DNA of 64,000 nt from NCBI GenBank assembly GCA_949128115.1, contig OX421968.1, forward strand, positions 56,003,423 through 56,067,422, read 5' to 3'. The notes under the pieces were generated by a model that ran no database searches, was not told where the DNA came from, and saw nothing but the letters and a program-made list of their open reading frames with translations. The stretch's first letter is position 1. The number at the start of each line of letters is the position of its first letter. This document shows positions 1 through 64,000 of the stretch, piece after piece. This DNA is from Anaspis maculata (Eukaryota > Arthropoda > Insecta > Coleoptera > Scraptiidae). The position numbers and the translations under genes are program-made.

Positions 1-650
1 TAATGAAAGCGCAGAGCACCTCCTGACCCGACACATCACCCGCGACCTGGCTCCGAAACCTACCTCTGGCGCCGTTCTCAACAGGGGAAGCTACTGGTGG
101 TGCCCGGTCCATGGCTCGTCAAGTCATGCACGCCTGTCATGACACGCAGGAGCCAGCGCACCCGGACCACCAGGAAACTCGCGAATACAACAGTCCTACC
201 ACTGGTCCCGAATGAGACAAGACGTCAGAGCCTACGTAGGGCCTGCGTCTCCTGTTCCGCCAGTGAGTCGCGCCAGAAGGAAGCGCGCCCCAAACCCGAC
301 ACCAGCACCTTCGCCCAAACACCCGGAGAAGGCGAAATCCATCGACGTCAAACGACCTCACCGCCAAAAAGAAGCTCCAACAGCACACCGCGCTTGAAGC
401 TCCAACCGTAAGTCAAAGCAGGACTAACGCCTGCAACGGTACGCTGGCAGCATACGCCATCCTCGGAATGCCCATTCCGCATCGGAGCCCGAAAACTTCT
501 TCACAAGACCAGCCTGGTCCAAAGGACCACCAGATCCATCCAGACATCCGGACCACCAGGAAGAGATCTAAACCAACGCCTCCAGCGGCCTCGAAACTCA
601 CCGCATCCACAAGCGCAAAGGCTGTCTCTCCAGAACTCGGTGGTGTTACC
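1..650. other. GC-rich block, not identified
   Basis: This stretch is clearly richer in G and C than the AT-rich sequence after it. Short open frames run through it on both strands (for example 97-411 + and 413-610 -), but none shows a motif I recognise and none is sustained. It could be the degraded body of a retrotransposon or of the SINE whose tRNA-like part follows at 654-725. No function is proposed. Confidence 0.3.
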
Positions 651-653
651 GAC

Positions 654-725
654 GGCCCCGTAGCACAGGCGGTCGTGCATCAGCCTGTGGTACGGTTGGT
701 CCTAGGTTCGATTCCTAGTCATGTC
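654..725 (+). repeat. tRNA-like sequence, probably a tRNA-derived SINE head
   Basis: An RNA polymerase III A box (TAGCACAGGCGG, 661-672) is followed 44 bases later by a perfect B box (GGTTCGATTCC, 705-715), the spacing of a real tRNA gene. The D stem GCAC/GTGC (663-666 with 675-678) and the T stem CTAGG/CCTAG (702-706 with 714-718) pair perfectly. The acceptor stem and anticodon stem do not pair well, so this is not a functional tRNA gene but most likely a SINE head or tRNA pseudogene. Confidence 0.6.
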
Positions 726-1292
726 TGGGTGTTTTGTGCTGTCCACCATTTGCGTTAATTAAGGTTTTTCAAATGTACAAAAATCAAATAAAAACGCAAA
801 TAACTCCTATGGCGTTGAAGAAGACGATAAAGAGGAAAACAAACTAAAAAAAAACTTGAGTTGTTGGTTGCGTCAAAAAAAAAATCATCTAAAAAAACTG
901 AAGTCCTAATGTTTATAACCTAAATGAATAAATAATGTACCACTGTTTCTCAATCGCTGTCACACTGTGACAAAGGCTCGGAAATGTACTTCAATTAAAA
1001 AAAAAATAAGCACATAGCTTCATAAGATCGGAAGATATGATGATGTAAAGGTAGGCATATATGTGTTTTCTCTATTTTAGATGAGTTTCGCAATTTGTGC
1101 ATTCTTTATTGTTGTTAAAGATTGTTTATATTTGACCGATCATCTTTAAATGTCGTCGGTATCAACCCGCAATAGTAGAGATTAGATTAACGAAAGAATG
1201 AACTCGATATGTTCAACCGTTCGGAACCTCTCGCTCGTAGTTTGACCAGGACGACTCACTTTTGATGCAGTACTCCACTCAAAAATTCATTA
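726..1292. other. AT-rich sequence without gene; old repeat at its end
   Basis: No coding signal. The last part (about 1190-1290) resembles 7110-7185: both share GACTC(A/G)CTTTTG and ACTCCACTCAAAAATT in the same order, so it is a truncated copy of the repeat at 7.1 kb, cut by the palindromic element starting at 1295. Confidence 0.5.
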
Positions 1293-2235
1293 TACAGGGT
1301 GTTTCAGTGGAAACGAGCCACCCTGAATAAATTTTTGCTAGGTGAAATTTGGAAAATTTCCCTAGACCTGTCGATTTTTGTTTTGAAGGGGACTTCTAAA
1401 GCATAAATTGGCAAATTTCTATCTTCAACCCCTTGACCTCCACCCACCCAAACTTTGAAATTTCAAATGACACTACCTACTTCGTGATACATCAAATTAA
1501 AGAGAATTTGAATCTATTTCAGAAAAAATATTTCTAAATGTTAACTCCACCCTTTTAATCCGAAAATTCTCTGAATGTCCAATTTGATATCCTTGACCTC
1601 TCAATTCTCTTCAATGCAGTCAACGTCATCCTACACAGCATCGAGGGAGAAAATTTTCTGTGGAAAAAGTGCGACCTTAATTCACCCCTTCGCTCCCCTC
1701 ACCCCAACTCTAAAATCTAAAATGGCATTACCTACTTTGTGATACATAAAATTGAAGAGAATCAAATTTTCGTTCCGAAAAAATTTAATTTTTTTTTCAA
1801 ATCCCCCCTTTTCTTTCTAAAATACTTCAAATGTCCAATTCAATGGGAAAGGTGTTGAAAAATAAAATTAAAAAAAAAGCTTTCAGAGAGAGAATTAAAT
1901 TCCCTTGATCCGATGTATCACAAAGTAGGTGGTGTCTTGGTAAATTTTAAAGTTGGGGTGGAGGCATGGAGGGTAGAGATAAGGAGACTACACTGTACCC
2001 AAAAGTGGTTCGTTTCTATGTAGTAGAGTTTTTCAGGCCTGAATAGAACACCCGCGCTGCAGCGGAAAATTATGCAAGCTTGTTGCGGACTACTAGACCC
2101 ATGTAGGAATTCAAAGCCGTTGTCATTTTGAAAGGTTCACACGTCACGTCACGACTTTGTCTCTGCTCTTGTCTTTCGCCAGTTTTTATCGAATTCCGTT
2201 CATGTCTGTTTTGTTCCGTTGTGTTACGTATTATA

Positions 2236-2822
2236 CAGGTGTTTCGGTGACCTTGCATAATACTCCGGGAGGTGATTCCTCTCAAGAAAATAAGTCGAAA
2301 AGTGGAAGTAACATTTTACCCTGAAATGCTTCCTAAGGGAGTTACAGCCCCTCAAAGGTACGAAGTTGAACAAAGTTTTTAATCATTTGCTGAGAAACCG
2401 TCAAAGGTAGGAACTTCAAATTTGGTATAGAGAAGTTTCTCAACAGTGCAAATGTACATGCAAAGTTCTAAGCAAATCTAACCAGTGGCAACGAAATTAT
2501 AGGGGATTGGGATTATGTTGAAAATTATTCATGACACGTCCGTATTTTTTCACTTTTACTTCAGAACGATGCATCCTACGGAAAAAATGCAAGGGAAATA
2601 AAAGTTTTGGATTGAACGAATCTATCGAAAACATAAATTTGAAGCTCTTACCTTTGACAGTTTTTGAGCAAATAATTGAAAACTTTGTTGCATTTTGTAC
2701 CTTTGAGGAGCTGTAACTCCTACAGGGAGCACTTTAGGAAAAAAATTTACTCTTACTTTTCGACTTATTTTTTGAGAGGAATCACCTCCTAAAGTATTAT
2801 GCAAAGGCACTGAAACACCCTG
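2236..2822. mobile_element. Nested TA-flanked palindromic element, 587 bp
   Basis: Inverted ends CAGGTGTTTCGGTGACC and GGCACTGAAACACCCTG, flanked by TA at 2234-2235 and 2823-2824. The arms pair over about 200 bp (for example GAGGTGATTCCTCTC with GAGAGGAATCACCTC). Short open frames inside are read through the arms and are not genes. It sits inside the larger palindromic element. Confidence 0.75.
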
Positions 2823-2959
2823 TATTTCAGTTACGTTCTGTTGAGTTCTTTTCTTTTGTGTTACTTACCTTCGGGCCTCATTTTGTGTTCTGTTCAGACT
2901 GAGGTTCAGACTGTTCCATTGGTACTCAAACCCATACAACTACCGGCCGCCGTCCACGG

Positions 2960-3045
2960 CAATGGACGGCCGGCCAGAGAACTTCCGTCCAGGCCTTCGA
3001 CGACCACACATTATTCAGGTAATTTTTCTGGCCGGCCGTCCATTG
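2960..3045. repeat. Short hairpin with 19-bp perfect arms
   Basis: CAATGGACGGCCGGCCAGA (2960-2978) is repeated as its exact reverse complement at 3027-3045. The GC-rich stem stands out from the AT-rich surroundings. Function unknown; possibly a small foldback element. Confidence 0.6.
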
Positions 3046-3800
3046 TCATTAGGCAGTGTACCAAAAATCGTGGATTAAAAAAATGGTGAAAAGAACCCCC
3101 AGCTTATTCCGACCTCGCAGATTGAAGCAGCAAATTAATCATTGGGTGCACGGGAGTTTTAGCCGGAGCGTTGGTTTGGTTGCGGTTGGTCTGCTTCAGT
3201 TTCAGCTGTTCTGACTTCTGACAATTGACAAAATGAACAACCTTCAAAATAAACTGTGACTCTGCTGTGACAGGTTCCTACAGATTTTTTTTTGAAAATT
3301 GCAGGGTTCTATAAACAACTAGTCCTTTCCGAAAAATTTATAACTGAAACCTGACGACACAAAATCACACCTTTTTTGACACCTTTCACTACTCGTTCAG
3401 TCTCCTTTATGTATCCTTAATGGGTGGGGGAGAGCAAAGGGGTGAGGTGAATTTGGATAGCACTTTTTTCACTCACAATTCTCTTCTTCGACTATTTATG
3501 ATTGAACTGACTAAATTGAAGAACATTTGGGGGTCTAGAATATCAAATTGGGACAGTTTCCCCATTAAGATATTTTTGGGGAAAAAAGGGTGGTGGGGTT
3601 CAAAATTTTAAAAATAGGTGGTGTCATTTGAAATTTCGAAGTTGGGGTGGGTGGAGGTGCGGGGGTTGAAGATAAAAATTTGCCAATGTATGCTTTAGAT
3701 GTCCCCCTAGAAACAAAAATCGACGGGTCTCGGGAATTTTATTAAATTTCACCAGACAAAAATTCATTCAGGGTGGCTCCTTCCCATTGAAACACCTGTA

Positions 3801-3836
3801 TACACACACACACACACACGCATACACATACACACA
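3801..3836. repeat. (AC)n microsatellite
   Basis: Alternating AC run with a few interruptions (CGCATACACATACACAC), directly abutting the TA at the right end of the palindromic element. Confidence 0.9.
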
Positions 3837-4175
3837 AAAATAGCCAATAGAACGGCTATGACTTCACCAGTCACGAGCCGATTGTATCTGTGACTAGTCG
3901 AATAGCTATTTTTGTCTTTTGTTACTCAAAGTTTTCCAAAAAAATTCGTACATTTTTTGTCAAAAAAAATTAAAAAATAGCTGTTTATTGGCCAATTCAA
4001 TTTTAGAAATGTTTTTGTCTTTTTGCATTCAACCGCAAAAGAAATAATTCTTTATCTATCTCTTTCTCACTCGTGTTATGTCACGATCCCTCACTGTGAA
4101 TCGCCAACCTTGAGGGAATACTAACGTCCGCACGACCATTCTTGAGTGGGATCTTGACAGATTTTTTTCTTTCAG
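3837..4175. other. Intronic sequence before LMLN exon
   Basis: AT-rich, no gene. Ends in a polypyrimidine stretch (TTTTTTTCTTTCAG) that is the splice acceptor of the next exon. Confidence 0.6.
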
Positions 4176-4342
4176 AACAAGATAAAAACTTCGCTTTGGA
4201 AAAGTACGGAAAAAATTCACGCTGTTTCGAACACACCAATCAAATGTGGGAAGAAAGATCTTGCAGACAAATGAGGCAGTGGCAACACTGGGGATCGGGT
4301 TGCTACGGGTACAGGTGTCAAGACGGACGTTTATACATTTTG
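4176..4342 (+). CDS. LMLN: Leishmanolysin-like peptidase (invadolysin), internal exon
   Basis: Partial gene: a zinc metallopeptidase of the leishmanolysin (M8) family, which acts in cell division and migration in animals. The exon starts after TTTTTTTCTTTCAG and ends at TTTTG|GTAAGT, entering in phase 1 and leaving in phase 0 (55 codons after two completing bases). It encodes a cysteine-rich stretch with the family signature NSRCFEHTNQMW, then GSGCYGYRCQDGRLYIL; known LMLN proteins carry a closely similar CY-Y-CKDGRLHI segment in the domain after the catalytic core. The HExxH catalytic exon is not in the window and must lie upstream. The reading joins exactly to the exon at 16547-16666. Upstream exons and the start codon are outside the window. 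Confidence 0.85.
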
Positions 4343-4506
4343 GTAAGTGCTTTACTAATTTTTACAAAATGGTCTGAAGTTGTATACCTGAAAGGAAAAG
4401 TGTGTGCGTGTGAGCAGTAAATAATATAATTTAGAAATGCGTAATAACGAAGATACAAGCCCTTCAAAGTTGAACTCAAAAAATCGTGTTTTTGCAATAA
4501 TTCTTC
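4343..4506 (+). other. Start of the 12.2 kb LMLN intron
   Basis: Begins with the donor GTAAGTGC at 4343. No gene. The intron runs to 16546 and holds all repeats in between. Confidence 0.7.
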
Positions 4507-5440
4507 TAAATAAATAAATATAGTTTATTATCACAAATTCCACAAGGGACAAAGATATATCGTCAACAAAGAAAGAATTACATAATGCATAACAAGTACA
4601 TAAATACAAAACATGAACATGAAATACACTCATGCAACAGAGTCATTCAAATACTCATCGAGGCTGTAAAACGACCTAAATGTCAGAAAAATTTTCAAGT
4701 TGAATTTGAACTCTTTCATTTCTCATTATTTTCTCTATCAATTTCTCAAATATTTTTGAAAACGAGGGAAGGAGAGATATGGGTCTGTAATTGTCCGGAG
4801 ATCTCCTGTCGCCTTTTTTGAAGACCGGTATGACTTTGGCGATTTTTAGTGCACTAGGAAATATCCCAGATTTAAAAGACAAGTTGATAACATAATCCAG
4901 AGGAAGTGCGATATATGGCGCCGCCCTTTTCACAATAACCACCGGAACGCCATCCATTCCCGCTGAGTACTTCGAAGGCAGCTTCTGAATAATATCATAC
5001 ACCTCACACTCATCCGTCGGAAACAGAAACAAGCTACCTGGGCAAGTCGTTGAGCTGGTAGTGTAGTCATCGAATTTTTGTCTACTTCCAATCACAGACT
5101 GAAAGTTGTCACAAAAAAGATTTGCAACTAACTGAGGTTCGTCTATTAAAGTACCGGAACTATTAATTTCAGTTCGACTACGCTTATCAGTCTGATCACT
5201 CTTGTTGGAACCTGTAATTTTTTTGAAAATGGAGATAGTAGTTCTGGTTTTATTTGCGAATTGCTTATCATGTTATCGTTCAAGTCACGCGTAGTTTTTC
5301 TCAAGTAAGAGCGAAATGACTTTCTCTTCAACTTGAAGTCCTCGTGTAAAGCAGAGTTGTTCATAATCCTTCATAACTTGTATAGGTCCTGTAGCTCTTC
5401 TGACCTGCGCTTTACTTCTGGAGTTATGAAGGTGGTCGTA
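4507..5440 (-). pseudogene. Jockey/CR1-like non-LTR retrotransposon relic, internally deleted
   Basis: Reading on the - strand, about 5430-5376 encodes FITPEVKRRSEELQDLY followed by a stop; then KLKRKSFRSYLRKTTRDLND (5335-5270), a frameshift, and FANKTRTTISIFKKITGS (about 5260-5207). The segment 5095-4690 carries the fingers of a reverse transcriptase: SAGMDGVPVVIVK, FPSALKIAKVIPVFKKGD and NYRPISLLPSFSKIFEKL. After this the frame jumps to a 3' tail ending in TATTTATTTATTTAG (about 4506-4521). The palm motifs (YADD) are absent, so the 3' half of the RT was lost. It might be part of the same ancient copy as the endonuclease relic at 11736-12627, which ends just where this one begins in protein order. 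Confidence 0.8.
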
Positions 5441-6335
5441 TTACCCCCTTGGCGTGTTTTTAGCGCATTTTCCATCTTGATGAAAGTCGCTATTGCAACC
5501 GCTTTCTCCGTCCGTCCGTCCGTCCGTTCCTTGAATTCCTCCCAAACTAGACGCCCTAGCTTTCTAATTTTTTTTGCTGTTACATAGCTGCCACTCCCAA
5601 AGGAGGGCTAGGCTATATTGAATATCTATATTGCGCCGCCAACATAGAGAAAACCGCCTCCGATAAACTTGAAATAACATGATATTGCAATTCCTCCCAA
5701 ACCTACTGTTCTAGTGTTCTCATTTTATGAATAATACATAGTTGCCACTTATAAACGTAAGCCCAGAAACATTCCGCCTTCAATATGCGCCGCCGATATG
5801 AAAAAATTGCTAAAAACCGCCCCCAATCACTTTAAAATGAAAAACATAAAGCCGAAGACAGCGATCTAATTCTTTCGGTATATGAACAGCTGACTAAAAA
5901 TGGAAATTGATAGGCTACTTTTGGTTAGTCGCCGCCCCCAGATTCAATCTGGTCAGATTGATTGAGATGTTCTCTCAAACATTAAGAAACTGCCAACTCA
6001 AATTGTGCAACATTTGCTTAGCCGAACGCTGCCGCTCCCACACATCGTTTGGGTTTGTGTTTTTCATTTATATCTTACTTTAAGAGCAGCGTTTGGGGGC
6101 GGCAGCATTCGGCAAAGTAACTGGCACAGTTTGAGTTGGGAGTTTCTAAATGTTTACGGAAATATGACAATCAGTGAAAATTGTGAAAGTTGTTTTTTTA
6201 CTTTCCCGGCCCACCCACGAACACGGAGGGAAAGTATTGTAATCGTGCAGAAAAAAAGTTTTGAGATTTCACCGGATATATCCGTTTTGAGGTCCTCCAA
6301 GACGATTAAGACCATTTTCAGAATGATGTCTGTCT

Positions 6336-6667
<332 letters not shown>

Positions 6668-8204
6668 CTGTCTGTGATCTTCCACGATAACTGCCGTAAC
6701 GTTGACTGGATCGACTTGATATTTGGTATACAAACATGGTTGTTTCCTGAAAAGAGCCCATTAGTTTTTGGCTGTCATCTGTCAAACCCAACTGTCACTA
6801 TCATCAAATGTCAGAAGCTATATCTCACGGAACTCAACTTGCAATATGTCATTTGAAAGCCCTTGAAAAACTGTATTCCTGTATTCAGAACAGTTGGAAA
6901 CATTGCCCTATCTGTCATCTGTCAAATAATAAAAAATGTTAAATTTCAAAACTTTACCAATTAATTATTCAAAATCTATCCGATGGATTGGAACCAGATT
7001 TGGCAGGAAGCAACAAAACAAAAGAACCAAATTGAGGCCGCAGTTGCAGTTTTCCACCATTCCCCAGTTGAGCGTAATGAATTTTCGAAATTTCTCCTGG
7101 CCGTTGCCACTCAGGAGGGGCTCTCGCCGGTGTTTCGACCAGCACGACTCGCTTTTGTAGCAGGACTCCACTCAAAAATTTATTCCTGCTCGGGGATCGA
7201 CTTTTTTTTTTGGAAATTTCAACTGATATCGAAAGTAGATTGTATTGAGCGTCGTGCAGGTCTATTTTCAGAGTTGACACGGTTTCGGTTTTCCGACTGT
7301 AATTTTTTCAAAATGAAATTTGCACATTCCGTGAATTTGAGAAAAACGCAATGCAAACTTCTACATGCGGTAGGCCCCACGAAATATTAATTTTAGGTGC
7401 AGACATGCTGTGAATAAAAGTTAGAGAAAAGATTGAGCTAATTTTTGGAGGAAAATTTTTTGAAATCGGATCAACAGTTGCCGAGTTTTCCTCTGGAAAA
7501 ACTGCAAATTTTCCAACTTTTTATTCCGTGAACAGATTTCTGGGAATTGTTTTTTTTAGAGAATAGATAACTGGTTCTTGAACATTTTCCAATAATTTCT
7601 CTCCAATTTCCCGGAAATTTTCCTCCTGAAAATATAAAACCACTCATGCGATCGTACAAATTAGGCGTCTGTCACGATAATTACCGAATTATTGATCCGA
7701 TCAAATCGAAATCAGGTACGGAGGCCTAAGTTCAGCCTGGAATGTTCTGATTAGACTTTGGGTGGATGATTTTGATCGGAAGCCCTCAGGTGGCACATTG
7801 GGTCTGGGTTTGTCTGTCCAAGCTCTAAATTGAAAATATAGAGTTGAAATTTGACACACAGATGCAGTGAAAGTTTTCAATCAAGTTTTTGTAATTTCAT
7901 CATCATATCTGAAGTAGGAACAAAAATTTCAATAAGGAACCAGCATTGCATTTTTGAGATATCACAACAGTTAGCTACCTAGTTCTACCTTTTGGATCAT
8001 TTCATCACCTTGGAAAACTGACCTAACCTGTCATTTTTTCTGTCCGCTCAACAATGGATGCAGGATGCTCGCTAAACGCTCGACTAAATAGAATTTTTTC
8101 ATCAATTTCCAAATCGAATCGCCCCCTCCCGAAGGGACACTTCGATCAAAATCATTACTGACGTCTCTGGATACCGCCGGGAAAGTTTTGTGTCGCCCCA
8201 CAAC
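6668..8204. other. No gene; diverged repeats
   Basis: AT-rich with open frames up to 135 codons (6983-7390 +) that show no family motif and overlap open frames on the other strand. 7110-7185 is the fuller copy of the repeat truncated at 1190-1290. 7660-7830 (GTCACGATAATTACCG, GATCCGATCAAATCGAAATC) resembles the flank just right of the TG tract, suggesting a second, older copy. Confidence 0.4.
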
Positions 8205-8870
8205 AGATTTTTTTGTTTGGGGGGCGAGAGCTGGAGGCGGCGGCTAATCAAAAGTGGCCTATCTTTTCCCATTTTCAGTAAGCTATCTATATAGCGATTA
8301 TAATTAGATCGCTATGTCTTCAGGTTCATGTTTTACATTTATCTCTAGCTTTGGGGGCGGCGTGTGGGAGCGGCAGAGTTTGGCAAAGAAATTCTTGCAC
8401 AGTTTGAGTTGACAGTTTGTGAATGTTTGAGGTAGCATCAACATCTGAATCAGTCTAAATTGTTGAAAGTTGCACTTTTTTTTTGGGGGCGGAAGCTGGA
8501 GGCGACGCCATATCTCAAGTAGCCTATCCTTTCCAATTTTTAGTCAGCTATCTATATAGCGAAAGACTTAGATCGTTATGTCTTCGGGTTCATGTTTTTA
8601 ATTTATCTCTTACTTTGGGGGCGGCGTGTGGGAGCGGCAGCGTTCGGCTAAGCAAATGTTGCACAATTTGAGTTGGCAGTTTCTAAATGTTTGAAAGAAC
8701 ATCTCAATCAGTGAAACTGTGGAAGTTGCACTATTTGTCGTTTGGGGGCGGCGACTAACCAAAAGTAGCCTATCCTTTTCCATTTTTAGTCAGCTGTTCA
8801 TATACCAAACGAATTAGATCGCTATGTCTTCGGGTTTATGTTTTTCATTTTAAAGTGATTGGGGGCGGTT
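8205..8870 (+). repeat. Tandem array, about 2.5 units of 255-285 bp
   Basis: Each unit starts near GGGGGCGG, runs through CAAAAGT(A/G)GCCTATC, TAGTCAGCTATCTATATAGCG and TTAGATCG(C/T)TATGTCTTC, and ends with GTGTGGGAGCGGCAG and TTTGAGTTG(A/G)CAGTTT. One unit in reverse orientation occurs at 15745-16015 and another within 5880-6180. Confidence 0.65.
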
Positions 8871-10581
8871 TTTAGCAATTTTTTCATATCGGCGGCGCAT
8901 ATTGAAGGCGGAATGTTTCTGGGCTTTTGTTTATAAGTGGCAACTATGTATTATTCATAAAATGAGAACACCAGAGCAGTAGGTCTGGGAGAAATTGCAA
9001 TATCATGTTATTTTAAGTTTATTGGGGGCGGTTTTCTCTGTGTTGGCGGCGCAATATAGACATTAAATATAGCCTAGCCCTCCTTTGGGAGTGGCAGCTA
9101 TGTAACAGCAAAAAAATTAGGAAGCTAGGGCGTCTAGTTTGGGAGGAGTTCGAGGAACGGACGGACAAAGCGGTTGCAATAGCGATTTTCAGCAAGATGG
9201 AAAATGCGCTAAAAATATTGATGATTGAAAGAATTTTCATTCAAATCTGTTTCATTGACAAGTAACCCATTCTGATAACAAAACGTGGGTGCGTGACCAT
9301 AGTCACCCTCGGAAGAAGTGAAACTTCTATTGATATGAATCAATCAGACGTGTTTTTTTTCGTCCTTCCGCTCCGCTCCCCAACGGTTTGTATCATCTTG
9401 TTTTTCTTATTATCAATCTTATTATTATTATTATTACTATGAGTCACTCAAAGGGCAGAATACTTTCGAGATGACTTTTCCACGATTAGACTTCTTTTGT
9501 TTCTTTTCTCGCTGCGCTCGGCGCTTAAACTCCCATTCTCCGTCACATGAAGTCTCACTCATACCCCTAATATAATAAATATCTATTTTCATCAATAATA
9601 TTCTCCACAAATAATTATGCGAATGCGACATCGTGACGGATTTTCTTACTGTACGATTTTCCCCGTTATATTACAGCACGGTGAAAACTGTGTTCTGGCA
9701 GGCACAGCATGGCGATCTAATAATCTCCACAAAGTATATAAATGTCGTTTGGAAAACTCGATCCGGTATTAATTTTAATTGAAAGAATACAAAATACATA
9801 GGTATGTAGGTAGGTACCTCGTGAATGTGATTTGAGGTAACTACGTGGTTAACTAGAGCTCCTACGATATTATCTTCTCCAATCAAAATAAGGCCGTAGG
9901 TTAAATTGAAATATTGACAGAATTGATATGAGTATTTCCAGTTATGTGCTCGCCACTGTAGCTATATTTAGAATGTCACATTTAATTGAGGTGAAATCAA
10001 ACCATTCAAAAAATAACGAAGAATAATGTCAAAAATCAATTTCCAAACATAAAAATTTGATTATCAAACCAGTATAATAACATCGCTATACAATCAGCTG
10101 ACATCCAGAACATTTAAGCAACTGTTTCAGCCTCAATTGTCGAAAATTCTTCTTCTCCTCTAGGCTTTAATCATCCACCCCTGCTTTCCTGCTTAATAGG
10201 TACATAGGTACCTGCACGTTGTGTCTACATTTGGGTGTGCGGAATATTGTCGAGGGTCAAGATTGCCCTTGAGCGTCGGGGGTTGAAAGCAGCGAACTTG
10301 AGTGAAAAATGCGAACCCAACTTGATAAAATAATATAAGTTTATTTAAGCACATGGTTGGATGGAATACACACTCGAGGCACACAACATGTAATTGAATC
10401 TGGCGTAGGTTTTAAGATAAGCGATGATCAACTTACATAAATAGTAGTAATAACGTTCACGGTCTCTAACTGAATGAAATACATATTTATTAATTTAATT
10501 AAATCGCGTCTTTGACTGGCAAGGGCTTCCGCCAAAACTAGTGAAAATTGATTGATCCCTGAATCTTCTGCTGCGGTGGTT

Positions 10582-10932
10582 TTATAGCCGTGTCCTCTTG
10601 GATTTGTTGGTCACGTGCCTCCGCCGTTGCGTCACAGTTGCACCTTGTACGGCAATTCTTGCTGACAGGGTTAGATTCTGCACATGGTGTTTTTCCATCG
10701 TGAAGGTGATGAGGTAAGCAATGCGCCGCTCCTCTCTGGTCGTTGTGGCGGTTTGGCCTAGAGCTGCTCTCCGTACCGACGAAATGTGTGAACGTCGGGT
10801 CGGGTTGATGTGATGCATTGCGTTTCGCTGTACTGTGTTTTTCCAGTCACTATGGGTATTCGCTGATGTGTTTCTCTCGGTGCGAGGAGAATCCCTCCTC
10901 TGTTTGCTCCGTGAGTCTTCGTTAATTTCCAT
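10582..10932 (-). CDS. Hypothetical open frame, 116 codons
   Basis: Basic, polar predicted product (many Arg, Ser, Thr and Asn) without recognised domain, signal peptide or membrane segment. It lies inside the putative 2.3 kb insertion. Alternative frames are also open in part. It may be chance; I do not assign a function. Confidence 0.2.
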   Translation of the reverse strand: MEINEDSRSKQRRDSPRTERNTSANTHSDWKNTVQRNAMHHINPTRRSHISSVRRAALGQTATTTREERRIAYLITFTMEKHHVQNLTLSARIAVQGATVTQRRRHVTNKSKRTRL

Positions 10933-11052
10933 TGGTTGATTTGCTTTGCGCGCTTGTTACCTGCAACTTGCAATTGGCTGGTGTTTCCAACCTTTATTCA
11001 AATACATTTCCCGCTATTTTATTGCTCTTCAACCTGGTTTTGACAATATACC

Positions 11053-11263
11053 CAGGGCCGGGCCTGGCCTATTTGCCGCCTGCGTGCCACCGAAAAATTG
11101 CCGCCTCCCTCACCGGCAGTGGAGAGCCCCACCAAATGCGGGAATGAAAAGACTCCTTCGAAATTCAACTTAATTATTATATTACCGCCCCTATAACTTG
11201 CCGCCTGCCATACCCGCCTGATGCGCGCCGAAACGCACTGCACGCCTGCTAGGCCCGGCCCTG
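11053..11263. mobile_element. hAT-like MITE, 211 bp, with 8-bp target duplication
   Basis: Termini CAGGGCCGGGCCTGGCC and (reverse complement of the right end) CAGGGCCGGGCCTAGCAGG. The flanks carry an exact 8-bp duplication AATATACC at 11045-11052 and 11264-11271. Eight-base duplications and a CAG start are typical of the hAT superfamily. There is no coding capacity. Confidence 0.85.
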
Positions 11264-11735
11264 AATATACCCCCCTATCCCTATAATAAATCACATCCGC
11301 TCGAATCTATTCAAGCCAAGTCGAGAACCATTCCTGTCGGGCCAACAGTACGACAACACGAAGAGCAGTCCTGTGTCGGCGGTTAGTAAAAAATAGAACT
11401 GAACGCGGCGAACGCCGCAACAGCTTATTCTTCAATTTCCTGGGACGACGCTGGTCACCCCAAGGTCAGACAAGACAACGTTACAGGCGTTCGTTGCAAC
11501 CACTGATGCTATGAACCAATTTCACTTCCATGTGTGGTTCTGCGTTAGTTGTGTGTTGTGATCTAGGCGCGAGAATAGAAGTTTCACTTCAAAAATCACA
11601 ATGAGTTTCGACTGAAGAGAGTGGGCAAAGAATGATGTTTCTCCTTCAACCAAATTTCTTTACATTCATAATATGCCTCTTTAAGAAAATGCGCTACTGA
11701 GACTCACGCACGTGAAGGCATACTCACTTGTTTTT

Positions 11736-12627
11736 TTATTTAGTCATTGGAGAGGCTACGCTAAAATGGTAGAAAAAAATATCAAATAACCTATCATACA
11801 ATTCATTTACATCACTCAATCCATGTAACTGTGACCAATCCTCAGTTATCAGCCTACTCTCGAAATTGTTTACAATATACTCACTATAACAGCGACGCTG
11901 AACATAGCTTCCCCAGTGAGGGAGTCTCAAGCAGTAAAGCCGAGTGATCAGAAATGGTGGATGTGACTACACTGGCAAGCGTGGACTCCAGAGAAAGATT
12001 GCTAAAGATGTTATCAATCAGAGTCTCAGAGGTAGCTGATAACCGCGTAGGCTCACGTATAATATGCATATGCGGACCATACGTCGAGAACAATTCCACC
12101 GCAGACATGGCGTGGCAGTTATCCGCCTTCGCAAAATCAAAATTGAAGTCCCCAGCCACAACGACAAACCTACCCGTGGAAAACAAATCATCGAGCACTC
12201 CCGACAAGGTGTCAAAGAACATATCAGGGCAGCCTGAGGGAGATCTGTAAATACATAAATTTATCAATATCCTATTATCAGAAATCAATTCGGCACAATA
12301 AGTATATTCACAATGTTCTTCCAGGGAAGGGATGTTAATAAAGTTTCTCTTTATTGCATTGAAATCATTTCTCGCATAGATCGCCGTACCGCCCCCTTTA
12401 AACTGACTCCTGCAAAAACTGCTCATCAAAGAATAATTATCTTTAATATTATCTAAAAATAATTCATCATCTGCAAGCCAGTGCTCAGAAACACAGACCA
12501 CATCTGCATTAACATCATCCACAAGAACGCAGAACTCGTCAAGTCTATTTCTCAAACTCCGCACATTCACGGAACGGGATTCAAACGGCGATGAAGAAAC
12601 CTTGACACCATTACTCCATCTGGCCAC
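11736..12627 (-). pseudogene. Endonuclease domain of a Jockey/CR1-like retrotransposon, relic
   Basis: On the - strand 12627-11884 encodes an apurinic-type endonuclease: NVRSLRNRLDEF, ADVVCVSEHWL, GGGTAIYARND, YRSPSG, VVAGDFNFDF, REPTR, TLIDNIFSN and SDHSALL, in the order of the family. A frameshift near 11900 continues it as RRCYSEYIVNNF, ITEDWSQLHG and DVNELYDRLFDIF to 11736, then it stops. The reverse transcriptase is missing at this place. Confidence 0.85.
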
Positions 12628-12838
12628 GTATTCGAATCATTGTACTTTTCCAAATTATGCAAATCTAAACTGCTCGTCAAAAGTTGAGCATAGACCAAAA
12701 TTTGCTCCAATTTCAAGCAAGGATTTCTTAGGGAAGAGATATCCGATTTGAAAAAAAATTATGGTGTCTGGTAGAGCTTTTCTTCAGCTACAAGACGCTA
12801 TGTCGACTTACGTCACCATTGACTTTGTCCACGATATA

Positions 12839-15004
12839 CAGGATGCCAAAGGAAAGAGTGTCAAAAGTGTTAATTTTTGAAGTCGTGGAACTTTTTTAGA
12901 AAAAATTTCCGATTTTTTTTTCTCTAACGGTTTTTGATTTTTGATCGTATTTTGTCTCTTCAAAGAGTTCTTGATTTTTTTGTGAAACTTGGATTTTTTG
13001 ATGCAGAATTTGCTAGGGCTGTTGCTTTTTCTTGAAAATCCACAGAAACGTACACAATTGCTGGATGGATTATACCATGAGAAAATTTGACCTCATGGGC
13101 TTCCAGAAGAGGTTATCCTCTGGACCTCTTCAGGGGAGATGCCCAATGAAGCATGCTGCGACATCACTTTGACACTAATTGAACCCAGCATGAATGAAAA
13201 TGCAAGACTTGTAACCATACGTTGCATCAAAATCACCATGGTTACCAATTAGTCCCAGCATGGGTAATTTTGTTACTGCCCAAGTCACTGGAAATTTCCA
13301 GAAGTGATATCTCCTAGACGAGTAGAGATAGAACCACTGACGTATAATACTAGACGGATCTTTCCTATACCAAATACACACTGTGTTGACGCGCGAGAAC
13401 CGCTAGGACCCGGGGAAAGTGGGGGGGCGCGAGAGTTTGTTATCAGGACGACACATTGGCGTGCTTGCAGCGTTTTCTTCATGTTAAGGGGGCAAGACAA
13501 ATAATGGTCCAAAATAGCGTCAATGTATGCTTCCGGTATGCCGAAGCTTTGCACACCTGGCACTGTTGCACCACTATTACCTCGCGAAATAAGCGAAATA
13601 TCAAACGAAACGACAAATAATAATGAGCGAAAACCGTCAAAGAAATGGGACCGCTATGGTATGACGTTAACAGTATGCAACGCGATCAGCTGACCGCAGC
13701 GCGCGACTCACAACAAGCCGCTCCCACAACAAGGTGCTACAATACGAGGTGTGATCACTTGGAATTTAATCCCTACTCTCTACCTCTACTCCTACTCTGC
13801 TTCTTAATTTTCAATTAGACATGGAAAATCTTTTCAAGAAATAGTACAAAATTGAGTATCTTGACGATTTGGAGTGAAAATCCCCACATAGGCCCTGCAT
13901 TCATTAAGCGGGCTCACCTCAGTTGATATACTTGTATATTGTTATTTTCCTGACGTCGGCCATACTGGATTTAGGTCTTGGCCGCATGCACGGATGTAAA
14001 CAACTCGGTCTAGTATTATACGTCAGTGGATAGAACCATAATTCTTTTTTTGATTTCAATCGGACACATTATTGGTCATTCAAGCATGATGTGCAAATTT
14101 TTCACATTTATACTTTTTCAGTGGTGGGGGGTAATTTTGACGTTTGTCATGTCGGAACTTTTTTCTTATACTTGTCTTCATTGAAATGTCGACATAAATA
14201 TATACTGTCATTTCCAGCTGATCAATTTCAAGTTTGCCTTCGCTGTTTTTCTTCCTCAAAGTCCAGATTTCCTGAGAAAACCTTTGTTAGTCTTTTGTTT
14301 TCACTACTTATGTTAAGTGGTAGATTACATTCATGCTGACATTTCAAGAATGACAAGAACAAAAAAAAAAGTTCTGACATGACAAACGTCACAGTTACCC
14401 CCCTCCACTGAAAAAGTATAAACGTGAAAAAATTGCACATCATACTCGAATAGTCAATAATGTGTCCGATTGAAATCAAAAAAAGAATTATGGTTCTATC
14501 TCTACTTGTCTAGGAGATATCACTTCTCGAAATTTCCATTGACTTGGGCAGTAACAAAATCACCCATGATGGGACTAATTTGTTACCATGGTAATTTTGA
14601 TGCAACGTATGGTTGCAAGTCTTGCATTTTTATTCATGCTGGGTTCAATAAGTGTCAATGTGATGTCGCAGCATGCTTCATTGGGCATCTCCCCTGAAAA
14701 AGCCCAGAGGATAACCTCTTCTGGGGGCCCATGAGGTCAAATTTTCCCATGGTATAATTCATCGAGCAATTGTGTACGTTTCTGTGAATTTTCAAGAAAA
14801 AGCCACAGCTCTAACAAATTCTGCATAAAAAAATCTAGATTTCACAAAAAATCAAGAACTCTTTACAAAAACAAAATTCGATCAAAAGTTGTAAACCGTT
14901 ACGAGATATTGATATCCGCTTTCTAAAACTCAAGAGACAAAAAATCCGGAATTTTTCCTAAAAAAGTTCCACGACTTCGAAAATTAACACTCTTTGACAT
15001 TCCG
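12839..15004. mobile_element. Large palindromic element, TA-flanked
   Basis: Left end CAGGATGCCAAAGG after TA (12837-12838); right end GACATTCCG before TA (15005-15006). The left arm 12839-13334 is the inverted copy of about 14500-15004 (for example ATGCCCAATGAAGCATGCTG with CAGCATGCTTCATTGGGCAT). 14037-14500 is itself an inner palindrome centred near 14255. It is interrupted by a hAT-like element at 13335-14028. Confidence 0.8.
13335..14028. mobile_element. hAT-like element, 694 bp, with proved 8-bp duplication
   Basis: Termini CACTGACGTATAATACTAGA, identical on both ends over about 21 bp. The 8-bp duplication GATAGAAC stands at 13327-13334 and 14029-14036. The other arm of the surrounding palindrome (near 14500) has the uninterrupted sequence with a single copy, so insertion and duplication are proved within this window. 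The interior has a - strand open frame (13563-13285) without a clear family motif. hAT or another 8-bp-duplicating superfamily such as P. Confidence 0.85.
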
Positions 15005-16260
15005 TATTGGCGAGTTTCAAGATCGAATACGCCATCTGACGGCCAACGTGTAAACGACGTTTGTGCACGGATCAACCGCAGATTTGTGTGGGCCCTTATG
15101 AGCGTTGCGGTGTTTGGTGACTTTAATTGATTCCATCTGACTTAACGCGGCGTTGATTTTTTCCAACAAAGTGCGTGAGCCACGCACGTTTCATTATCTT
15201 GAATACACTAGGTGTCGTCGGTTGCAAAAGCATTGCATTTTTAAATAAGAGTGGCACGTGTACGACGACTGGCAAGCAAAAGTGGCATCAGAATGGGAGG
15301 TGGTATGATTTGTGATTTTGTCATAGTGACAAAAAGTGGCGGAGAATTTGTTGCGTTTCCGAGTGCGAGTCGCGCTGTGGAAACCGGAAAAAGGAAGAGT
15401 TACATTTTCACCGTTTCCCGTCGAAAGCGAAAGACGCAAGTTGGGTAGTCAAGATGACAAACAAACTTGGCACTGTGGAAAATATGACTACGAGAAAAGC
15501 CTGGGAAGTGTGCTGAAAATAGGAACTTTAAATGGCTGCATTGAAGAAGCACAGCTGGGATATGTTTGCATGTCCCGGACTAGCCTGCTTTGCAAGTGCA
15601 TTTAAACGTTCCAATTTCACAGGAACTCTCGCAGGAACTTCTACTACTATTTCTTTTAATTACAATCTCAGTTGCCTCGTGAGGAGATTCATACAATGCG
15701 CTTGTTTGTAAACACAATCCAAATATGTCTATGTTTGATTGAACTGAAGCTTGATTCGGAAATTTTCACTGATTTGGATGCTAATGTTACCTTAAACATT
15801 TAGAAACTTCCAACTTGAACTGTGCAAGAGTTTCTTTGCCAAACGCTGCCGCTCCCACACGCCGCCTTTAAAGTAAGAGATAAGTGAAAAACATAAACCC
15901 GAAGACATAACAATTTAATTCTTTCGCTATATGGATAGCCGACTAAAAATGGAAAAGAATAAGCTACTATTGATTAGTCGCCGCCCCCAGCTGTCGCCCC
16001 AAACAAAAAAACATTTTTGATTGAAAGAATTTCTATTCAAATCTATTTCACTGGCAAGTAAGTACCCCATTCCGAAAATAAAATATCACAATGAGTTTCG
16101 ATTAAAGAGATTGGACAAAAATAATGGTGTTTCTTCTTCAACCAAATTTCTTTATTTTTAGTAAAGAAAAATTACTTTCTTTAAATTTCAGTTAGACACT
16201 TACTTGGTTTCTGGGATATTTGAGTTTTAAAGGTCGAATACACCCCGAAAACAAAATCAG
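15005..16260. repeat. Repeat mosaic, no gene
   Basis: 15745-16015 is one reversed unit of the tandem array at 8.2 kb. 16020-16200 resembles 9225-9285 joined to 11592-11690 (ATCACAATGAGTTTCGA, CTTCAACCAAATTTCTTTA). The GC-richer part 15040-15620 has open frames on both strands without recognisable motifs. Confidence 0.5.
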
Positions 16261-16376
16261 ACGAGGTGCGTGCGTGCGTGGGTGGGTGTGTGTGGGTGCG
16301 TGCGTGCGTGCGTGCGTGCGTGTGTGTTGTGAAATTGTTACTTTGCTGCATAGTATGTAGGTACTATATTATACAT

Positions 16377-16418
<42 letters not shown>
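16261..16418. repeat. Simple repeats (GTGC/GTGG)n and (GAT)n
   Basis: 16263-16327 is a GTGCGTGC-type tract; 16378-16418 is about 13 units of GAT. Both lie in the LMLN intron close to its 3' exon. Confidence 0.9.
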
Positions 16419-16419
<1 letters not shown>

Positions 16420-16546
16420 TATTTTTGCTTGCAATTCCAGCCATGGTAGTGGTTTTTTATCTTATGCTTTGGTGAAGTGAATAGGTATTGTTTTGTTCAA
16501 AAAGCTCTGCCAGCTCAGCAGTAAAACACGATTTTTAATCTTGCAG

Positions 16547-16666
16547 GTGGGTAACTACTCTTATGAATGCTATCATGCCAACCAGGAAATTTCTATTAGG
16601 ATAATTAGCAGCGGTTGGCTTCATAAAGGTGCCATAGTTTGTCCACCATGCAAAGAAATTTGTGAT
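16547..16666 (+). CDS. LMLN: Leishmanolysin-like peptidase (invadolysin), next exon
   Basis: The acceptor is TTAATCTTGCAG and the donor is GTAAGTAC; the exon is exactly 40 codons, phase 0 on both sides. It encodes NYSYECYHANQEI, then SSGWLHKGAIVCPPCKEICD. Known LMLN proteins have a matching segment after the CKDGRLHI motif (a tyrosine and cysteine turn, a GW-x2-G step and a CPxC pair). The join to the exon at 4176-4342 keeps frame and family order. The remaining C-terminal exon or exons, expected to encode the GPI-anchor region, were not found in this window. Confidence 0.88.
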
Positions 16667-16955
16667 GTAAGTACAATTAGATGCGACATTTTCGTCTACA
16701 GGGTGATCCACCGAGATTATCCCCCCCCTGTTGAAACTTCTTCGTTGGAATAAATTGGCAGAAAAAAGATTCTTTCGTAACAAATTTTCCTGTACAATTC
16801 AAATTTGGACATCAAAATTTTCCTTATCTTGCAGTATACAGAGTGTTAAAAAAACTTGCTCGTTTTCTTGGCACCCTGTCTTTAAATATTGGAAGTGATG
16901 CGGTTTCTTCCTTTAAGTCCGAATAATATGGTTTGATATTTGATTTTTGATCATA

Positions 16956-17670
16956 CAGGGTTATTCAAAAGTCCGGAATAAAATTCATAATATTTTTCCA
17001 TATTTATTGCGGAAAAAACGCTTGAACAGGTCGATTTCTGAAAACGGTAAGCCGTTTTTTCATGACACGTGTCATGTTCTACCGTCAACCCCCTAACCCC
17101 AAGCTACCCTTAGTATTTTTTCAAATAGCACCCTATGGCTTGTGGGGGCTCGTTAGAAAGCTTGTCAAAAACTCTATTCAGATCTACCATTGAAAATTAG
17201 ATCGGACGCTTCACCATGAAGTTTTGAGGAACTTCATGGTGGCTTGGGGTTGGGGGATTGACGGTAGAACATGACACGTGTCATGAAAAAACGGCTTATC
17301 GTTTTTAGAAATCGACCGGTTCGAGCGTTTTTTCCGAAATAAATATGGAAAAAAATTATGAATTTTATTCCGGACTGTCAAGTAAAACTGGGGTTCCTCA
17401 AAACTTCATGGTGAAGCGTCGGATCTAATTTTCAATGGTAGATCTGAATAGAGTTTTTGACAAGCTTTCCAACGAGCCCCCACAAGCCATTGGGTGTCAT
17501 TTGAAAAAAAATACTAGGGGTGGCTTGGGGTTAGGGGGTTGACGGTAGAACATGACACGTGTCATGAAAAAACGGCTTACCGTTTTTAGAAATCGACCGG
17601 TTCGAGCGTGCTTTCCGAAATGAATATGGAAAAAAAATATGAATTTTATTCCGGATTTTTGAATAACCTG
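16956..17670. mobile_element. TA-flanked palindromic element, 715 bp
   Basis: Ends CAGGGTTATTCAAAAGTCCGG and its complement, TA on each side. The internal block with CATGACACGTGTCATG occurs three times (near 17060, 17275 and 17555) in alternating orientation, so the element holds an internal inverted duplication. Confidence 0.75.
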
Positions 17671-17680
17671 TATGTATATA

Positions 17681-18712
17681 CATGTGTTCCAGATTTAAAT
17701 CGCGTCCTTTCAGGAAGTGATGGAAATCGTCAAAAGAAGTAGACTTTCCCATAAAAATACATATATGTCAAAAACGAATAATAACGGAGATATGGGCGGT
17801 TAAAGTTGAACCTTGAAAATCGATTTTTCGTCATAGGTTTGGAACTTCTAAACCGATTTTGTTCCAATTTGAACCAAAGCTCACTGAGATAAGTCTGTAT
17901 CAAACAATAATAACGCGTTCCATCAAAAATTCTCAGGGACGTGGATAATTGGGGGTGCACCCACTTTTTTACCCCGATTTTTTTTAACCCTCGGGTAATT
18001 TGGTAAATTGATCATATTTTTTATTTTGACGTTCAATTCTGAAGAAAAAGTTACTCCTGCAAAATTTTGATTAGAGGCTTCGTTCTCAAGATATATGAGG
18101 TTGAAACTTCGGAAAACATCTCGAAAACACCACTTTCAAAGCCCTACATATTAAAATCCATGATAACCAATGATTCCTTTATTGGGATAGGTTTTCTAGG
18201 TGTTTAAAGTTGCTGAATCATGAGTTTTTGTAAGAAACGAGAAGTTTTCACGAGAAATATTTTTTCGGCTCTTGATAGTGGATATTCTGATGTTATTTCC
18301 GGAGTTTCAAACGCAAAAATCTTGAAAACGAAGCCTCTAATCAAAATTTTGCAAGGGTAACTTTTTCTTTGAAATTGAACTTGGAATAAAAAAATGTGAA
18401 CAATCTACAAAATTACCTCAAGGGGTAAAAAAGCGAAGGCATTCCCCATTATTCACGCCCCTGAAAAATTTTAATGGACCGCGTTATTAAGGTTAGATAC
18501 CGACTTATTTTGTTAAGCTTCGGTTCAAATTTGAACAAAATCGGTTGAGGAGTTTCAAAGTTATAACAAAAAATCGATTTTTAAGTTCAACTTTGAACGC
18601 CTATATCTCCGTTATTATTCGTTTCTGACATATATTTTTTCGAGATAGTCTACTTCTTTTGACGTTTCCCATCACTTCCTGAAAGGACGCGATTTAAATC
18701 TGAAACACCCTG
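17681..18712. mobile_element. TA-flanked palindromic element, 1032 bp
   Basis: Ends CATGTGTTCCAGATTTAAAT and (reverse complement) CAGGGTGTTTCAGATTTAAAT. Arms of about 500 bp pair throughout (AACGGAGATAT with ATATCTCCGTT; AAAACGAAGCCTCTAATC). It is related in its termini and in TAGACTTTCC and CGTTATTATTCG blocks to the element at 22918-23623. Confidence 0.75.
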
Positions 18713-19335
18713 TATGCAAGCTGTTCATTTTCAAACTTTTCACCTCAGATTTTTTGGCACCAATTTTTTTTCCAGGAAATCGCCGAACCTGGTCGATTTT
18801 TATTTCAAGTGGGACATTTAAGACACGTATTGTCAAATTTTTATCTTCAAACCCTTCGCCCCCACTCTACCCTACTTTAAAATCTCAAATAGCAATACCT
18901 CTCTTGCGATAGATCAAATTGGAGATATTAAAATACATATCATTATGACAATCATATATTTCAATTTTTTTTCAATTTCAATTTTATATTTTATACACTC
19001 TCAGAATCCCTAAAGTTCTCATTTCTAATTGAACGAAAGTTCTTCCCCTAGTAACTCCCGATCCGTGAGAATCGATTTTCTAGCAAAAACAGGTCGATAT
19101 TTATTTTGAAAAGGACATCTGAAACACGTATTGCAACATTTTTATCTCCAACCTCTTTGTACCTACCCTACTCTACTTCAAAAGGATTAAGGGATGGGTT
19201 TGAAATTTTTCAACATATATTTGGCAAAAAGATAATTTTGTCAGCTTAATACACAATATTGCGCGGAAGTGACACTCCGACACGGATGTCATGCGAACTA
19301 AGAAAACGGTGACAAGTTGTCATCGCGCATGTTCA

Positions 19336-19510
19336 GGGCCGCTTTTTTTGAATCGTCTGAGAAAAGTCCCTGGGAGTTTCATATAATCCGTACTACACTT
19401 CTGTAGCTAAAGTTGCCTAAAAACAACGATTTTAGGCAACATCGCTACATCAGTGTACTGCGGAATGTATTTTACTCCCAGGGACTCACACGATTCAAGA
19501 ATAGCGGCCC
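19336..19510. mobile_element. Hairpin MITE with about 80-bp arms
   Basis: GGGCCGCT at 19336 and AGCGGCCC at 19510 bound two arms that pair with few mismatches (AGTCCCTGGGAGT, TAGGCAAC, GAATCGT) around a loop of a few bases near 19427. A second, partly truncated copy lies at about 33437-33576 next to a Harbinger-type reading frame. Confidence 0.75.
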
Positions 19511-20903
19511 AGATCTCGACAATGACATTGATTTCAGTGTTTGACGTAACGTTTTGTACAGTTCTATCAGCAACTTGTGAAATCTTCCGATTTAAAATGC
19601 ATATTCGGCGGTCGAAAAAGTGTGTGCCACTCAGAGGACCGACTGTCGCCACACCATGCTGTCGTCAAGGATGGCTGTTGTCAATACAATACAGCACTGA
19701 ATTAATGAAATATCCCCAGACAATTTCGCGGTAAATTTGAATGTTATGGTTGAAGTGTTCAATGTTTTTTTTATTTCGTAATTTGGGGCATTTGGGAATG
19801 ATCCCCAACATATGTGCTTTCATGAATAGGTTGCAAGGGCTACTCCGATTTTTCTATGTAACCACTTCTACTTGAAAACGACGCATAATCTATTAAGCTT
19901 AGTTTGAGAACCACCTATTTTACAGCGTAACATATGGAGGACTTAGAACGAATCACCTCGTTTTTTAGCGCATGCGCTAAGCGTTCACGCAATATTGTGT
20001 ATTTGATGTACCTATCACAAGATAGGTAATGCTGTCCGAAATTTTGAAGTAGATTAGGGTGGGGACGAAGAGTTTGAAGATAAAAATTCTGCAATACGTG
20101 TCCTAAAGGTCCCCCTTCAAATAAAAACTGACCTGTTTCGGCGTTTTTCGAGAAAAAATTTGGTGGCAAAAAGTCTGAAGTAGAAAGTTTGAAAATTTAA
20201 CACTCTGTATATGATCATAATCTCATACCAAATAATATTATTTGGACTCAAAAGGAAAAGCCACATCATTTCCAATATTTAAATACAGGGTGTCACAAAA
20301 ACTTACACTCTGTATACGGCAAGATATAGAAAATTTTGGAGTCCAAATTTGAATTCTGCAAATTTGTTTCAAAAATTCTTTTCCCTGCCAATTTATTCCA
20401 ACGGGAAGATTTTAACGGGGGGGGGGGGATCTTGGTAGATCAGCCTGCACCTAATGCACAATTTTGTTGTTTACACTGCATGAATAATAGTTTACATCTG
20501 GCATTTCATGTTATTCCATTTTTTACAGCAAGAATTCAAAGACAGAAATGAAAGTTGCAAAAAGGGAGACGAGTCTCCACCCGCCACAGCATATTCTCGA
20601 GATGAACTGCACTGTTCAAGTGCAGTGTTCGAACAAAATATGTACTTGTTAATCATTCTCATGCTCCTATCTAAATGTGCCAGATGACGAATGGGTAATT
20701 TATAACTGAAAGGTATTTCAAGAAGTTTTATCAAGAGATGGGCTCAAAATTCATATTGTAGCCACGCTGTATTTTTCTATAATAATGATATGATAATTAT
20801 TGTTGTTGAATTAGCAACAGGTGTTTCTATATTGCATTCCAAAATAAATCGTGGCTGTGTAAACAATATTTTCAACAATGGTCAATTTGTATAAGACAGT
20901 GAT

Positions 20904-22172
20904 AGTCAGGGGTCATCCGGTATTCCGTGGGGTCCTTCGTGAAGGGGACAAGAGACCTTTCATTTCTTATAGTCCTATATGTGGAGATACCAAAATGTTT
21001 TGGTGCCACTTTTAAAATGGCGTCATTTAAAAATGGCGGCCATTTGTTTCCGGTGAGATTTATTCGGACCTAACTTGCTTCATTCTTACCCGATTTGAAA
21101 ATTTATTTTTTCGAAATACGTGAATTCATATTCTTTATCCGCTGCTGTCATCGGTTATCATTTATATCAATCCGTTTGACCGGAATTGTAAAAAAACTGA
21201 AAATCATGATGACTTTCAGTCCTATAGGTTTCTTGACTGTTTCTCAACCTAATTCCAGTTGTAATGATCCTAACAGCATCTACAATAAACGAAGTTCACT
21301 AAAAATTTAGCTTGCTAGAAAAATAATGGCCACAAGTGATACAGTAGGGGATAAAAGAGCGATATTCACGAAAAATGGTAAAATTAAGAAGAAAAGCGCC
21401 GTGTTTTTTCAGGAAGTAGGTATACGTGTGATTTTTTAGTTACTACTTCTCTGACCTCTGAAGACACCGAAATACTCTGGTACCAATCTCAAAATGACGT
21501 CGTTCCAAAATGGCGACCATTTGATTTTAGTAACAGGGATTCACACTCAACTTACGCCCATTTTCGGTCGACTGTAACTGATTTCAATGATTCTCCTTTT
21601 GATCAGGTATGGATTGATGTTTTCTATTTGCTATTGTCCGAAATTGCATCTGTGCCAAATGTGCACTTTACTTCTTATTTTTACCATTTTTCGTGAATAT
21701 CGCTCTTTTTTTTCCTACTGTATCTATCATTTGTAGCCATTATTTTTCCAGAAAGCTGAGTTTTTAGTGAACTTCATTTATTGCAGATGCTGTTAGGATC
21801 GATACAACTTGAACTAGGTTGGGAAACAGCCTATAGGACTAGAAGTCCACAATCATTTCCAGTTTTTTTTTTTAATTCCGGTCAAGAAAATTTATATAAA
21901 TAAATGATAGCCGATGACAGCAGCGGATAGAGAATATGAATTCACGTATTTCTAGAAGGAAAAATTCCAAATCGGGTAAAAATAAAGCAAGTTGGGTTCG
22001 AATAAATGTAACCGGAAACAATTGGCCGCCATTTTGAAACGACGCCATTTTGAAAGTGGCACCAAAACATTTCGTTATCTCCACATATAGAACTATAAGA
22101 AATAAAAGGTCTTTTGTCCCCTTCACGACGGAACCCACGGGATCAGTTTTTTGAACCTATGGTACCTGACTA
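20904..22172. mobile_element. Palindromic element, 1.27 kb
   Basis: Left end TAGTCAGGGGTCATCC and right end reverse complement TAGTCAGGTACC. Arms of about 600 bp share CCTTCGTGAAGGGGAC / GTCCCCTTCACGACGG, CCACTTTTAAAATGGCG / CGCCATTTTGAAAGTGG, and AGCAGCGGAT in mirror order around a centre near 21530. Open frames inside are arm read-through. Confidence 0.7.
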
Positions 22173-22917
22173 TGAGGAGCATAACTTGAAATTTGATTCA
22201 TTAGACAAATAATTTGTTCCAGTATTTATTTACCAATAAGATAATTATGTATATTAAGGCGCCAAATTGAGGGAACGCAGAATTAATAAGAATCTTTGTT
22301 GTTGATGTTTGGTTTATCTTGGTTGTTTTTCATTGAACAACATACCTATTTAATGTAATATGTCCAATGATAAGACCTATAAGATGCTATTTTTAAAATA
22401 AATTCTTTCTGAACGCTTTTGAATATTTTAGTTCATGAATTATATTTGTATATAACATAAAATCAATGAAAGAATTTGATTCATGATTGTAATTACTTGT
22501 ATAAACCCATGAAAAGGATTTATAATATCTATACAATTTAAATAAGTCCTTAATTTCTTTGTGTGTAAATATATTTATTAATTGTAATCTGTTATAATAC
22601 ATACATAACATCCGACAATATTTTCTAATGAAATAAAAGGTAGAAACAGTAGGGTTCGCCATGTGATTTCCCCCTAAACAAGATTAAAACACTGGTTATA
22701 TGAATCTGTCTCCCCAAGGTCCAAATGTTGCGACATTCAAGTTGCTTAGTGGTACGGGTGCGTTGAGAATAAGAAGGATCAGAGCATACACATTTGGATG
22801 ACCTGTTGATATTTCCGTTTGAATAGCCACGTTGATTTCGCTTGTTTATGGATCATCTTGGCACGCCAGTAGCCCTTTTCAGTATCTTGGACTAGAAAGC
22901 TTGGATTATTGATTATA
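22173..22917. other. AT-rich, no gene seen
   Basis: A - strand open frame of 89 codons (22662-22393) is AT-driven. Part of it (AAACCCATGAAAAG, TTTATAA) recurs at about 25105-25135, so this is probably an old repeat. Confidence 0.4.
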
Positions 22918-23623
22918 CAGGTGTCCGGTTTTAATCGCGGCAATTTTGGCAATCGATAGATCATCAAGAAATGGGTAGACTTTCCTCCAAACACTTCGTT
23001 CCAAAACGTACAATAACGGATTCCCTCAAAATTGGAATTAAAAAATCGTTTTTTCGCATAACTTTTGAAGTGCTTAACCGATTTTGTTCAAATTTAAACC
23101 GAAGTTTACTAAAATGAGTCTCTATCGAACATTGATAACGCATTTTATAAAACGTGCTTATGGGCGAAGATAATAGAGGGTACACTTCCCCGTTTTCCCC
23201 TGTTTTTTACTCCCCTGATTATTTTTGGGAATCGCTCCAATTTTTGGGATTCTGCGTTGAATTTAGAGAAGAAAGTTCTCTTGCAAAATTTTGATCAGGC
23301 TTCGTCTTTTTCTAAGCTTCAAACCCAAATAACTCGAAAACGAAGCCGCTAATTAAAATTTTGCGAGCGTAACTGCCTTCTCTAAATTGAACGTAGAATC
23401 CAAAATTGGCATGGTAAAAAAATATGAAAAAAGGGGTAGGGTGCCCTCCATTATCTTCGCCTCCAAACATGTTTGATGTTTGATGAAAAAAATGATTTTT
23501 CAATTCCAACTTTGAAGGGCTATATCTCCGTTAATGTACGTTTTTGAGCGAAGTGTTTGAAGGAAAGTCTAGTCGTTTTTTGATGCTCTATCGACTACCG
23601 AAGTTTTCTCGGTTAAACACCTG
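22918..23623. mobile_element. Palindromic element, 706 bp
   Basis: Left end CAGGTGTCCGGTTTTAATCG after TA; right end reverse complement CAGGTGTTTAACCGAG. Arms pair (CTTTCCTCCAAACACTTCG with CGAAGTGTTTGAAGGAAAG). It is related to 17681-18712. Confidence 0.65.
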
Positions 23624-23640
23624 TCCGGTGTCCGCCTATA

Positions 23641-24719
23641 CCGGGTGATCATTTGAAAACTATCCACCTGCAATATCTCCCGATTCCTAGTGCAAATGTC
23701 TTTGAGCAAAAACAGGTCGATTTTTATATCGAGGGGGACATCTAAAACATACACTGGAGAATTTATATCTTAAGCCCCCCGCCCCCACTCACCCCTACTT
23801 TGAAATTTCAAATGACACCACCTACCTTGCGATACATCAAATTAAAGAGAATTAAATTCTCTTTCTAAAAAAAATATTTTGAAATTTTTCAACCCCACCC
23901 CCTGTTCTTCCTAAAATTCTCTGAGTGTCCAAGTTGATATTCTTGACCTCCATTTCCCTTCAATACAGTAAACGTCATCCTGCATAACATCGAAAGAGAA
24001 AATTTTCTATAAAAAAAGTGCCACCCAAATTTACCCCTTCGCTCCCCCCACCTGACCTCAAAAATTTAAAATGTCAATACCCACTTTGTAATACATCAAA
24101 TTAAAGGAAATTGAATTCTCTTCCTGAAAAAGATTTTTTCACAATTTTTAAAGCCCCCCATCTCCCCCCTAGGATACTCCAAATGGCCAATTTATTGGGG
24201 GAGGGGTAGAAAATTTCGAAAAAATTATTTTCGGAAAGAGAATTGAATCCCCTTCAATTTGATGTATCACAAAGTAGGTGGTGTTTTATTAAATTTGGGA
24301 GTTGAGGTGGGGGAGAGCGAAGGGGTGAATTTAGGTAGCACTTTTTCCACCGAAAATTTTCTGCTTCGATGCTATCTAGGATGACGCCAACTTAATTAGG
24401 AAAAAAATGAGGGGTCCAGAATATAAAATGGGACAGTCAGAGAATTTTTAGAAAAAAGGGGTGGAGCTGAAAATTTTGAAAATATTATTTTCAGAAAGAA
24501 AATTTAATTTCTCTCAATTTGATGTATCGCAAGGTAGGTAGTGTCATTTGAAATTTCAAAGTTGGGGTAAGTGGGGGCGAGGGGGGTGAATATAGAAATT
24601 TGCCAATGTATGTTTTGGATGTCCCCCTCGATATAAAAATCGACCTGTTTTTGCTCGAAAAAATATTCACTAGGAATCGGGAGTTATTGCAGGTGGATAG
24701 TTTTCAAATGATCACCTGG
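23641..24719. mobile_element. TA-flanked palindromic element, copy 1 of a near-identical pair
   Basis: Ends CCGGGTGATCATTTGAAAAC and its complement CCAGGTGATCATTTGAAAAC, TA on each side. The arms cover almost the whole 1.08 kb. Its sequence is very close to 29264-30355, in the same orientation. Confidence 0.85.
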
Positions 24720-24843
24720 TATTCGTGCCACTGGCAGCGCCCCACCAGCGGGATGCAGTAGGTCCATATCGGCTCCAGAGAACTTTATAGAGGAATAGTT
24801 TATTATCGACTGACAGTTATTGATATTCGCGTCCCATCAGCCA

Positions 24844-25035
24844 TTACATTTGTGAATATATCAATTCCAATTGCTTCCACTTAGCTCTTATTATGTATGT
24901 ATGAGTATACCCGGTTAGCCTGCGGTCCAGATGAATTCCAAGATACTTCACATTGGCGGATACCTGCAACAGTTTACCATTCACTGCGAAAAGAGGACAA
25001 ATGTTGCTGTTGAGCGTGAAAATTATATACACCTA
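24844..25035 (-). pseudogene. Jockey-like RT fragment (C-terminal palm/thumb)
   Basis: The - strand frame encodes FTLNSNICPLFAVNGKLLQV, then SANVKYLGIHLDRRLTG and RAKWKQLELIY. VKYLGI-LDRRLTW followed by KRKQL is typical of Jockey-clade reverse transcriptases just after the palm. The rest of the element is absent. Confidence 0.75.
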
Positions 25036-25522
25036 GGTGTGGACTTAATCTCGTTTACTTTTGTTCGAAATAGCTCAAGTCATTTGATGTATGAATGTAA
25101 TGTAAACCCATGAAAAGAATTTATAAGATCCGCACAATTTTAAGATGTTTTCAATAAATTATTCCGTTTGAATATTGCATGTTCATTGTTCAGCATTAGA
25201 ATGTAAACTTTGATACCCGAGTCGCTCATTTTTCAGTGAGTAATCAAGGTAAATAGAAATGTAAAAATCAATAGGTTTACAAAAACTTTTATTCATTTTT
25301 TTTAAATAACATGACAGTTTTTATCATGGAACAATGAGATTGTAAAGAAATATATCTTTATTTGTATTTACATATTATTAGTAATTAACAGTGTGGTAAA
25401 AAACAGCTTAATAGAAAATGCATGCTGCACGTTATAGTTTCGAAGAAACGCACGTATAGAAAAAATTATATTTGAAATGTTTCAATACTCGTAAATCACT
25501 TGATAGAGGTAGCACTCAAGTA
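25036..25522. other. AT-rich, no gene seen
   Basis: No coding motif. It contains a short segment similar to 22490-22550. Confidence 0.4.
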
Positions 25523-25695
25523 CAGAGTCCGGCAAAAAGTACTAATCACTTCGTTTTTCTTATAAAAGTTCATTGACTTGAGCAACGAAAATACAAAGTA
25601 CATTTTTATGCAGTCAAAAGATGGCGAACATATGTTGTAATAATTGTATTACGCAAATGTTCGTCATCTGCAGACCAGTAAATTCTTGAATCCGT

Positions 25696-25878
25696 CTAAT
25701 ACAATTTTACATTATCAGCACTTGCAATGTGTCGAATGGGAATTTCCTCTGCGACGTAATTTTCCAACTCGTCTATATTTCTAGGTTTATTGACACTAAC
25801 GTATTTAGCTTTGAGGTTATCACAAGGAAAGAAATCTGGGGCTGTAAGGAGATCTTGAATGCCAAGTAAGTGTGCCAT
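25696..25878 (-). pseudogene. Mariner-type transposase, C-terminal fragment
   Basis: Encodes DLLTAPDFFPCDNLKAKYV and NKPRNIDELENYVAEEI. In mariner-family transposases the equivalent segment reads LTAPDFFLWGYLK followed by a helix with LKENI-EEI; it follows the last catalytic Asp. The N-terminal and catalytic parts are missing. Confidence 0.75.
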
Positions 25879-26071
25879 TTATTGAAGTCAGGCCTATTTC
25901 ACTGTTTGGGAATTTTGAAGTTGCACAATTCTTAGATTAGGGCTATTCTATTTCATACGAGTAAAGTTTAAAGTTACGCTTCGAGTTCGAAACTCGTGTC
26001 GAAAATCCCTATAAAATCCATCTGGACGGAAAAACGCAAGTTTTTTCAACCAATCCTTTGACACATTTTAC

Positions 26072-26171
26072 CGAGGGGCAAACCGCTGGGGAAGTCTGGG
26101 GTACATGCCGGGGGAAATCCTTACGAGGGGGAAGTCTGGTGTAAAGAGTTTGACCAGCGGTTTGCCCCTCG
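26072..26171. mobile_element. 100-bp hairpin element
   Basis: The arms CGAGGGGCAAACCGCTGG (26072-26089) and its complement (26153-26171) are near-perfect. Between them GAAGTCTGG occurs twice as a direct repeat. It lies inside the mariner-like element. Confidence 0.6.
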
Positions 26172-26287
26172 CATTTTACAGTGACCAACACTTCATTTTG
26201 ACAGCTGACAATGCATGTAGCAAAATTTGCCAAGCCGTCTCTTATAATACATCAAAAAAAAAGTCGTGGTGATTAGTCAATTTGGTA

Positions 26288-26407
26288 CCGTATGATCAAA
26301 AACTTTCCTCCTCTAGGCAGGCTGTGGCCTGGCCAAAATCAGCCTCGTTTGCCTGCCAATGACCCGACCACAGCCTGCCTAGAGGAGGAAAGTTTTTGAT
26401 CATACGG
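26288..26407. mobile_element. 120-bp MITE with perfect 40-bp arms
   Basis: The 40-base sequence starting CCGTATGATCAAAAACTTTC at 26288 is repeated as its exact reverse complement ending at 26407, flanked by TA (26286-26287, 26408-26409). Perfect arms imply a recent insertion. Confidence 0.8.
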
Positions 26408-26459
26408 TATTTTCTTATTCAAAAAATTGAATGATCATTACTTTTTGTCGGACCCTGTA

Positions 26460-27874
26460 TATTGATGAATGTTCTACCAACGCCAAGTGAGTACTTAACT
26501 ACTATAATTTAAAGAAGGGCTGTATCTCAAGAGTCCAATTCCAGTTCCGGTTCATCAATTCTAGTTCCAGTTTATTATTGCGTAAAATAATATCAAAGGA
26601 AATCCAGAGGTAATCCAATAAGCGTACTAAATTTTCATCCTAGTGCTGTACCTTTATTGTTACTTCCGTTTAAACTAAAAGATCATAAAACATTGATCTA
26701 AAAGTAGAAGTGAATCGTTCGTAAAACTTGACATCTAGTAGAATTGACAAAGTTTGCAATTTATCGTTTCTATAATCATTAAGAAAGTATGGAAACTAGA
26801 AGAGCAAGATAAGTTTGAAGATTTGACACTCAAGTGCGATAACAAGGTGAGCAAAATCGTGCATTACATATGATTCTATTTCATTTAATTGAACTTGTAA
26901 TATAGTTTACAGTAATTAATTCCATTTAAATATCTTAGACCAGAACAATTATCCTACTAGTTAGCTACCAGAACAAAATGCTGCCCACAGCCTGCTACTG
27001 TTGAACCTAAATGCAAATGCCCGTCACTTGACTTTCTCACATTTCAGTAAAATAATGACAACACAAGTTCAAATCGCAGTATCTGAAAAGTGTGCAAACT
27101 TCAATTTTTACTGTTGGTTGCATGTGGCGCATCAAGCATCTGGACTCCATCACAAGCTCTAGTCACGTTCTAAACTTTTTTTAAGTGAAGAAAATACAAT
27201 TTTTCAAGTGCATCTTTCATTCTGTGTACGCATTTGTCAACTCTTGAAAAATAAATTAAGAGGTCCTACCAGAAGGTAGTTCACACCTTTTGAAGATATA
27301 CTGTGTTAATACTAATATTGTCCTTTCCATAAATGGAGCCGACTCTGTAATAGGTGCTGCGAAAAAATCTTGTCAGTCCCATATTTCGAAGTTATTTATT
27401 TATTCTCGAACAATTTTCTTGCGTCTCAATACGCCACACGCTCATCAAGTGGATAACTACAACTTGACTAAGGAAGAAGGTTGTAGTTACGGTAATTCAA
27501 AGATAATCAGCACCTTCGGTAATAACCACCACTTGTAAAACAGGAAAAATATGTAACTCTCAAGGATAAATTTCGAGCTAATGGCGCAACTTACGCCACT
27601 CATTTATGACATCGATAAGCCAATCATCGTGTCGGATTGTGTTATGTTGCCATAGTGACCGGACTTACGCTACATTTTCGCGGGCAGATCTCCGACTTGA
27701 AATCTAGCCCTTAGTTAACTAGTAGTTCAATTTTAACTAACGATGGAAAAATTGGACCTAAGTTTCTAAATCTGAAATCGGAAAAACTCTGAACGCCAAC
27801 TTGCTTGGAAAGAACACGAACTCGCAATGACAAATGTGAAACTTTGGCAATTTACATTGACAGTAGATAATATA
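26460..27874. other. No gene seen
   Basis: AT-rich. An open frame at 27290-27538 (+, 82 codons) lacks family motifs. No inverted repeat or splice-supported exon recognised. Confidence 0.4.
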
Positions 27875-29258
27875 AACTGCTTGACAATTGAACTGCAACA
27901 CCTAAAAGATAGATGCGTTTTCAAATTGAGATAGCTCGAAACGTATTCGACGGATTCCAGAAATTCAGGCATGTGAGGAAAGATCATTTCTTTGACTATC
28001 GAGTGGTGGTATTGATGATAAGTTTGATTGCACAATTTGTCATATACAGAGTGCCAACGGAGAGCGTGCAGATATGGGCAATCTTTCACCTTGTACAACT
28101 TTCGAAAAAAAAGTCCGAGATTTTTTTTATCACCTGCTTTTGAAAGGTTGTATCATTATGCCAAAACGGTTTTGGAACTTTGACCTAACTTTTTTTTTCA
28201 AAAAATTGTGCTCAATTTTCTGAAATATGCACTTTTTGATTAAGAAAAAGAAATAGAAACATTGTTTGTTTTCAAACGGCGGCGGCGTCCATATTGAATT
28301 TGCTTACGAAGATTTTCATTTGAGCCTCCACATCCCCTAGAAACTACCCCTTTGGTACACCTTCTCCGTCTCACAACAAGATATGCAATGCTTCATTTAA
28401 AAGGCCTAAGAAAAGTACTCATCAATAATTGGATTGAAATAAGGATACTACGATGACCTCACACGTACAGCTCCCTAAAAACCACCCCTTGACTTCAAGG
28501 GACAGGGACAGGGTTGGTATGATGAGACATGCAATACATGAAAATTCCAAAAACCGTCTTTTTCAACTGTTCCACTACAAAAGTGATGCTACACGATGAC
28601 TCTTTGCGTAGGTCATCCCAACAGCTACCCTTTCGAAAAAAGAACTACCCCTTGAAGTCAATGGGTGGTTTTTAGGGAGCTGTACGTGTGGGGTCATCGT
28701 AGTATCCCTATTTCAATCCACTTATTGATGAGTACTTTCCTTGGGTCTTTTAAATGAAGCATTGCATATGTTGTTGTAAGACGGTGTCCCAAAAGGGGTA
28801 GTTTCTAGGGGATGTGGAGGCTCAAATGGAAATCTTCGTGAGCAAATTCAATATGGACGCCGTTTGAAAACAAACAATGTCTCTATTTCTTTTTCTTAAT
28901 CAGAAAGTGCATATTTCAGAAAATTGAGCACAATTTTTGTAAAAAAAGTTAGGGTCAAAATTTCAAAACCGTTTCCGCATTCCAACCTTCCAAAAGCAGG
29001 TGATAGAAAAAATCTCAGACTTTTTTTTCGAAAGATGTACAAGGTGAAAGATTGCCCATATCTGCACGCTCTCCGTTGGCACCCTGTATATGACAAATTG
29101 TGGAATCAAACTCATCATCAATACCAGCACTCGATAGTCGAAGGAATGATCTTTCCTCACATGCCTGAATTTCTGGAATCCGTCAAATATTTTTCGAGCT
29201 ATCTCAATTTGAAAACGCAACTAATTTTTAGGTGTTGCAGCTCAATTGTCAAGCAGTT
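27875..29258. mobile_element. Composite palindrome with outer and inner termini
   Basis: Outer ends AACTGCTTGACAATTGAAC and complement, TA-flanked. Exactly 172 bp inward on both sides are inner TA-flanked ends CAGAGTGCCAACGGAGAGCG (28047) and CACGCTCTCCGTTGGCACCCTG (ending 29086). The arms pair along the whole length to a centre near 28580. The two mirror open frames (28098-27766 and 28924-29271) are the same arm sequence read on opposite strands, so they are not treated as genes. Confidence 0.75.
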
Positions 29259-29263
29259 TAATA

Positions 29264-30355
29264 CCGGGTGATCATTTGAAAACTATCCACCTGCAATATC
29301 TCCCGATTCCTAGTGCAAATGTCTTTGAGCAAAAACAGGTCGATTTTTATATCGAGGGGGACATCTAAAACATACATTGGAGAATTTATATCTTGAGCCC
29401 CCTCGCCCCCACTCACCCCAACTTTGAAATTTCAAATGACACAACCTACCTTGCGATACATCAAATTGAAGAGAATCAAATTCTCTTTCTGGAAAAAATA
29501 TTTAGAAATTTTTCAACTCCACCCCCCGTTTTTCCAAAAGTTCTCTGAGTGTCCAAATAATTATTCTTGACCTCCATTTCCCTTCAATACAGTCAACGTC
29601 ATCCTGCACAGCACCGAAAGAGAAAATTTTCTATGAAAAAAGTGCCACCCAAATTCACCCCTTCGCTCCCCCCACCTGCCCTTTAAAATGTAAAATGTCA
29701 ATACCCACTTTGTAATACATCAAATTAAAGGAAATTGAATTCTCTTCCTGAAAAAGATTTTTTCACAATTTTTAAAGCCCCCATTTCTCCCCTAGAATAC
29801 TCCAAATGGCCAATTTATTGGAGGAGGGGTAGAAAATTTCGAAAAAAGTCTTTTCAGAAAGAGAATTTAATTCCCTTCAATTTGATGTATCACAAAGTAG
29901 GTGGTGTTTTGTTAATTTGGGAGTTGAGGGGGGGGAGAGCAAAGGGGTGAATTTGGGTAGCACTTTTCCCACCGAAATTTTTCTTCTTCGATGCTATCTA
30001 GGATGACGCCGACTAAATTGAAAAAAAATGAGTGGTTCAGAATATAAAATGGGACAATCAGTGAATTTTTAGGAAAAAGGGGGTGGGGTGTAAAATTTAA
30101 AAAATATTTTTCCAGAAAGAAAATTTAATTCTCTTCAATATGATGTATCGCAAGGTAGGTAGTGTCATTAGAAATTTCAAAGTTTTGGTGAGTGAGGGCG
30201 AGGGGGGTGAATATAAAATTTTTCCAATGCATGTTTTAGATGTCCTTCCCCCCCCCCCCCCCCCCGATATAAAAATCGACCTGTTTTTGCTCGAAAAAAT
30301 ATTCACTAGGAATCGGGAGTTATTGCAGGTGGATAGTTTTCAAATGATCACCCGG
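29264..30355. mobile_element. TA-flanked palindromic element, copy 2 of a near-identical pair
   Basis: Ends CCGGGTGATCATTTGAAAAC and perfect complement, TA-flanked, 1092 bp. It is very similar to 23641-24719 throughout, with a C14-17 run near 30247. It is inserted directly beside the outer end of the composite palindrome. Confidence 0.85.
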
Positions 30356-31968
30356 TATATACAGTTATATTTCGTGCGCACTGAGTCCACAATTTGTAAT
30401 AGGTGTAGGTATTCCAAGTTGGAAGTCGGTTCCATTTATTTTTGATCACATGATATTATACATTATACAACAGTAAATTATGAAATGTTACCTCTGGACC
30501 TCTGGATTGGCCCCGCGCCAGAAGTATATAGATTTTGACTCTCTTCGGTCCTAAAAACTTCCAAATTTACGGAAAACATGAAAAAACTATTTTCAGATAT
30601 CCAGATCAGACCCACCCACATCATAGTAACTAAGCAACTGATGGCTATGCTATTGGCTGTTGCAAAGCAACTGTCAGCGTGATAAAGTTGATTCGCTCAT
30701 GAAACTTTGGTGAAACTGGCTGCCGGATGATATAAGCACTCCAAAAACCCTGCAAAAGTCTTCGAAAATTACCCTAAAATCTAATTAAAATTCATTTGAA
30801 ACGGATCAAGAGCCCTGGGTTGGTTGGCAAAATTTTTTTTTCCAATTTCTAGACCACCTAAGATTGGACACTTCACATACCATGCAAAAGTCTGTAAAAA
30901 TGAGTCTAGAATCCAATAAGAAATCAAAAAAAGAACAGCTCAAAATTTACATTTTCAGACATACCAAAATTATATAGTTAATTTCTGAACCAACAGAAAT
31001 TAGGCACATGGAAATCACTCAAAAATTGTAAGCATCGTCGCTAAAAGATATAAAATTCTAGTATCTCATTCTTCGATAGCCCCTCGATGAATACTTTTTT
31101 ATTTCAAGACCGCCCGTCAATGGCCACATAAACATTAAGCAAAATTCATTAAACGCAGACCAAAAACTCACCAAAAATTGCTCGAAAATCAATTATTGTT
31201 TGGTCAACCACTTCTAGATAATCTTCTAATTTTATTTCTGGTCAGAGATCGAAAGACACGAGTCGGTAAATGTTGACACACCACTATTTCCATTCAAAAC
31301 CCTATAATTTCAAATAAAACTTACTGAAAATATGTCCATATGGTGGCCTGTTAAGAATCACTAGACACAATAAAATACGTAGTCTGGTTGCAAAATCTTT
31401 ACCAAGAAAGTTGGAAATATATGAGGAAGTGACATGTACCTACCGATGACAACGACAGCAACAGACAAGTAGAAGTAGACATCATAGCTTTAGACCGACA
31501 AAATGACATTGGCTACATATTGACCCGACAATACCTTTCTGAAATTAACAGAGACCAACCAACGAACGTCGACAATGAGAAAAAAAATACGAACCGACAA
31601 AAACGTTTTTTAAAGACAAACACAAAATCAGTAACATCGAAATTATTGGACTTTTCATAGGAGCTCGCAGAACCATCTCAAAATTTTTCATTGACTTCGC
31701 AAAAAAATTCTCTTTTCAAAAAAATTTAATCAGACAAATTGTTTTAGAAACCTTGAAATATTCCGTTTTAGTTTTAAAAAACCATTTATACACCAACTAT
31801 ACAAGATAAAACTTGTAAGGTCTACACCCTACTATACCCCGAGTATTTAAATATTCACCTTCGTTACTTATACTTTTCAAGTCTTTGATATTATTATTGT
31901 TAATTATTCCTTGTTATATAGAACACAATTGGTGGTAGGATGTTGAATTTCTTCAATAAATATATATA

Positions 31969-32068
31969 CAGAGGGGTGCATGAAAAACGGCCACCGCTGT
32001 AGAATCGTTATTCCTTATCCGATCCGACACGATGCTACAGCGGTGGCCGTTTTTTATGCACCCCTCTG
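31969..32068. mobile_element. 100-bp hairpin MITE, TA-flanked
   Basis: Arms of about 34 bp starting CAGAGGGGTGCATGAAAAAC pair with a single mismatch; TA on both sides (31967-31968, 32069-32070). Confidence 0.8.
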
Positions 32069-32205
32069 TATAATGAACAGGCAAAATTGATTTGCAAAAA
32101 CCACAAAAACACACAAAGAGAAACGCAATGACGTGGCAGTACGGGCTAACCCCTTATGCCAAATCAAACTTGGAAGAAGAAGAAAAAAAAAAGAAAGAAA
32201 AAAAC

Positions 32206-32735
32206 CCTCCGGTTCCACCAAAATTTTACGAGTAGATTAAATCTATCTCGCTGATAGTTGCTATGCACCAGCCAGTAGGAAGGCCAGTTGCTCAGTTACT
32301 GTAAGGCCCGATCTTTTCATCCGCTGGTTACATAACTTGCAGTTAACTAATTTGTGGAATTTAGCCGCCAGTTATAATGAACAAAGCGATTGTTCATTCA
32401 AAATCGCGCTAATGAGTAGTACTAATTAAAAATTAGCATATAGCATAATTTTTTGAGGAGTTGCTTAGCAGACTTCCCCAGCAACGCCTATGAAATCCAA
32501 GCAAATGCTTATGCTTATTTTTATATTAATACTACCCAATCCAATATAACCTTCTGGTGTTAGTTTGACACTAGGTCTGGCAACAAAGACAAAAGCTTGA
32601 ATGTTGTACAAGTTTTGACTTTTGAAAGTTTTGGTAACCCCGGCTACGACTGAAGGTTAAACTTAACTAGAGGTGAAAATACCGGCCTTAAGAGTGAGAG
32701 TTATCGCGTTGATAAAAGTTTGGTGGAACCGGAGG
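32206..32735. mobile_element. 530-bp inverted-repeat element
   Basis: CCTCCGGTTCCACCAAA at the left end and its complement TTTGGTGGAACCGGAGG at the right end, with partial pairing further inward. No coding region. It lies inside the 30.5-33.1 kb unit. Confidence 0.6.
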
Positions 32736-33436
32736 TGAATATGATTAATTTTGACCTGTTTTTTTTTATGATTTTCCATTATATGTTAGGTCAATTTCCA
32801 ACGACTTTTGCATGGTTTGTGTAGTATCCAATGCCAGATGATCCAGAAACTTTGAACATTTTCTTGAGCTAAAAGAGAGATTTTGATCTGTTTTCAATAA
32901 TGGATTTTGATTAGATTTTACGCTCATTTTCAATGCATATATTTTTGGAGCGTCCAATTTTTGCAGGACGTTTATTTTCTGGCTCTAATTTGAATATCTA
33001 AAAATGATGTTTTCAGGCTTTTTTGTGGATTTTGGTGTGTTTAGGACAAGAATAGGTGCAAAAGTTATGCTTCTAACGCGGGGCCAATGCCTCTTGTCCA
33101 CAAGACATTTCACACTCTGCTTACGTAAAAGGTACCTATAATACATACCGAGATGAGAAGTAGGTACTTCAACATCACTGCTGAAAGACAGCAAAGATGG
33201 CTCACCGACAAGGTATGCATCTACCTATAATATTTTACTCACAATCATTTACTCACTTCAGTAAATTAAATATTAAACATTATGAATTGTCAAACAAACT
33301 GTTTAGGCAGCAGTCACACTGGAGCCATCACCACCCACCACCACCTACTACCACCAAGCAAAATAATCCGCCATGGTCTCACTGAGCCACCGTTAACCAC
33401 CGTGTCCCCCTCCTGAATTTGACATAATCCTGTTTT

Positions 33437-33576
33437 ATATAATCCGTGCTACAATTCTGTAGCGAAAGTTGCCTAAAAACCACGATTTTAGGCAACAATC
33501 GCTACATCAGTGTACTGCGGAATGTATTTCATATTCCCAGGGACTTTTCTCACACGATTCAAGAATAGCGGCCCAG
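33437..33576. mobile_element. Second copy of the hairpin MITE of 19336-19510, left arm truncated
   Basis: Shares TATAATCCGTGCTAC, GTTGCCTAAAAACCACGATT and the complete right arm to AGCGGCCC. It lies immediately upstream of the HARBI1-type start codon. Confidence 0.7.
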
Positions 33577-33579
33577 CTC

Positions 33580-33867
33580 ATGACAAGATTGACAAATTCT
33601 GTGATTGCAATGATTTCGTCTGATGACTCAGATACCGACGAAGCTGTAGCTTTATACTACATCTCGAAAAAAATCCGTAAAAAACGCCGGAACATGTGGG
33701 TGCGTCAAATGTTTCTCGATAGAGAACAACTAGGAGAATTTCATCAATTAGTGCCGCAGCTTGTTGATGATGAAGAACAATTTTACAGTTATTACCGTAT
33801 GAGCAAGAAATGTTACAATTTGTTAGTGACAAAATTGAAACCTTTGTTCTCTTCGGGACAAAGGTAA
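33580..33867 (+). pseudogene. HARBI1/ALP1-type transposase, N-terminal part only
   Basis: From ATG at 33580 the frame encodes an acidic start (SSDDSDTDEAVALYYISKKI), then MWVRQMFLDREQLGEFHQLV and DDEEQFYSYYRMSKKCYNLL. This matches the N-terminal region of Harbinger-derived nucleases (W-x-HP, GEFHHLV, F--YFRM). The frame ends at CAAAGG|TAA; AAAG|GTAATT could also be a splice donor. The DDE catalytic domain is absent from the 230 bp left before the inverted end. An upstream extension to 33469 reads through the hairpin MITE and is not native coding sequence. Confidence 0.7.
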
Positions 33868-34421
33868 TTGTATGTTGTATGTATACACAAAATGTTTGTT
33901 CTGCATGCGCATCAAGATGCGTATTGTTAACCACCGACCACTGACCACCACTTTGGAAATTTCAAACACATGGCCACCGGTGGTCACTGGGCGGTGGTAA
34001 GAGGTGGCTGCAGTGTGACCAGCATCATTACATTGCGTGCGTTTGATTTTTGGTTGATGGTAGTGGGTGGTGGTGGGTGGCTCAGTGTGACTGCTGCCTT
34101 TCCAAGTAAGCTTCGCAAAAAGTTATGTGGCTGTGACATTCTGAAAATTCAAATACATAATTAGAGTTTAGATTATTTTTGTAGCAGCCACAACAGGAGT
34201 CCAAGACGATGTCTAGTATTAGTTTGCCCGTGCCATAACAGAACATCACCTACGCAGTAGTTTTTGAAAGATCTGTAATCTGACGACTATGGCGAAGGCA
34301 ATGTGTGTGGCAAGCAAGAAACCTCAACGACTGGCGTACTGCAGCTATCAAAGAAGGCTAGCGCTTCCTTCCACTTTCCGATCTCTTAGGAGTTCCCTGT
34401 ACCTAGTAATCAGTTAATATT

Positions 34422-34784
34422 GGGTGCTTTCCACTTAGATGGTACAAATACCACCAGACGGAACATGTTCCATTAGTTGGTTCACCTAGATGGAAAGCAC
34501 ATTAAATTTTAACGCATGCGGAATCAATTTTATCAATTTAAAATCAATTTTAACGTATCGGAAATGAAACAGAGAGACAGATGACAGCTGGGTGCTGGGT
34601 GACAGCTGACAGCAAGTCATTTTTCGCATATCCGTTTCCTGTGTGCTTTTCTATGGCACAAAATTTTAGATGACCCACGGGAAGGCACAGAACTGGGTAA
34701 GAACTGGATAGAAAGCACCCGTTTGGCACCCGCACATGCGTAAATGGCAGGTGTACCAAACTTGAAGCTAGGTGGAAAGCACTC
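34422..34784. mobile_element. MITE, copy 1 (GGGTGCTTTCCACC ends)
   Basis: Ends GGGTGCTTTCCACTTAG and (complement) GAGTGCTTTCCACCTAG, with ATT on both sides as a 3-bp duplication. It shares GGTACAAATACCACC, GGAACATGTTCC and CCAAACTTG with the copy at 48342-48534. Confidence 0.7.
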
Positions 34785-34815
34785 ATTATACCTACTGATT
34801 GTGAGTAAAATACTA

Positions 34816-36540
34816 TTCATGAAAAATATTGCTAATCAATGATATGTTGAAACCATCTGCTAGTAAATATGTTTAGTTATTACTTGACTGATATAATTTT
34901 TTGCCTAAATAAATACGGGACAATTGCAAATTGTAAAAATAGGCCTTTTCCAGTATGTTTTCAGGTTCAATTAATGGCACATGTTTTCGTCAGCCTAGAG
35001 TATTTTCTATTATACCTTCACTAAAATGAATAGTTCGATTTGATTTGAGCAATAATTTATTGATATGTGGGGGGCACCGGCACCAGTCTTATTATCAAGT
35101 GAACACTTTTTCGAAGTTTCCTCCGCGAGATATCTGTTGGCCGATTTGCCAACAAACCTGCGTCAGGACTTCTGCCGGTTGACGAAATCACAGGTTTCAC
35201 CTAGTCGACAGGTTCACTTCATAATATGTATGTCGGTCAGCTTGTTCAGTACTAAGGTTGCCCTCCGCTGTGCGTTCTTTGCCCAAAGCTCAGTACGTGA
35301 CCTGGGTTGCTTCACTCTTGTCACAGGCCTCATTTTATAACTTGAACGGGTTTTTGAATTATGATTTTAATGTGTTGTGAATGTCTACGCCTAATTTCAA
35401 TATACATATAGGTATAGGTACCTATACCTATATGTATATTGAATATGCAAATAAATATATGTATGCATCAAGTGTGTACTTCCTTTTCTATCTTGACTTA
35501 TGTAAGCAATCATTACAGTTATTGTCAATTAGCATCAATACATTTGATTTCGTTTTTGAAATTTGCAACAATGGGCTTCTCGGGTACAAGAAGAGGAGCT
35601 CGTGGTTTTGTAATAGCAGGTACGAATGGTTAACTGTAGAACAAAAGCGTATGCCTATTTCATTCAGAAAAAAATTGCTGGTACAAACTGTACACAGACC
35701 ACTATATCGTGACACAGACCGACCTCAGAGGTAGTGTGAATCATTCATTTAAACCGACAGTCCCATAAATTCAAATGAAAGTTTTCTGAAGATGATTTTC
35801 CATTCTGAGCCATTTCATCCTGTAGCGCTTTGGTTACGGTAAACAAACCTAACGGTTTGAGGAATTTTAGAGGATCTATTGAACTTCTTTGAAAAAAAAA
35901 AGGAGCAAATCTGTCAACTGGTTTGTCGGTGAGGGAACCTAAAAAAAGTGTTAGGTACCTTATTTATTTTGACAGGATACGATGCTTGTAGAATATTCTA
36001 GAAAACCATGCGGAAATGGAGAAAATTATTTGAATTTAAAACATTGTATTTCATGTTCTAATAAAATAAAATATGCTCAAAGCAAACCACGAGAGAATTT
36101 CAACTACTTAGTCGGTAACACATCACTAGCATCTAGAGTAAAGATTGTCTGTGATTTTTGTTGAATCCTTCAAATTATGTAAATGTAGGAAAACCGCTTT
36201 TCAATAAGCAAATATCCGTAGAATTATTTCATTCCTACCCTTTTATAGTTTGGATGGTTCTTGTTGAATCTTGAATCTTTAAAAATAAAATTGCTGTAGG
36301 CAATCGAATTATAAGGTTTAGAATGAATGGACACAGTTAGAACTTGCCTGTTAAGTAATGACATAACATCCACCTAACATAAACCGCGGTATCCTAACTA
36401 ATTACATTTATTTAAACACTCCAACTAGTACGAAATCGAAATGAATAAATTTTACCATTATAGGTAGTAGTGTTCAACTTGTTGGTATAGAATGGCACAT
36501 ACACGATACATATCAATCATTCCAATGAATAATTACATAA
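34816..36540. other. No gene supported; one perfect palindrome
   Basis: Open frames at 35065-35340, 35381-35734 and 35982-36164 lack family motifs and do not splice together in frame. A TTATTTTGACAG acceptor-like sequence precedes 35979, but no partner exon was found. Confidence 0.4.
35396..35443. repeat. Perfect 48-bp palindrome
   Basis: Starts TTCAATATACATATAGGTAT and is exactly self-complementary around GGT|ACC (24-base arms, no loop). Such a sequence can extrude a cruciform. No known site matched. Confidence 0.85.
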
Positions 36541-36589
36541 TATAGGGTGGCGCAAAAGTAACGGACCGTTTTCAAATAGCATGCACATC

Positions 36590-37097
36590 ATGTATGAAAG
36601 GTAACATCTTTTAAATGACCGCCATTTCCAGCTTCACAAATTTGTGCTCTTTTCAGAACATAATAATAATAATAATAATGATAATAATTTCGTCTTTGTT
36701 ACGGCGAGGTCTAGCCAATGGCTACTCTACTTAACCGTGGACCGACAGCTTAACGTGCTCTCCGAGGCACGGTATAAGCGAGCTGATAGTTAAATTTCTG
36801 GTAGGTCACCCATCCAGAAATCTGACTGCGCCTGACGTTGCTTAGCCTCGGATATCGCTCTCCCGGCATCCGACGCTCCGCGCCACGGTTATACATCACT
36901 TTGTGTAAAACTTTTGGCCGTAATGTTCTGATTTCGTGTCGGATGTTCTCTTTAAGTTGCTGGAGAGTTTCAGGCTTGTTTTTGCATCTTTTTCCTTTCA
37001 GATAAGTATCCCTACAAAAAAAGTCAGGCGCTGTCAATCCAGGCATCAAAGTCCGGTATTTGGCCAAAAATCGTGAAAAATAAGCTGAAAACGGCAA
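36590..37097 (-). pseudogene. Mariner-type transposase C-terminus, split by a SINE
   Basis: 37097-36900 encodes LMPGLTAPDFFCRDTYLKGK, then NKPETLQQLKENIRHEI and LRPKVLHKVMYN, the mariner C-terminal pattern. The frame then enters the SINE. On the far side (about 36660-36595) KRAQICEAGNGGHLKDV resembles the usual end of the family (a conserved GGH motif close to the stop). The N-terminal half and catalytic core are missing. Confidence 0.75.
36660..36897 (-). repeat. 5S rRNA-derived SINE with (ATT)n tail
   Basis: Reading -, CCGAGGCTAAGCAACGTCAG is followed by GGCGCAGTCAG and GATGGGTGACC. This is the internal promoter region of 5S rRNA; the last motif is the C box, intact. The body continues about 130 bp to CGAAATTATTATC and an ATT trinucleotide tail. 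The 5S part is too diverged to be a functional 5S gene. It is of SINE3 type (5S-headed). It interrupts the mariner transposase frame. Confidence 0.75.
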
Positions 37098-37259
37098 TTT
37101 TGTTGAACAAAAAGTGATTGAGAAATTGCTTTAAACAGTGAATGTACATAAAAATTTCATGCTTCGTCTTTAATTTGCATTAGAATTCATTGAAAAGAAC
37201 CAGAAGGCAAAAAGTTATAGCTATTTGAAAACGGTCCGTTACTTTTGCGCCACCCTATA

Positions 37260-37572
37260 TCAAGAATATTCAAAATTGCTTTTCATCTAAGTGAAATTTG
37301 ATTTCAGTCAAGAAATATCTAATAGTACGTTGTATATTACATACCGAGACGGTCAAAGCACCATCCCTGCTGAGGGCAAAGAGAGCCTACCTACAGGCTC
37401 CACCTAGAGATTATCCCCTATGTGCATTCAGTCGAGTAGCGACATCTCGCAGCCAAAACAAAACAAATAGGCGTTCTTTCGTAAATCGTCACTTCGAGTG
37501 CTGGTCGACTCCTGCCACTTTTTTGGCGAACGCACATAGCGGATACCCGTAGACCGTCGGGAGTATGCATGC
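37260..37572. other. No gene supported
   Basis: An 84-codon + open frame (37298-37552) has no motif and is partly open on the other strand. Confidence 0.35.
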
Positions 37573-37864
37573 TATTTTACTCACAACCATGAACCCAGCT
37601 TACAGGATTACAGGCGTTCAAAAGTTGAAATTTGAAATTTAACTTTTTGTCAGAACTTCCAGATGGGCCAATCACTTTTGCTGAAACTTGATTCAGGTAT
37701 TACTGATTTACCCGCTCATTCTTTGCGTGGATGCATTGTTCTGAAATATTTCTTCTAAAGCTACCATTTTTCTAGTCTCCCGCGGAGTAAGGTAATGAAT
37801 CACTTCCCACCCTCATACATGGTATGTAATGAATCAATTATCATAGTGGTTGTGAGTAAAACAT
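37573..37864. mobile_element. Possible MITE with TATTTTACTCACAAC ends
   Basis: The inverted ends TATTTTACTCACAACCA and TGGTTGTGAGTAAAACA are related to the pair at 33231/34812. No coding region. Confidence 0.5.
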
Positions 37865-37898
37865 TTTCTTCAATGATGGAAAATTTGGATCCACTCTG

Positions 37899-38519
37899 TT
37901 GTTTGTTATGTACAAAAATAGATGTGGGCAATTTTCCGTAGTGTGCAAGAGAAGTTGCAAAGTGTATTTGAGGGATTTGCGTTTGTTTAAGGAGATATCC
38001 GACAGAATAGGGCAATTGCATGATGTTGGTTCAGCTTGTCGCCTCTTGGTGGCTTTGGTTGGGTGGCACAGCACGCTTGGGCCAGATCCAAATTATCGCG
38101 ACTCGTTTCGCTTGTTTATGTTTTGCGAATTGCAAATGGAAGCCGAGCATGTCGAGTGGGAAAGAGAACAACGGTCCATCGCTTCTTTAGGGCTTCATCC
38201 GTGGGGAACTTGTGGATTTTTATGCCATTTTCCATTATTGAACTTTGAGCGCAGTGTGGCACGCATCACGCAACATCTACAGGGCATTTTTCAGCGCCAA
38301 AATGACGCGATTGACAGTCCACGATACACCGATGTACGGTTTGCGATACTATTTGATAAACCTAAAGTCCTCAAGTGGCAAACGGCGCCACAAGCGCCCC
38401 CTACATGCAATCGTCCTATTATTGATCTAAAATCCACTCAATCCTGTAAGCTCGTGATATGTCAATCTAGATTTTGGCATGTAATTATAGTGAACGTGGA
38501 AGTTGCGATAAAAGTATAA
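37899..38519 (+). CDS. Uncharacterised open frame, 206 codons
   Basis: The longest non-transposon + frame in this part. The predicted product has no domain I recognise, no signal peptide and no repeat; composition (Cys, Arg, His, Trp) is not that of a typical chance AT-rich frame. No splice sites or homology support it. It could be the exon of an unknown gene, a captured fragment in a repeat, or chance. Confidence 0.2.
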   Translation: MFVMYKNRCGQFSVVCKRSCKVYLRDLRLFKEISDRIGQLHDVGSACRLLVALVGWHSTLGPDPNYRDSFRLFMFCELQMEAEHVEWEREQRSIASLGLHPWGTCGFLCHFPLLNFERSVARITQHLQGIFQRQNDAIDSPRYTDVRFAILFDKPKVLKWQTAPQAPPTCNRPIIDLKSTQSCKLVICQSRFWHVIIVNVEVAIKV

Positions 38520-39248
38520 GACTGCTCAAGAAAGATCTAAAAAAAACTTTCAAGTACACCTTGTAAAATATTTTCAAAGTCTTTTATTGTTCAGTGTCAT
38601 CAAGTTATATTAAATAATTTTAATCAAATGATTAAGGTTTTTTATAACTTTTTTTTTATCACATCTCAGTAATCAAATATTTATTGAAAGAAAATTGAGG
38701 TACCGTAGCAACCTCGCTTCTACGTAATCGACAATATATTTGCTTCAGTCAACAACAATTGCAGATATAGGTAGGTAGGCAGGTACCTACTTTTTTAATG
38801 ATTATTGAAAGTAGGTATATTACAATAATAAAGCGAATGATTGTGATTGTGTCGTGATGACAATTATTTGTGATTAGCAGATCCCCGAGAATGAAAGTCT
38901 TCGTGGCGTTTTTAGAGTTACGTTCATACATAATACCTGCTTCATAAAATGATTCGAGTTTGAGATCATTCATCTACCCATTCTAAAGTGCACCAACACC
39001 AACCTACTAATAGAGAGATACCTTTAGGTATTATTAACTATATGATTCAAATTTATTGTATAAATTCAATGATTGTTGTAGTTTTCATTCATCATTGTCA
39101 AATATGTAGAAAAATCAAAGGAGTTGTATTGTATTATTCTTTAAATTGCTACCTCAATGATTATAGCCTGTTCAAAGTGTTTTAAAAAAACTGATCTCTA
39201 TTTCGATTGTCACTTATGTAAAAAGAGTCACAGCGGATGCGAAGATAT
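38520..39248. other. Downstream flank of the RasGRF gene
   Basis: AT-rich, no gene. It contains the candidate RasGRF polyadenylation signal. Confidence 0.5.
39052..39057 (-). promoter_or_regulatory. Candidate polyadenylation signal for RasGRF
   Basis: AATAAA on the - strand, about 195 bases after the stop codon. Position is plausible but in AT-rich DNA such hexamers occur by chance. Confidence 0.3.
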
Positions 39249-39455
39249 TTAGGATTTTGAAGACAGTGATAATTGTCCCAGTCCTGTAGTGCTCAGACGT
39301 GATGTTCGAGGTTCAATCTCCAAAGACGTGTTATAAAGTTGTTCGTCATCCATCAATAAAAAGCAATCTAATAAATAATTGGCAACTTTGCGAATTAATT
39401 CTATTTTATATGGGGTTTGTTGAAAGTGGCGAATTTCTCGAATAACATGAGCAAT
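39249..39455 (-). CDS. RASGRF: RasGRF last exon with stop codon
   Basis: Acceptor GTTGCTTTTCAG. Encodes [16 protein letters not shown] and [17 protein letters not shown], then TAA at 39251-39249. Ends like other RasGRF proteins, with a slightly longer Ser-rich tail. Confidence 0.95.
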
Positions 39456-42400
39456 CTGAAAAGCAACAAGCATAACATCACAGCTGTGGCCTAACGCATA
39501 CTTAGGTAGGTGTACCTTACTCACCATTCTCATTTTTGAAAAGTTCAAGAGACCATCTTGAGTAAAGTTTGGTGTTCCTTCTTCGATAAAGGACAGATCA
39601 GTCAGATAAAGTCCTAGGTATGGAATGCAAGGAGGATCGCACCTATGGAGTGCATCACGCAGTGATCTGAATCGGCCATCTGATGATACTATATTTTGCA
39701 GTTTCTCGATAGTTTGCTTAGTCTGTAAAAAAATAATTCATTTGGTAGTTTTTTAATAGTGTGTTCTTGGTCAAAATTGTGTAACATACTGTTTTGGAGA
39801 CTTTATCCCAAGTTTTCTTCAAACGAAAAACGGAACTGTTCGTGAACGCTGAACATATCTGCAGAACACCATTGAAGTTATGCAAACATCTGGAAATGTC
39901 AGCTACAGCAGCCCATTTTTCGATTGCAGCTACTCGAGCACTAAGTGCACTGCGTCGGAGTATTTCAGAAGCAACCAAACGAGAAACATCATTGAATCGT
40001 TTCGTCATCAAGATAATGTGAGGAGCCCTAGCGTGCTTATCTTCTTTCATCCAAGCTTGTCCCAAAAACTCTCTTCAAAATGCCAACATTAAGACTCGTT
40101 CACAACTTGAAACATTCGCCAGGTACTCACTCGCTCGAAATAGATATGAATATTTGATGGTCAATGTATGTCAACTGTTCTGCAATTTCCAAAGCTGACA
40201 AAGTTTCAATGCTTTCTTTACTTGGCGTCAAAGGAGTCGCCAACAACTGGTAGATGTCAACTTTCGAACATTCCTGCTCTTCCTTTGTCAACAGCCTTAA
40301 CAACTGAGCGGCCGCCTTGTGCTCCGCGGGAAGCAAATTGGGACTGTAGATGATATCATCTAAAAACTCTATAGTCATACTTTTTAAGCGGATGTCGTTT
40401 TCGAAATCTTGAGCATGTTTAGATATCCAGTGCCTGCAACAAAGTCACTGTCATAAAATGGTAGCAAAAACTATTGATCTCCTCGCCTCAAAACGTTCAG
40501 GACTCTCATTGTACAAGCTGTTGATATCACATTTTCTTTATATCTATTGCGTTCCAGTGCAAATTCATCTTGAGCATCGATTATGCCTCCTTTGGCATCT
40601 ACACGAGCACTTGGTGATAAATCTCGGGGGTTGCTCGAGCCAGACGTGGCTATCGCGAAAGCGGCCGCTGCACTTGATGTACTGCTTCTATTTACAATTC
40701 ATCCAAATTGAGAATATACACGTTTTTATTCTAGGTGCCATACTTACCTTCTTTTAGACTGTCTGAAAGAAGTGATGACAACACCAGCTTTGCTCGGTTT
40801 CTGGGGCGAGTCGTGTTGGAAACTTGAACGAGCAGTTGAGGACGCCTCACCTTCTTGGATTGAACGTCGTGAACCGTAGTAACTCTAAAATAAATATTAA
40901 ACGTACGGTCAAAGTTAGTGAGTTGGAATTATGTCGCATTATACCGTATATAGTATAATACGGTACCTATGTATGTAGCAAGCAACAATAAAGTCTCTTA
41001 GGTTTGATTGTTTTCAAATTTGTAAGGAGGTATAAGTTAGTAAGTAATACTTCAAGAAATTCGGACATGTTTCAGTACCTAATTTCGATTTCACTTTCTA
41101 CCCACCCACGAAAGAATTCACCACTCTGTATTTATTTGGAAATGAAATTATTAGTCATAATGAAGGAATGTGTAGGTACTAAAAAGATTTTGAAAAACGA
41201 TTCGTATGCAGAAATCGTTTCTAAGCGCCCTCACTATAGTTGAAAAAAAAATTTGAATTTCGAAAACAGATGGTGTAGGGTGTTAGTATTAGGTTCGTAC
41301 CTGTAGAACTGCACTGGTGGTGGTCGTTGAAATGCTGGCTGATCGAGACGAGCTGCATGATGCCCGATGCATTGTGTTAAAGAACAGCGTCATATCTTCC
41401 GTATCCTCTGAAATGCCCCGTTCAACTTTTTTCATATCTACGGATATGGTCGATGCCGTTGACAGTCGATGGTATGGTTCCGGCCTCGGTTCCGGCCTTG
41501 GCGGTAGAGGCGGTGGAGGTTCTTTGGGCGGCGTTGTGCTTTTCTGCGGGGACGAAACTTTTTTGGGTGAATGAGGGGGAGATACCGAAGTTTCATTAGT
41601 GTCATTTGTGTCCGAATTCGAAGATCCAACAAGTGTTACAGAGCTCAAATTGCTTGGAGAACACGGGGCGCTGAGAACTGTTGCATCTAAATGGGAAAAG
41701 ACAAGGTCACATATTTCCTTAGAAAATCCCCAGACCGGTCAGTTTTATATTCGAATGGGAGGACACAATTGCATGAATTGCATACTTCTAATTTACACCT
41801 TTCCCCGAGCATAGTTGACTTGTGTAAGCATTCACAATGTAAAGTGCTCGCCAATTCAAATAGTTCACCCAAAAAATTCAATCGCATTCAAAGTGACATA
41901 ACTCCTGAATGAATAAACTATTTTGAATCATTTTATGTTTTCTGATTAGCTCACGTTTCCTGCAAATTATTTTCAATCTCTCTTATTCCAACTTCCCACC
42001 CGAAGGGACGTTTCGAGCAAAAATTTCCATATAGGTCTTCTGAAAAGTGAATTTGTGAATTGGGTCCCGCATCGACAATTTTCATCTTATAAAATCGAAA
42101 AATATCCCAAAATGTTCGTAAAGAATAGTCTATTTGGAGGCAAGTTGATTTTTGTTTAGTTTTTTCCCTGAACCTGATTTCTAGGGTGCTTCAAATTTAG
42201 GTCACTTCTCGATTTTCCTAAATTTTCGTCTATAGTAGGTTCACCGGTACCGTGATTCTAGTCGGCTGTGAGATTTTGTTTTCAAGTTTCCAAATCTAAA
42301 ATATAGAAAATCCCCAAAACTTTGCGGTTGGCTGCTCTGGGCTTCATTTAGCGTTTGTCGTTCGGACCACTTTTGGAACGTATTTTTTACGCATATCCTC

Positions 42401-45400
42401 TGCAGATAGACGGAATATTTTTGCGGGACGTGATGTCTGACGCTTTTTTCTATTATATTGGAAAATGTAGTAATTTTTCGACCTGTTTTTAATTTTCGCC
42501 AATGAACAAATAAATCGAAGCAGCTTTGACATTTGACAGGTGTAAAAATATCTCTAACCTCTTGAAGCCGGTTCAACTTTAGGTTGATTCAAACTAAAAA
42601 AGTACTAGGCCTTCGTCCAAAAAAAGGAGTCCCATGGAATCATCAATCCTTCCACCTCTTGCAGTTGAAAAGACACGACGAATCATGAAGCACTATTGGC
42701 AAGACAAGGAACATCTCAGCAGGCCTGCAGTTGCAGAAGGATTTACGTAAAAATTGTTGAATAAACCGAATTTCAAAAAACCCAGCCGCTCAAAGTTGCG
42801 TATTAGACCGAAATTCATGTGAGTACCTTCAGTTTGTAATTTGCTTCCGTTTTGGAGCTTGGCGGAACGAGTTTTTGTCGGCCTTGAATGGCCGTCGTCA
42901 AGATGACTTAAATTGAAGGCGGCCCCGTAGGGTTCTGGTGTCTAAATGACGGTAATACAGCTCTGCGCCCCTCTAGTCGCCTTCCCATTTATGACAAGGT
43001 CAGTTTTTCAAGATTTTAATATCAATTTGATAAGAAATATAACTTTACTTCCAGAAAAGTCAGTTTCACACCAGGTAAAAAGGCGGCAAGCCTACAATGC
43101 TAAAGTAGAAAATTTGTCCAGCCAACTGGAGTCACAGTACAAGTGAACCTACTATATAATCAGTTCCGATCCTCAAGCCTTCTCATCTCAGTCTTGGGCT
43201 TCAACAAGAGTCCTGGTTTTCCAAAATTGGCCAACAACTGGAAAAGGATATAAATGCAAGACCAGAAGTTTGCATTTTTGAGATCACTCTGTTTTTGGAG
43301 GAGATAGACCCAACATTTGAAAAACTGCCTCAAGGTATGGGAAAAACTTCTCTCCTGAAACACCTTGGAAAAAACCAAAAACCATTTTTTGTGAAATGGG
43401 AGCTGTTCAAAGTTTTCCATTTTTGCAGTGCCTGATTGAGCGCCCTGTATAGTGTATAATCAGCACGAAACACCTGTACCAAAAATGGCCCATGGCATAT
43501 TGTAGTCCAATACGTGAGCTAATCAGAAAATATAAATGATTCAAAATAGTTTATTCATTCAAGAGTTATGCCACTTTGAATGCGATTGAATTTTTTTGGT
43601 GAACCATTTCAATTGGCGAGCACTTTTATATAAACACCAATAAATTTGGTTTAATTTGAAATCAATTTCCCTGCTTCATCCCGTTAGACAGGGTAGGGTG
43701 ACTACTCTTCTTAAAATCAATACACCACTTTGAAGGCCTCCCCAACTCTCCTAATTTTGGTGTAAGAAGAATCAGAATCGAGCCACCTGTTTTCAAGTTA
43801 TGGTTTTTTTCCAATAAAAAATGCAATTTGAAGAGGATTTCGTTTGTTTTTACACCAAAATTAAGAGTTGGAAAGGCCTTCAAAATAAAGTGTTGAGTTG
43901 AGGGTTGTCCGGCGCTTCGGTTGGCAGGTCGGAGCGGGCCGGTCGGGACGGACCTCAACAACTCTATAGACTTCTTGAGAGCGGTCCGCACCACGTCGCT
44001 CCGCTTTTCTCACCCAATGGAGGACGGTGCTGCAGATGGAACGGATCAGACTTTCTGAAGTTCGTCCAACATCGGTTCTTTTCTGGGCCATCGTTTTAGT
44101 CTGCAGTTTTGTTGATTGTTTTAGGTACAATAGATGAAGACCAATTGACATCTCTGGTACAAGAGTGCGGTCTGGGTAAGGTGATGATGCTCTCCGAATT
44201 TAGGTCCTTTTGTTAGAGTGGATGGTACCCAGATTTTTCTCTTCTGTTTAGATTCTTCTTCTTGAACCTCCACTATAGTGGAAAGAAAAAGCATTTCTTA
44301 CTCGGGCTGACTCATGGAAGCAAACATGCCCTATGCTCCCTTTGCAAAATATGTATTATAGGAAAAAATATCGAGTTCATAATGGAGGAACCTACACTTG
44401 AAACTGGACGTCGCTCCGCGCCGGCGCCACCCCGACTTACCGACCTAATTGACGATCAGCTTTACTCGTCGACCCCTATATTCCCATTTCAAATTATTGA
44501 AAGAGTAATCACCGTCTAAGGGTATGAAGCAGGAAAATCGAATTTATGGTAATTATGCGCCTTCTCGAATATAATATCGATGTGTCTCGGTATATTTTGA
44601 GTAAATTTTTGTTTACATGGAGAAGCGGGGTTGGGGCGTTTTAAAATGGAAGCTCTGTATATAAGAAAATGCAATAAAAATGATGAGTCCTTGGAAGCAA
44701 AACGCTACCTTTCAGTGGCGGCTGGTGAGGGAGGGCTCAAGGGCGGCGCCCCCCCAACGCTAAAGACGGCAAGAGATTTTTATCGGTAGGAAGACATGGA
44801 ATGCATTTTATTAATTATACTTATTCCAAAGATTTGGTTTAATGCAAAAAGCTTCAGTCATTAGTCAATTAATATTTTAACAAAATAATTCTAAGCGATC
44901 GCACGGTCGAAGAAGTTCGTCTTGGGCTCCGCCTTCGGCGCCCACCGCCGATGCGGTGATGCCGGGGTGCACCCGCGCAAAACATGTGCCGTAACCATGG
45001 CAACGCGAGACGCGGCTCCGCTCTATACTGCAGATATGGGCTCCGTTTCTCGAGCCGCCAGCTGATTGAAATAATCGATATAATTATTTATGTACTCTCC
45101 GATTAGTCAACAGTTTGCAAACATAAAGATAGCTGACCTAAAAAAGGTACATTTAGGTCATCAAGCCTACAAGAAGAAATAAATGCGAAAAAACAACGGA
45201 CGTCCGATTACAGCATTGATTTACTGAATAAAAAGCAAATCGAACCCGCAAGAATAAATTCGTGGTGCATTAACTCACACGTAATTTTGACAAAACAGTA
45301 AATGTTAAAACTCCATAAAAGATTGTGATGCGGATACGACAAAAAAGTTTTTGTCTCGAGTTTCGTCATTTCGCAAACTGAGAACTGTTCTATCTGCACT

Positions 45401-48400
45401 CTTTGTAGAAAATGTTTTTCGAACTTCGAACCAACAAAACATGGACGAAATGTTTCATGATTTGAAGAATTAGATCAGAAACGGGAAAGGAATAAAAGCC
45501 TCTTTCTCTAGTTTCTGATCTAATTGTTTATATCAGGAAACATTTTGTCCATGTTTTGCTGGTTCGAAGTTCGAAAAACATTTTCTACAAGAAGTGCAGA
45601 TAGAACATCATAGTTCTCAGCCCGCGAATTTGTTATTAACTTGAGCCCTCCTTGCAAAAAACTCACGAGCCGCCACTGCTACCTTTGCTTAAACTGTTGC
45701 ACAGACTTTTTGCAAGCGATATGTCATTGTAGGGTTTAGACGAACTAATCCACTAATTTGCAATTCTGAAGGCTCACCTTTGAATGAATTTTACATTAGA
45801 AAAGATTTTTTGCAACTGAGCTGATTGCACCATTGAAATGTTACATCAGAAAAGCTTTCCAAGGACCAACAGGACCAACCAATAACGGTACACTTGATAG
45901 CTCAAATTATCATTTTTTGTCAAACGCAGCTTTTAGCTTTCAGTGAAATCGAATACGAACAACTCATCACAAGGATGAAGGCGTGCCCACAGCTTGTCGT
46001 TCCTATTATTTAGGAAGTGCCTCCGTATAGCCGGCCCCGGCTACGTGTATTGTAGCCGGAGCCGGCTATTTGTATGGTGACCGGCACTGCCGGCTTCCGT
46101 ATTGTAGCCGGCACAAAGTGAGTGACAGTGCTTCCTGTCTACTTTTCGTATCGCAAGCGACAGAATTCTGCACCAGAGCAGAAGTCCCATCCTGATTTCC
46201 GGAGGGACTTCAATCTGTGGAAAGGTGAGTGTATGTGGTGAGTGTGATGGTTACATTATATTGGCTGAATCGTCATGAATAGGAGTACGAGAAAATGCAC
46301 TTCACGGGTTGACCTTATGTCGAGCCTTATGTCATGAGTTTTTAAAAGTTTCTAGCGAAAATTGAAACTGAAAACTTCAAGTTTAGTGATATGAACAGAT
46401 GGAGTTTACCAGATCGCTCGGTGGCTGTACAGCTAAACTTCAAAAAAAATTTCTCATTTCCATTAATCTGAATTTGGAAAGAAATCCGACAGCGGCGGAG
46501 TGCTATAAAGTCTGCTTTATACTCTGCGACTCTAGTTGCAACGACTTTAGCACCTCGCTGCCGTTTTGAATTCCCTCAAAATTTCAATTGACGAAATACA
46601 CGAGAATTTCTTGAAGTCCAGCTATACAGCCAGCCAGTGAGCGATCTGGCAAACTCCATACCTGTTCATGGATTATATGGCATAAAACGAGGCATAAAAC
46701 TTGAAGCTTTCAGATTCAATTTTCGCTTGGAACTAATGACGTAAGTCAAGTAGGTACTTTGGGAGGAAAGTTCTCACGAAATCAGGTTATTACTTTTGGC
46801 GCGGACCCTGTAATTCTTTCCTTTGTCCAAGGACAAGGTGATCACGCGAGAATCAAAAGTGAACGGGATATGGGTAGGTGATTGTGTACCTCCCATGAAT
46901 ATTGGAATATTTCTAAGACCGACAAGACACTGCTGTAACAGATACACAAATGAGGCTTGCCACTTCTGGCTAGCAAAGGAATAGACGGCATCGCCGACTA
47001 CGAAACGAAAAGCCGGCAGTATGTATTATTAATTGTCACCCACTTGGTGCCGGCTACAATACTGATGGTCGGCAGTGCCGGTTACCATACAGATAGCCGG
47101 CTCCGGCTACGGAGGCACTTCCATAATATTGAATGAAAGTGTGAGTGAAACCAGCTATGAGGATGGCTGATTATTGACAAGACGTTACAAGCAACAATAA
47201 GCCTACCTGTGAGTGTATCGCTGCTAATGGACGCTGCTACCTTAGGTATCGATAAATGGCAGGTATCCTGCTTAGTATTGTCCAAATCTGACTGCTCCAC
47301 TCTGATAGAAACAGATTTTTGTACTGTCTGCGATATGGACTCTTTCTGGTATGTTGGACTTTGCTTTATGATTTTCGGTTTGATCGGTTCGTGGCCTTCT
47401 TCTTCATCTGAAATCACAATCCGTCACAGGTTCACTGCCGGTGTGGAAAAAATTCGATGTTTACATTTTTGAAGTGTAGCTTTCCAGTGTCTGTGTCCTT
47501 GCGAATCGTAGCTGTGAGACCTGTCTCGCTCACTCATTTCAGAACCGTATCCAGATACGGAACTGGCCCCACTTGTCCTGCGTGGTGAGAAACTGCTACG
47601 TCTTCTGTCATCATATGGCAGTAACGTGTTTTCATCTTTACTCGTGAAAACCTCGAGAGATATCACAGAACCTTGTGGTTCAGGATCGTTGCTGTAGAAA
47701 ACTTTTTTCAAAGCTTCCAGAACGGTGACGCCGTCAGTAAAAACGCGATATGTCAACAGAAATGTATTTAAGAAATCAATGGAGAGGAACCTTAAATCTG
47801 AAAAGGACTCGGATTTTACCTTTCACTCGTCGTGACCAAATGCAATGTACCTTTAATGATTGGTGCAGAAAGATGGGTAATCATGCATTAAGATAGGATA
47901 AATGACACAAAAGAATTCCCAGTTTCATATGGATTTTATAGCTGAACGAATTTAAGAACACAAGAAGAAATTTTCCTTTTTACCAGTTAATCTTTGAAGA
48001 AGACGTTCTGGTGTTGCGTATCTTATTTGAGGAACTTTACAGGAATTCATTGTCCGACTGAAGCGGATATCGGCCTCGTCTTTGAATAATTTCGGATCAT
48101 TCTTCAGGGACTGATGAAGTGTAATGGAGCTGTTGTCAGACATTGAGGGCCTTATCATATCGTTAAACTGGACATTATCCAGGCATTGGCTTATATCGGA
48201 AATCCAGGCTGCTTTCTCTTGCATCGTGGATGCTAGCAAGTGAACGGTCACCTGTCAAATTCAGCATGTTTTACTTAATCATTGTTCAATGAAATGATTA
48301 AACACAGCCGCATTATAATGTATAGATACGACAAACACAATGGGTGCTTTCCACCTATCCCCAAGTTTGGTACACCGGCCATTTACGCATGTTACGGGTG

Positions 48401-48860
48401 CCAAACGGTGCTTTCCATCTACGTGTTCTTACCCGGTTCTGCGTCGTTCATTGGATCACCTTAAATCTTGTGCCAATCTATAGTGGAACATGTTCCGCCT
48501 GGTGGTATTTGTACCGTCTAGGTGGAAAGCGCCCAATAACACAACAGGTAACGTCGCACTTACCTGCCCGGTTTGAGTTCCAGTCTTCAAGTCAACGATT
48601 ATTTTGAAATCCCTATTGTGTAAACTAGAGCTAGCGGTAGCAGCTGATGTGTCACTCATCCCTGTCGACTGGCTAGAAATGGAACACATTGAAGATTCTA
48701 CAACAGCAAGAATATTATTATTATTCAAATGAAACCCATTTACCGTGGCGTCATACCATCATCTTCGGCGGGATTATCACTTGGATCTTCTATCAACAAA
48801 GCATCAGCGAGAGGAATTTTCCCAATATCTGGCACTAAGTGAAGTTTCCCATTTGACGTC
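39249..48860 (-). CDS. RASGRF: RasGRF-type Ras guanine nucleotide exchange factor, 3' part of gene (12 exons)
   Basis: RasGRF proteins sit under the plasma membrane and load GTP on Ras (and, through a DH domain, Rac) in response to calcium/calmodulin. The exons visible are 48860-48757, 48697-48564, 48251-47984, 47797-47465, 47407-47207, 41686-41301, 40884-40748, 40687-40487, 40433-40131, 40072-39790, 39722-39525 and 39455-39249; all phases agree and they give about 917 residues. Order: end of the second PH domain, REM/RasGEF-N domain, a long Ser/Pro-rich linker, and the complete CDC25-type RasGEF domain ending in a stop. PH1, IQ and DH exons are not present and must lie beyond a first visible intron of more than 15 kb. 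The motif order and the linker GVVITS...[12 protein letters not shown] match RasGRF1/2 rather than SOS. Confidence 0.93.
39525..39722 (-). CDS. RASGRF: RasGRF exon: RasGEF core, C-terminal half
   Basis: Acceptor ATTTTTTTACAG, donor GTGAGT. Encodes [17 protein letters not shown] and FIEEGTPNF, signature of RasGEF domains, and NFSKMRM. Confidence 0.95.
39790..40072 (-). CDS. RASGRF: RasGRF exon: RasGEF core
   Basis: Encodes [19 protein letters not shown], then [36 protein letters not shown] and [13 protein letters not shown], the Ras-contacting helices of the CDC25 domain. Confidence 0.95.
40131..40433 (-). CDS. RASGRF: RasGRF exon: start of RasGEF domain
   Basis: Acceptor ACTTTGTTGCAG (53-bp intron before it), donor GTGAGT (58-bp intron after it). 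Encodes [14 protein letters not shown], then [17 protein letters not shown], the conserved entry to the CDC25 catalytic domain. Confidence 0.93.
40487..40687 (-). CDS. RASGRF: RasGRF exon: AAFAIAT segment, GC donor
   Basis: Acceptor TTGTAAATAG. Encodes [15 protein letters not shown] and ends TMRVLNVL. The only donor giving the conserved LRHW join is AG|GCGAGG, a GC-AG intron; no GT is available at this place. Confidence 0.85.
40748..40884 (-). CDS. RASGRF: RasGRF exon: linker with GVVITS motif
   Basis: Acceptor TTTATTTTAG, donor GTAAGTA. Ends in [11 protein letters not shown], which corresponds to the GVVMTS motif just before the alanine-rich segment of RasGRF. Confidence 0.85.
41301..41686 (-). 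CDS. RASGRF: RasGRF exon: Ser/Pro-rich linker
   Basis: Acceptor CCCATTTAG, donor GTACGA. Contains a proline run ([17 protein letters not shown]) that could bind SH3 domains and a Ser-rich tract ([17 protein letters not shown]). Vertebrate homologues also have a variable linker here. Confidence 0.8.
41842..43630. mobile_element. Inverted-repeat element with a nested TA-flanked element
   Basis: Arms 41842-41966 and 43510-43630 pair (AAGTGCTCGCCAATT, TTCAATCGCATTCAAAGTG, TAGTTTATTCATTC, GTGAGCTAATCAG). Inside, TAGTAGGTTCAC at 42233 and its complement ending at 43154 are a second pair flanked by TA. Open frames inside (42576-42241 -, 42634-42750 +) have no family motif. Confidence 0.6.
44713..45678. 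mobile_element. hAT-like element, 966 bp, with 8-bp duplication
   Basis: Ends CAGTGGCGGCTGGTGAG and complement CAGTGGCGGCTCGTGAG; exact duplication CTACCTTT at 44705-44712 and 45679-45686. The interior contains a hairpin at about 45365-45625. No transposase. Confidence 0.88.
46013..47122. mobile_element. 1.1 kb palindromic element (AGCCGG-rich ends)
   Basis: Ends GGAAGTGCCTCCGTA and complement. Subterminal repeated AGCCGG and CCGGCT blocks (GTAGCCGGAGCCGGCTAT) occur in mirror order at both ends. The interior also folds (CGAGAATTTCTTGAAGT-type arms around 46500). No coding region. Confidence 0.75.
47207..47407 (-). CDS. RASGRF: RasGRF exon: linker
   Basis: Acceptor TGTGATTTCAG, donor GTAGGC; 67 codons in consistent phase 1/1. 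Acidic start (DEEEGHEP) then Ser/Thr-rich low-complexity linker. The assignment rests on frame and splice agreement. Confidence 0.75.
47465..47797 (-). CDS. RASGRF: RasGRF exon: REM domain core
   Basis: Acceptor TCCTTTTCAG, donor GTAAAC. Begins [20 protein letters not shown], almost invariant in RasGRF, then [12 protein letters not shown] and a Ser/Arg-rich linker ([16 protein letters not shown]). Confidence 0.92.
47984..48251 (-). CDS. RASGRF: RasGRF exon: end of PH2 and start of REM domain
   Basis: Acceptor AATTTGACAG, donor GTAAAA. Encodes [16 protein letters not shown] (PH C-terminal helix), then [20 protein letters not shown] and PERLLQRLT, the family's entry into the REM domain. Confidence 0.92.
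48342..48534. mobile_element. MITE, copy 2, in a RasGRF intron
   Basis: Ends GGGTGCTTTCCACCTA and complement GGGCGCTTTCCACCTAG, AAT on both sides as a 3-bp duplication; 193 bp. It occupies most of the intron between the exons at 48564 and 48251 and stops about 30 bp from the splice donor. Confidence 0.75.
48564..48697 (-). CDS. RASGRF: RasGRF exon: PH domain insert and core strand
   Basis: Acceptor TGCTGTTGTAG, donor GTAAGT. A Ser/Thr-rich insert of about 30 residues ([18 protein letters not shown]) precedes [17 protein letters not shown]; the family has HLDFKI at this point. Vertebrate proteins have a shorter loop here. Confidence 0.85.
48757..48860 (-). CDS. RASGRF: RasGRF exon: second PH domain, first part
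   Basis: Acceptor CGTTTTCAAG, donor GTATGA. Encodes [20 protein letters not shown] and IEDPSD, matching the GKLHL and LIEEPE strands of the RasGRF PH2 domain. It leaves in phase 1. Confidence 0.85.
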
Positions 48861-49499
48861 CTTGAAAACGACGGGCAGCATTTAAATAACAAAATTTCAA
48901 CAGAATAGCCATATTTTTAGCCAACCCAAGCCAAGCTTGTCTCATGATTCATGAGCCTAAACTACTAAAAACAAAAACCGATAAAAGAATTCAACACTAA
49001 ACACCTGTAACATCCGTTCCATTGAAATTTGGCTAATGTTCTGTTAGGTAGATACGTAGGTATTGAACATTTGAATCAATTTTCTTCGCGCGTAGACAAA
49101 TTTCAAAGATGACCTGGTAGGTAGGTATCACAGGCAAATTAATAGGCTATGGTACACAAAAAAACAAAAACACAAAATAATGGCAAAGATCTTCTTCAAC
49201 TCAGGTGACAGAGGCTAAAGACGTTGCGTTGCGAAAACAACTTTTTCCAGCGTAGCTGATTTTAATTATGTAATAAAAGAAAATTTACGAAAACTAATTA
49301 TCTATTTAATTACCTGGGCGTTACAAATCTTGTACCGGCTTTTGTACTTGAATCAGAAAATAAGCAGCTTTACAATCTGATATTTGTTTTTATTATAGTA
49401 TAGGTATGTTATGTATGTAGGTACAGGTGTCTCAAATTGCTTGCTATGTCTGTTTCTTCTACTTTTAGACCAGATAGAGAACAAGTGAGTAAACCTCAC
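48861..49499. other. RasGRF intron, no gene
   Basis: AT-rich with TAGGTA-type runs. No exon of the DH or IQ region found here or on the - strand up to 64000. Confidence 0.5.
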
Positions 49500-50860
49500 G
49501 GGCGTGAGGCTCAGTAGCGCACTTCCTGTTGGGAGGATTGGTCTATCTCGTTGTTCAAGAAGCAAAGAAATCCTAGATTGGAGCCAAGTACAAGACCTTA
49601 ACATTTTTAAGACAGGAACAATGCCGACTCTGGAGAGAACGACAAGCAGTTCGTATATCGTCCTGACCATGGTGGACGACTGCGTGGCTTCATCAAGACC
49701 AACATTGAAAGTCCTAGAAGAGGAATCTTTTAGCGATCACAAATGGGCGGAACACAACCACGAAATTGACCACAATACAGATTTGGACCGATCAACGCTA
49801 AACAACTAAACGGTTGTTATTACACTAATAACATACACCCAACAACAGAATTCAAACATTAATAATCAAACGGACACTTTCAGGAAAAAATAACAAAGAA
49901 CAAAAATACGTTGGACATAAACACATGTTTATGAACGCATTCAAGATAACGACACCAAGAGTAAGGTACGACTCGGAAGGAAGAATACCATACTGGCTGA
50001 CAGGCGAAATCCTCGAAGCAATAAAATATCTCAAAAACACGCGTAGAAACATGCTACGAGCAAAGAAGAAACAGAACCCGCAAGAGATAACTACCTGGAC
50101 AGAGACAAATACTACGGCTAGAAAAGATCTCAGAAAACAGATCGAAGAGGCGAAGCGAGAGAAATGGGAAGAAACAATCAAGATGTTAGATACTGACATA
50201 TTTGGAACAGGATACAGTATCGTCCGATCCCAAATGGGATTAAACAATCCAAAAATCACACTCACACCCGAAAGAAAACTCCAAATATTCAAAGAACTGT
50301 TCGTTACGGAAAAGGCACCAGGAGACGAACCCTTCCACTATCGAATTAAGACAACGTAACAGAGTTTAGCGAAGAAGAAATCAAACAAGCTGCCGAAAAA
50401 ATTAAAAACGGCAAAGCTCCCGGACCATACGCCATTCCGGAAGTGATTAAGACGATAAAGGCAAATGTCGAATACTTCAGAGATTCTTTGAAAATATCCT
50501 CAAAAAGAACGAATTTCCAGAGCGTTGGAAAACTGCTAACCTAATCCTTTTTGACAAACCAAAAAAACAGTCGAACGAGACAACAAAATACAGATCGATA
50601 TGCCTCATGTATATACTCGGAATGACTTATGAAAATCTAATTAGTAGACGAATTTTGTACGAGATTGAAGAAAAGGGAGCCTTCCACGATCATCAATATG
50701 GATTCCGAAAAGGAAGAACAACAATTAACGCAGTTAACAAAGTAACAGAGATAGCAAAGAAAGAGAAAGACTGGTGTCCCCTCATTCTAGTAGACGAGAC
50801 GTTAAGAACGCGTTCAATGGCTACGTTCATACTAGAAGACTAAAGCCGGACTGACCCAAG
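49500..50860 (+). pseudogene. R1-like retrotransposon relic, part 1 (endonuclease end and RT start)
   Basis: Frames in order: RSKEILDWSQVQDLNIF, SSYIVLT, KVLEEESFSDHKW (endonuclease C-terminus, to about 49760); then 49925-50359 with RIPYWLTGEILEAIK and RSQMGLNNPKITLTPE; KIKNGKAPGP (about 50395); YRSICLMYILGMTYENLI; FHDHQYGFRKGRTTINAV; LILVD, then after a frameshift DVKNAFNGYVHTRRLK (RT motif A) to about 50860. It is clearly related to the better copy at 54330-57110 but diverged. It continues at 57965 after an insertion. Confidence 0.85.
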
Positions 50861-52799
50861 CACTTACTCAAATTCCACCTAAAATGGTCCTTCTCAACCA
50901 CCATTTACACCGGTAGACTTAGTACTAGCAGTTCACAACATAATCTGGTACAATCCTGCATTTTGTGATACAAACAAGAACTTCGGCACAATTGTTCCTA
51001 GATCCAAAATGAATAATTTGGCCCGCTGTTCTTTTCGATTACCCCCTGCTGGTCCAGGATTTGGGGGGTACAAGGGGGACATGACTATTTTTTGCTGCAA
51101 GCACTAAACACTGCCATCGAATCATGTTTGATGTAATTTCTGAATAACAAGAGCCTGCTGATTACGATGTCGCCACTGTCAGAATGATGCGCCTGTCGGG
51201 AGGCAGTGTAGAGCTGACCTCCCGACAATTTTACTATGGGGGCTTCCTGAATTAATAAATTTTGGTCATCGAAGGGGATGTGTGGGGTAGATATCATTTA
51301 TAACATAATCGAGGTCTGCAAACTCATTTCTTTTTGTAAAAATATAATTGGTTTGAAACTGTGGAAAATATGAGGGGTCAAAATTATAATTATCGATTAT
51401 CAAACATTTACGATTCGCATTGAATCTACTTTTGTTGCACTTTTGATTAGGCTGAGTTAGCGAGTTACGATACCGCCATTGTCGAGGCGCTGCGTTCGCT
51501 AGAAGTCGAGTTATGACGGATTTATTCGAATTGGAGAAGTTCCTGAAAGCCGCTGCAGTGGCCATTCAAAAAAAAGTGGAATATAATTTCGACCACCTTT
51601 AGACTCGGGGAGTCTACTTTTTCTCATAAAAATGAAACTCTGTCAATATTGAGGGGGCTCATGAAATGGAGATTTTGTACTTTTTGGTCCACAAGCACTC
51701 GCCTTGGAGCCTAAAAAAAATACATCTCAGCATAAAATGATGATGCTGATGCGATACTGTCATCGCTGAAGCGATACGTCAACCAAAAGCCAAGTGGGGG
51801 CTGTAACTCTTTGTACTTGAGGTACGCGTCTTGAATTAGGTCAGTTTGGTCTTGAAATATGATGTGTTGGGCATCATTTCTAATGTTTTTTGGGTCGCTG
51901 ATTTCATTTCTCAATGCAAAATTTTGATTGACTTACAAGCGGAGGTGTAGCTGGTCTTAGTACATGGGAGATATCCCCCTCTCCCCGATTTCTAATTCAA
52001 TCAAAATTTTGCATTAAGAAATGAAATTTGCGACCCAAAAAACATTAGAAATGATGCCCAACACATTATATCTCAAGACCAATCTAACCTAATTCAAGAC
52101 GCGCACCCCAAGTACAAAGAGTTACAGCCCCCACTCGGCTTCTAGATGACGTATCGCTTCGGCGATGACAGCATCGCATCGGCGTCATCAATTTATGCTT
52201 AGATATATTCCCTCAAGGATTTAAACGAGTGCTTGCGCAGAAAAAAGCGAAAAATCTATATTGCATGAGCCCCCTTAATATTGATAGAATTTTATCTTTA
52301 TGTAAAGAAGGAAGTTTGATGAGTCTAAAGGCGGCCGAAATTATATTCCACACTTTCCTTAACGGTCAATATAGCCAGTTTCAGGATTTTTTTCCAATTC
52401 GAAATTATTGGTCATAGCTCGACTTCTGGAAAACGCAGCGCCTCGGTAATGACGACATAGTAATTCGCTGACTCAGCCTAATAAAAGGTGCAATAAAACT
52501 CAGTTCAATGCGAATCGTAAATGTTTGATAATCGATAATCATAATTTTGACCTCTCATATTTTCCACAGTTTCAAACCAATCACATTTTCACACAAAGAA
52601 ACGAGTTCGCAGACCTCGATTATGTCAGAAATGATACCCCACACATCCCCTTCGATGACCAAAATTTGTTATTTCAGGGAGCCCCCACTGCAAATCTGAC
52701 AGCTCTACCTTGTCTCCCGACAGGCGCATCATTCTGACAGTGGCGACATCGTGATCAGCAGGTTCTAGTTATTCCCCACTGCCGGAGGGTGACTTCCTG

Positions 52800-54089
52800 T
52801 TGGTGCCGATTCGTGGGAACAGAATGGAAAAATTCTTAAAAAAAAAAGATGTCGACAAGCAAGACACGGCGACGGAGAAGGACGACGATTTATCTACACC
52901 ACTTGTAGAAAGCGACGTGTTCGGGAGAAGAGGAAGCGTTCTACACTCTCCAATAGATAGAATCTCGACACCCAACAGCGACACAGCCAAAAGCGAAGTA
53001 GATCTGACTGCTGACTCTGAAGAAGACGAGTTCAGAACTCCCGCGGGAGTACTCACCACGGCCGGAAAGCTGAGTTACAGCACGGGTACGCCAAAATTCA
53101 GAGGTCGTAGTCATGAACGTCTTAAAAGGTCGAGCCCAAATATAGATGGCAGAGCTCAATCGGAATGTTCCAAACCGATTGAGGACTCTGAAATCAGAAA
53201 ACTTGAAAGAAAAATCATCGGAAAAATTGATGAACTCCACAAATTCGTGATGGCAAAGGAAAACAGCAACGTGCACAGAGAAGTGAAACGGATTGTAAAC
53301 GATCTCACGTCGTTACTTCGAAAGTCTGGCCAGAGGCGACAGGAGGGCGAGGAAATTGCTGGTGAGAGCCTAGTGTTCTCGTCTGATTCTTCGACTAGAG
53401 CCCTAGTGGAAAAACGAGTGCTCCAGACAGAGCTAGAGACCATTAAACTGAGAAACGAGAAGAACGAGAGAGACTGGAGAGCACAAAACTTCTACCAAGG
53501 TGAAAAAATCACGAAACTCGAAGCTCAGCTCTTGACATGCGAAGAGAAACATGACGAACTCCAAAAAACCATCAGAGAACAGGCAGCCCTGATCATATCT
53601 CTCGAGAACAGAATCCAAAACGCACAAATAGGAATTTCAAATGAGGGGGCACTCGAAAAGAAGAGTGTCCAAGAGGAGTCTGTTGGGACGCAAACCTTGG
53701 AAACTAAAATTACAGACGCAATCACGGCGGAGAACATTGACGACGCAATAAAATCCTGTCATGACTGGGAGACAACGGTTGCAATTATCAACTTGCAATG
53801 GCCTGAAAGCATTTTCAAAGCGACAGTGGAAGTGACGGGCGATCTTTTTGAGGCTCCAGAGGGCTTTGCGCTAGCGCATTGTGTTGGCGCTGACCTAGGC
53901 ATGTCAAGGGGAATTGCCGTGCGCTTCAAGGATCGTTTTCAAAGCGTCGGCGAACTAAAAAGCCAAAACAAAAAAACCGGCGAAGTTGCAACAATAACCA
54001 AGAAAACCGAGCTCGAGAACGGAAGAAACATCGATCGGACGGTATACTACTTGGCAACAAAGAGCCACGGCGTCGGAATGCAGCAGTGA
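52800..54089 (+). CDS. R1-type ORF1 with macrodomain-like C-terminal part
   Basis: 429 codons from ATG 52800; an in-frame ATG at 52824 (MEKFLKKKDVDK) is an equally good start. Residues 1-120 are acidic and Ser/Thr-rich; about 120-310 are Lys/Glu-rich with heptad character, probably a coiled coil (usual for ORF1 oligomerisation). Residues about 340-425 resemble the N-terminal half of TARG1/OARD1 macrodomains: VTGDLF, ALAHCVGADLGM, GIAVRFKDRF, VGELKSQNKKTGEVA and VYYLATK. The last Lys matches the catalytic Lys84 of human OARD1. The second half of the fold, with the catalytic Asp, is absent: the frame stops at 54089. Function in the element is unknown; ADP-ribose binding is an inference. Confidence 0.75.
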   Translation: MVPIRGNRMEKFLKKKDVDKQDTATEKDDDLSTPLVESDVFGRRGSVLHSPIDRISTPNSDTAKSEVDLTADSEEDEFRTPAGVLTTAGKLSYSTGTPKFRGRSHERLKRSSPNIDGRAQSECSKPIEDSEIRKLERKIIGKIDELHKFVMAKENSNVHREVKRIVNDLTSLLRKSGQRRQEGEEIAGESLVFSSDSSTRALVEKRVLQTELETIKLRNEKNERDWRAQNFYQGEKITKLEAQLLTCEEKHDELQKTIREQAALIISLENRIQNAQIGISNEGALEKKSVQEESVGTQTLETKITDAITAENIDDAIKSCHDWETTVAIINLQWPESIFKATVEVTGDLFEAPEGFALAHCVGADLGMSRGIAVRFKDRFQSVGELKSQNKKTGEVATITKKTELENGRNIDRTVYYLATKSHGVGMQQ

Positions 54090-54231
54090 GCCGAAGTGCT
54101 GCGCATGCAACGACATTGGAGCAGAAGATGACCACTACCCAGGCAGTAGAAAGTGCAATAAGGCCTACAAAGATTCCCTGGATCAGCGAAATGAGTATGT
54201 ACAGAGTTTACATTGTCGACGAAGTCCCGAA
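54073..54231 (+). pseudogene. CCHC zinc knuckle of ORF1, out of frame
   Basis: In the frame shifted relative to ORF1, KCCACNDIGAEDDHYPGSRK and a final C give CX2CX8HX6C (Cys codons at 54097, 54106 and 54154; His at 54133). Zinc knuckles normally close ORF1 of R1 and Jockey elements, so this copy has a frameshift or deletion between the macrodomain-like part and the knuckle. Confidence 0.65.
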
Positions 54232-54329
54232 TAGTCGACAGAGACTTTCTGACAAGGAAATCGTAAACACGAAAGACAACAAACATCAAAGATCATCGTG
54301 CAAAAATCAGAATATAGTCCCCTCCAAAC

Positions 54330-57110
54330 ATGAAAGTACTACAAATAAACACAAACAACAGTAGCCATGCCCTGGACATGGCCCTCGCAGTCGCCTCAAA
54401 AGAAAATGTCGACATAATCGCAATAACGGAACCAAACAAAAAACGATGCTGTAACAAGACCAACATATACGCAAATGAACAAAAAACGGCATGCATAATA
54501 AACTATAGCAAAAACTATCGGATCCAAAAACTTCGAACGGGAAAATCCTTCGTGAACATAGAGACGGAGGACTTCTCCATATACAGCATCTACATCAGCC
54601 CAAACTGTTCATTTGAGACTTTTAACATCTGCCTTGAGGAACTCCATGAAGAAATCTGCAGAGTCCGAAGCAAAAAGATTATTGTCACAGGAGACTTTAA
54701 CGCCAAGAATAAAATCTGGGGAGGCACAAAGACAGACAACATTCTGAACAATAGAAAACACCCAACCCTGGTGAGAACAACAGGTGTCTCCTACATTGAT
54801 CTCACGCTAGTCGACGACCAGATCACAACTTTGAACCCATCGTGGAAGGTCCTAAACGACGAATCGCTCAGCGATCACCAATTTTTAGTGACGGACACAC
54901 GAATAAGAAAGAAACAATATCGGCCGCTATATAAATATGGCCCAATACAACCCGGAAAACTTATAGCTAACTTCACGGAAATGCTTAGAGGACAGATGAA
55001 TTTTGAAGCCGAAGAATGCACCAAACTCATCAGCGAGGCCTACAAAAAAACAACATCAAGGATACGCTGCGACCCAAATGGGCAAATACCATACTGGTGG
55101 TCAAACGAGATCCACGAACTGATGAAAGCAACCAAAAAAATAAGAAGACGCTGGAAACGCTCACAAAAACAGCGCAAGGCACAGTCAGTTGATTTTAAAG
55201 AAGAATACTCTGCAGCCAAAAAGCGACTTACAACAGAAATCCAAAATGCCAAAAGACAAAAATGGGAAAACATTTGCGCAGACCTAGATAACGATATATT
55301 CGGAGCCGCCTACCAAATCGTACGCTCACAAGCAAAGCTCAAAAACCCGAAAATTGACTTGACACAAAAAGAAAAACACGAACTCTTTCAACAACTGTTC
55401 CCAAGAAACGAAAGTCAACGAAGAGTCTCCTGTAACTTCACGAAAGAAACCGCGCCCGACTTCACCCTAGAAGAGCTGAATGAAGCAACTAAAAGAATAA
55501 AGATCGGAAAAGCGCCCGGACCGAACCAGATCCCGCCAGAAGTCATCAAAACGTTAATAACAGCATGTCCTGATTACTTTCTAAAAGTCTACAACACATT
55601 ACTGCAAAGAAACCATTTCCCGGATCCCTGGAAAAGAGCCAACCTGGTTCTTATAGAAAAGCCAAAGAAAAATAGAGACGAACCTACAAAATACAGACCC
55701 ATATGCTTACTAGATGTGCTGGGTAAAACGTACGAGAACCTTATAAACGGGAGGCTAACGAAAGAGATAGAAAACAATGGCGGACTCGACAAGATGCAAT
55801 TTGGCTTCCGCAAAGGCAGAACGACTATTGATGCTATACAACAGGTCGTTAACATAGCCAAAAACGAAAGAAACTGGTGTGCACTGATTCTAATAGACGT
55901 CAAAAATGCTTTCAACAGCGCACAATGGCATATAATCATAAATGAACTTGAGCAACGGAACATCCTGAAATACATAGTGAATGTGACAAAGTCGTACTTT
56001 ACCAACAGGAAAATTAACATAGATAGAAAACACGCACAAGACATGGAGAAGGGAGTACCGCAAGGAACAATCATGGGGCCTAATCTATGGAACGTGATGT
56101 ACGACGGCGTCATGAAGATAAAAGTCCCAGACGGGGTGAAACTTATATGCTACGCGGACGACCTGGCAATTATAGCTACAGCGAGGACCGACATACTACT
56201 GACCAAGAAATGTAACGAGACCCTATCAGCCGTGAATAAATGGATGAAAACGAACAGTCTGGAAATCGCTGCGGGAAAAACAACGGCAACGATCCTAAAC
56301 ATGAAAAGGAACATGGAAAGGATAAAATTTATGTTAGATGGCAACCCGATCTCGCTAAACAAAACAACCAAATACCTTGGGATTACGATTGATCGTAGAC
56401 TGACGTTCGGACCGCACATCAAAGAAGTCTGCGAAAAAGCAAACAAGACCACGAGAGCCCTGACAAATTTGATGCCAAACATCAAAGGTCCCAGAGCGAA
56501 AAAAGACGTTAGGAATGGTGATGCAGAGCATAGTTTTGTATGGAGCCCCAATCTGGAGTACAGCGTTGAGAATGGAGTGGTGTAGACGTAGAGTAGCAAC
56601 AACGGAAAGATCGATGGCGCTGAGAGTGGCTTCAGCATATAGGACGGTGTCCCACGAAGCAGCAATGGTGGTAGCGGGAATTCCACCTATCGCGCTCCTG
56701 GCGGAGGAAAGGAAAGCGAGATATACGGGCCGGACGGCGGCGGAAGCAAAGATGAAAACGATGGAACTATGGCAGCTGGAATGGGATACAAGTAGCAAGG
56801 GCAGATGGACACATATGATGATCCCGGACGTAACATTATGGATGAACCGAAAAGAAGGAGACGTCGATTACTTCACTACACAGTTTCTAACAGGACACGG
56901 CTCCTTCAATGAATATCTCCACAGGATGAAGAGAAGGACGTCACCGAAGTGTACACTATACATACTGCGAAGCCATCGACACAGTGAGACACACGTTCTT
57001 TGAATGCAAAAGATGGGAAGAGGAAAGAAATGGAGCGAAAACGAGCTTAAAACGGAAAATTACACCAGAAAGCATAGTGGAAACAATGCTGGAGGATGGA
57101 AAAAAGTAGA
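54330..57110 (+). pseudogene. R1-type ORF2: endonuclease, reverse transcriptase, C-terminal zinc finger
   Basis: Frame 54330-56585: endonuclease with LQIN, TEP, VTGDFNAKNKIWGG, SYIDLTLVDD, SLSDHQF (a stretch of about 25 residues common in R1 seems missing before SYIDLT). RT: GKAPGPNQIPPEVI, YRPICLLDVLGKTYE, FGFRKGRTTIDAI, ALILIDVKNAFN, KGVPQGTIMGPNLWN, YADDLAI, TKYLGITIDRRLTF. A frameshift near 56515 leads to YGAPIWSTAL, RTVSHEAAMVVAGIPPIALL (56515-57003). A second near 56955 leads to YCEAIDTVRHTFFECKRWEE, the C-terminal CCHC-like finger, ending at about 57110. YGAPIW and AGIPPI-LL place it in the R1 clade. Two frameshifts make it inactive. Confidence 0.92.
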
Positions 57111-57633
57111 ACGTGGTAAAGGACTGGTGCAAAGCGGTACTGATGAGAAAAAACAGCGAAGATGAGGCAGGAAAGCGCCATAATCGGCAAGAAACTTGAA
57201 AGACTTCAATTAAGACCAGCCGCCCCCCATGATATGCTCACGCGGTTCCAGGGAGCGGGTTAACCACCAGGTCTGAGGCGGAGTTTAGTGGGTAGTGGTT
57301 TAGCGAAAGACGCTTGCCGAGTCCCACACTACCCCGGTGCCACCAAGCCGGGGTGTGCGTAAAAGCATTCTTCGCCGCCCCCCCCCCCAAAAAAAAAAAG
57401 TTCTAGTTATTCAGAAATGACATCAAACATAAATCGATAGGAGCGTTTAGTGCTTGCAGCAGAAAATAGTCATGCCCCCCTTGTACCCCCTAAGTCCCGG
57501 ACCAGCAGGGGGTAATCGAAGAGAACAGCGGGCCAAATTATTCATTTTGGTTCTAGGAACAATCATGCCGAAGTTCTTGTTTGTGTCACAAAGTGCAGGA
57601 TTTTTTTGTGTACCGCTAGTACTAACTAGGTCG

Positions 57634-57964
57634 ACCTATTTTAAAATATAGGTAGTCTAGATTTGGTCCATAACAATCTTCTTTTGAATACTCGACCAGA
57701 GATTACAAAGCCTCGACTGTCAGGAAGCATCAGTCAGGTCGATTGACAGCCTGCCAACTGAGTCTGGTACAGATTTTTGCGGCTTGGGCCAGTCCTGTAC
57801 CGTTTACACCGCATCTTTGGGTATTTGGTCCAGACTAAATTTAGGTCAGTCCAGGGCTGCCAAGAGACCTGACCGAAACAACTTGGTCCTAGTCTGTGGT
57901 CGTTTACACCACGTGGACTAAATTTATTTGGGTCGAATTTAGTGCTTAGGTCGCAGACCAAAGC
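57634..57964. repeat. Repeat with GGTCCAGACTAAATTTAGGTC modules, no gene
   Basis: Contains repeated GTTTACACC and ACTAAATTTA motifs in both orientations. It lies between the palindrome and the continuation of the old R1-like copy, so it probably came in as part of the same insertion or another one. Confidence 0.4.
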
Positions 57965-58057
57965 CACGTACAGTATCATTGAAAAGTTGGAGAAAAAAAT
58001 TCAAAATATCTCATAAACCTCGTAAAGTCGTATTTCACAGACAGGAGAGTCCAACTA
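57965..58057 (+). pseudogene. R1-like retrotransposon relic, part 2
   Basis: Encodes SIIEKLEKKIQNIS, then after a frameshift YLINLVKSYFTDRRVQ, corresponding to the part of R1 RT between motif A and the VPQG motif (in the copy at 52775 it reads NVTKSYFTNRK). It continues part 1 and is cut by the palindrome at 58058. Confidence 0.75.
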
Positions 58058-58536
58058 AACTGCTTACAAATTGAAGTGGATATTTTTAAAAAAAGGTTTT
58101 TCTAAAATCGCCAGAAAATTCTTGAAAATCATTCGATTGTGAAACCGTTTGCACTGTTTTGAAGAAAAATGTCAATATTTTCAAGAACTACTGAAGTCCT
58201 CCACAAAAATTCCATGGATATGTCTAATACAGGGTGATGAAAAAAGTCGTTCAGTTTTGTTCTTTTTTAATCTCATGCAGGAGATTGTTTATCCACCCTG
58301 TACCACCTATACTTGTTAGGATCTTATAGTCTGTAGCTTATGTAACTCGTTAGTTTTTATTTTTCCGCTTTCCGCTGCGTACTTACCGAAATATAGCCTT
58401 TTTACTTTCCAAAGCCATTTTGTCAATGAATAAATCCGGGGGCTACTGGATTTTTTGGTACTTACAAAACAATGCCACTTGGTACTTTTAAAACGATTTT
58501 TTGAGCAGATTTCGAATGGAAGACTACATAAAAATA

Positions 58537-58907
58537 TACAGGGTGTCGCATGAACGAAGAAATTTGTTTCTGACACCTTATTACAGGTTGTAGAAAATTT
58601 CACTTTTCAATTTTACAATTTTATGTCTAACGAGAAGAGATCGTCCATTACTGGAATCATTCTCGGGCGACCTTCTCCATGTGTGATTCGGGCACTGCCA
58701 GTGGCAAGGAGTCGTCTCTTTGCCCACCGATGACACTTTGTGATACGTTCACCAAATTGACAATTTCTCTTTGCCTTGTACCATTCCGCAAGATATTTAC
58801 CACGATATCGAACTTACCTGGAGTTGATCTTTGCAACGGCATTTTGCTACTGATTATTTCGAAATAAAATGAATCTTATAAATGATTTTTTTTTGCGACA
58901 CCCTGTA
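58537..58907 (-). mobile_element. Mariner-like deletion derivative, 371 bp
   Basis: Ends CAGGGTGTCGCATGAACG-type: TACAGGGTGTCGCA at the left and TGCGACACCCTGTA at the right, with TA flanks. It carries the N-terminal part of a transposase on the - strand. Confidence 0.75.
58657..58842 (-). pseudogene. Mariner/Tc1 transposase N-terminus (HTH)
   Basis: Encodes MPLQRSTPGKFDIVVNILRN, then GTRQREIVNLVNVSQSVI. The pattern I--L-NG-RQREI---VNVSQS-I is the helix-turn-helix start of Tc1/mariner transposases. After about 40 codons the frame is no longer transposase-like, so the catalytic part was deleted. Confidence 0.7.
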
Positions 58908-59399
58908 TACATGAGATGGTTGAGACGCCATATCTTCGTTAATTTTGAAATCTGCGCAAAAAATCGTTCTAAAAGTACAAGTGGCATTGCTTAGTACAAA
59001 AAAAATCCAGTAGCGCCCGGATTTAGTAGATTCATCGATAAAACGACTTTGGAAAGTGAAAAGGCTATATTTCGGTAAGTACGCAACGGAAAGCGAAAAA
59101 CTAAAAACTGACGAGTTACATAAGCTGCAGACTATAAGATCCAAGTAAATATAGCTGTACAGGGTGGATGAACAATCTCCTGCACAAGAGTAAAAAAGAA
59201 CAAAACGACTTTTTTCATCACCCTGTATTAGACATATCCATGTGATTTTTGTGGAGGACTTCAGCAGTTCTTGAAAATATTGACATTTTTCTTCAAAACA
59301 GTACAAGCGGTTTTACAATCGAGTGATCTTCAAGAATTTTGTGGCGATTTTAAAAAAACCTTTTTTTAAAAATATCCACTTCAATTTGTGAGCAGTTTA

Positions 59400-59487
59400 G
59401 ATAAGAATAACACTGAATAAACCGCAGAAATTCCACACGGAACAATAAAGGGCCCCACACTATGGAATGTCCTTTACGACGACATTA
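59400..59487 (+). pseudogene. R1-like retrotransposon relic, part 3
   Basis: Encodes AEIPHGTIKGPTLWNVLYDD, the VPQGTI-GP-LWN-LYDD motif of R1-type RT, following part 2 in protein order. It is cut by the tail of the Jockey/CR1-like element. Confidence 0.8.
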
Positions 59488-59509
59488 TTTATTTATTTAT
59501 TTATTTATT

Positions 59510-60056
59510 AGTGATTGACCAACGACCAACAGGCCAGAGCCCAATTACAGGTCGAGTTTAGAGAAGGCAGCATATACAGAAGCAGGAGTGCAGAACAGGA
59601 TGTCGACGTCACTCTCGATCAAGCTGTGATTTGAGTACATCCTGCTGAGAGGAGAAGATGCCATAAGATTTGTTCTGGCAAAAGGCAGCAGAAACAAGAG
59701 CTTTTGATCTCAAATGAGCACCAGGCACGCGAAAGTCAATCCTGCTCAGAATCTCAGCGCAGTCAACTCCCCCAAAAAGAATCTTGTGCAGGTAAATAAC
59801 GGAGTGGGCAGCCCTGCGATTGTTCAAACTCTGTAAGTGGAACCTGTTCTGCAGCTCACTGTTAGAGAAACCCCTAGGAGGATAGACACTGTCCAACCTG
59901 AAGGACAGAAATTTCAAAAATCTCCGCTGCACTCTCCAGGCTGTTAATATGAGTCTTATATAGGGGGCTCCAAATAATAGAAGCATACTCAAGCTTCGAC
60001 CTGACAAACGTGCAGTACAGCAGACGAAGCGTAGCGACATCCGCAAAGTCCCCTGA
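59510..60056 (-). pseudogene. Jockey/CR1-like ORF2, C-terminal part
   Basis: FADVATLRLLYCTFVRSKLE, YASIIWSPLY and THINSLESAAEIFEISVL (about 60050-59890) are the thumb and C-terminal region; the following frames (RRFLKFLSFRLDSVYPPRGF, NNRRAAHSVIYLHKILFGGV, 59930-59760) continue it in a shifted frame. Confidence 0.8.
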
Positions 60057-60856
60057 CATGGGCGCCCGGAGGGGGGGGCAAGGGGGGGCACTTGCCCCCC
60101 CCTGGCTCCGGAGCAGCTGAATAAATTCTTCCTTACAAAAAATTTTTTTTTTCGAGAAAGAAAAAAAAATTCATTTTCGAAAGAAAAATCTTTGAGAAGG
60201 TAATTTACATTTTCTTGAATTGTTAGAGCAATTTGAAATTTCATTAGGCTTCTAACTAAATTAGATAGCTACCCGTAAAGTCATAAAATAGGTAGATAGG
60301 TAGGTAGGTAGGTAACGATCTGCAATTTGGGCATTCCAGCTACCAGCTCCACTGCCCAATATAGGGTGAAATGATTATGTTATTTTTTCCGTTTGGTATA
60401 AACACTGTAAAGAGCTTTGGATTAAAAGCAGTTTATTATCAAAACATTTCTAAGAACTAATAAGCCACTAAAAAGCTGCAGACTGGTGGGGGCAGAGGGC
60501 TGCCGCTGTGCCTACCCTCTGCCTCTGCCTTAAATTTTCTAAACCTCTGGTTTAAAAGACTAGGGGTTTTTTCAAGATAATGAACGAGTGTAACTATTGA
60601 CCTGGCTATTTTGAAGTAAATTTTTATACATTTTGTACAAAATTACAAATTTTAATAAATTTCTCTAAAGTTAAGTTCAATTTTCAAATATATTTCCTTA
60701 TTTTTCGCACAATAATTATTATCACCATTATTATTATTATTCGAAAAAATTTTCGCCTGCGGCGCTAATCTAAAGGACTTCGCAAATTAGGCCAGGTAGG
60801 TATGTCTAACTAAAGCTTTTTGCCCCCCCCTGACAAAAATCCTGCGGGCGCCCATG
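60057..60856. mobile_element. hAT-like element, 800 bp, with 8-bp duplication
   Basis: Ends CATGGGCGCCCGGAGGGG and complement CATGGGCGCCCGCAGG. The duplication TCCCCTGA lies at 60049-60056 and 60857-60864. Removing the element and one copy restores the retrotransposon reading frame exactly. It contains a TAGG tetranucleotide run near 60300. No transposase. Confidence 0.88.
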
Positions 60857-62399
60857 TCCCCTGAGTTTCGGATGACACAACTCAGACTTCTGAACGCCGA
60901 TTTGACGACATCGTTTATGTGCATTCTGAAGGAAACCTCTGGGTCAAAACAAACACCAAGATCTCTGACGCTGCCAGGTCTAGAAAGAGTGTACGCGCCC
61001 AGGTTGTAGTCATAGAAAGTTGGGTTGCGCTTCCGAGTGTAAGACTGTACGTAGCACTTCGAGGCATTTAGTGACAGAAAATTAGCTTTGCACCACTCAT
61101 CAACCATGTCAAGATTTGCCTGAAGTAACCGACAGTCGGCGCGATCATCAATTCTGCAAAATATCTTCAGATCATCGGCATATAATTAATGTTTCACAGA
61201 TAGATTAGCTACTATGTCGTCAGCATATTATCAAAAAGCTCAGGACCAAGATTAGAACCCTGTGGCACACCCGATGTCTGAAGGAACTCACTAGACCTGC
61301 TACCGTTATGCTGGACAAACAGGTGTCTGTCACATAAGTATGATTTCAAGAGCCTGACCAACGAAGGGGACAAGCCAAAGGCGGATAGCTTATGCAGTAA
61401 AGTGTCGTGGTCCAGGGTATCAAAAGCTTTTGAAAAATCGGTGTAAATAACGTCCACCTGATCACCAGAATCAAGCACACCACCGATGAACTGGGTCTTA
61501 CACATGAGATTGGACGCAGTTGAGCGTCCCCTAACAAAACCATGCTGATTTGGAGACAACAACCTGGAGGTATGATTATAGAGAAAGGAATGCAGCACAG
61601 TCTCAAAGACCTTACTGAAGTTGCTCAAGAGGGAGATTGGTCTATAATTTGACATTTCATTTTTATTGCCTTTCTTATGAACTGGACAAATACGTGTACG
61701 TTTCCATATTTTAGGAAATATGGATCTTCTCAATATCAGATTGAACATGTCGGTCAGAGGCTTCACGAAAACTGAGGAGCAGTCCCTAATGAGGAAGGCA
61801 GGCACAGAATCGGGACCAGTTGTCATTCCAGCCTTAAGTTTTCTCAAAGCATCAAGAACTCTCACCTCACCTATCACATTGACAATCAACAAGCCACCGG
61901 ACTCAGGGAATGCGCACGCAGGCCGTCGAGGCGATGTATAGGAGGGGCTCACAAAAACGGAGGAAAACCGCGCCGCAAAAGCGTCAGCGGTGCCTTGAGG
62001 CGTATTGTACTCGACGCCATCGTGAACCATCACTGGTGGAATGTCTCCACACTGCCTTCTAGAGTTGATGTTTTTCCAGAAGGTTGACGGATTATGGACG
62101 ATGTCCCTCTCGATACGGATGAGGTAACTCTTATAGCTGATGTCGATTTCACGCTTGAGAAGCCCACGCAACTCCCTAAAGCGAGCCAGGTCAGCATCAT
62201 TCCCACTCCTCAAAAATCCCCTCCACGCTCTGTCCTTCCGTCTAATGCAAGAGATAATTCTGCCGTTAAACCATGGTGGATATTTGCGGGTTGGCTGCCT
62301 CTTCAAAGGTATGTGCTTATCAAACAAGGTATACAGTTTGGAATAAAAAGCCTCAACAGCAGTGTCAACGTCCTTCAATCCGCACAAAGAAAAGTCCAA
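60857..62399 (-). pseudogene. Jockey/CR1-like ORF2, reverse transcriptase
   Basis: 62399-61212: HIPLKRQPTRKYPPWFNGRI, TGPDSVPAFLIRDCSS, KIWKRTRICPVHKKGN, NYRPISLLSNFSKVFE, QHGFVRGRSTASNL, VIYTDFSKAFDTLDHD, SGVPQGSNLGPELF. The frame then shifts: YADDLKIF at about 61180, continuing 61107-60860 with NFLSLNASKCYVQSY and VRDLGVCFDPEVSF. All RT palm motifs are present but in three frames. Confidence 0.92.
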
Positions 62400-63274
62400 T
62401 CGACCAAAGCGAGATCGGAGTAAAGCGCAGCATAGTTACCCCTTCTGAAGTTGAACTCACCCTTGCCCACGCCGATCGGACTCCTACTTCTCGCAAGACT
62501 GACGGACAACAGCACATCCAGGGCCGGATGATGGCTATCCTGAGGCAAAACAGCAATGGCAGACTCAGAAACCCGCAACACCGCATTGGAAAAAACCAAG
62601 TCCAGCGTCCTATCCATGTCATTCCGAACGGTGTTGTATTGCTCAAAGTCAAAAAAACTAACAAAATTGTCGGACGCGACACGCTTCAAAGACGGAGTGT
62701 CCTCAGAGTAATCGGGAATGTTGAAATCACCCAGGATGACCAATTCCTCGGTGCCGCTGAGGAATGGTAAAGACATAATACAATCAAAGAGGGCAACATA
62801 ATGATGGGGAGCAGTAGATGGGGGAATGTAGATCACAATAATGTGAACAGTACGGAAATTGACGTTAATCTTGACCCCCAGGATATCAACAAAGAACAAT
62901 TCCTGAGGAAACAAATCAAGAGATTTTATATTAATCACCGATGAGCCCAGGTTACTGCCCACAGCCAGCAGCGCACCACCACCTCTTGAAGATCCAGTAG
63001 ATGAAAAATCCCTGTCGCACCTGAAAACACAGAAGCTACGCAGATCAAACAGCTCGCCATCACATACGCCATCATTGAGCCAAGTTTCAGTCAAGACAAA
63101 CACGTCAATGTGAGACATCGACGATACCGACCGAGACAACTCAGAAACCTTCGAGCGCAACCCCCTGACGTTCTGGTAGTAGCAGGAGACAAAAGGGCCA
63201 GGTCGCAGAATCAGAGCCAGAATCAGGTAGAAACGGAACAGGAGGGGAGGACAGCTGCGAGGCATCAGCCGCAT
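62375..63274 (-). pseudogene. Jockey/CR1-like ORF2, endonuclease
   Basis: YYQNVRGLRSKVSELS, DVFVLTETWLNDGV, GGALLAVGSNL, VIYIPPS, LVILGDFNIPDY and DSHHPALDVLL give the apurinic-type endonuclease motifs in order. It overlaps the RT frame by 25 bases, so one frameshift separates them. Confidence 0.9.
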
Positions 63275-63327
63275 TGACCGCTAATTGCTATCCGGCAACA
63301 GAACCGAGCAACTCCTCCCTCAGCCTG

Positions 63328-64000
63328 TCAGCCACTGTAAGCATGGCAGCTGTTATATTCGAACGCGGCATGATCAGTTTTTATATCGATGCTCTTTTTG
63401 TTTTTCAAAGAAATGCAGTTACAGCACTGTCTGACCTTGGCTTCACAGCTTTTCAAATCATGTGGGCCAGCGCATATGGGACAACTGACGGGGTTATCGC
63501 AGTTTGCCGAGCCATGGTGGAAAGAGTTACACTTAAAGCATCGCAGTACAGAGATAGCGTCGTATACTATACAGTTGTCAAAACCTATTATAACATGTTT
63601 ACAGCGGATGAGGGCTCTGTAGGTGTCAGCATCAACACCAATTGTCGCTTGGAAAATCTTTTTGTTACTCTTAGTAGGAGCGAACTTGATCAAGCTACAC
63701 TTCGAGTCCTCCACAAAAATTGAGCGATTCTGAGCCTTGAGAAAGCGGATAAATTCGCCCTCCTCAAGATCCTGCGTAACTCCTACAATGCGAACCTGAG
63801 GCTGAATTGATTTGAGCCCGCGAACATTATAATCAGAATTAAGTTTTTCCTCAGCAAGCTTCAAAAGTTTTACACGGTCCGCGGTGTCACTGCAGTTTAT
63901 CAATAAACCCGAATTGTGCAGATCCCTAACCTCACTGATGTTAATATCATTTTCTACGGAGTTAATTTTCTTCAGAATATCAGCCCTGAGTTCTGTCGAT
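63328..64000 (-). CDS. Jockey/CR1-like ORF1 (gag-like), C-terminal part
   Basis: The frame is open from the window edge to the stop at 63328. It encodes VRIVGVTQDLEEGEFIRFL and NKKIFQATIGVDADTYRAL (an RRM-like segment), then zinc knuckles RCFKCNSFHHGSANC and CPICAGPHDLKSCEAK. The ORF1 protein binds element RNA. The start codon is outside the window. Confidence 0.85.
   Translation of the reverse strand, partial: STELRADILKKINSVENDINISEVRDLHNSGLLINCSDTADRVKLLKLAEEKLNSDYNVRGLKSIQPQVRIVGVTQDLEEGEFIRFLKAQNRSIFVEDSKCSLIKFAPTKSNKKIFQATIGVDADTYRALIRCKHVIIGFDNCIVYDAISVLRCFKCNSFHHGSANCDNPVSCPICAGPHDLKSCEAKVRQCCNCISLKNKKSIDIKTDHAAFEYNSCHAYSG

What the first reader, a model, noticed from the sequence alone, without database searches (positions are those of the whole stretch)
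53819..54089. TARG1/OARD1-like macrodomain in ORF1 of an R1-clade retrotransposon
ORF1 residues about 340-425 carry VTGDLF, ALAHCVGADLGM, GIAVRFKDRF, a GEVA step and VYYLATK in the order and spacing of the N-terminal half of OARD1/TARG1, including the Lys aligned to its catalytic Lys84. I know of no R1-type ORF1 described with such a domain. ADP-ribose recognition could tie the element to DNA-damage sites, PARP signalling or host defence. In this copy the C-terminal half is missing and the zinc knuckle is out of frame, so an intact relative must be found to know the real architecture.
Basis: partly seen in the sequence, partly recalled or inferred. Interest (0 to 1): 0.88.

Follow-up and report, generated by a model that had tools for sequence, protein, structure and literature searches.

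The report
TARG1 enzyme domain in LINE ORF1
A family of jumping genes in this genome carries, inside the protein that probably packages its RNA, a complete copy of the enzyme domain that removes ADP-ribose tags in animal cells; the copy in this window is broken, but other copies in the same genome have the whole domain in an open frame.

Summary
Window 53829-54068 encodes the N-terminal half of a TARG1/OARD1 macrodomain (E 1.1e-12 to human OARD1; 8 best fold matches TARG1) in ORF1 of a LINE bounded by 13-bp duplications (52775-57399). The half-domain results from a deletion of about 0.9 kb in this copy. Other copies have ORF1 frames of 805 and 661 aa (stop to stop) with a complete TARG1 domain (E 3.4e-28, 3.6e-27) and three CCHC knuckles. 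Both catalytic positions (K84, D125) are kept in 4 of 4 full rows; dN/dS is 0.06-0.10 in the informative pairs. One subfamily inserts at TC^AGG in telomere-type TCAGG arrays, like SART1; the window copy and two copies of the 805-aa subfamily do not. Ty3/gypsy Pol proteins here also carry a TARG1 domain; separate capture is favoured (AU p 0.037). Listings of ten paper searches and the passages read showed no such ORF1. Likely role, inferred: removing ADP-ribose from the element's RNP or nucleic-acid ends, against host ADP-ribosylation.

The parts
52775..57399 (+). LINE copy (two ORFs, poly-A 3' end)
   Evidence: bounded by identical 13-bp direct repeats; ORFs; 3' end
52762..52774 (+). target-site duplication, 5' copy
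   Evidence: GTTCTAGTTATTC, second copy at 57400-57412
57400..57412 (+). target-site duplication, 3' copy
52824..54089 (+). ORF1 of this copy, from the ATG that aligns with one in L023 to a premature stop; broken by internal deletion
   Evidence: (alignment)
53829..54068 (+). N-terminal half of TARG1/OARD1-type macrodomain
   Evidence: (E 1.1e-12 to OARD1)
54060..54062 (+). codon of the Lys aligned with catalytic Lys84 of TARG1
54053..54068 (+). deletion junction; about 0.9 kb of ORF1 (macrodomain C-half, middle region, knuckles 1-2) missing relative to L035; about 16 bp belong to both flanking alignments
   Evidence: (L035 matches 68-1294 and 1279-1421 of the element)
54097..54156 (+). third CCHC-type knuckle, out of frame with ORF1
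54330..56585 (+). ORF2: APE-type endonuclease and reverse transcriptase, frame broken near its C-terminus
   Evidence: (RVT_1 2.6e-35; Exo_endo_phos_2 6.7e-14)
56491..57148 (+). shifted-frame remains of the ORF2 C-terminus
   Evidence: tblastn with L042 ORF2

Best explanation
SHOWN: a LINE lineage in this genome has a TARG1/OARD1-class macrodomain built into ORF1, ahead of an RNA-binding-type C-terminus with three CCHC knuckles. In other copies it is complete, has the residues of an active TARG1 (K84, D125, most of the HC and GIA loops), and shows purifying selection. The window copy is a dead, internally deleted member. INFERRED: the domain is an active ADP-ribosylhydrolase delivered with the RNP. 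ORF1p coats element RNA and enters the nucleus with it; there TARG1 activity strips ADP-ribose that host PARPs place on ORF1p/ORF2p, on RNA or DNA ends, or on proteins at the nicked target, so that the RNA escapes marking and target-primed reverse transcription can finish. The same class of domain in Ty3/gypsy Pol of the same genome, probably captured separately, points to a general pressure from host ADP-ribosylation rather than to one insertion site. The host is probably a beetle (TCAGG repeats), also inferred.
For: Intact ORF1s with full domain: E 3.4e-28; 3.6e-27. A profile of four element domains (two LINE, two gypsy) finds 2208 proteins at E<=1e-3 of 3333 candidates; most of the 120 listed bear OARD1-type names, 23 have none. 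Of 45 near-invariant OARD1 columns the four full LINE rows keep 36-39, K84 and D125 in all four. dN/dS of the domain: L038-L041 15 synonymous and 5 other changes over 156 codons, 0.083 (0.101 over the 148 codons), L037-L041 0.064, against 0.141 and 0.155 for the N-terminal region of the same pairs; window-L035 N-half 0.096. L045 and L047 are 99.8% identical over 5.9 kb, so that subfamily is young. Gypsy Pol domain: E 9.5e-43 to OARD1; 104 PF01661 matches, about half in frames of 1,000 aa or more. LINE + gypsy as one clade disfavoured, AU p 0.037. From papers (passages): TARG1 removes ADP-ribose from protein and from DNA/RNA ends, with Lys84 and residue 125 as dyad (PMC7050489, PMC8501950); the review suggests that RNA ADP-ribosylation may serve to recognise transposon-derived or viral RNA.
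Against: No biochemical or expression evidence. OARD1 Leu124, beside the catalytic Asp, is Arg in all four full LINE rows, Tyr93 is Leu, and His106 differs, so substrate or activity may have changed; Cys33 is Gly in L035. One related telomeric LINE (L043 ORF1x) seems to have only a decayed domain, so the activity is dispensable in some relatives. dN/dS rests on few changes: L037-L038 gives 0.184 with 3 and 2 changes, L023-L034 gives 0.6 with 1 and 2, cross-subfamily pairs are saturated, and L037, L041 and L035 are themselves interrupted copies. AU p 0.037 is weak, the groups were named after the tree was seen, and no beetle OARD1 is in the tree. No relative of either architecture was found in other species (limited sensitivity).
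Confidence: 0.5

Rival explanations
1. Telomere guidance: the macrodomain reads ADP-ribose made at chromosome ends (tankyrase/PARP) and helps the RNP find or enter telomeric chromatin, with the endonuclease then cutting TC^AGG.
For: Subfamily 2 copies sit in TCAGG arrays: poly-A followed directly by TCAGG units at 3 of 3 complete 3' ends read, TCAGG arrays at 4 of 6 5' flanks read; the junction matches SART1Bm (PMC7265360), and PMC4700185 says little is known of how SART/TRAS are recruited to telomeric repeats.
Against: The 805-aa subfamily keeps the complete domain but two copies read (L045, L047) have ordinary duplications, and so has the window copy; none of L022-L036 shows a TCAGG array in its stretch; a telomeric relative has a decayed domain; the endonuclease is called the primary determinant of the site in SART1/TRAS1.
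Confidence: 0.15
2. Catalytically dead reader or structural module: the fold serves as an ADP-ribose or RNA-end binding surface, or only as a multimerisation core, without hydrolysis.
For: Leu124 to Arg, Tyr93 to Leu and His106 changes; decayed version tolerated in L043 ORF1x; macrodomains are readers as well as erasers (PMC7050489).
Against: K84, D125, G123, H32 and GIA are kept in 4 of 4 full LINE rows; a reader alone would not need K84.
Confidence: 0.25
3. One capture shared by LINE and Ty3/gypsy through exchange between elements in this genome.
For: Both occur in many copies in one genome and share a TARG1-class domain; the AU test is only just under 0.05.
Against: One branch (96/88) parts LINE rows plus 8 OARD1-type rows (6 named flies, 2 unnamed) from gypsy and the rest; gypsy joins the unnamed P0012 (99/96); one-clade tree 12.6 log units worse, p 0.037; LINE+gypsy+those 8 rows as one side p 0.025.
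Confidence: 0.2
4. Chance similarity, host-gene fragment or assembly join rather than part of the element.
For: Window copy alone is truncated and PF01661 misses it.
Against: E 1e-12 to 3e-28; 21 further LINE-type rows (12 at 74-76%, 1 at 88%, 1 at 54%, 7 at 57-58%), 19 of them without a stop inside the match, on several large contigs; same architecture inside element bounds in L023 and L038.
Confidence: 0.01

Closest known systems
TARG1/OARD1 (C6orf130), ALC1-like macrodomain hydrolase
   Same: Whole domain aligns (L023 residues 377-521, E 3.4e-28); Lys84 and Asp125 positions and GIA loop kept
   Different: A domain inside a LINE ORF1p, not a free 150-aa protein; 9 extra residues before the Lys84 strand; Leu124 is Arg
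SART1/TRAS telomere-specific LINEs of the R1 clade
   Same: Two ORFs, three CCHC knuckles (SART1: PMC4120745), poly-A, insertion at TC^AGG in the SART1 site and orientation for subfamily 2
   Different: Complete TARG1 domain in ORF1; the word 'macro' does not occur in the SART1 paper searched. Window copy not telomeric
Insect LINEs with captured viral SF1 helicase (TRAS ORF2, Jockey ORF1)
   Same: A foreign enzyme domain added to an insect LINE protein (PMC5563155, passages)
   Different: Helicase of viral origin there; animal-type ADP-ribosylhydrolase domain here
Esterase- and PHD-containing LINE ORF1 types (CR1/L2)
   Same: Modular ORF1 with an extra catalytic or reader domain (PMC4120745, passages)
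   Different: Other folds and clades; 'macro' occurs 0 times in that paper

Membership tests
TARG1/OARD1 macrodomain | full-length sequence match to OARD1 | tested here: met
   L023 res 377-521 E 3.4e-28, L038 res 235-388 E 3.6e-27; window copy only the N-half
TARG1/OARD1 macrodomain | catalytic Lys84 and Asp125 | tested here: met
   both kept in 4 of 4 full LINE rows (L038, L041, L023, L035); window has the Lys only, the Asp region is deleted
TARG1/OARD1 macrodomain | ADP-ribose hydrolysis | not testable with these tools
   needs protein
Pfam PF01661 Macro | score over curated cut-off | tested here: inconclusive
   window no hit; L023 16.2, L038 22.3, cut-off 22
R1-clade LINE | APE-type endonuclease + RT in ORF2, ORF1 with CCHC knuckles | tested here: met
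   shared with other LINE clades, so not decisive
R1-clade LINE | RT phylogeny with named R1, TRAS, SART, Waldo | not tested
   no named references in the tools used
SART-type telomere-specific LINE | insertion at T/C^AGG of telomere repeats | tested here: met
   for subfamily 2 only: 3 of 3 complete 3' ends, 4 of 6 5' flanks read
SART-type telomere-specific LINE (window copy itself) | insertion in telomere repeats | tested here: not met
   duplication GTTCTAGTTATTC, inside a palindromic repeat

The most novel reading that the evidence does not exclude
Two unrelated kinds of retroelement in one insect genome, a LINE lineage (partly telomere-specific) and Ty3/gypsy elements (at least one with gag, pol and env-like frames), each captured an ADP-ribosylhydrolase on its own, which would make host ADP-ribosylation an unrecognised restriction system against retrotransposons; and the middle domain of some SART-like ORF1 proteins is a decayed macrodomain, so that the capture is old in that lineage.
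Probability: 0.35. Interest if true: 0.93.

Novelty: new variant of a known kind. Interest (0 to 1): 0.8.

Why it matters
LINE ORF1 proteins are described with RRM, CCHC, coiled-coil, PHD, esterase and helicase parts (PMC5563155, PMC4120745; passages). A working ADP-ribosylhydrolase under purifying selection would be a new class of LINE enzyme, would tie retrotransposition to PARP signalling, and gives a direct one-residue test (Lys84 position). In the telomeric subfamily it also bears on how telomere-specific LINEs work with chromosome-end chromatin. The parallel domain in Ty3/gypsy Pol suggests convergent counter-defence.

Tried and rejected
Chance or host-gene fragment: rejected by E-values and by intact in-frame copies. 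Telomere guidance as the main role: weakened, because non-telomeric copies with the full domain exist and a telomeric relative has a decayed domain. Pfam alone: misleading, misses the window segment. Protein search with the whole window ORF1: no hit at E<=1e-3 among the 7997 candidates scored; with residues 780-932 of one gypsy Pol: none of 45 candidates; so relatives of either architecture in other species were not found, with limited word-based sensitivity. Decayed macrodomain in L043 ORF1x: hhalign P 0.0018 to the LINE profile and 7.8e-4 to the OARD1 profile; the best of 40 shuffles reached 17.1 against 26.4. In a second control the best of 60 shuffles reached 24.7 against 26.4 (LINE profile) and 19.1 against 28.1 (OARD1 profile, which includes one LINE row); of 17 overlapping segments of L043 ORF1x and ORF2x the best from ORF2x scored 13.6. 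So it is likely, not proved. Script faults: the BLAST part printed nothing (redone); one search stopped before its tree (done); one search stopped after two regions, so dN/dS of the C-terminal region and of subfamily 1 was not obtained. The host's own OARD1 gene and the spread of the domain over more LINE families were not determined, because the genome search did not complete.

Tree rows: 33 rows; GYP_L006 (79 aa) was dropped; L003 and L009 were not picked up by the motif used; the 22 OARD1-type rows were picked by hand from 120 listed, 8 of them unnamed; window and L036 rows are partial; the named insects are all flies.

Full report
Observation. The reported motifs are in the + strand frame 52755-54089. 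phmmer against solved structures gives human OARD1/TARG1 as the only family under E 0.1: 1.1e-12 for 53736-54086 and 2.6e-11 for the entire frame. Pfam Macro is not reached. An AlphaFold2 model of the window segment, made with 20 OARD1-type proteins as alignment, has mean pLDDT 76 (blocks of 10 residues from 31 to 110: 81-93), and its eight best PDB matches are TARG1 entries, followed by DarG macrodomains; the alignment leans on the same homology.

The element. Thirteen-base duplications GTTCTAGTTATTC at 52762-52774 and 57400-57412 bound a 4.6-kb insertion that ends in poly-A. It lies in a palindromic repeat (51142-52774, 82%; 50952-51152 is inverted to 57402-57602, 91%). ORF2 has endonuclease and reverse transcriptase domains and frame breaks near its C-terminus.

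Why the domain is half. Against L023 ORF1, residues 68-454 match 52791-54065 and residues 755-790 match 54070-54180 in another frame. Against L035, the closest copy (85% at DNA level), the two matching stretches overlap by about 16 bases in the window (54053-54068) and are about 0.9 kb apart in L035. So this copy has lost the macrodomain C-half, the middle region and two knuckles through an internal deletion, perhaps at a short direct repeat.

Relatives with the whole domain. A search of the genome (758 Mb, 50 contigs) with 131 residues listed 150 matches, all that were scored of 404 candidates. Apart from the window itself, 12 rows at 74-76% identity (5 with an 805-aa open frame), one at 88% (L035), one at 54% (L036) and 7 at 57-58% (3 with a 661-aa open frame) are LINE ORF1 copies; many rows near 50% lie at the Ty3/gypsy places; other rows were not classified. 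L023 and L038 encode the whole architecture: an N-terminal region (it looks acidic and coiled-coil-like to the eye; not tested), the macrodomain, a middle region with at most weak RRM resemblance (Pfam E 0.013 in L023, below cut-off), and three CCHC knuckles starting at residues 723, 745, 764 and 572, 594, 613. They hit OARD1 over residues 377-521 and 235-388 at E 3.4e-28 and 3.6e-27, plus LIN28 or retroviral nucleocapsid knuckles at E 8e-4 to 9e-3. The frames are stop to stop; shared or first Met at residue 79 (L023) and 8 (L038).

Active site and selection. Among 45 columns that are at least 95% invariant in 120 OARD1-type proteins, L038 keeps 36, L041 36, L023 39, L035 38; the partial rows keep 24 of 28 (L036) and 23 of 24 (window). 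H32, G43-I44-A45, K84, G123 and D125 are kept in all four full rows; C33 is lost in L035; L124 is Arg in all four. Numbering follows a 152-aa mammalian OARD1 (P0019); K84/residue-125 roles are from passages of PMC7050489 (which prints residue 125 as Glu; the sequences show Asp) and PMC8501950 (K84A inactive). Nei-Gojobori dN/dS of the domain is 0.083 (L038-L041; 15 synonymous, 5 other changes), 0.064 (L037-L041; 12 and 3) and 0.184 (L037-L038; 3 and 2); for the N-terminal region of the same pairs 0.141, 0.155 and 0.27. Window-L035 N-half 0.096 (19 and 8 changes); L023-L034 0.6 from 3 changes in all. Pairs across subfamilies are at or near saturation at synonymous sites.

Target sites. Subfamily 2 (661-aa ORF1, 1067/1068-aa ORF2 frame) lies in (TCAGG)n: in L044 (C9:5000-14999) 761 CCTGA units, poly-T, the element, then 9.6 GACCT units. 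Poly-A is followed by AGGTC units at 3 of 3 complete 3' ends (two copies of L042/L043, one of L044; the L046 copy has no complete 3' end), and TCAGG arrays, partly imperfect, lie upstream in 4 of 6 5' flanks; the other two have an upstream element's poly-A with one unit (L038), or a partial unit (L040); the seventh row was not fetched. This is the site and orientation given for SART1Bm, and TCAGG is named there as the Tribolium castaneum repeat (PMC7265360, Discussion and passages), so the host is probably a beetle. Subfamily 1 has ordinary duplications at the two copies read (L045, L047), which are 99.8% identical over 5.9 kb. The window ORF2 is 50% identical to the telomeric ORF2 and 33-35% to L045 and L043, while its macrodomain is closest to L035 and L023; this hints at ORF1/ORF2 exchange; not followed up.

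A decayed relative. The telomeric element at L043 1042-6338 has a 711-aa ORF1 frame that aligns with L038 ORF1 over most of its length (24.5% over 607 aa). Its middle region matches the LINE macrodomain and OARD1 profiles weakly (one of two shuffle controls came close for the LINE profile) and keeps 12 of 39 invariant columns, without the Asp loop. This suggests a macrodomain that lost its pocket.

Second retroelement class. The PF01661 search gave 104 matches of 150 scored (241 candidates), about half (53 by my count) in frames of 1,000 aa or more; two are host genes by look (L001, L002). L008 and L010 show RT, RNase H, TARG1 domain and integrase in order (read from the frames); L021 shows gag-, pol- and env-like frames around one, with 144 identical bases near its two ends, cut by the stretch's end. 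The L008 domain hits OARD1 at E 9.5e-43 with K84 and D125 positions kept. In a 33-row tree the LINE rows form one clade (100/98); one branch (96/88) parts them and 8 OARD1-type rows (6 named flies, 2 unnamed) from the rest; gypsy rows form a clade (96/87) beside the unnamed P0012 (99/96). Holding LINE and gypsy together costs 12.6 log units, AU p 0.037; holding LINE, gypsy and those 8 rows together costs 8.4, p 0.025. Separate capture is favoured, not proved.

Mechanism. TARG1 is described as the only hydrolytically active ALC1-like enzyme in animals, acting on MARylated protein and on ADP-ribosylated nucleic-acid ends (PMC7050489; PMC8501950; passages). An ORF1p that carries it would bring de-ADP-ribosylation to the RNP and to the nicked target. 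I rank general counter-action of host ADP-ribosylation (protein, RNA or DNA-end) first, a binding-only role second, telomere guidance third. All three are inference.

Prior art. Ten paper searches in the open PMC library showed in their listings no paper on a macrodomain in a retrotransposon protein; one search listed 30 of 31 papers and one search listed 15 of 61. Passages of seven papers were seen (PMC7265360, PMC4120745, PMC5563155, PMC4700185, PMC10435583, PMC8501950, PMC7050489), and of the first the Discussion; none was read whole. 'macro' occurs 0 times in PMC7265360, PMC4120745 and PMC5563155. Subscription papers and repeat databases were not searched, so an earlier record may exist.

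Noticed in passing
L008, L010, L021 (G000:C3:93350000-93358000); 104 PF01661 matches, two of them host genes by look: Ty3/gypsy elements, at least one with an env-like frame, carry a complete TARG1-type macrodomain between RNase H and integrase in Pol.
   Followed up: partly
L043:1042-6338: Another telomeric LINE with a like 5' end sequence and TCAGG flank; ORF1 middle region looks like a macrodomain without its ADP-ribose pocket.
   Followed up: partly
L042:4699-4891: 16-bp tandem repeat (12 copies) between ORF1 and the ORF2 domains of the telomeric subfamily.
   Followed up: no
window 51142-52774: 1.6-kb palindromic repeat (82%) that hosts the LINE insertion; its outer part is found inverted at 57402-57602.
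   Followed up: partly
window 49558-50795 (+): Fragments of a second R1-like ORF2, 56-63% identical to the telomeric subfamily in three pieces and 27% in a fourth.
   Followed up: no
window 63337-63984 (-): C-terminal part (middle region and knuckles) of another LINE ORF1, 23% identical to L038/L023, running towards the window end.
   Followed up: no
window 60787-62435 (-): A different non-LTR reverse transcriptase in two open frames.
   Followed up: no
L001 and L002: Probable host macrodomain genes: L001 best PF01661 match, MacroD-like; L002 GDAP2-like exon (names recalled, not tested).
   Followed up: no
window ORF2 against L042, L045 ORF2: Window ORF1 macrodomain is closer to the 805-aa subfamily, but window ORF2 is closer to the telomeric subfamily: possible ORF1/ORF2 exchange.
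   Followed up: no
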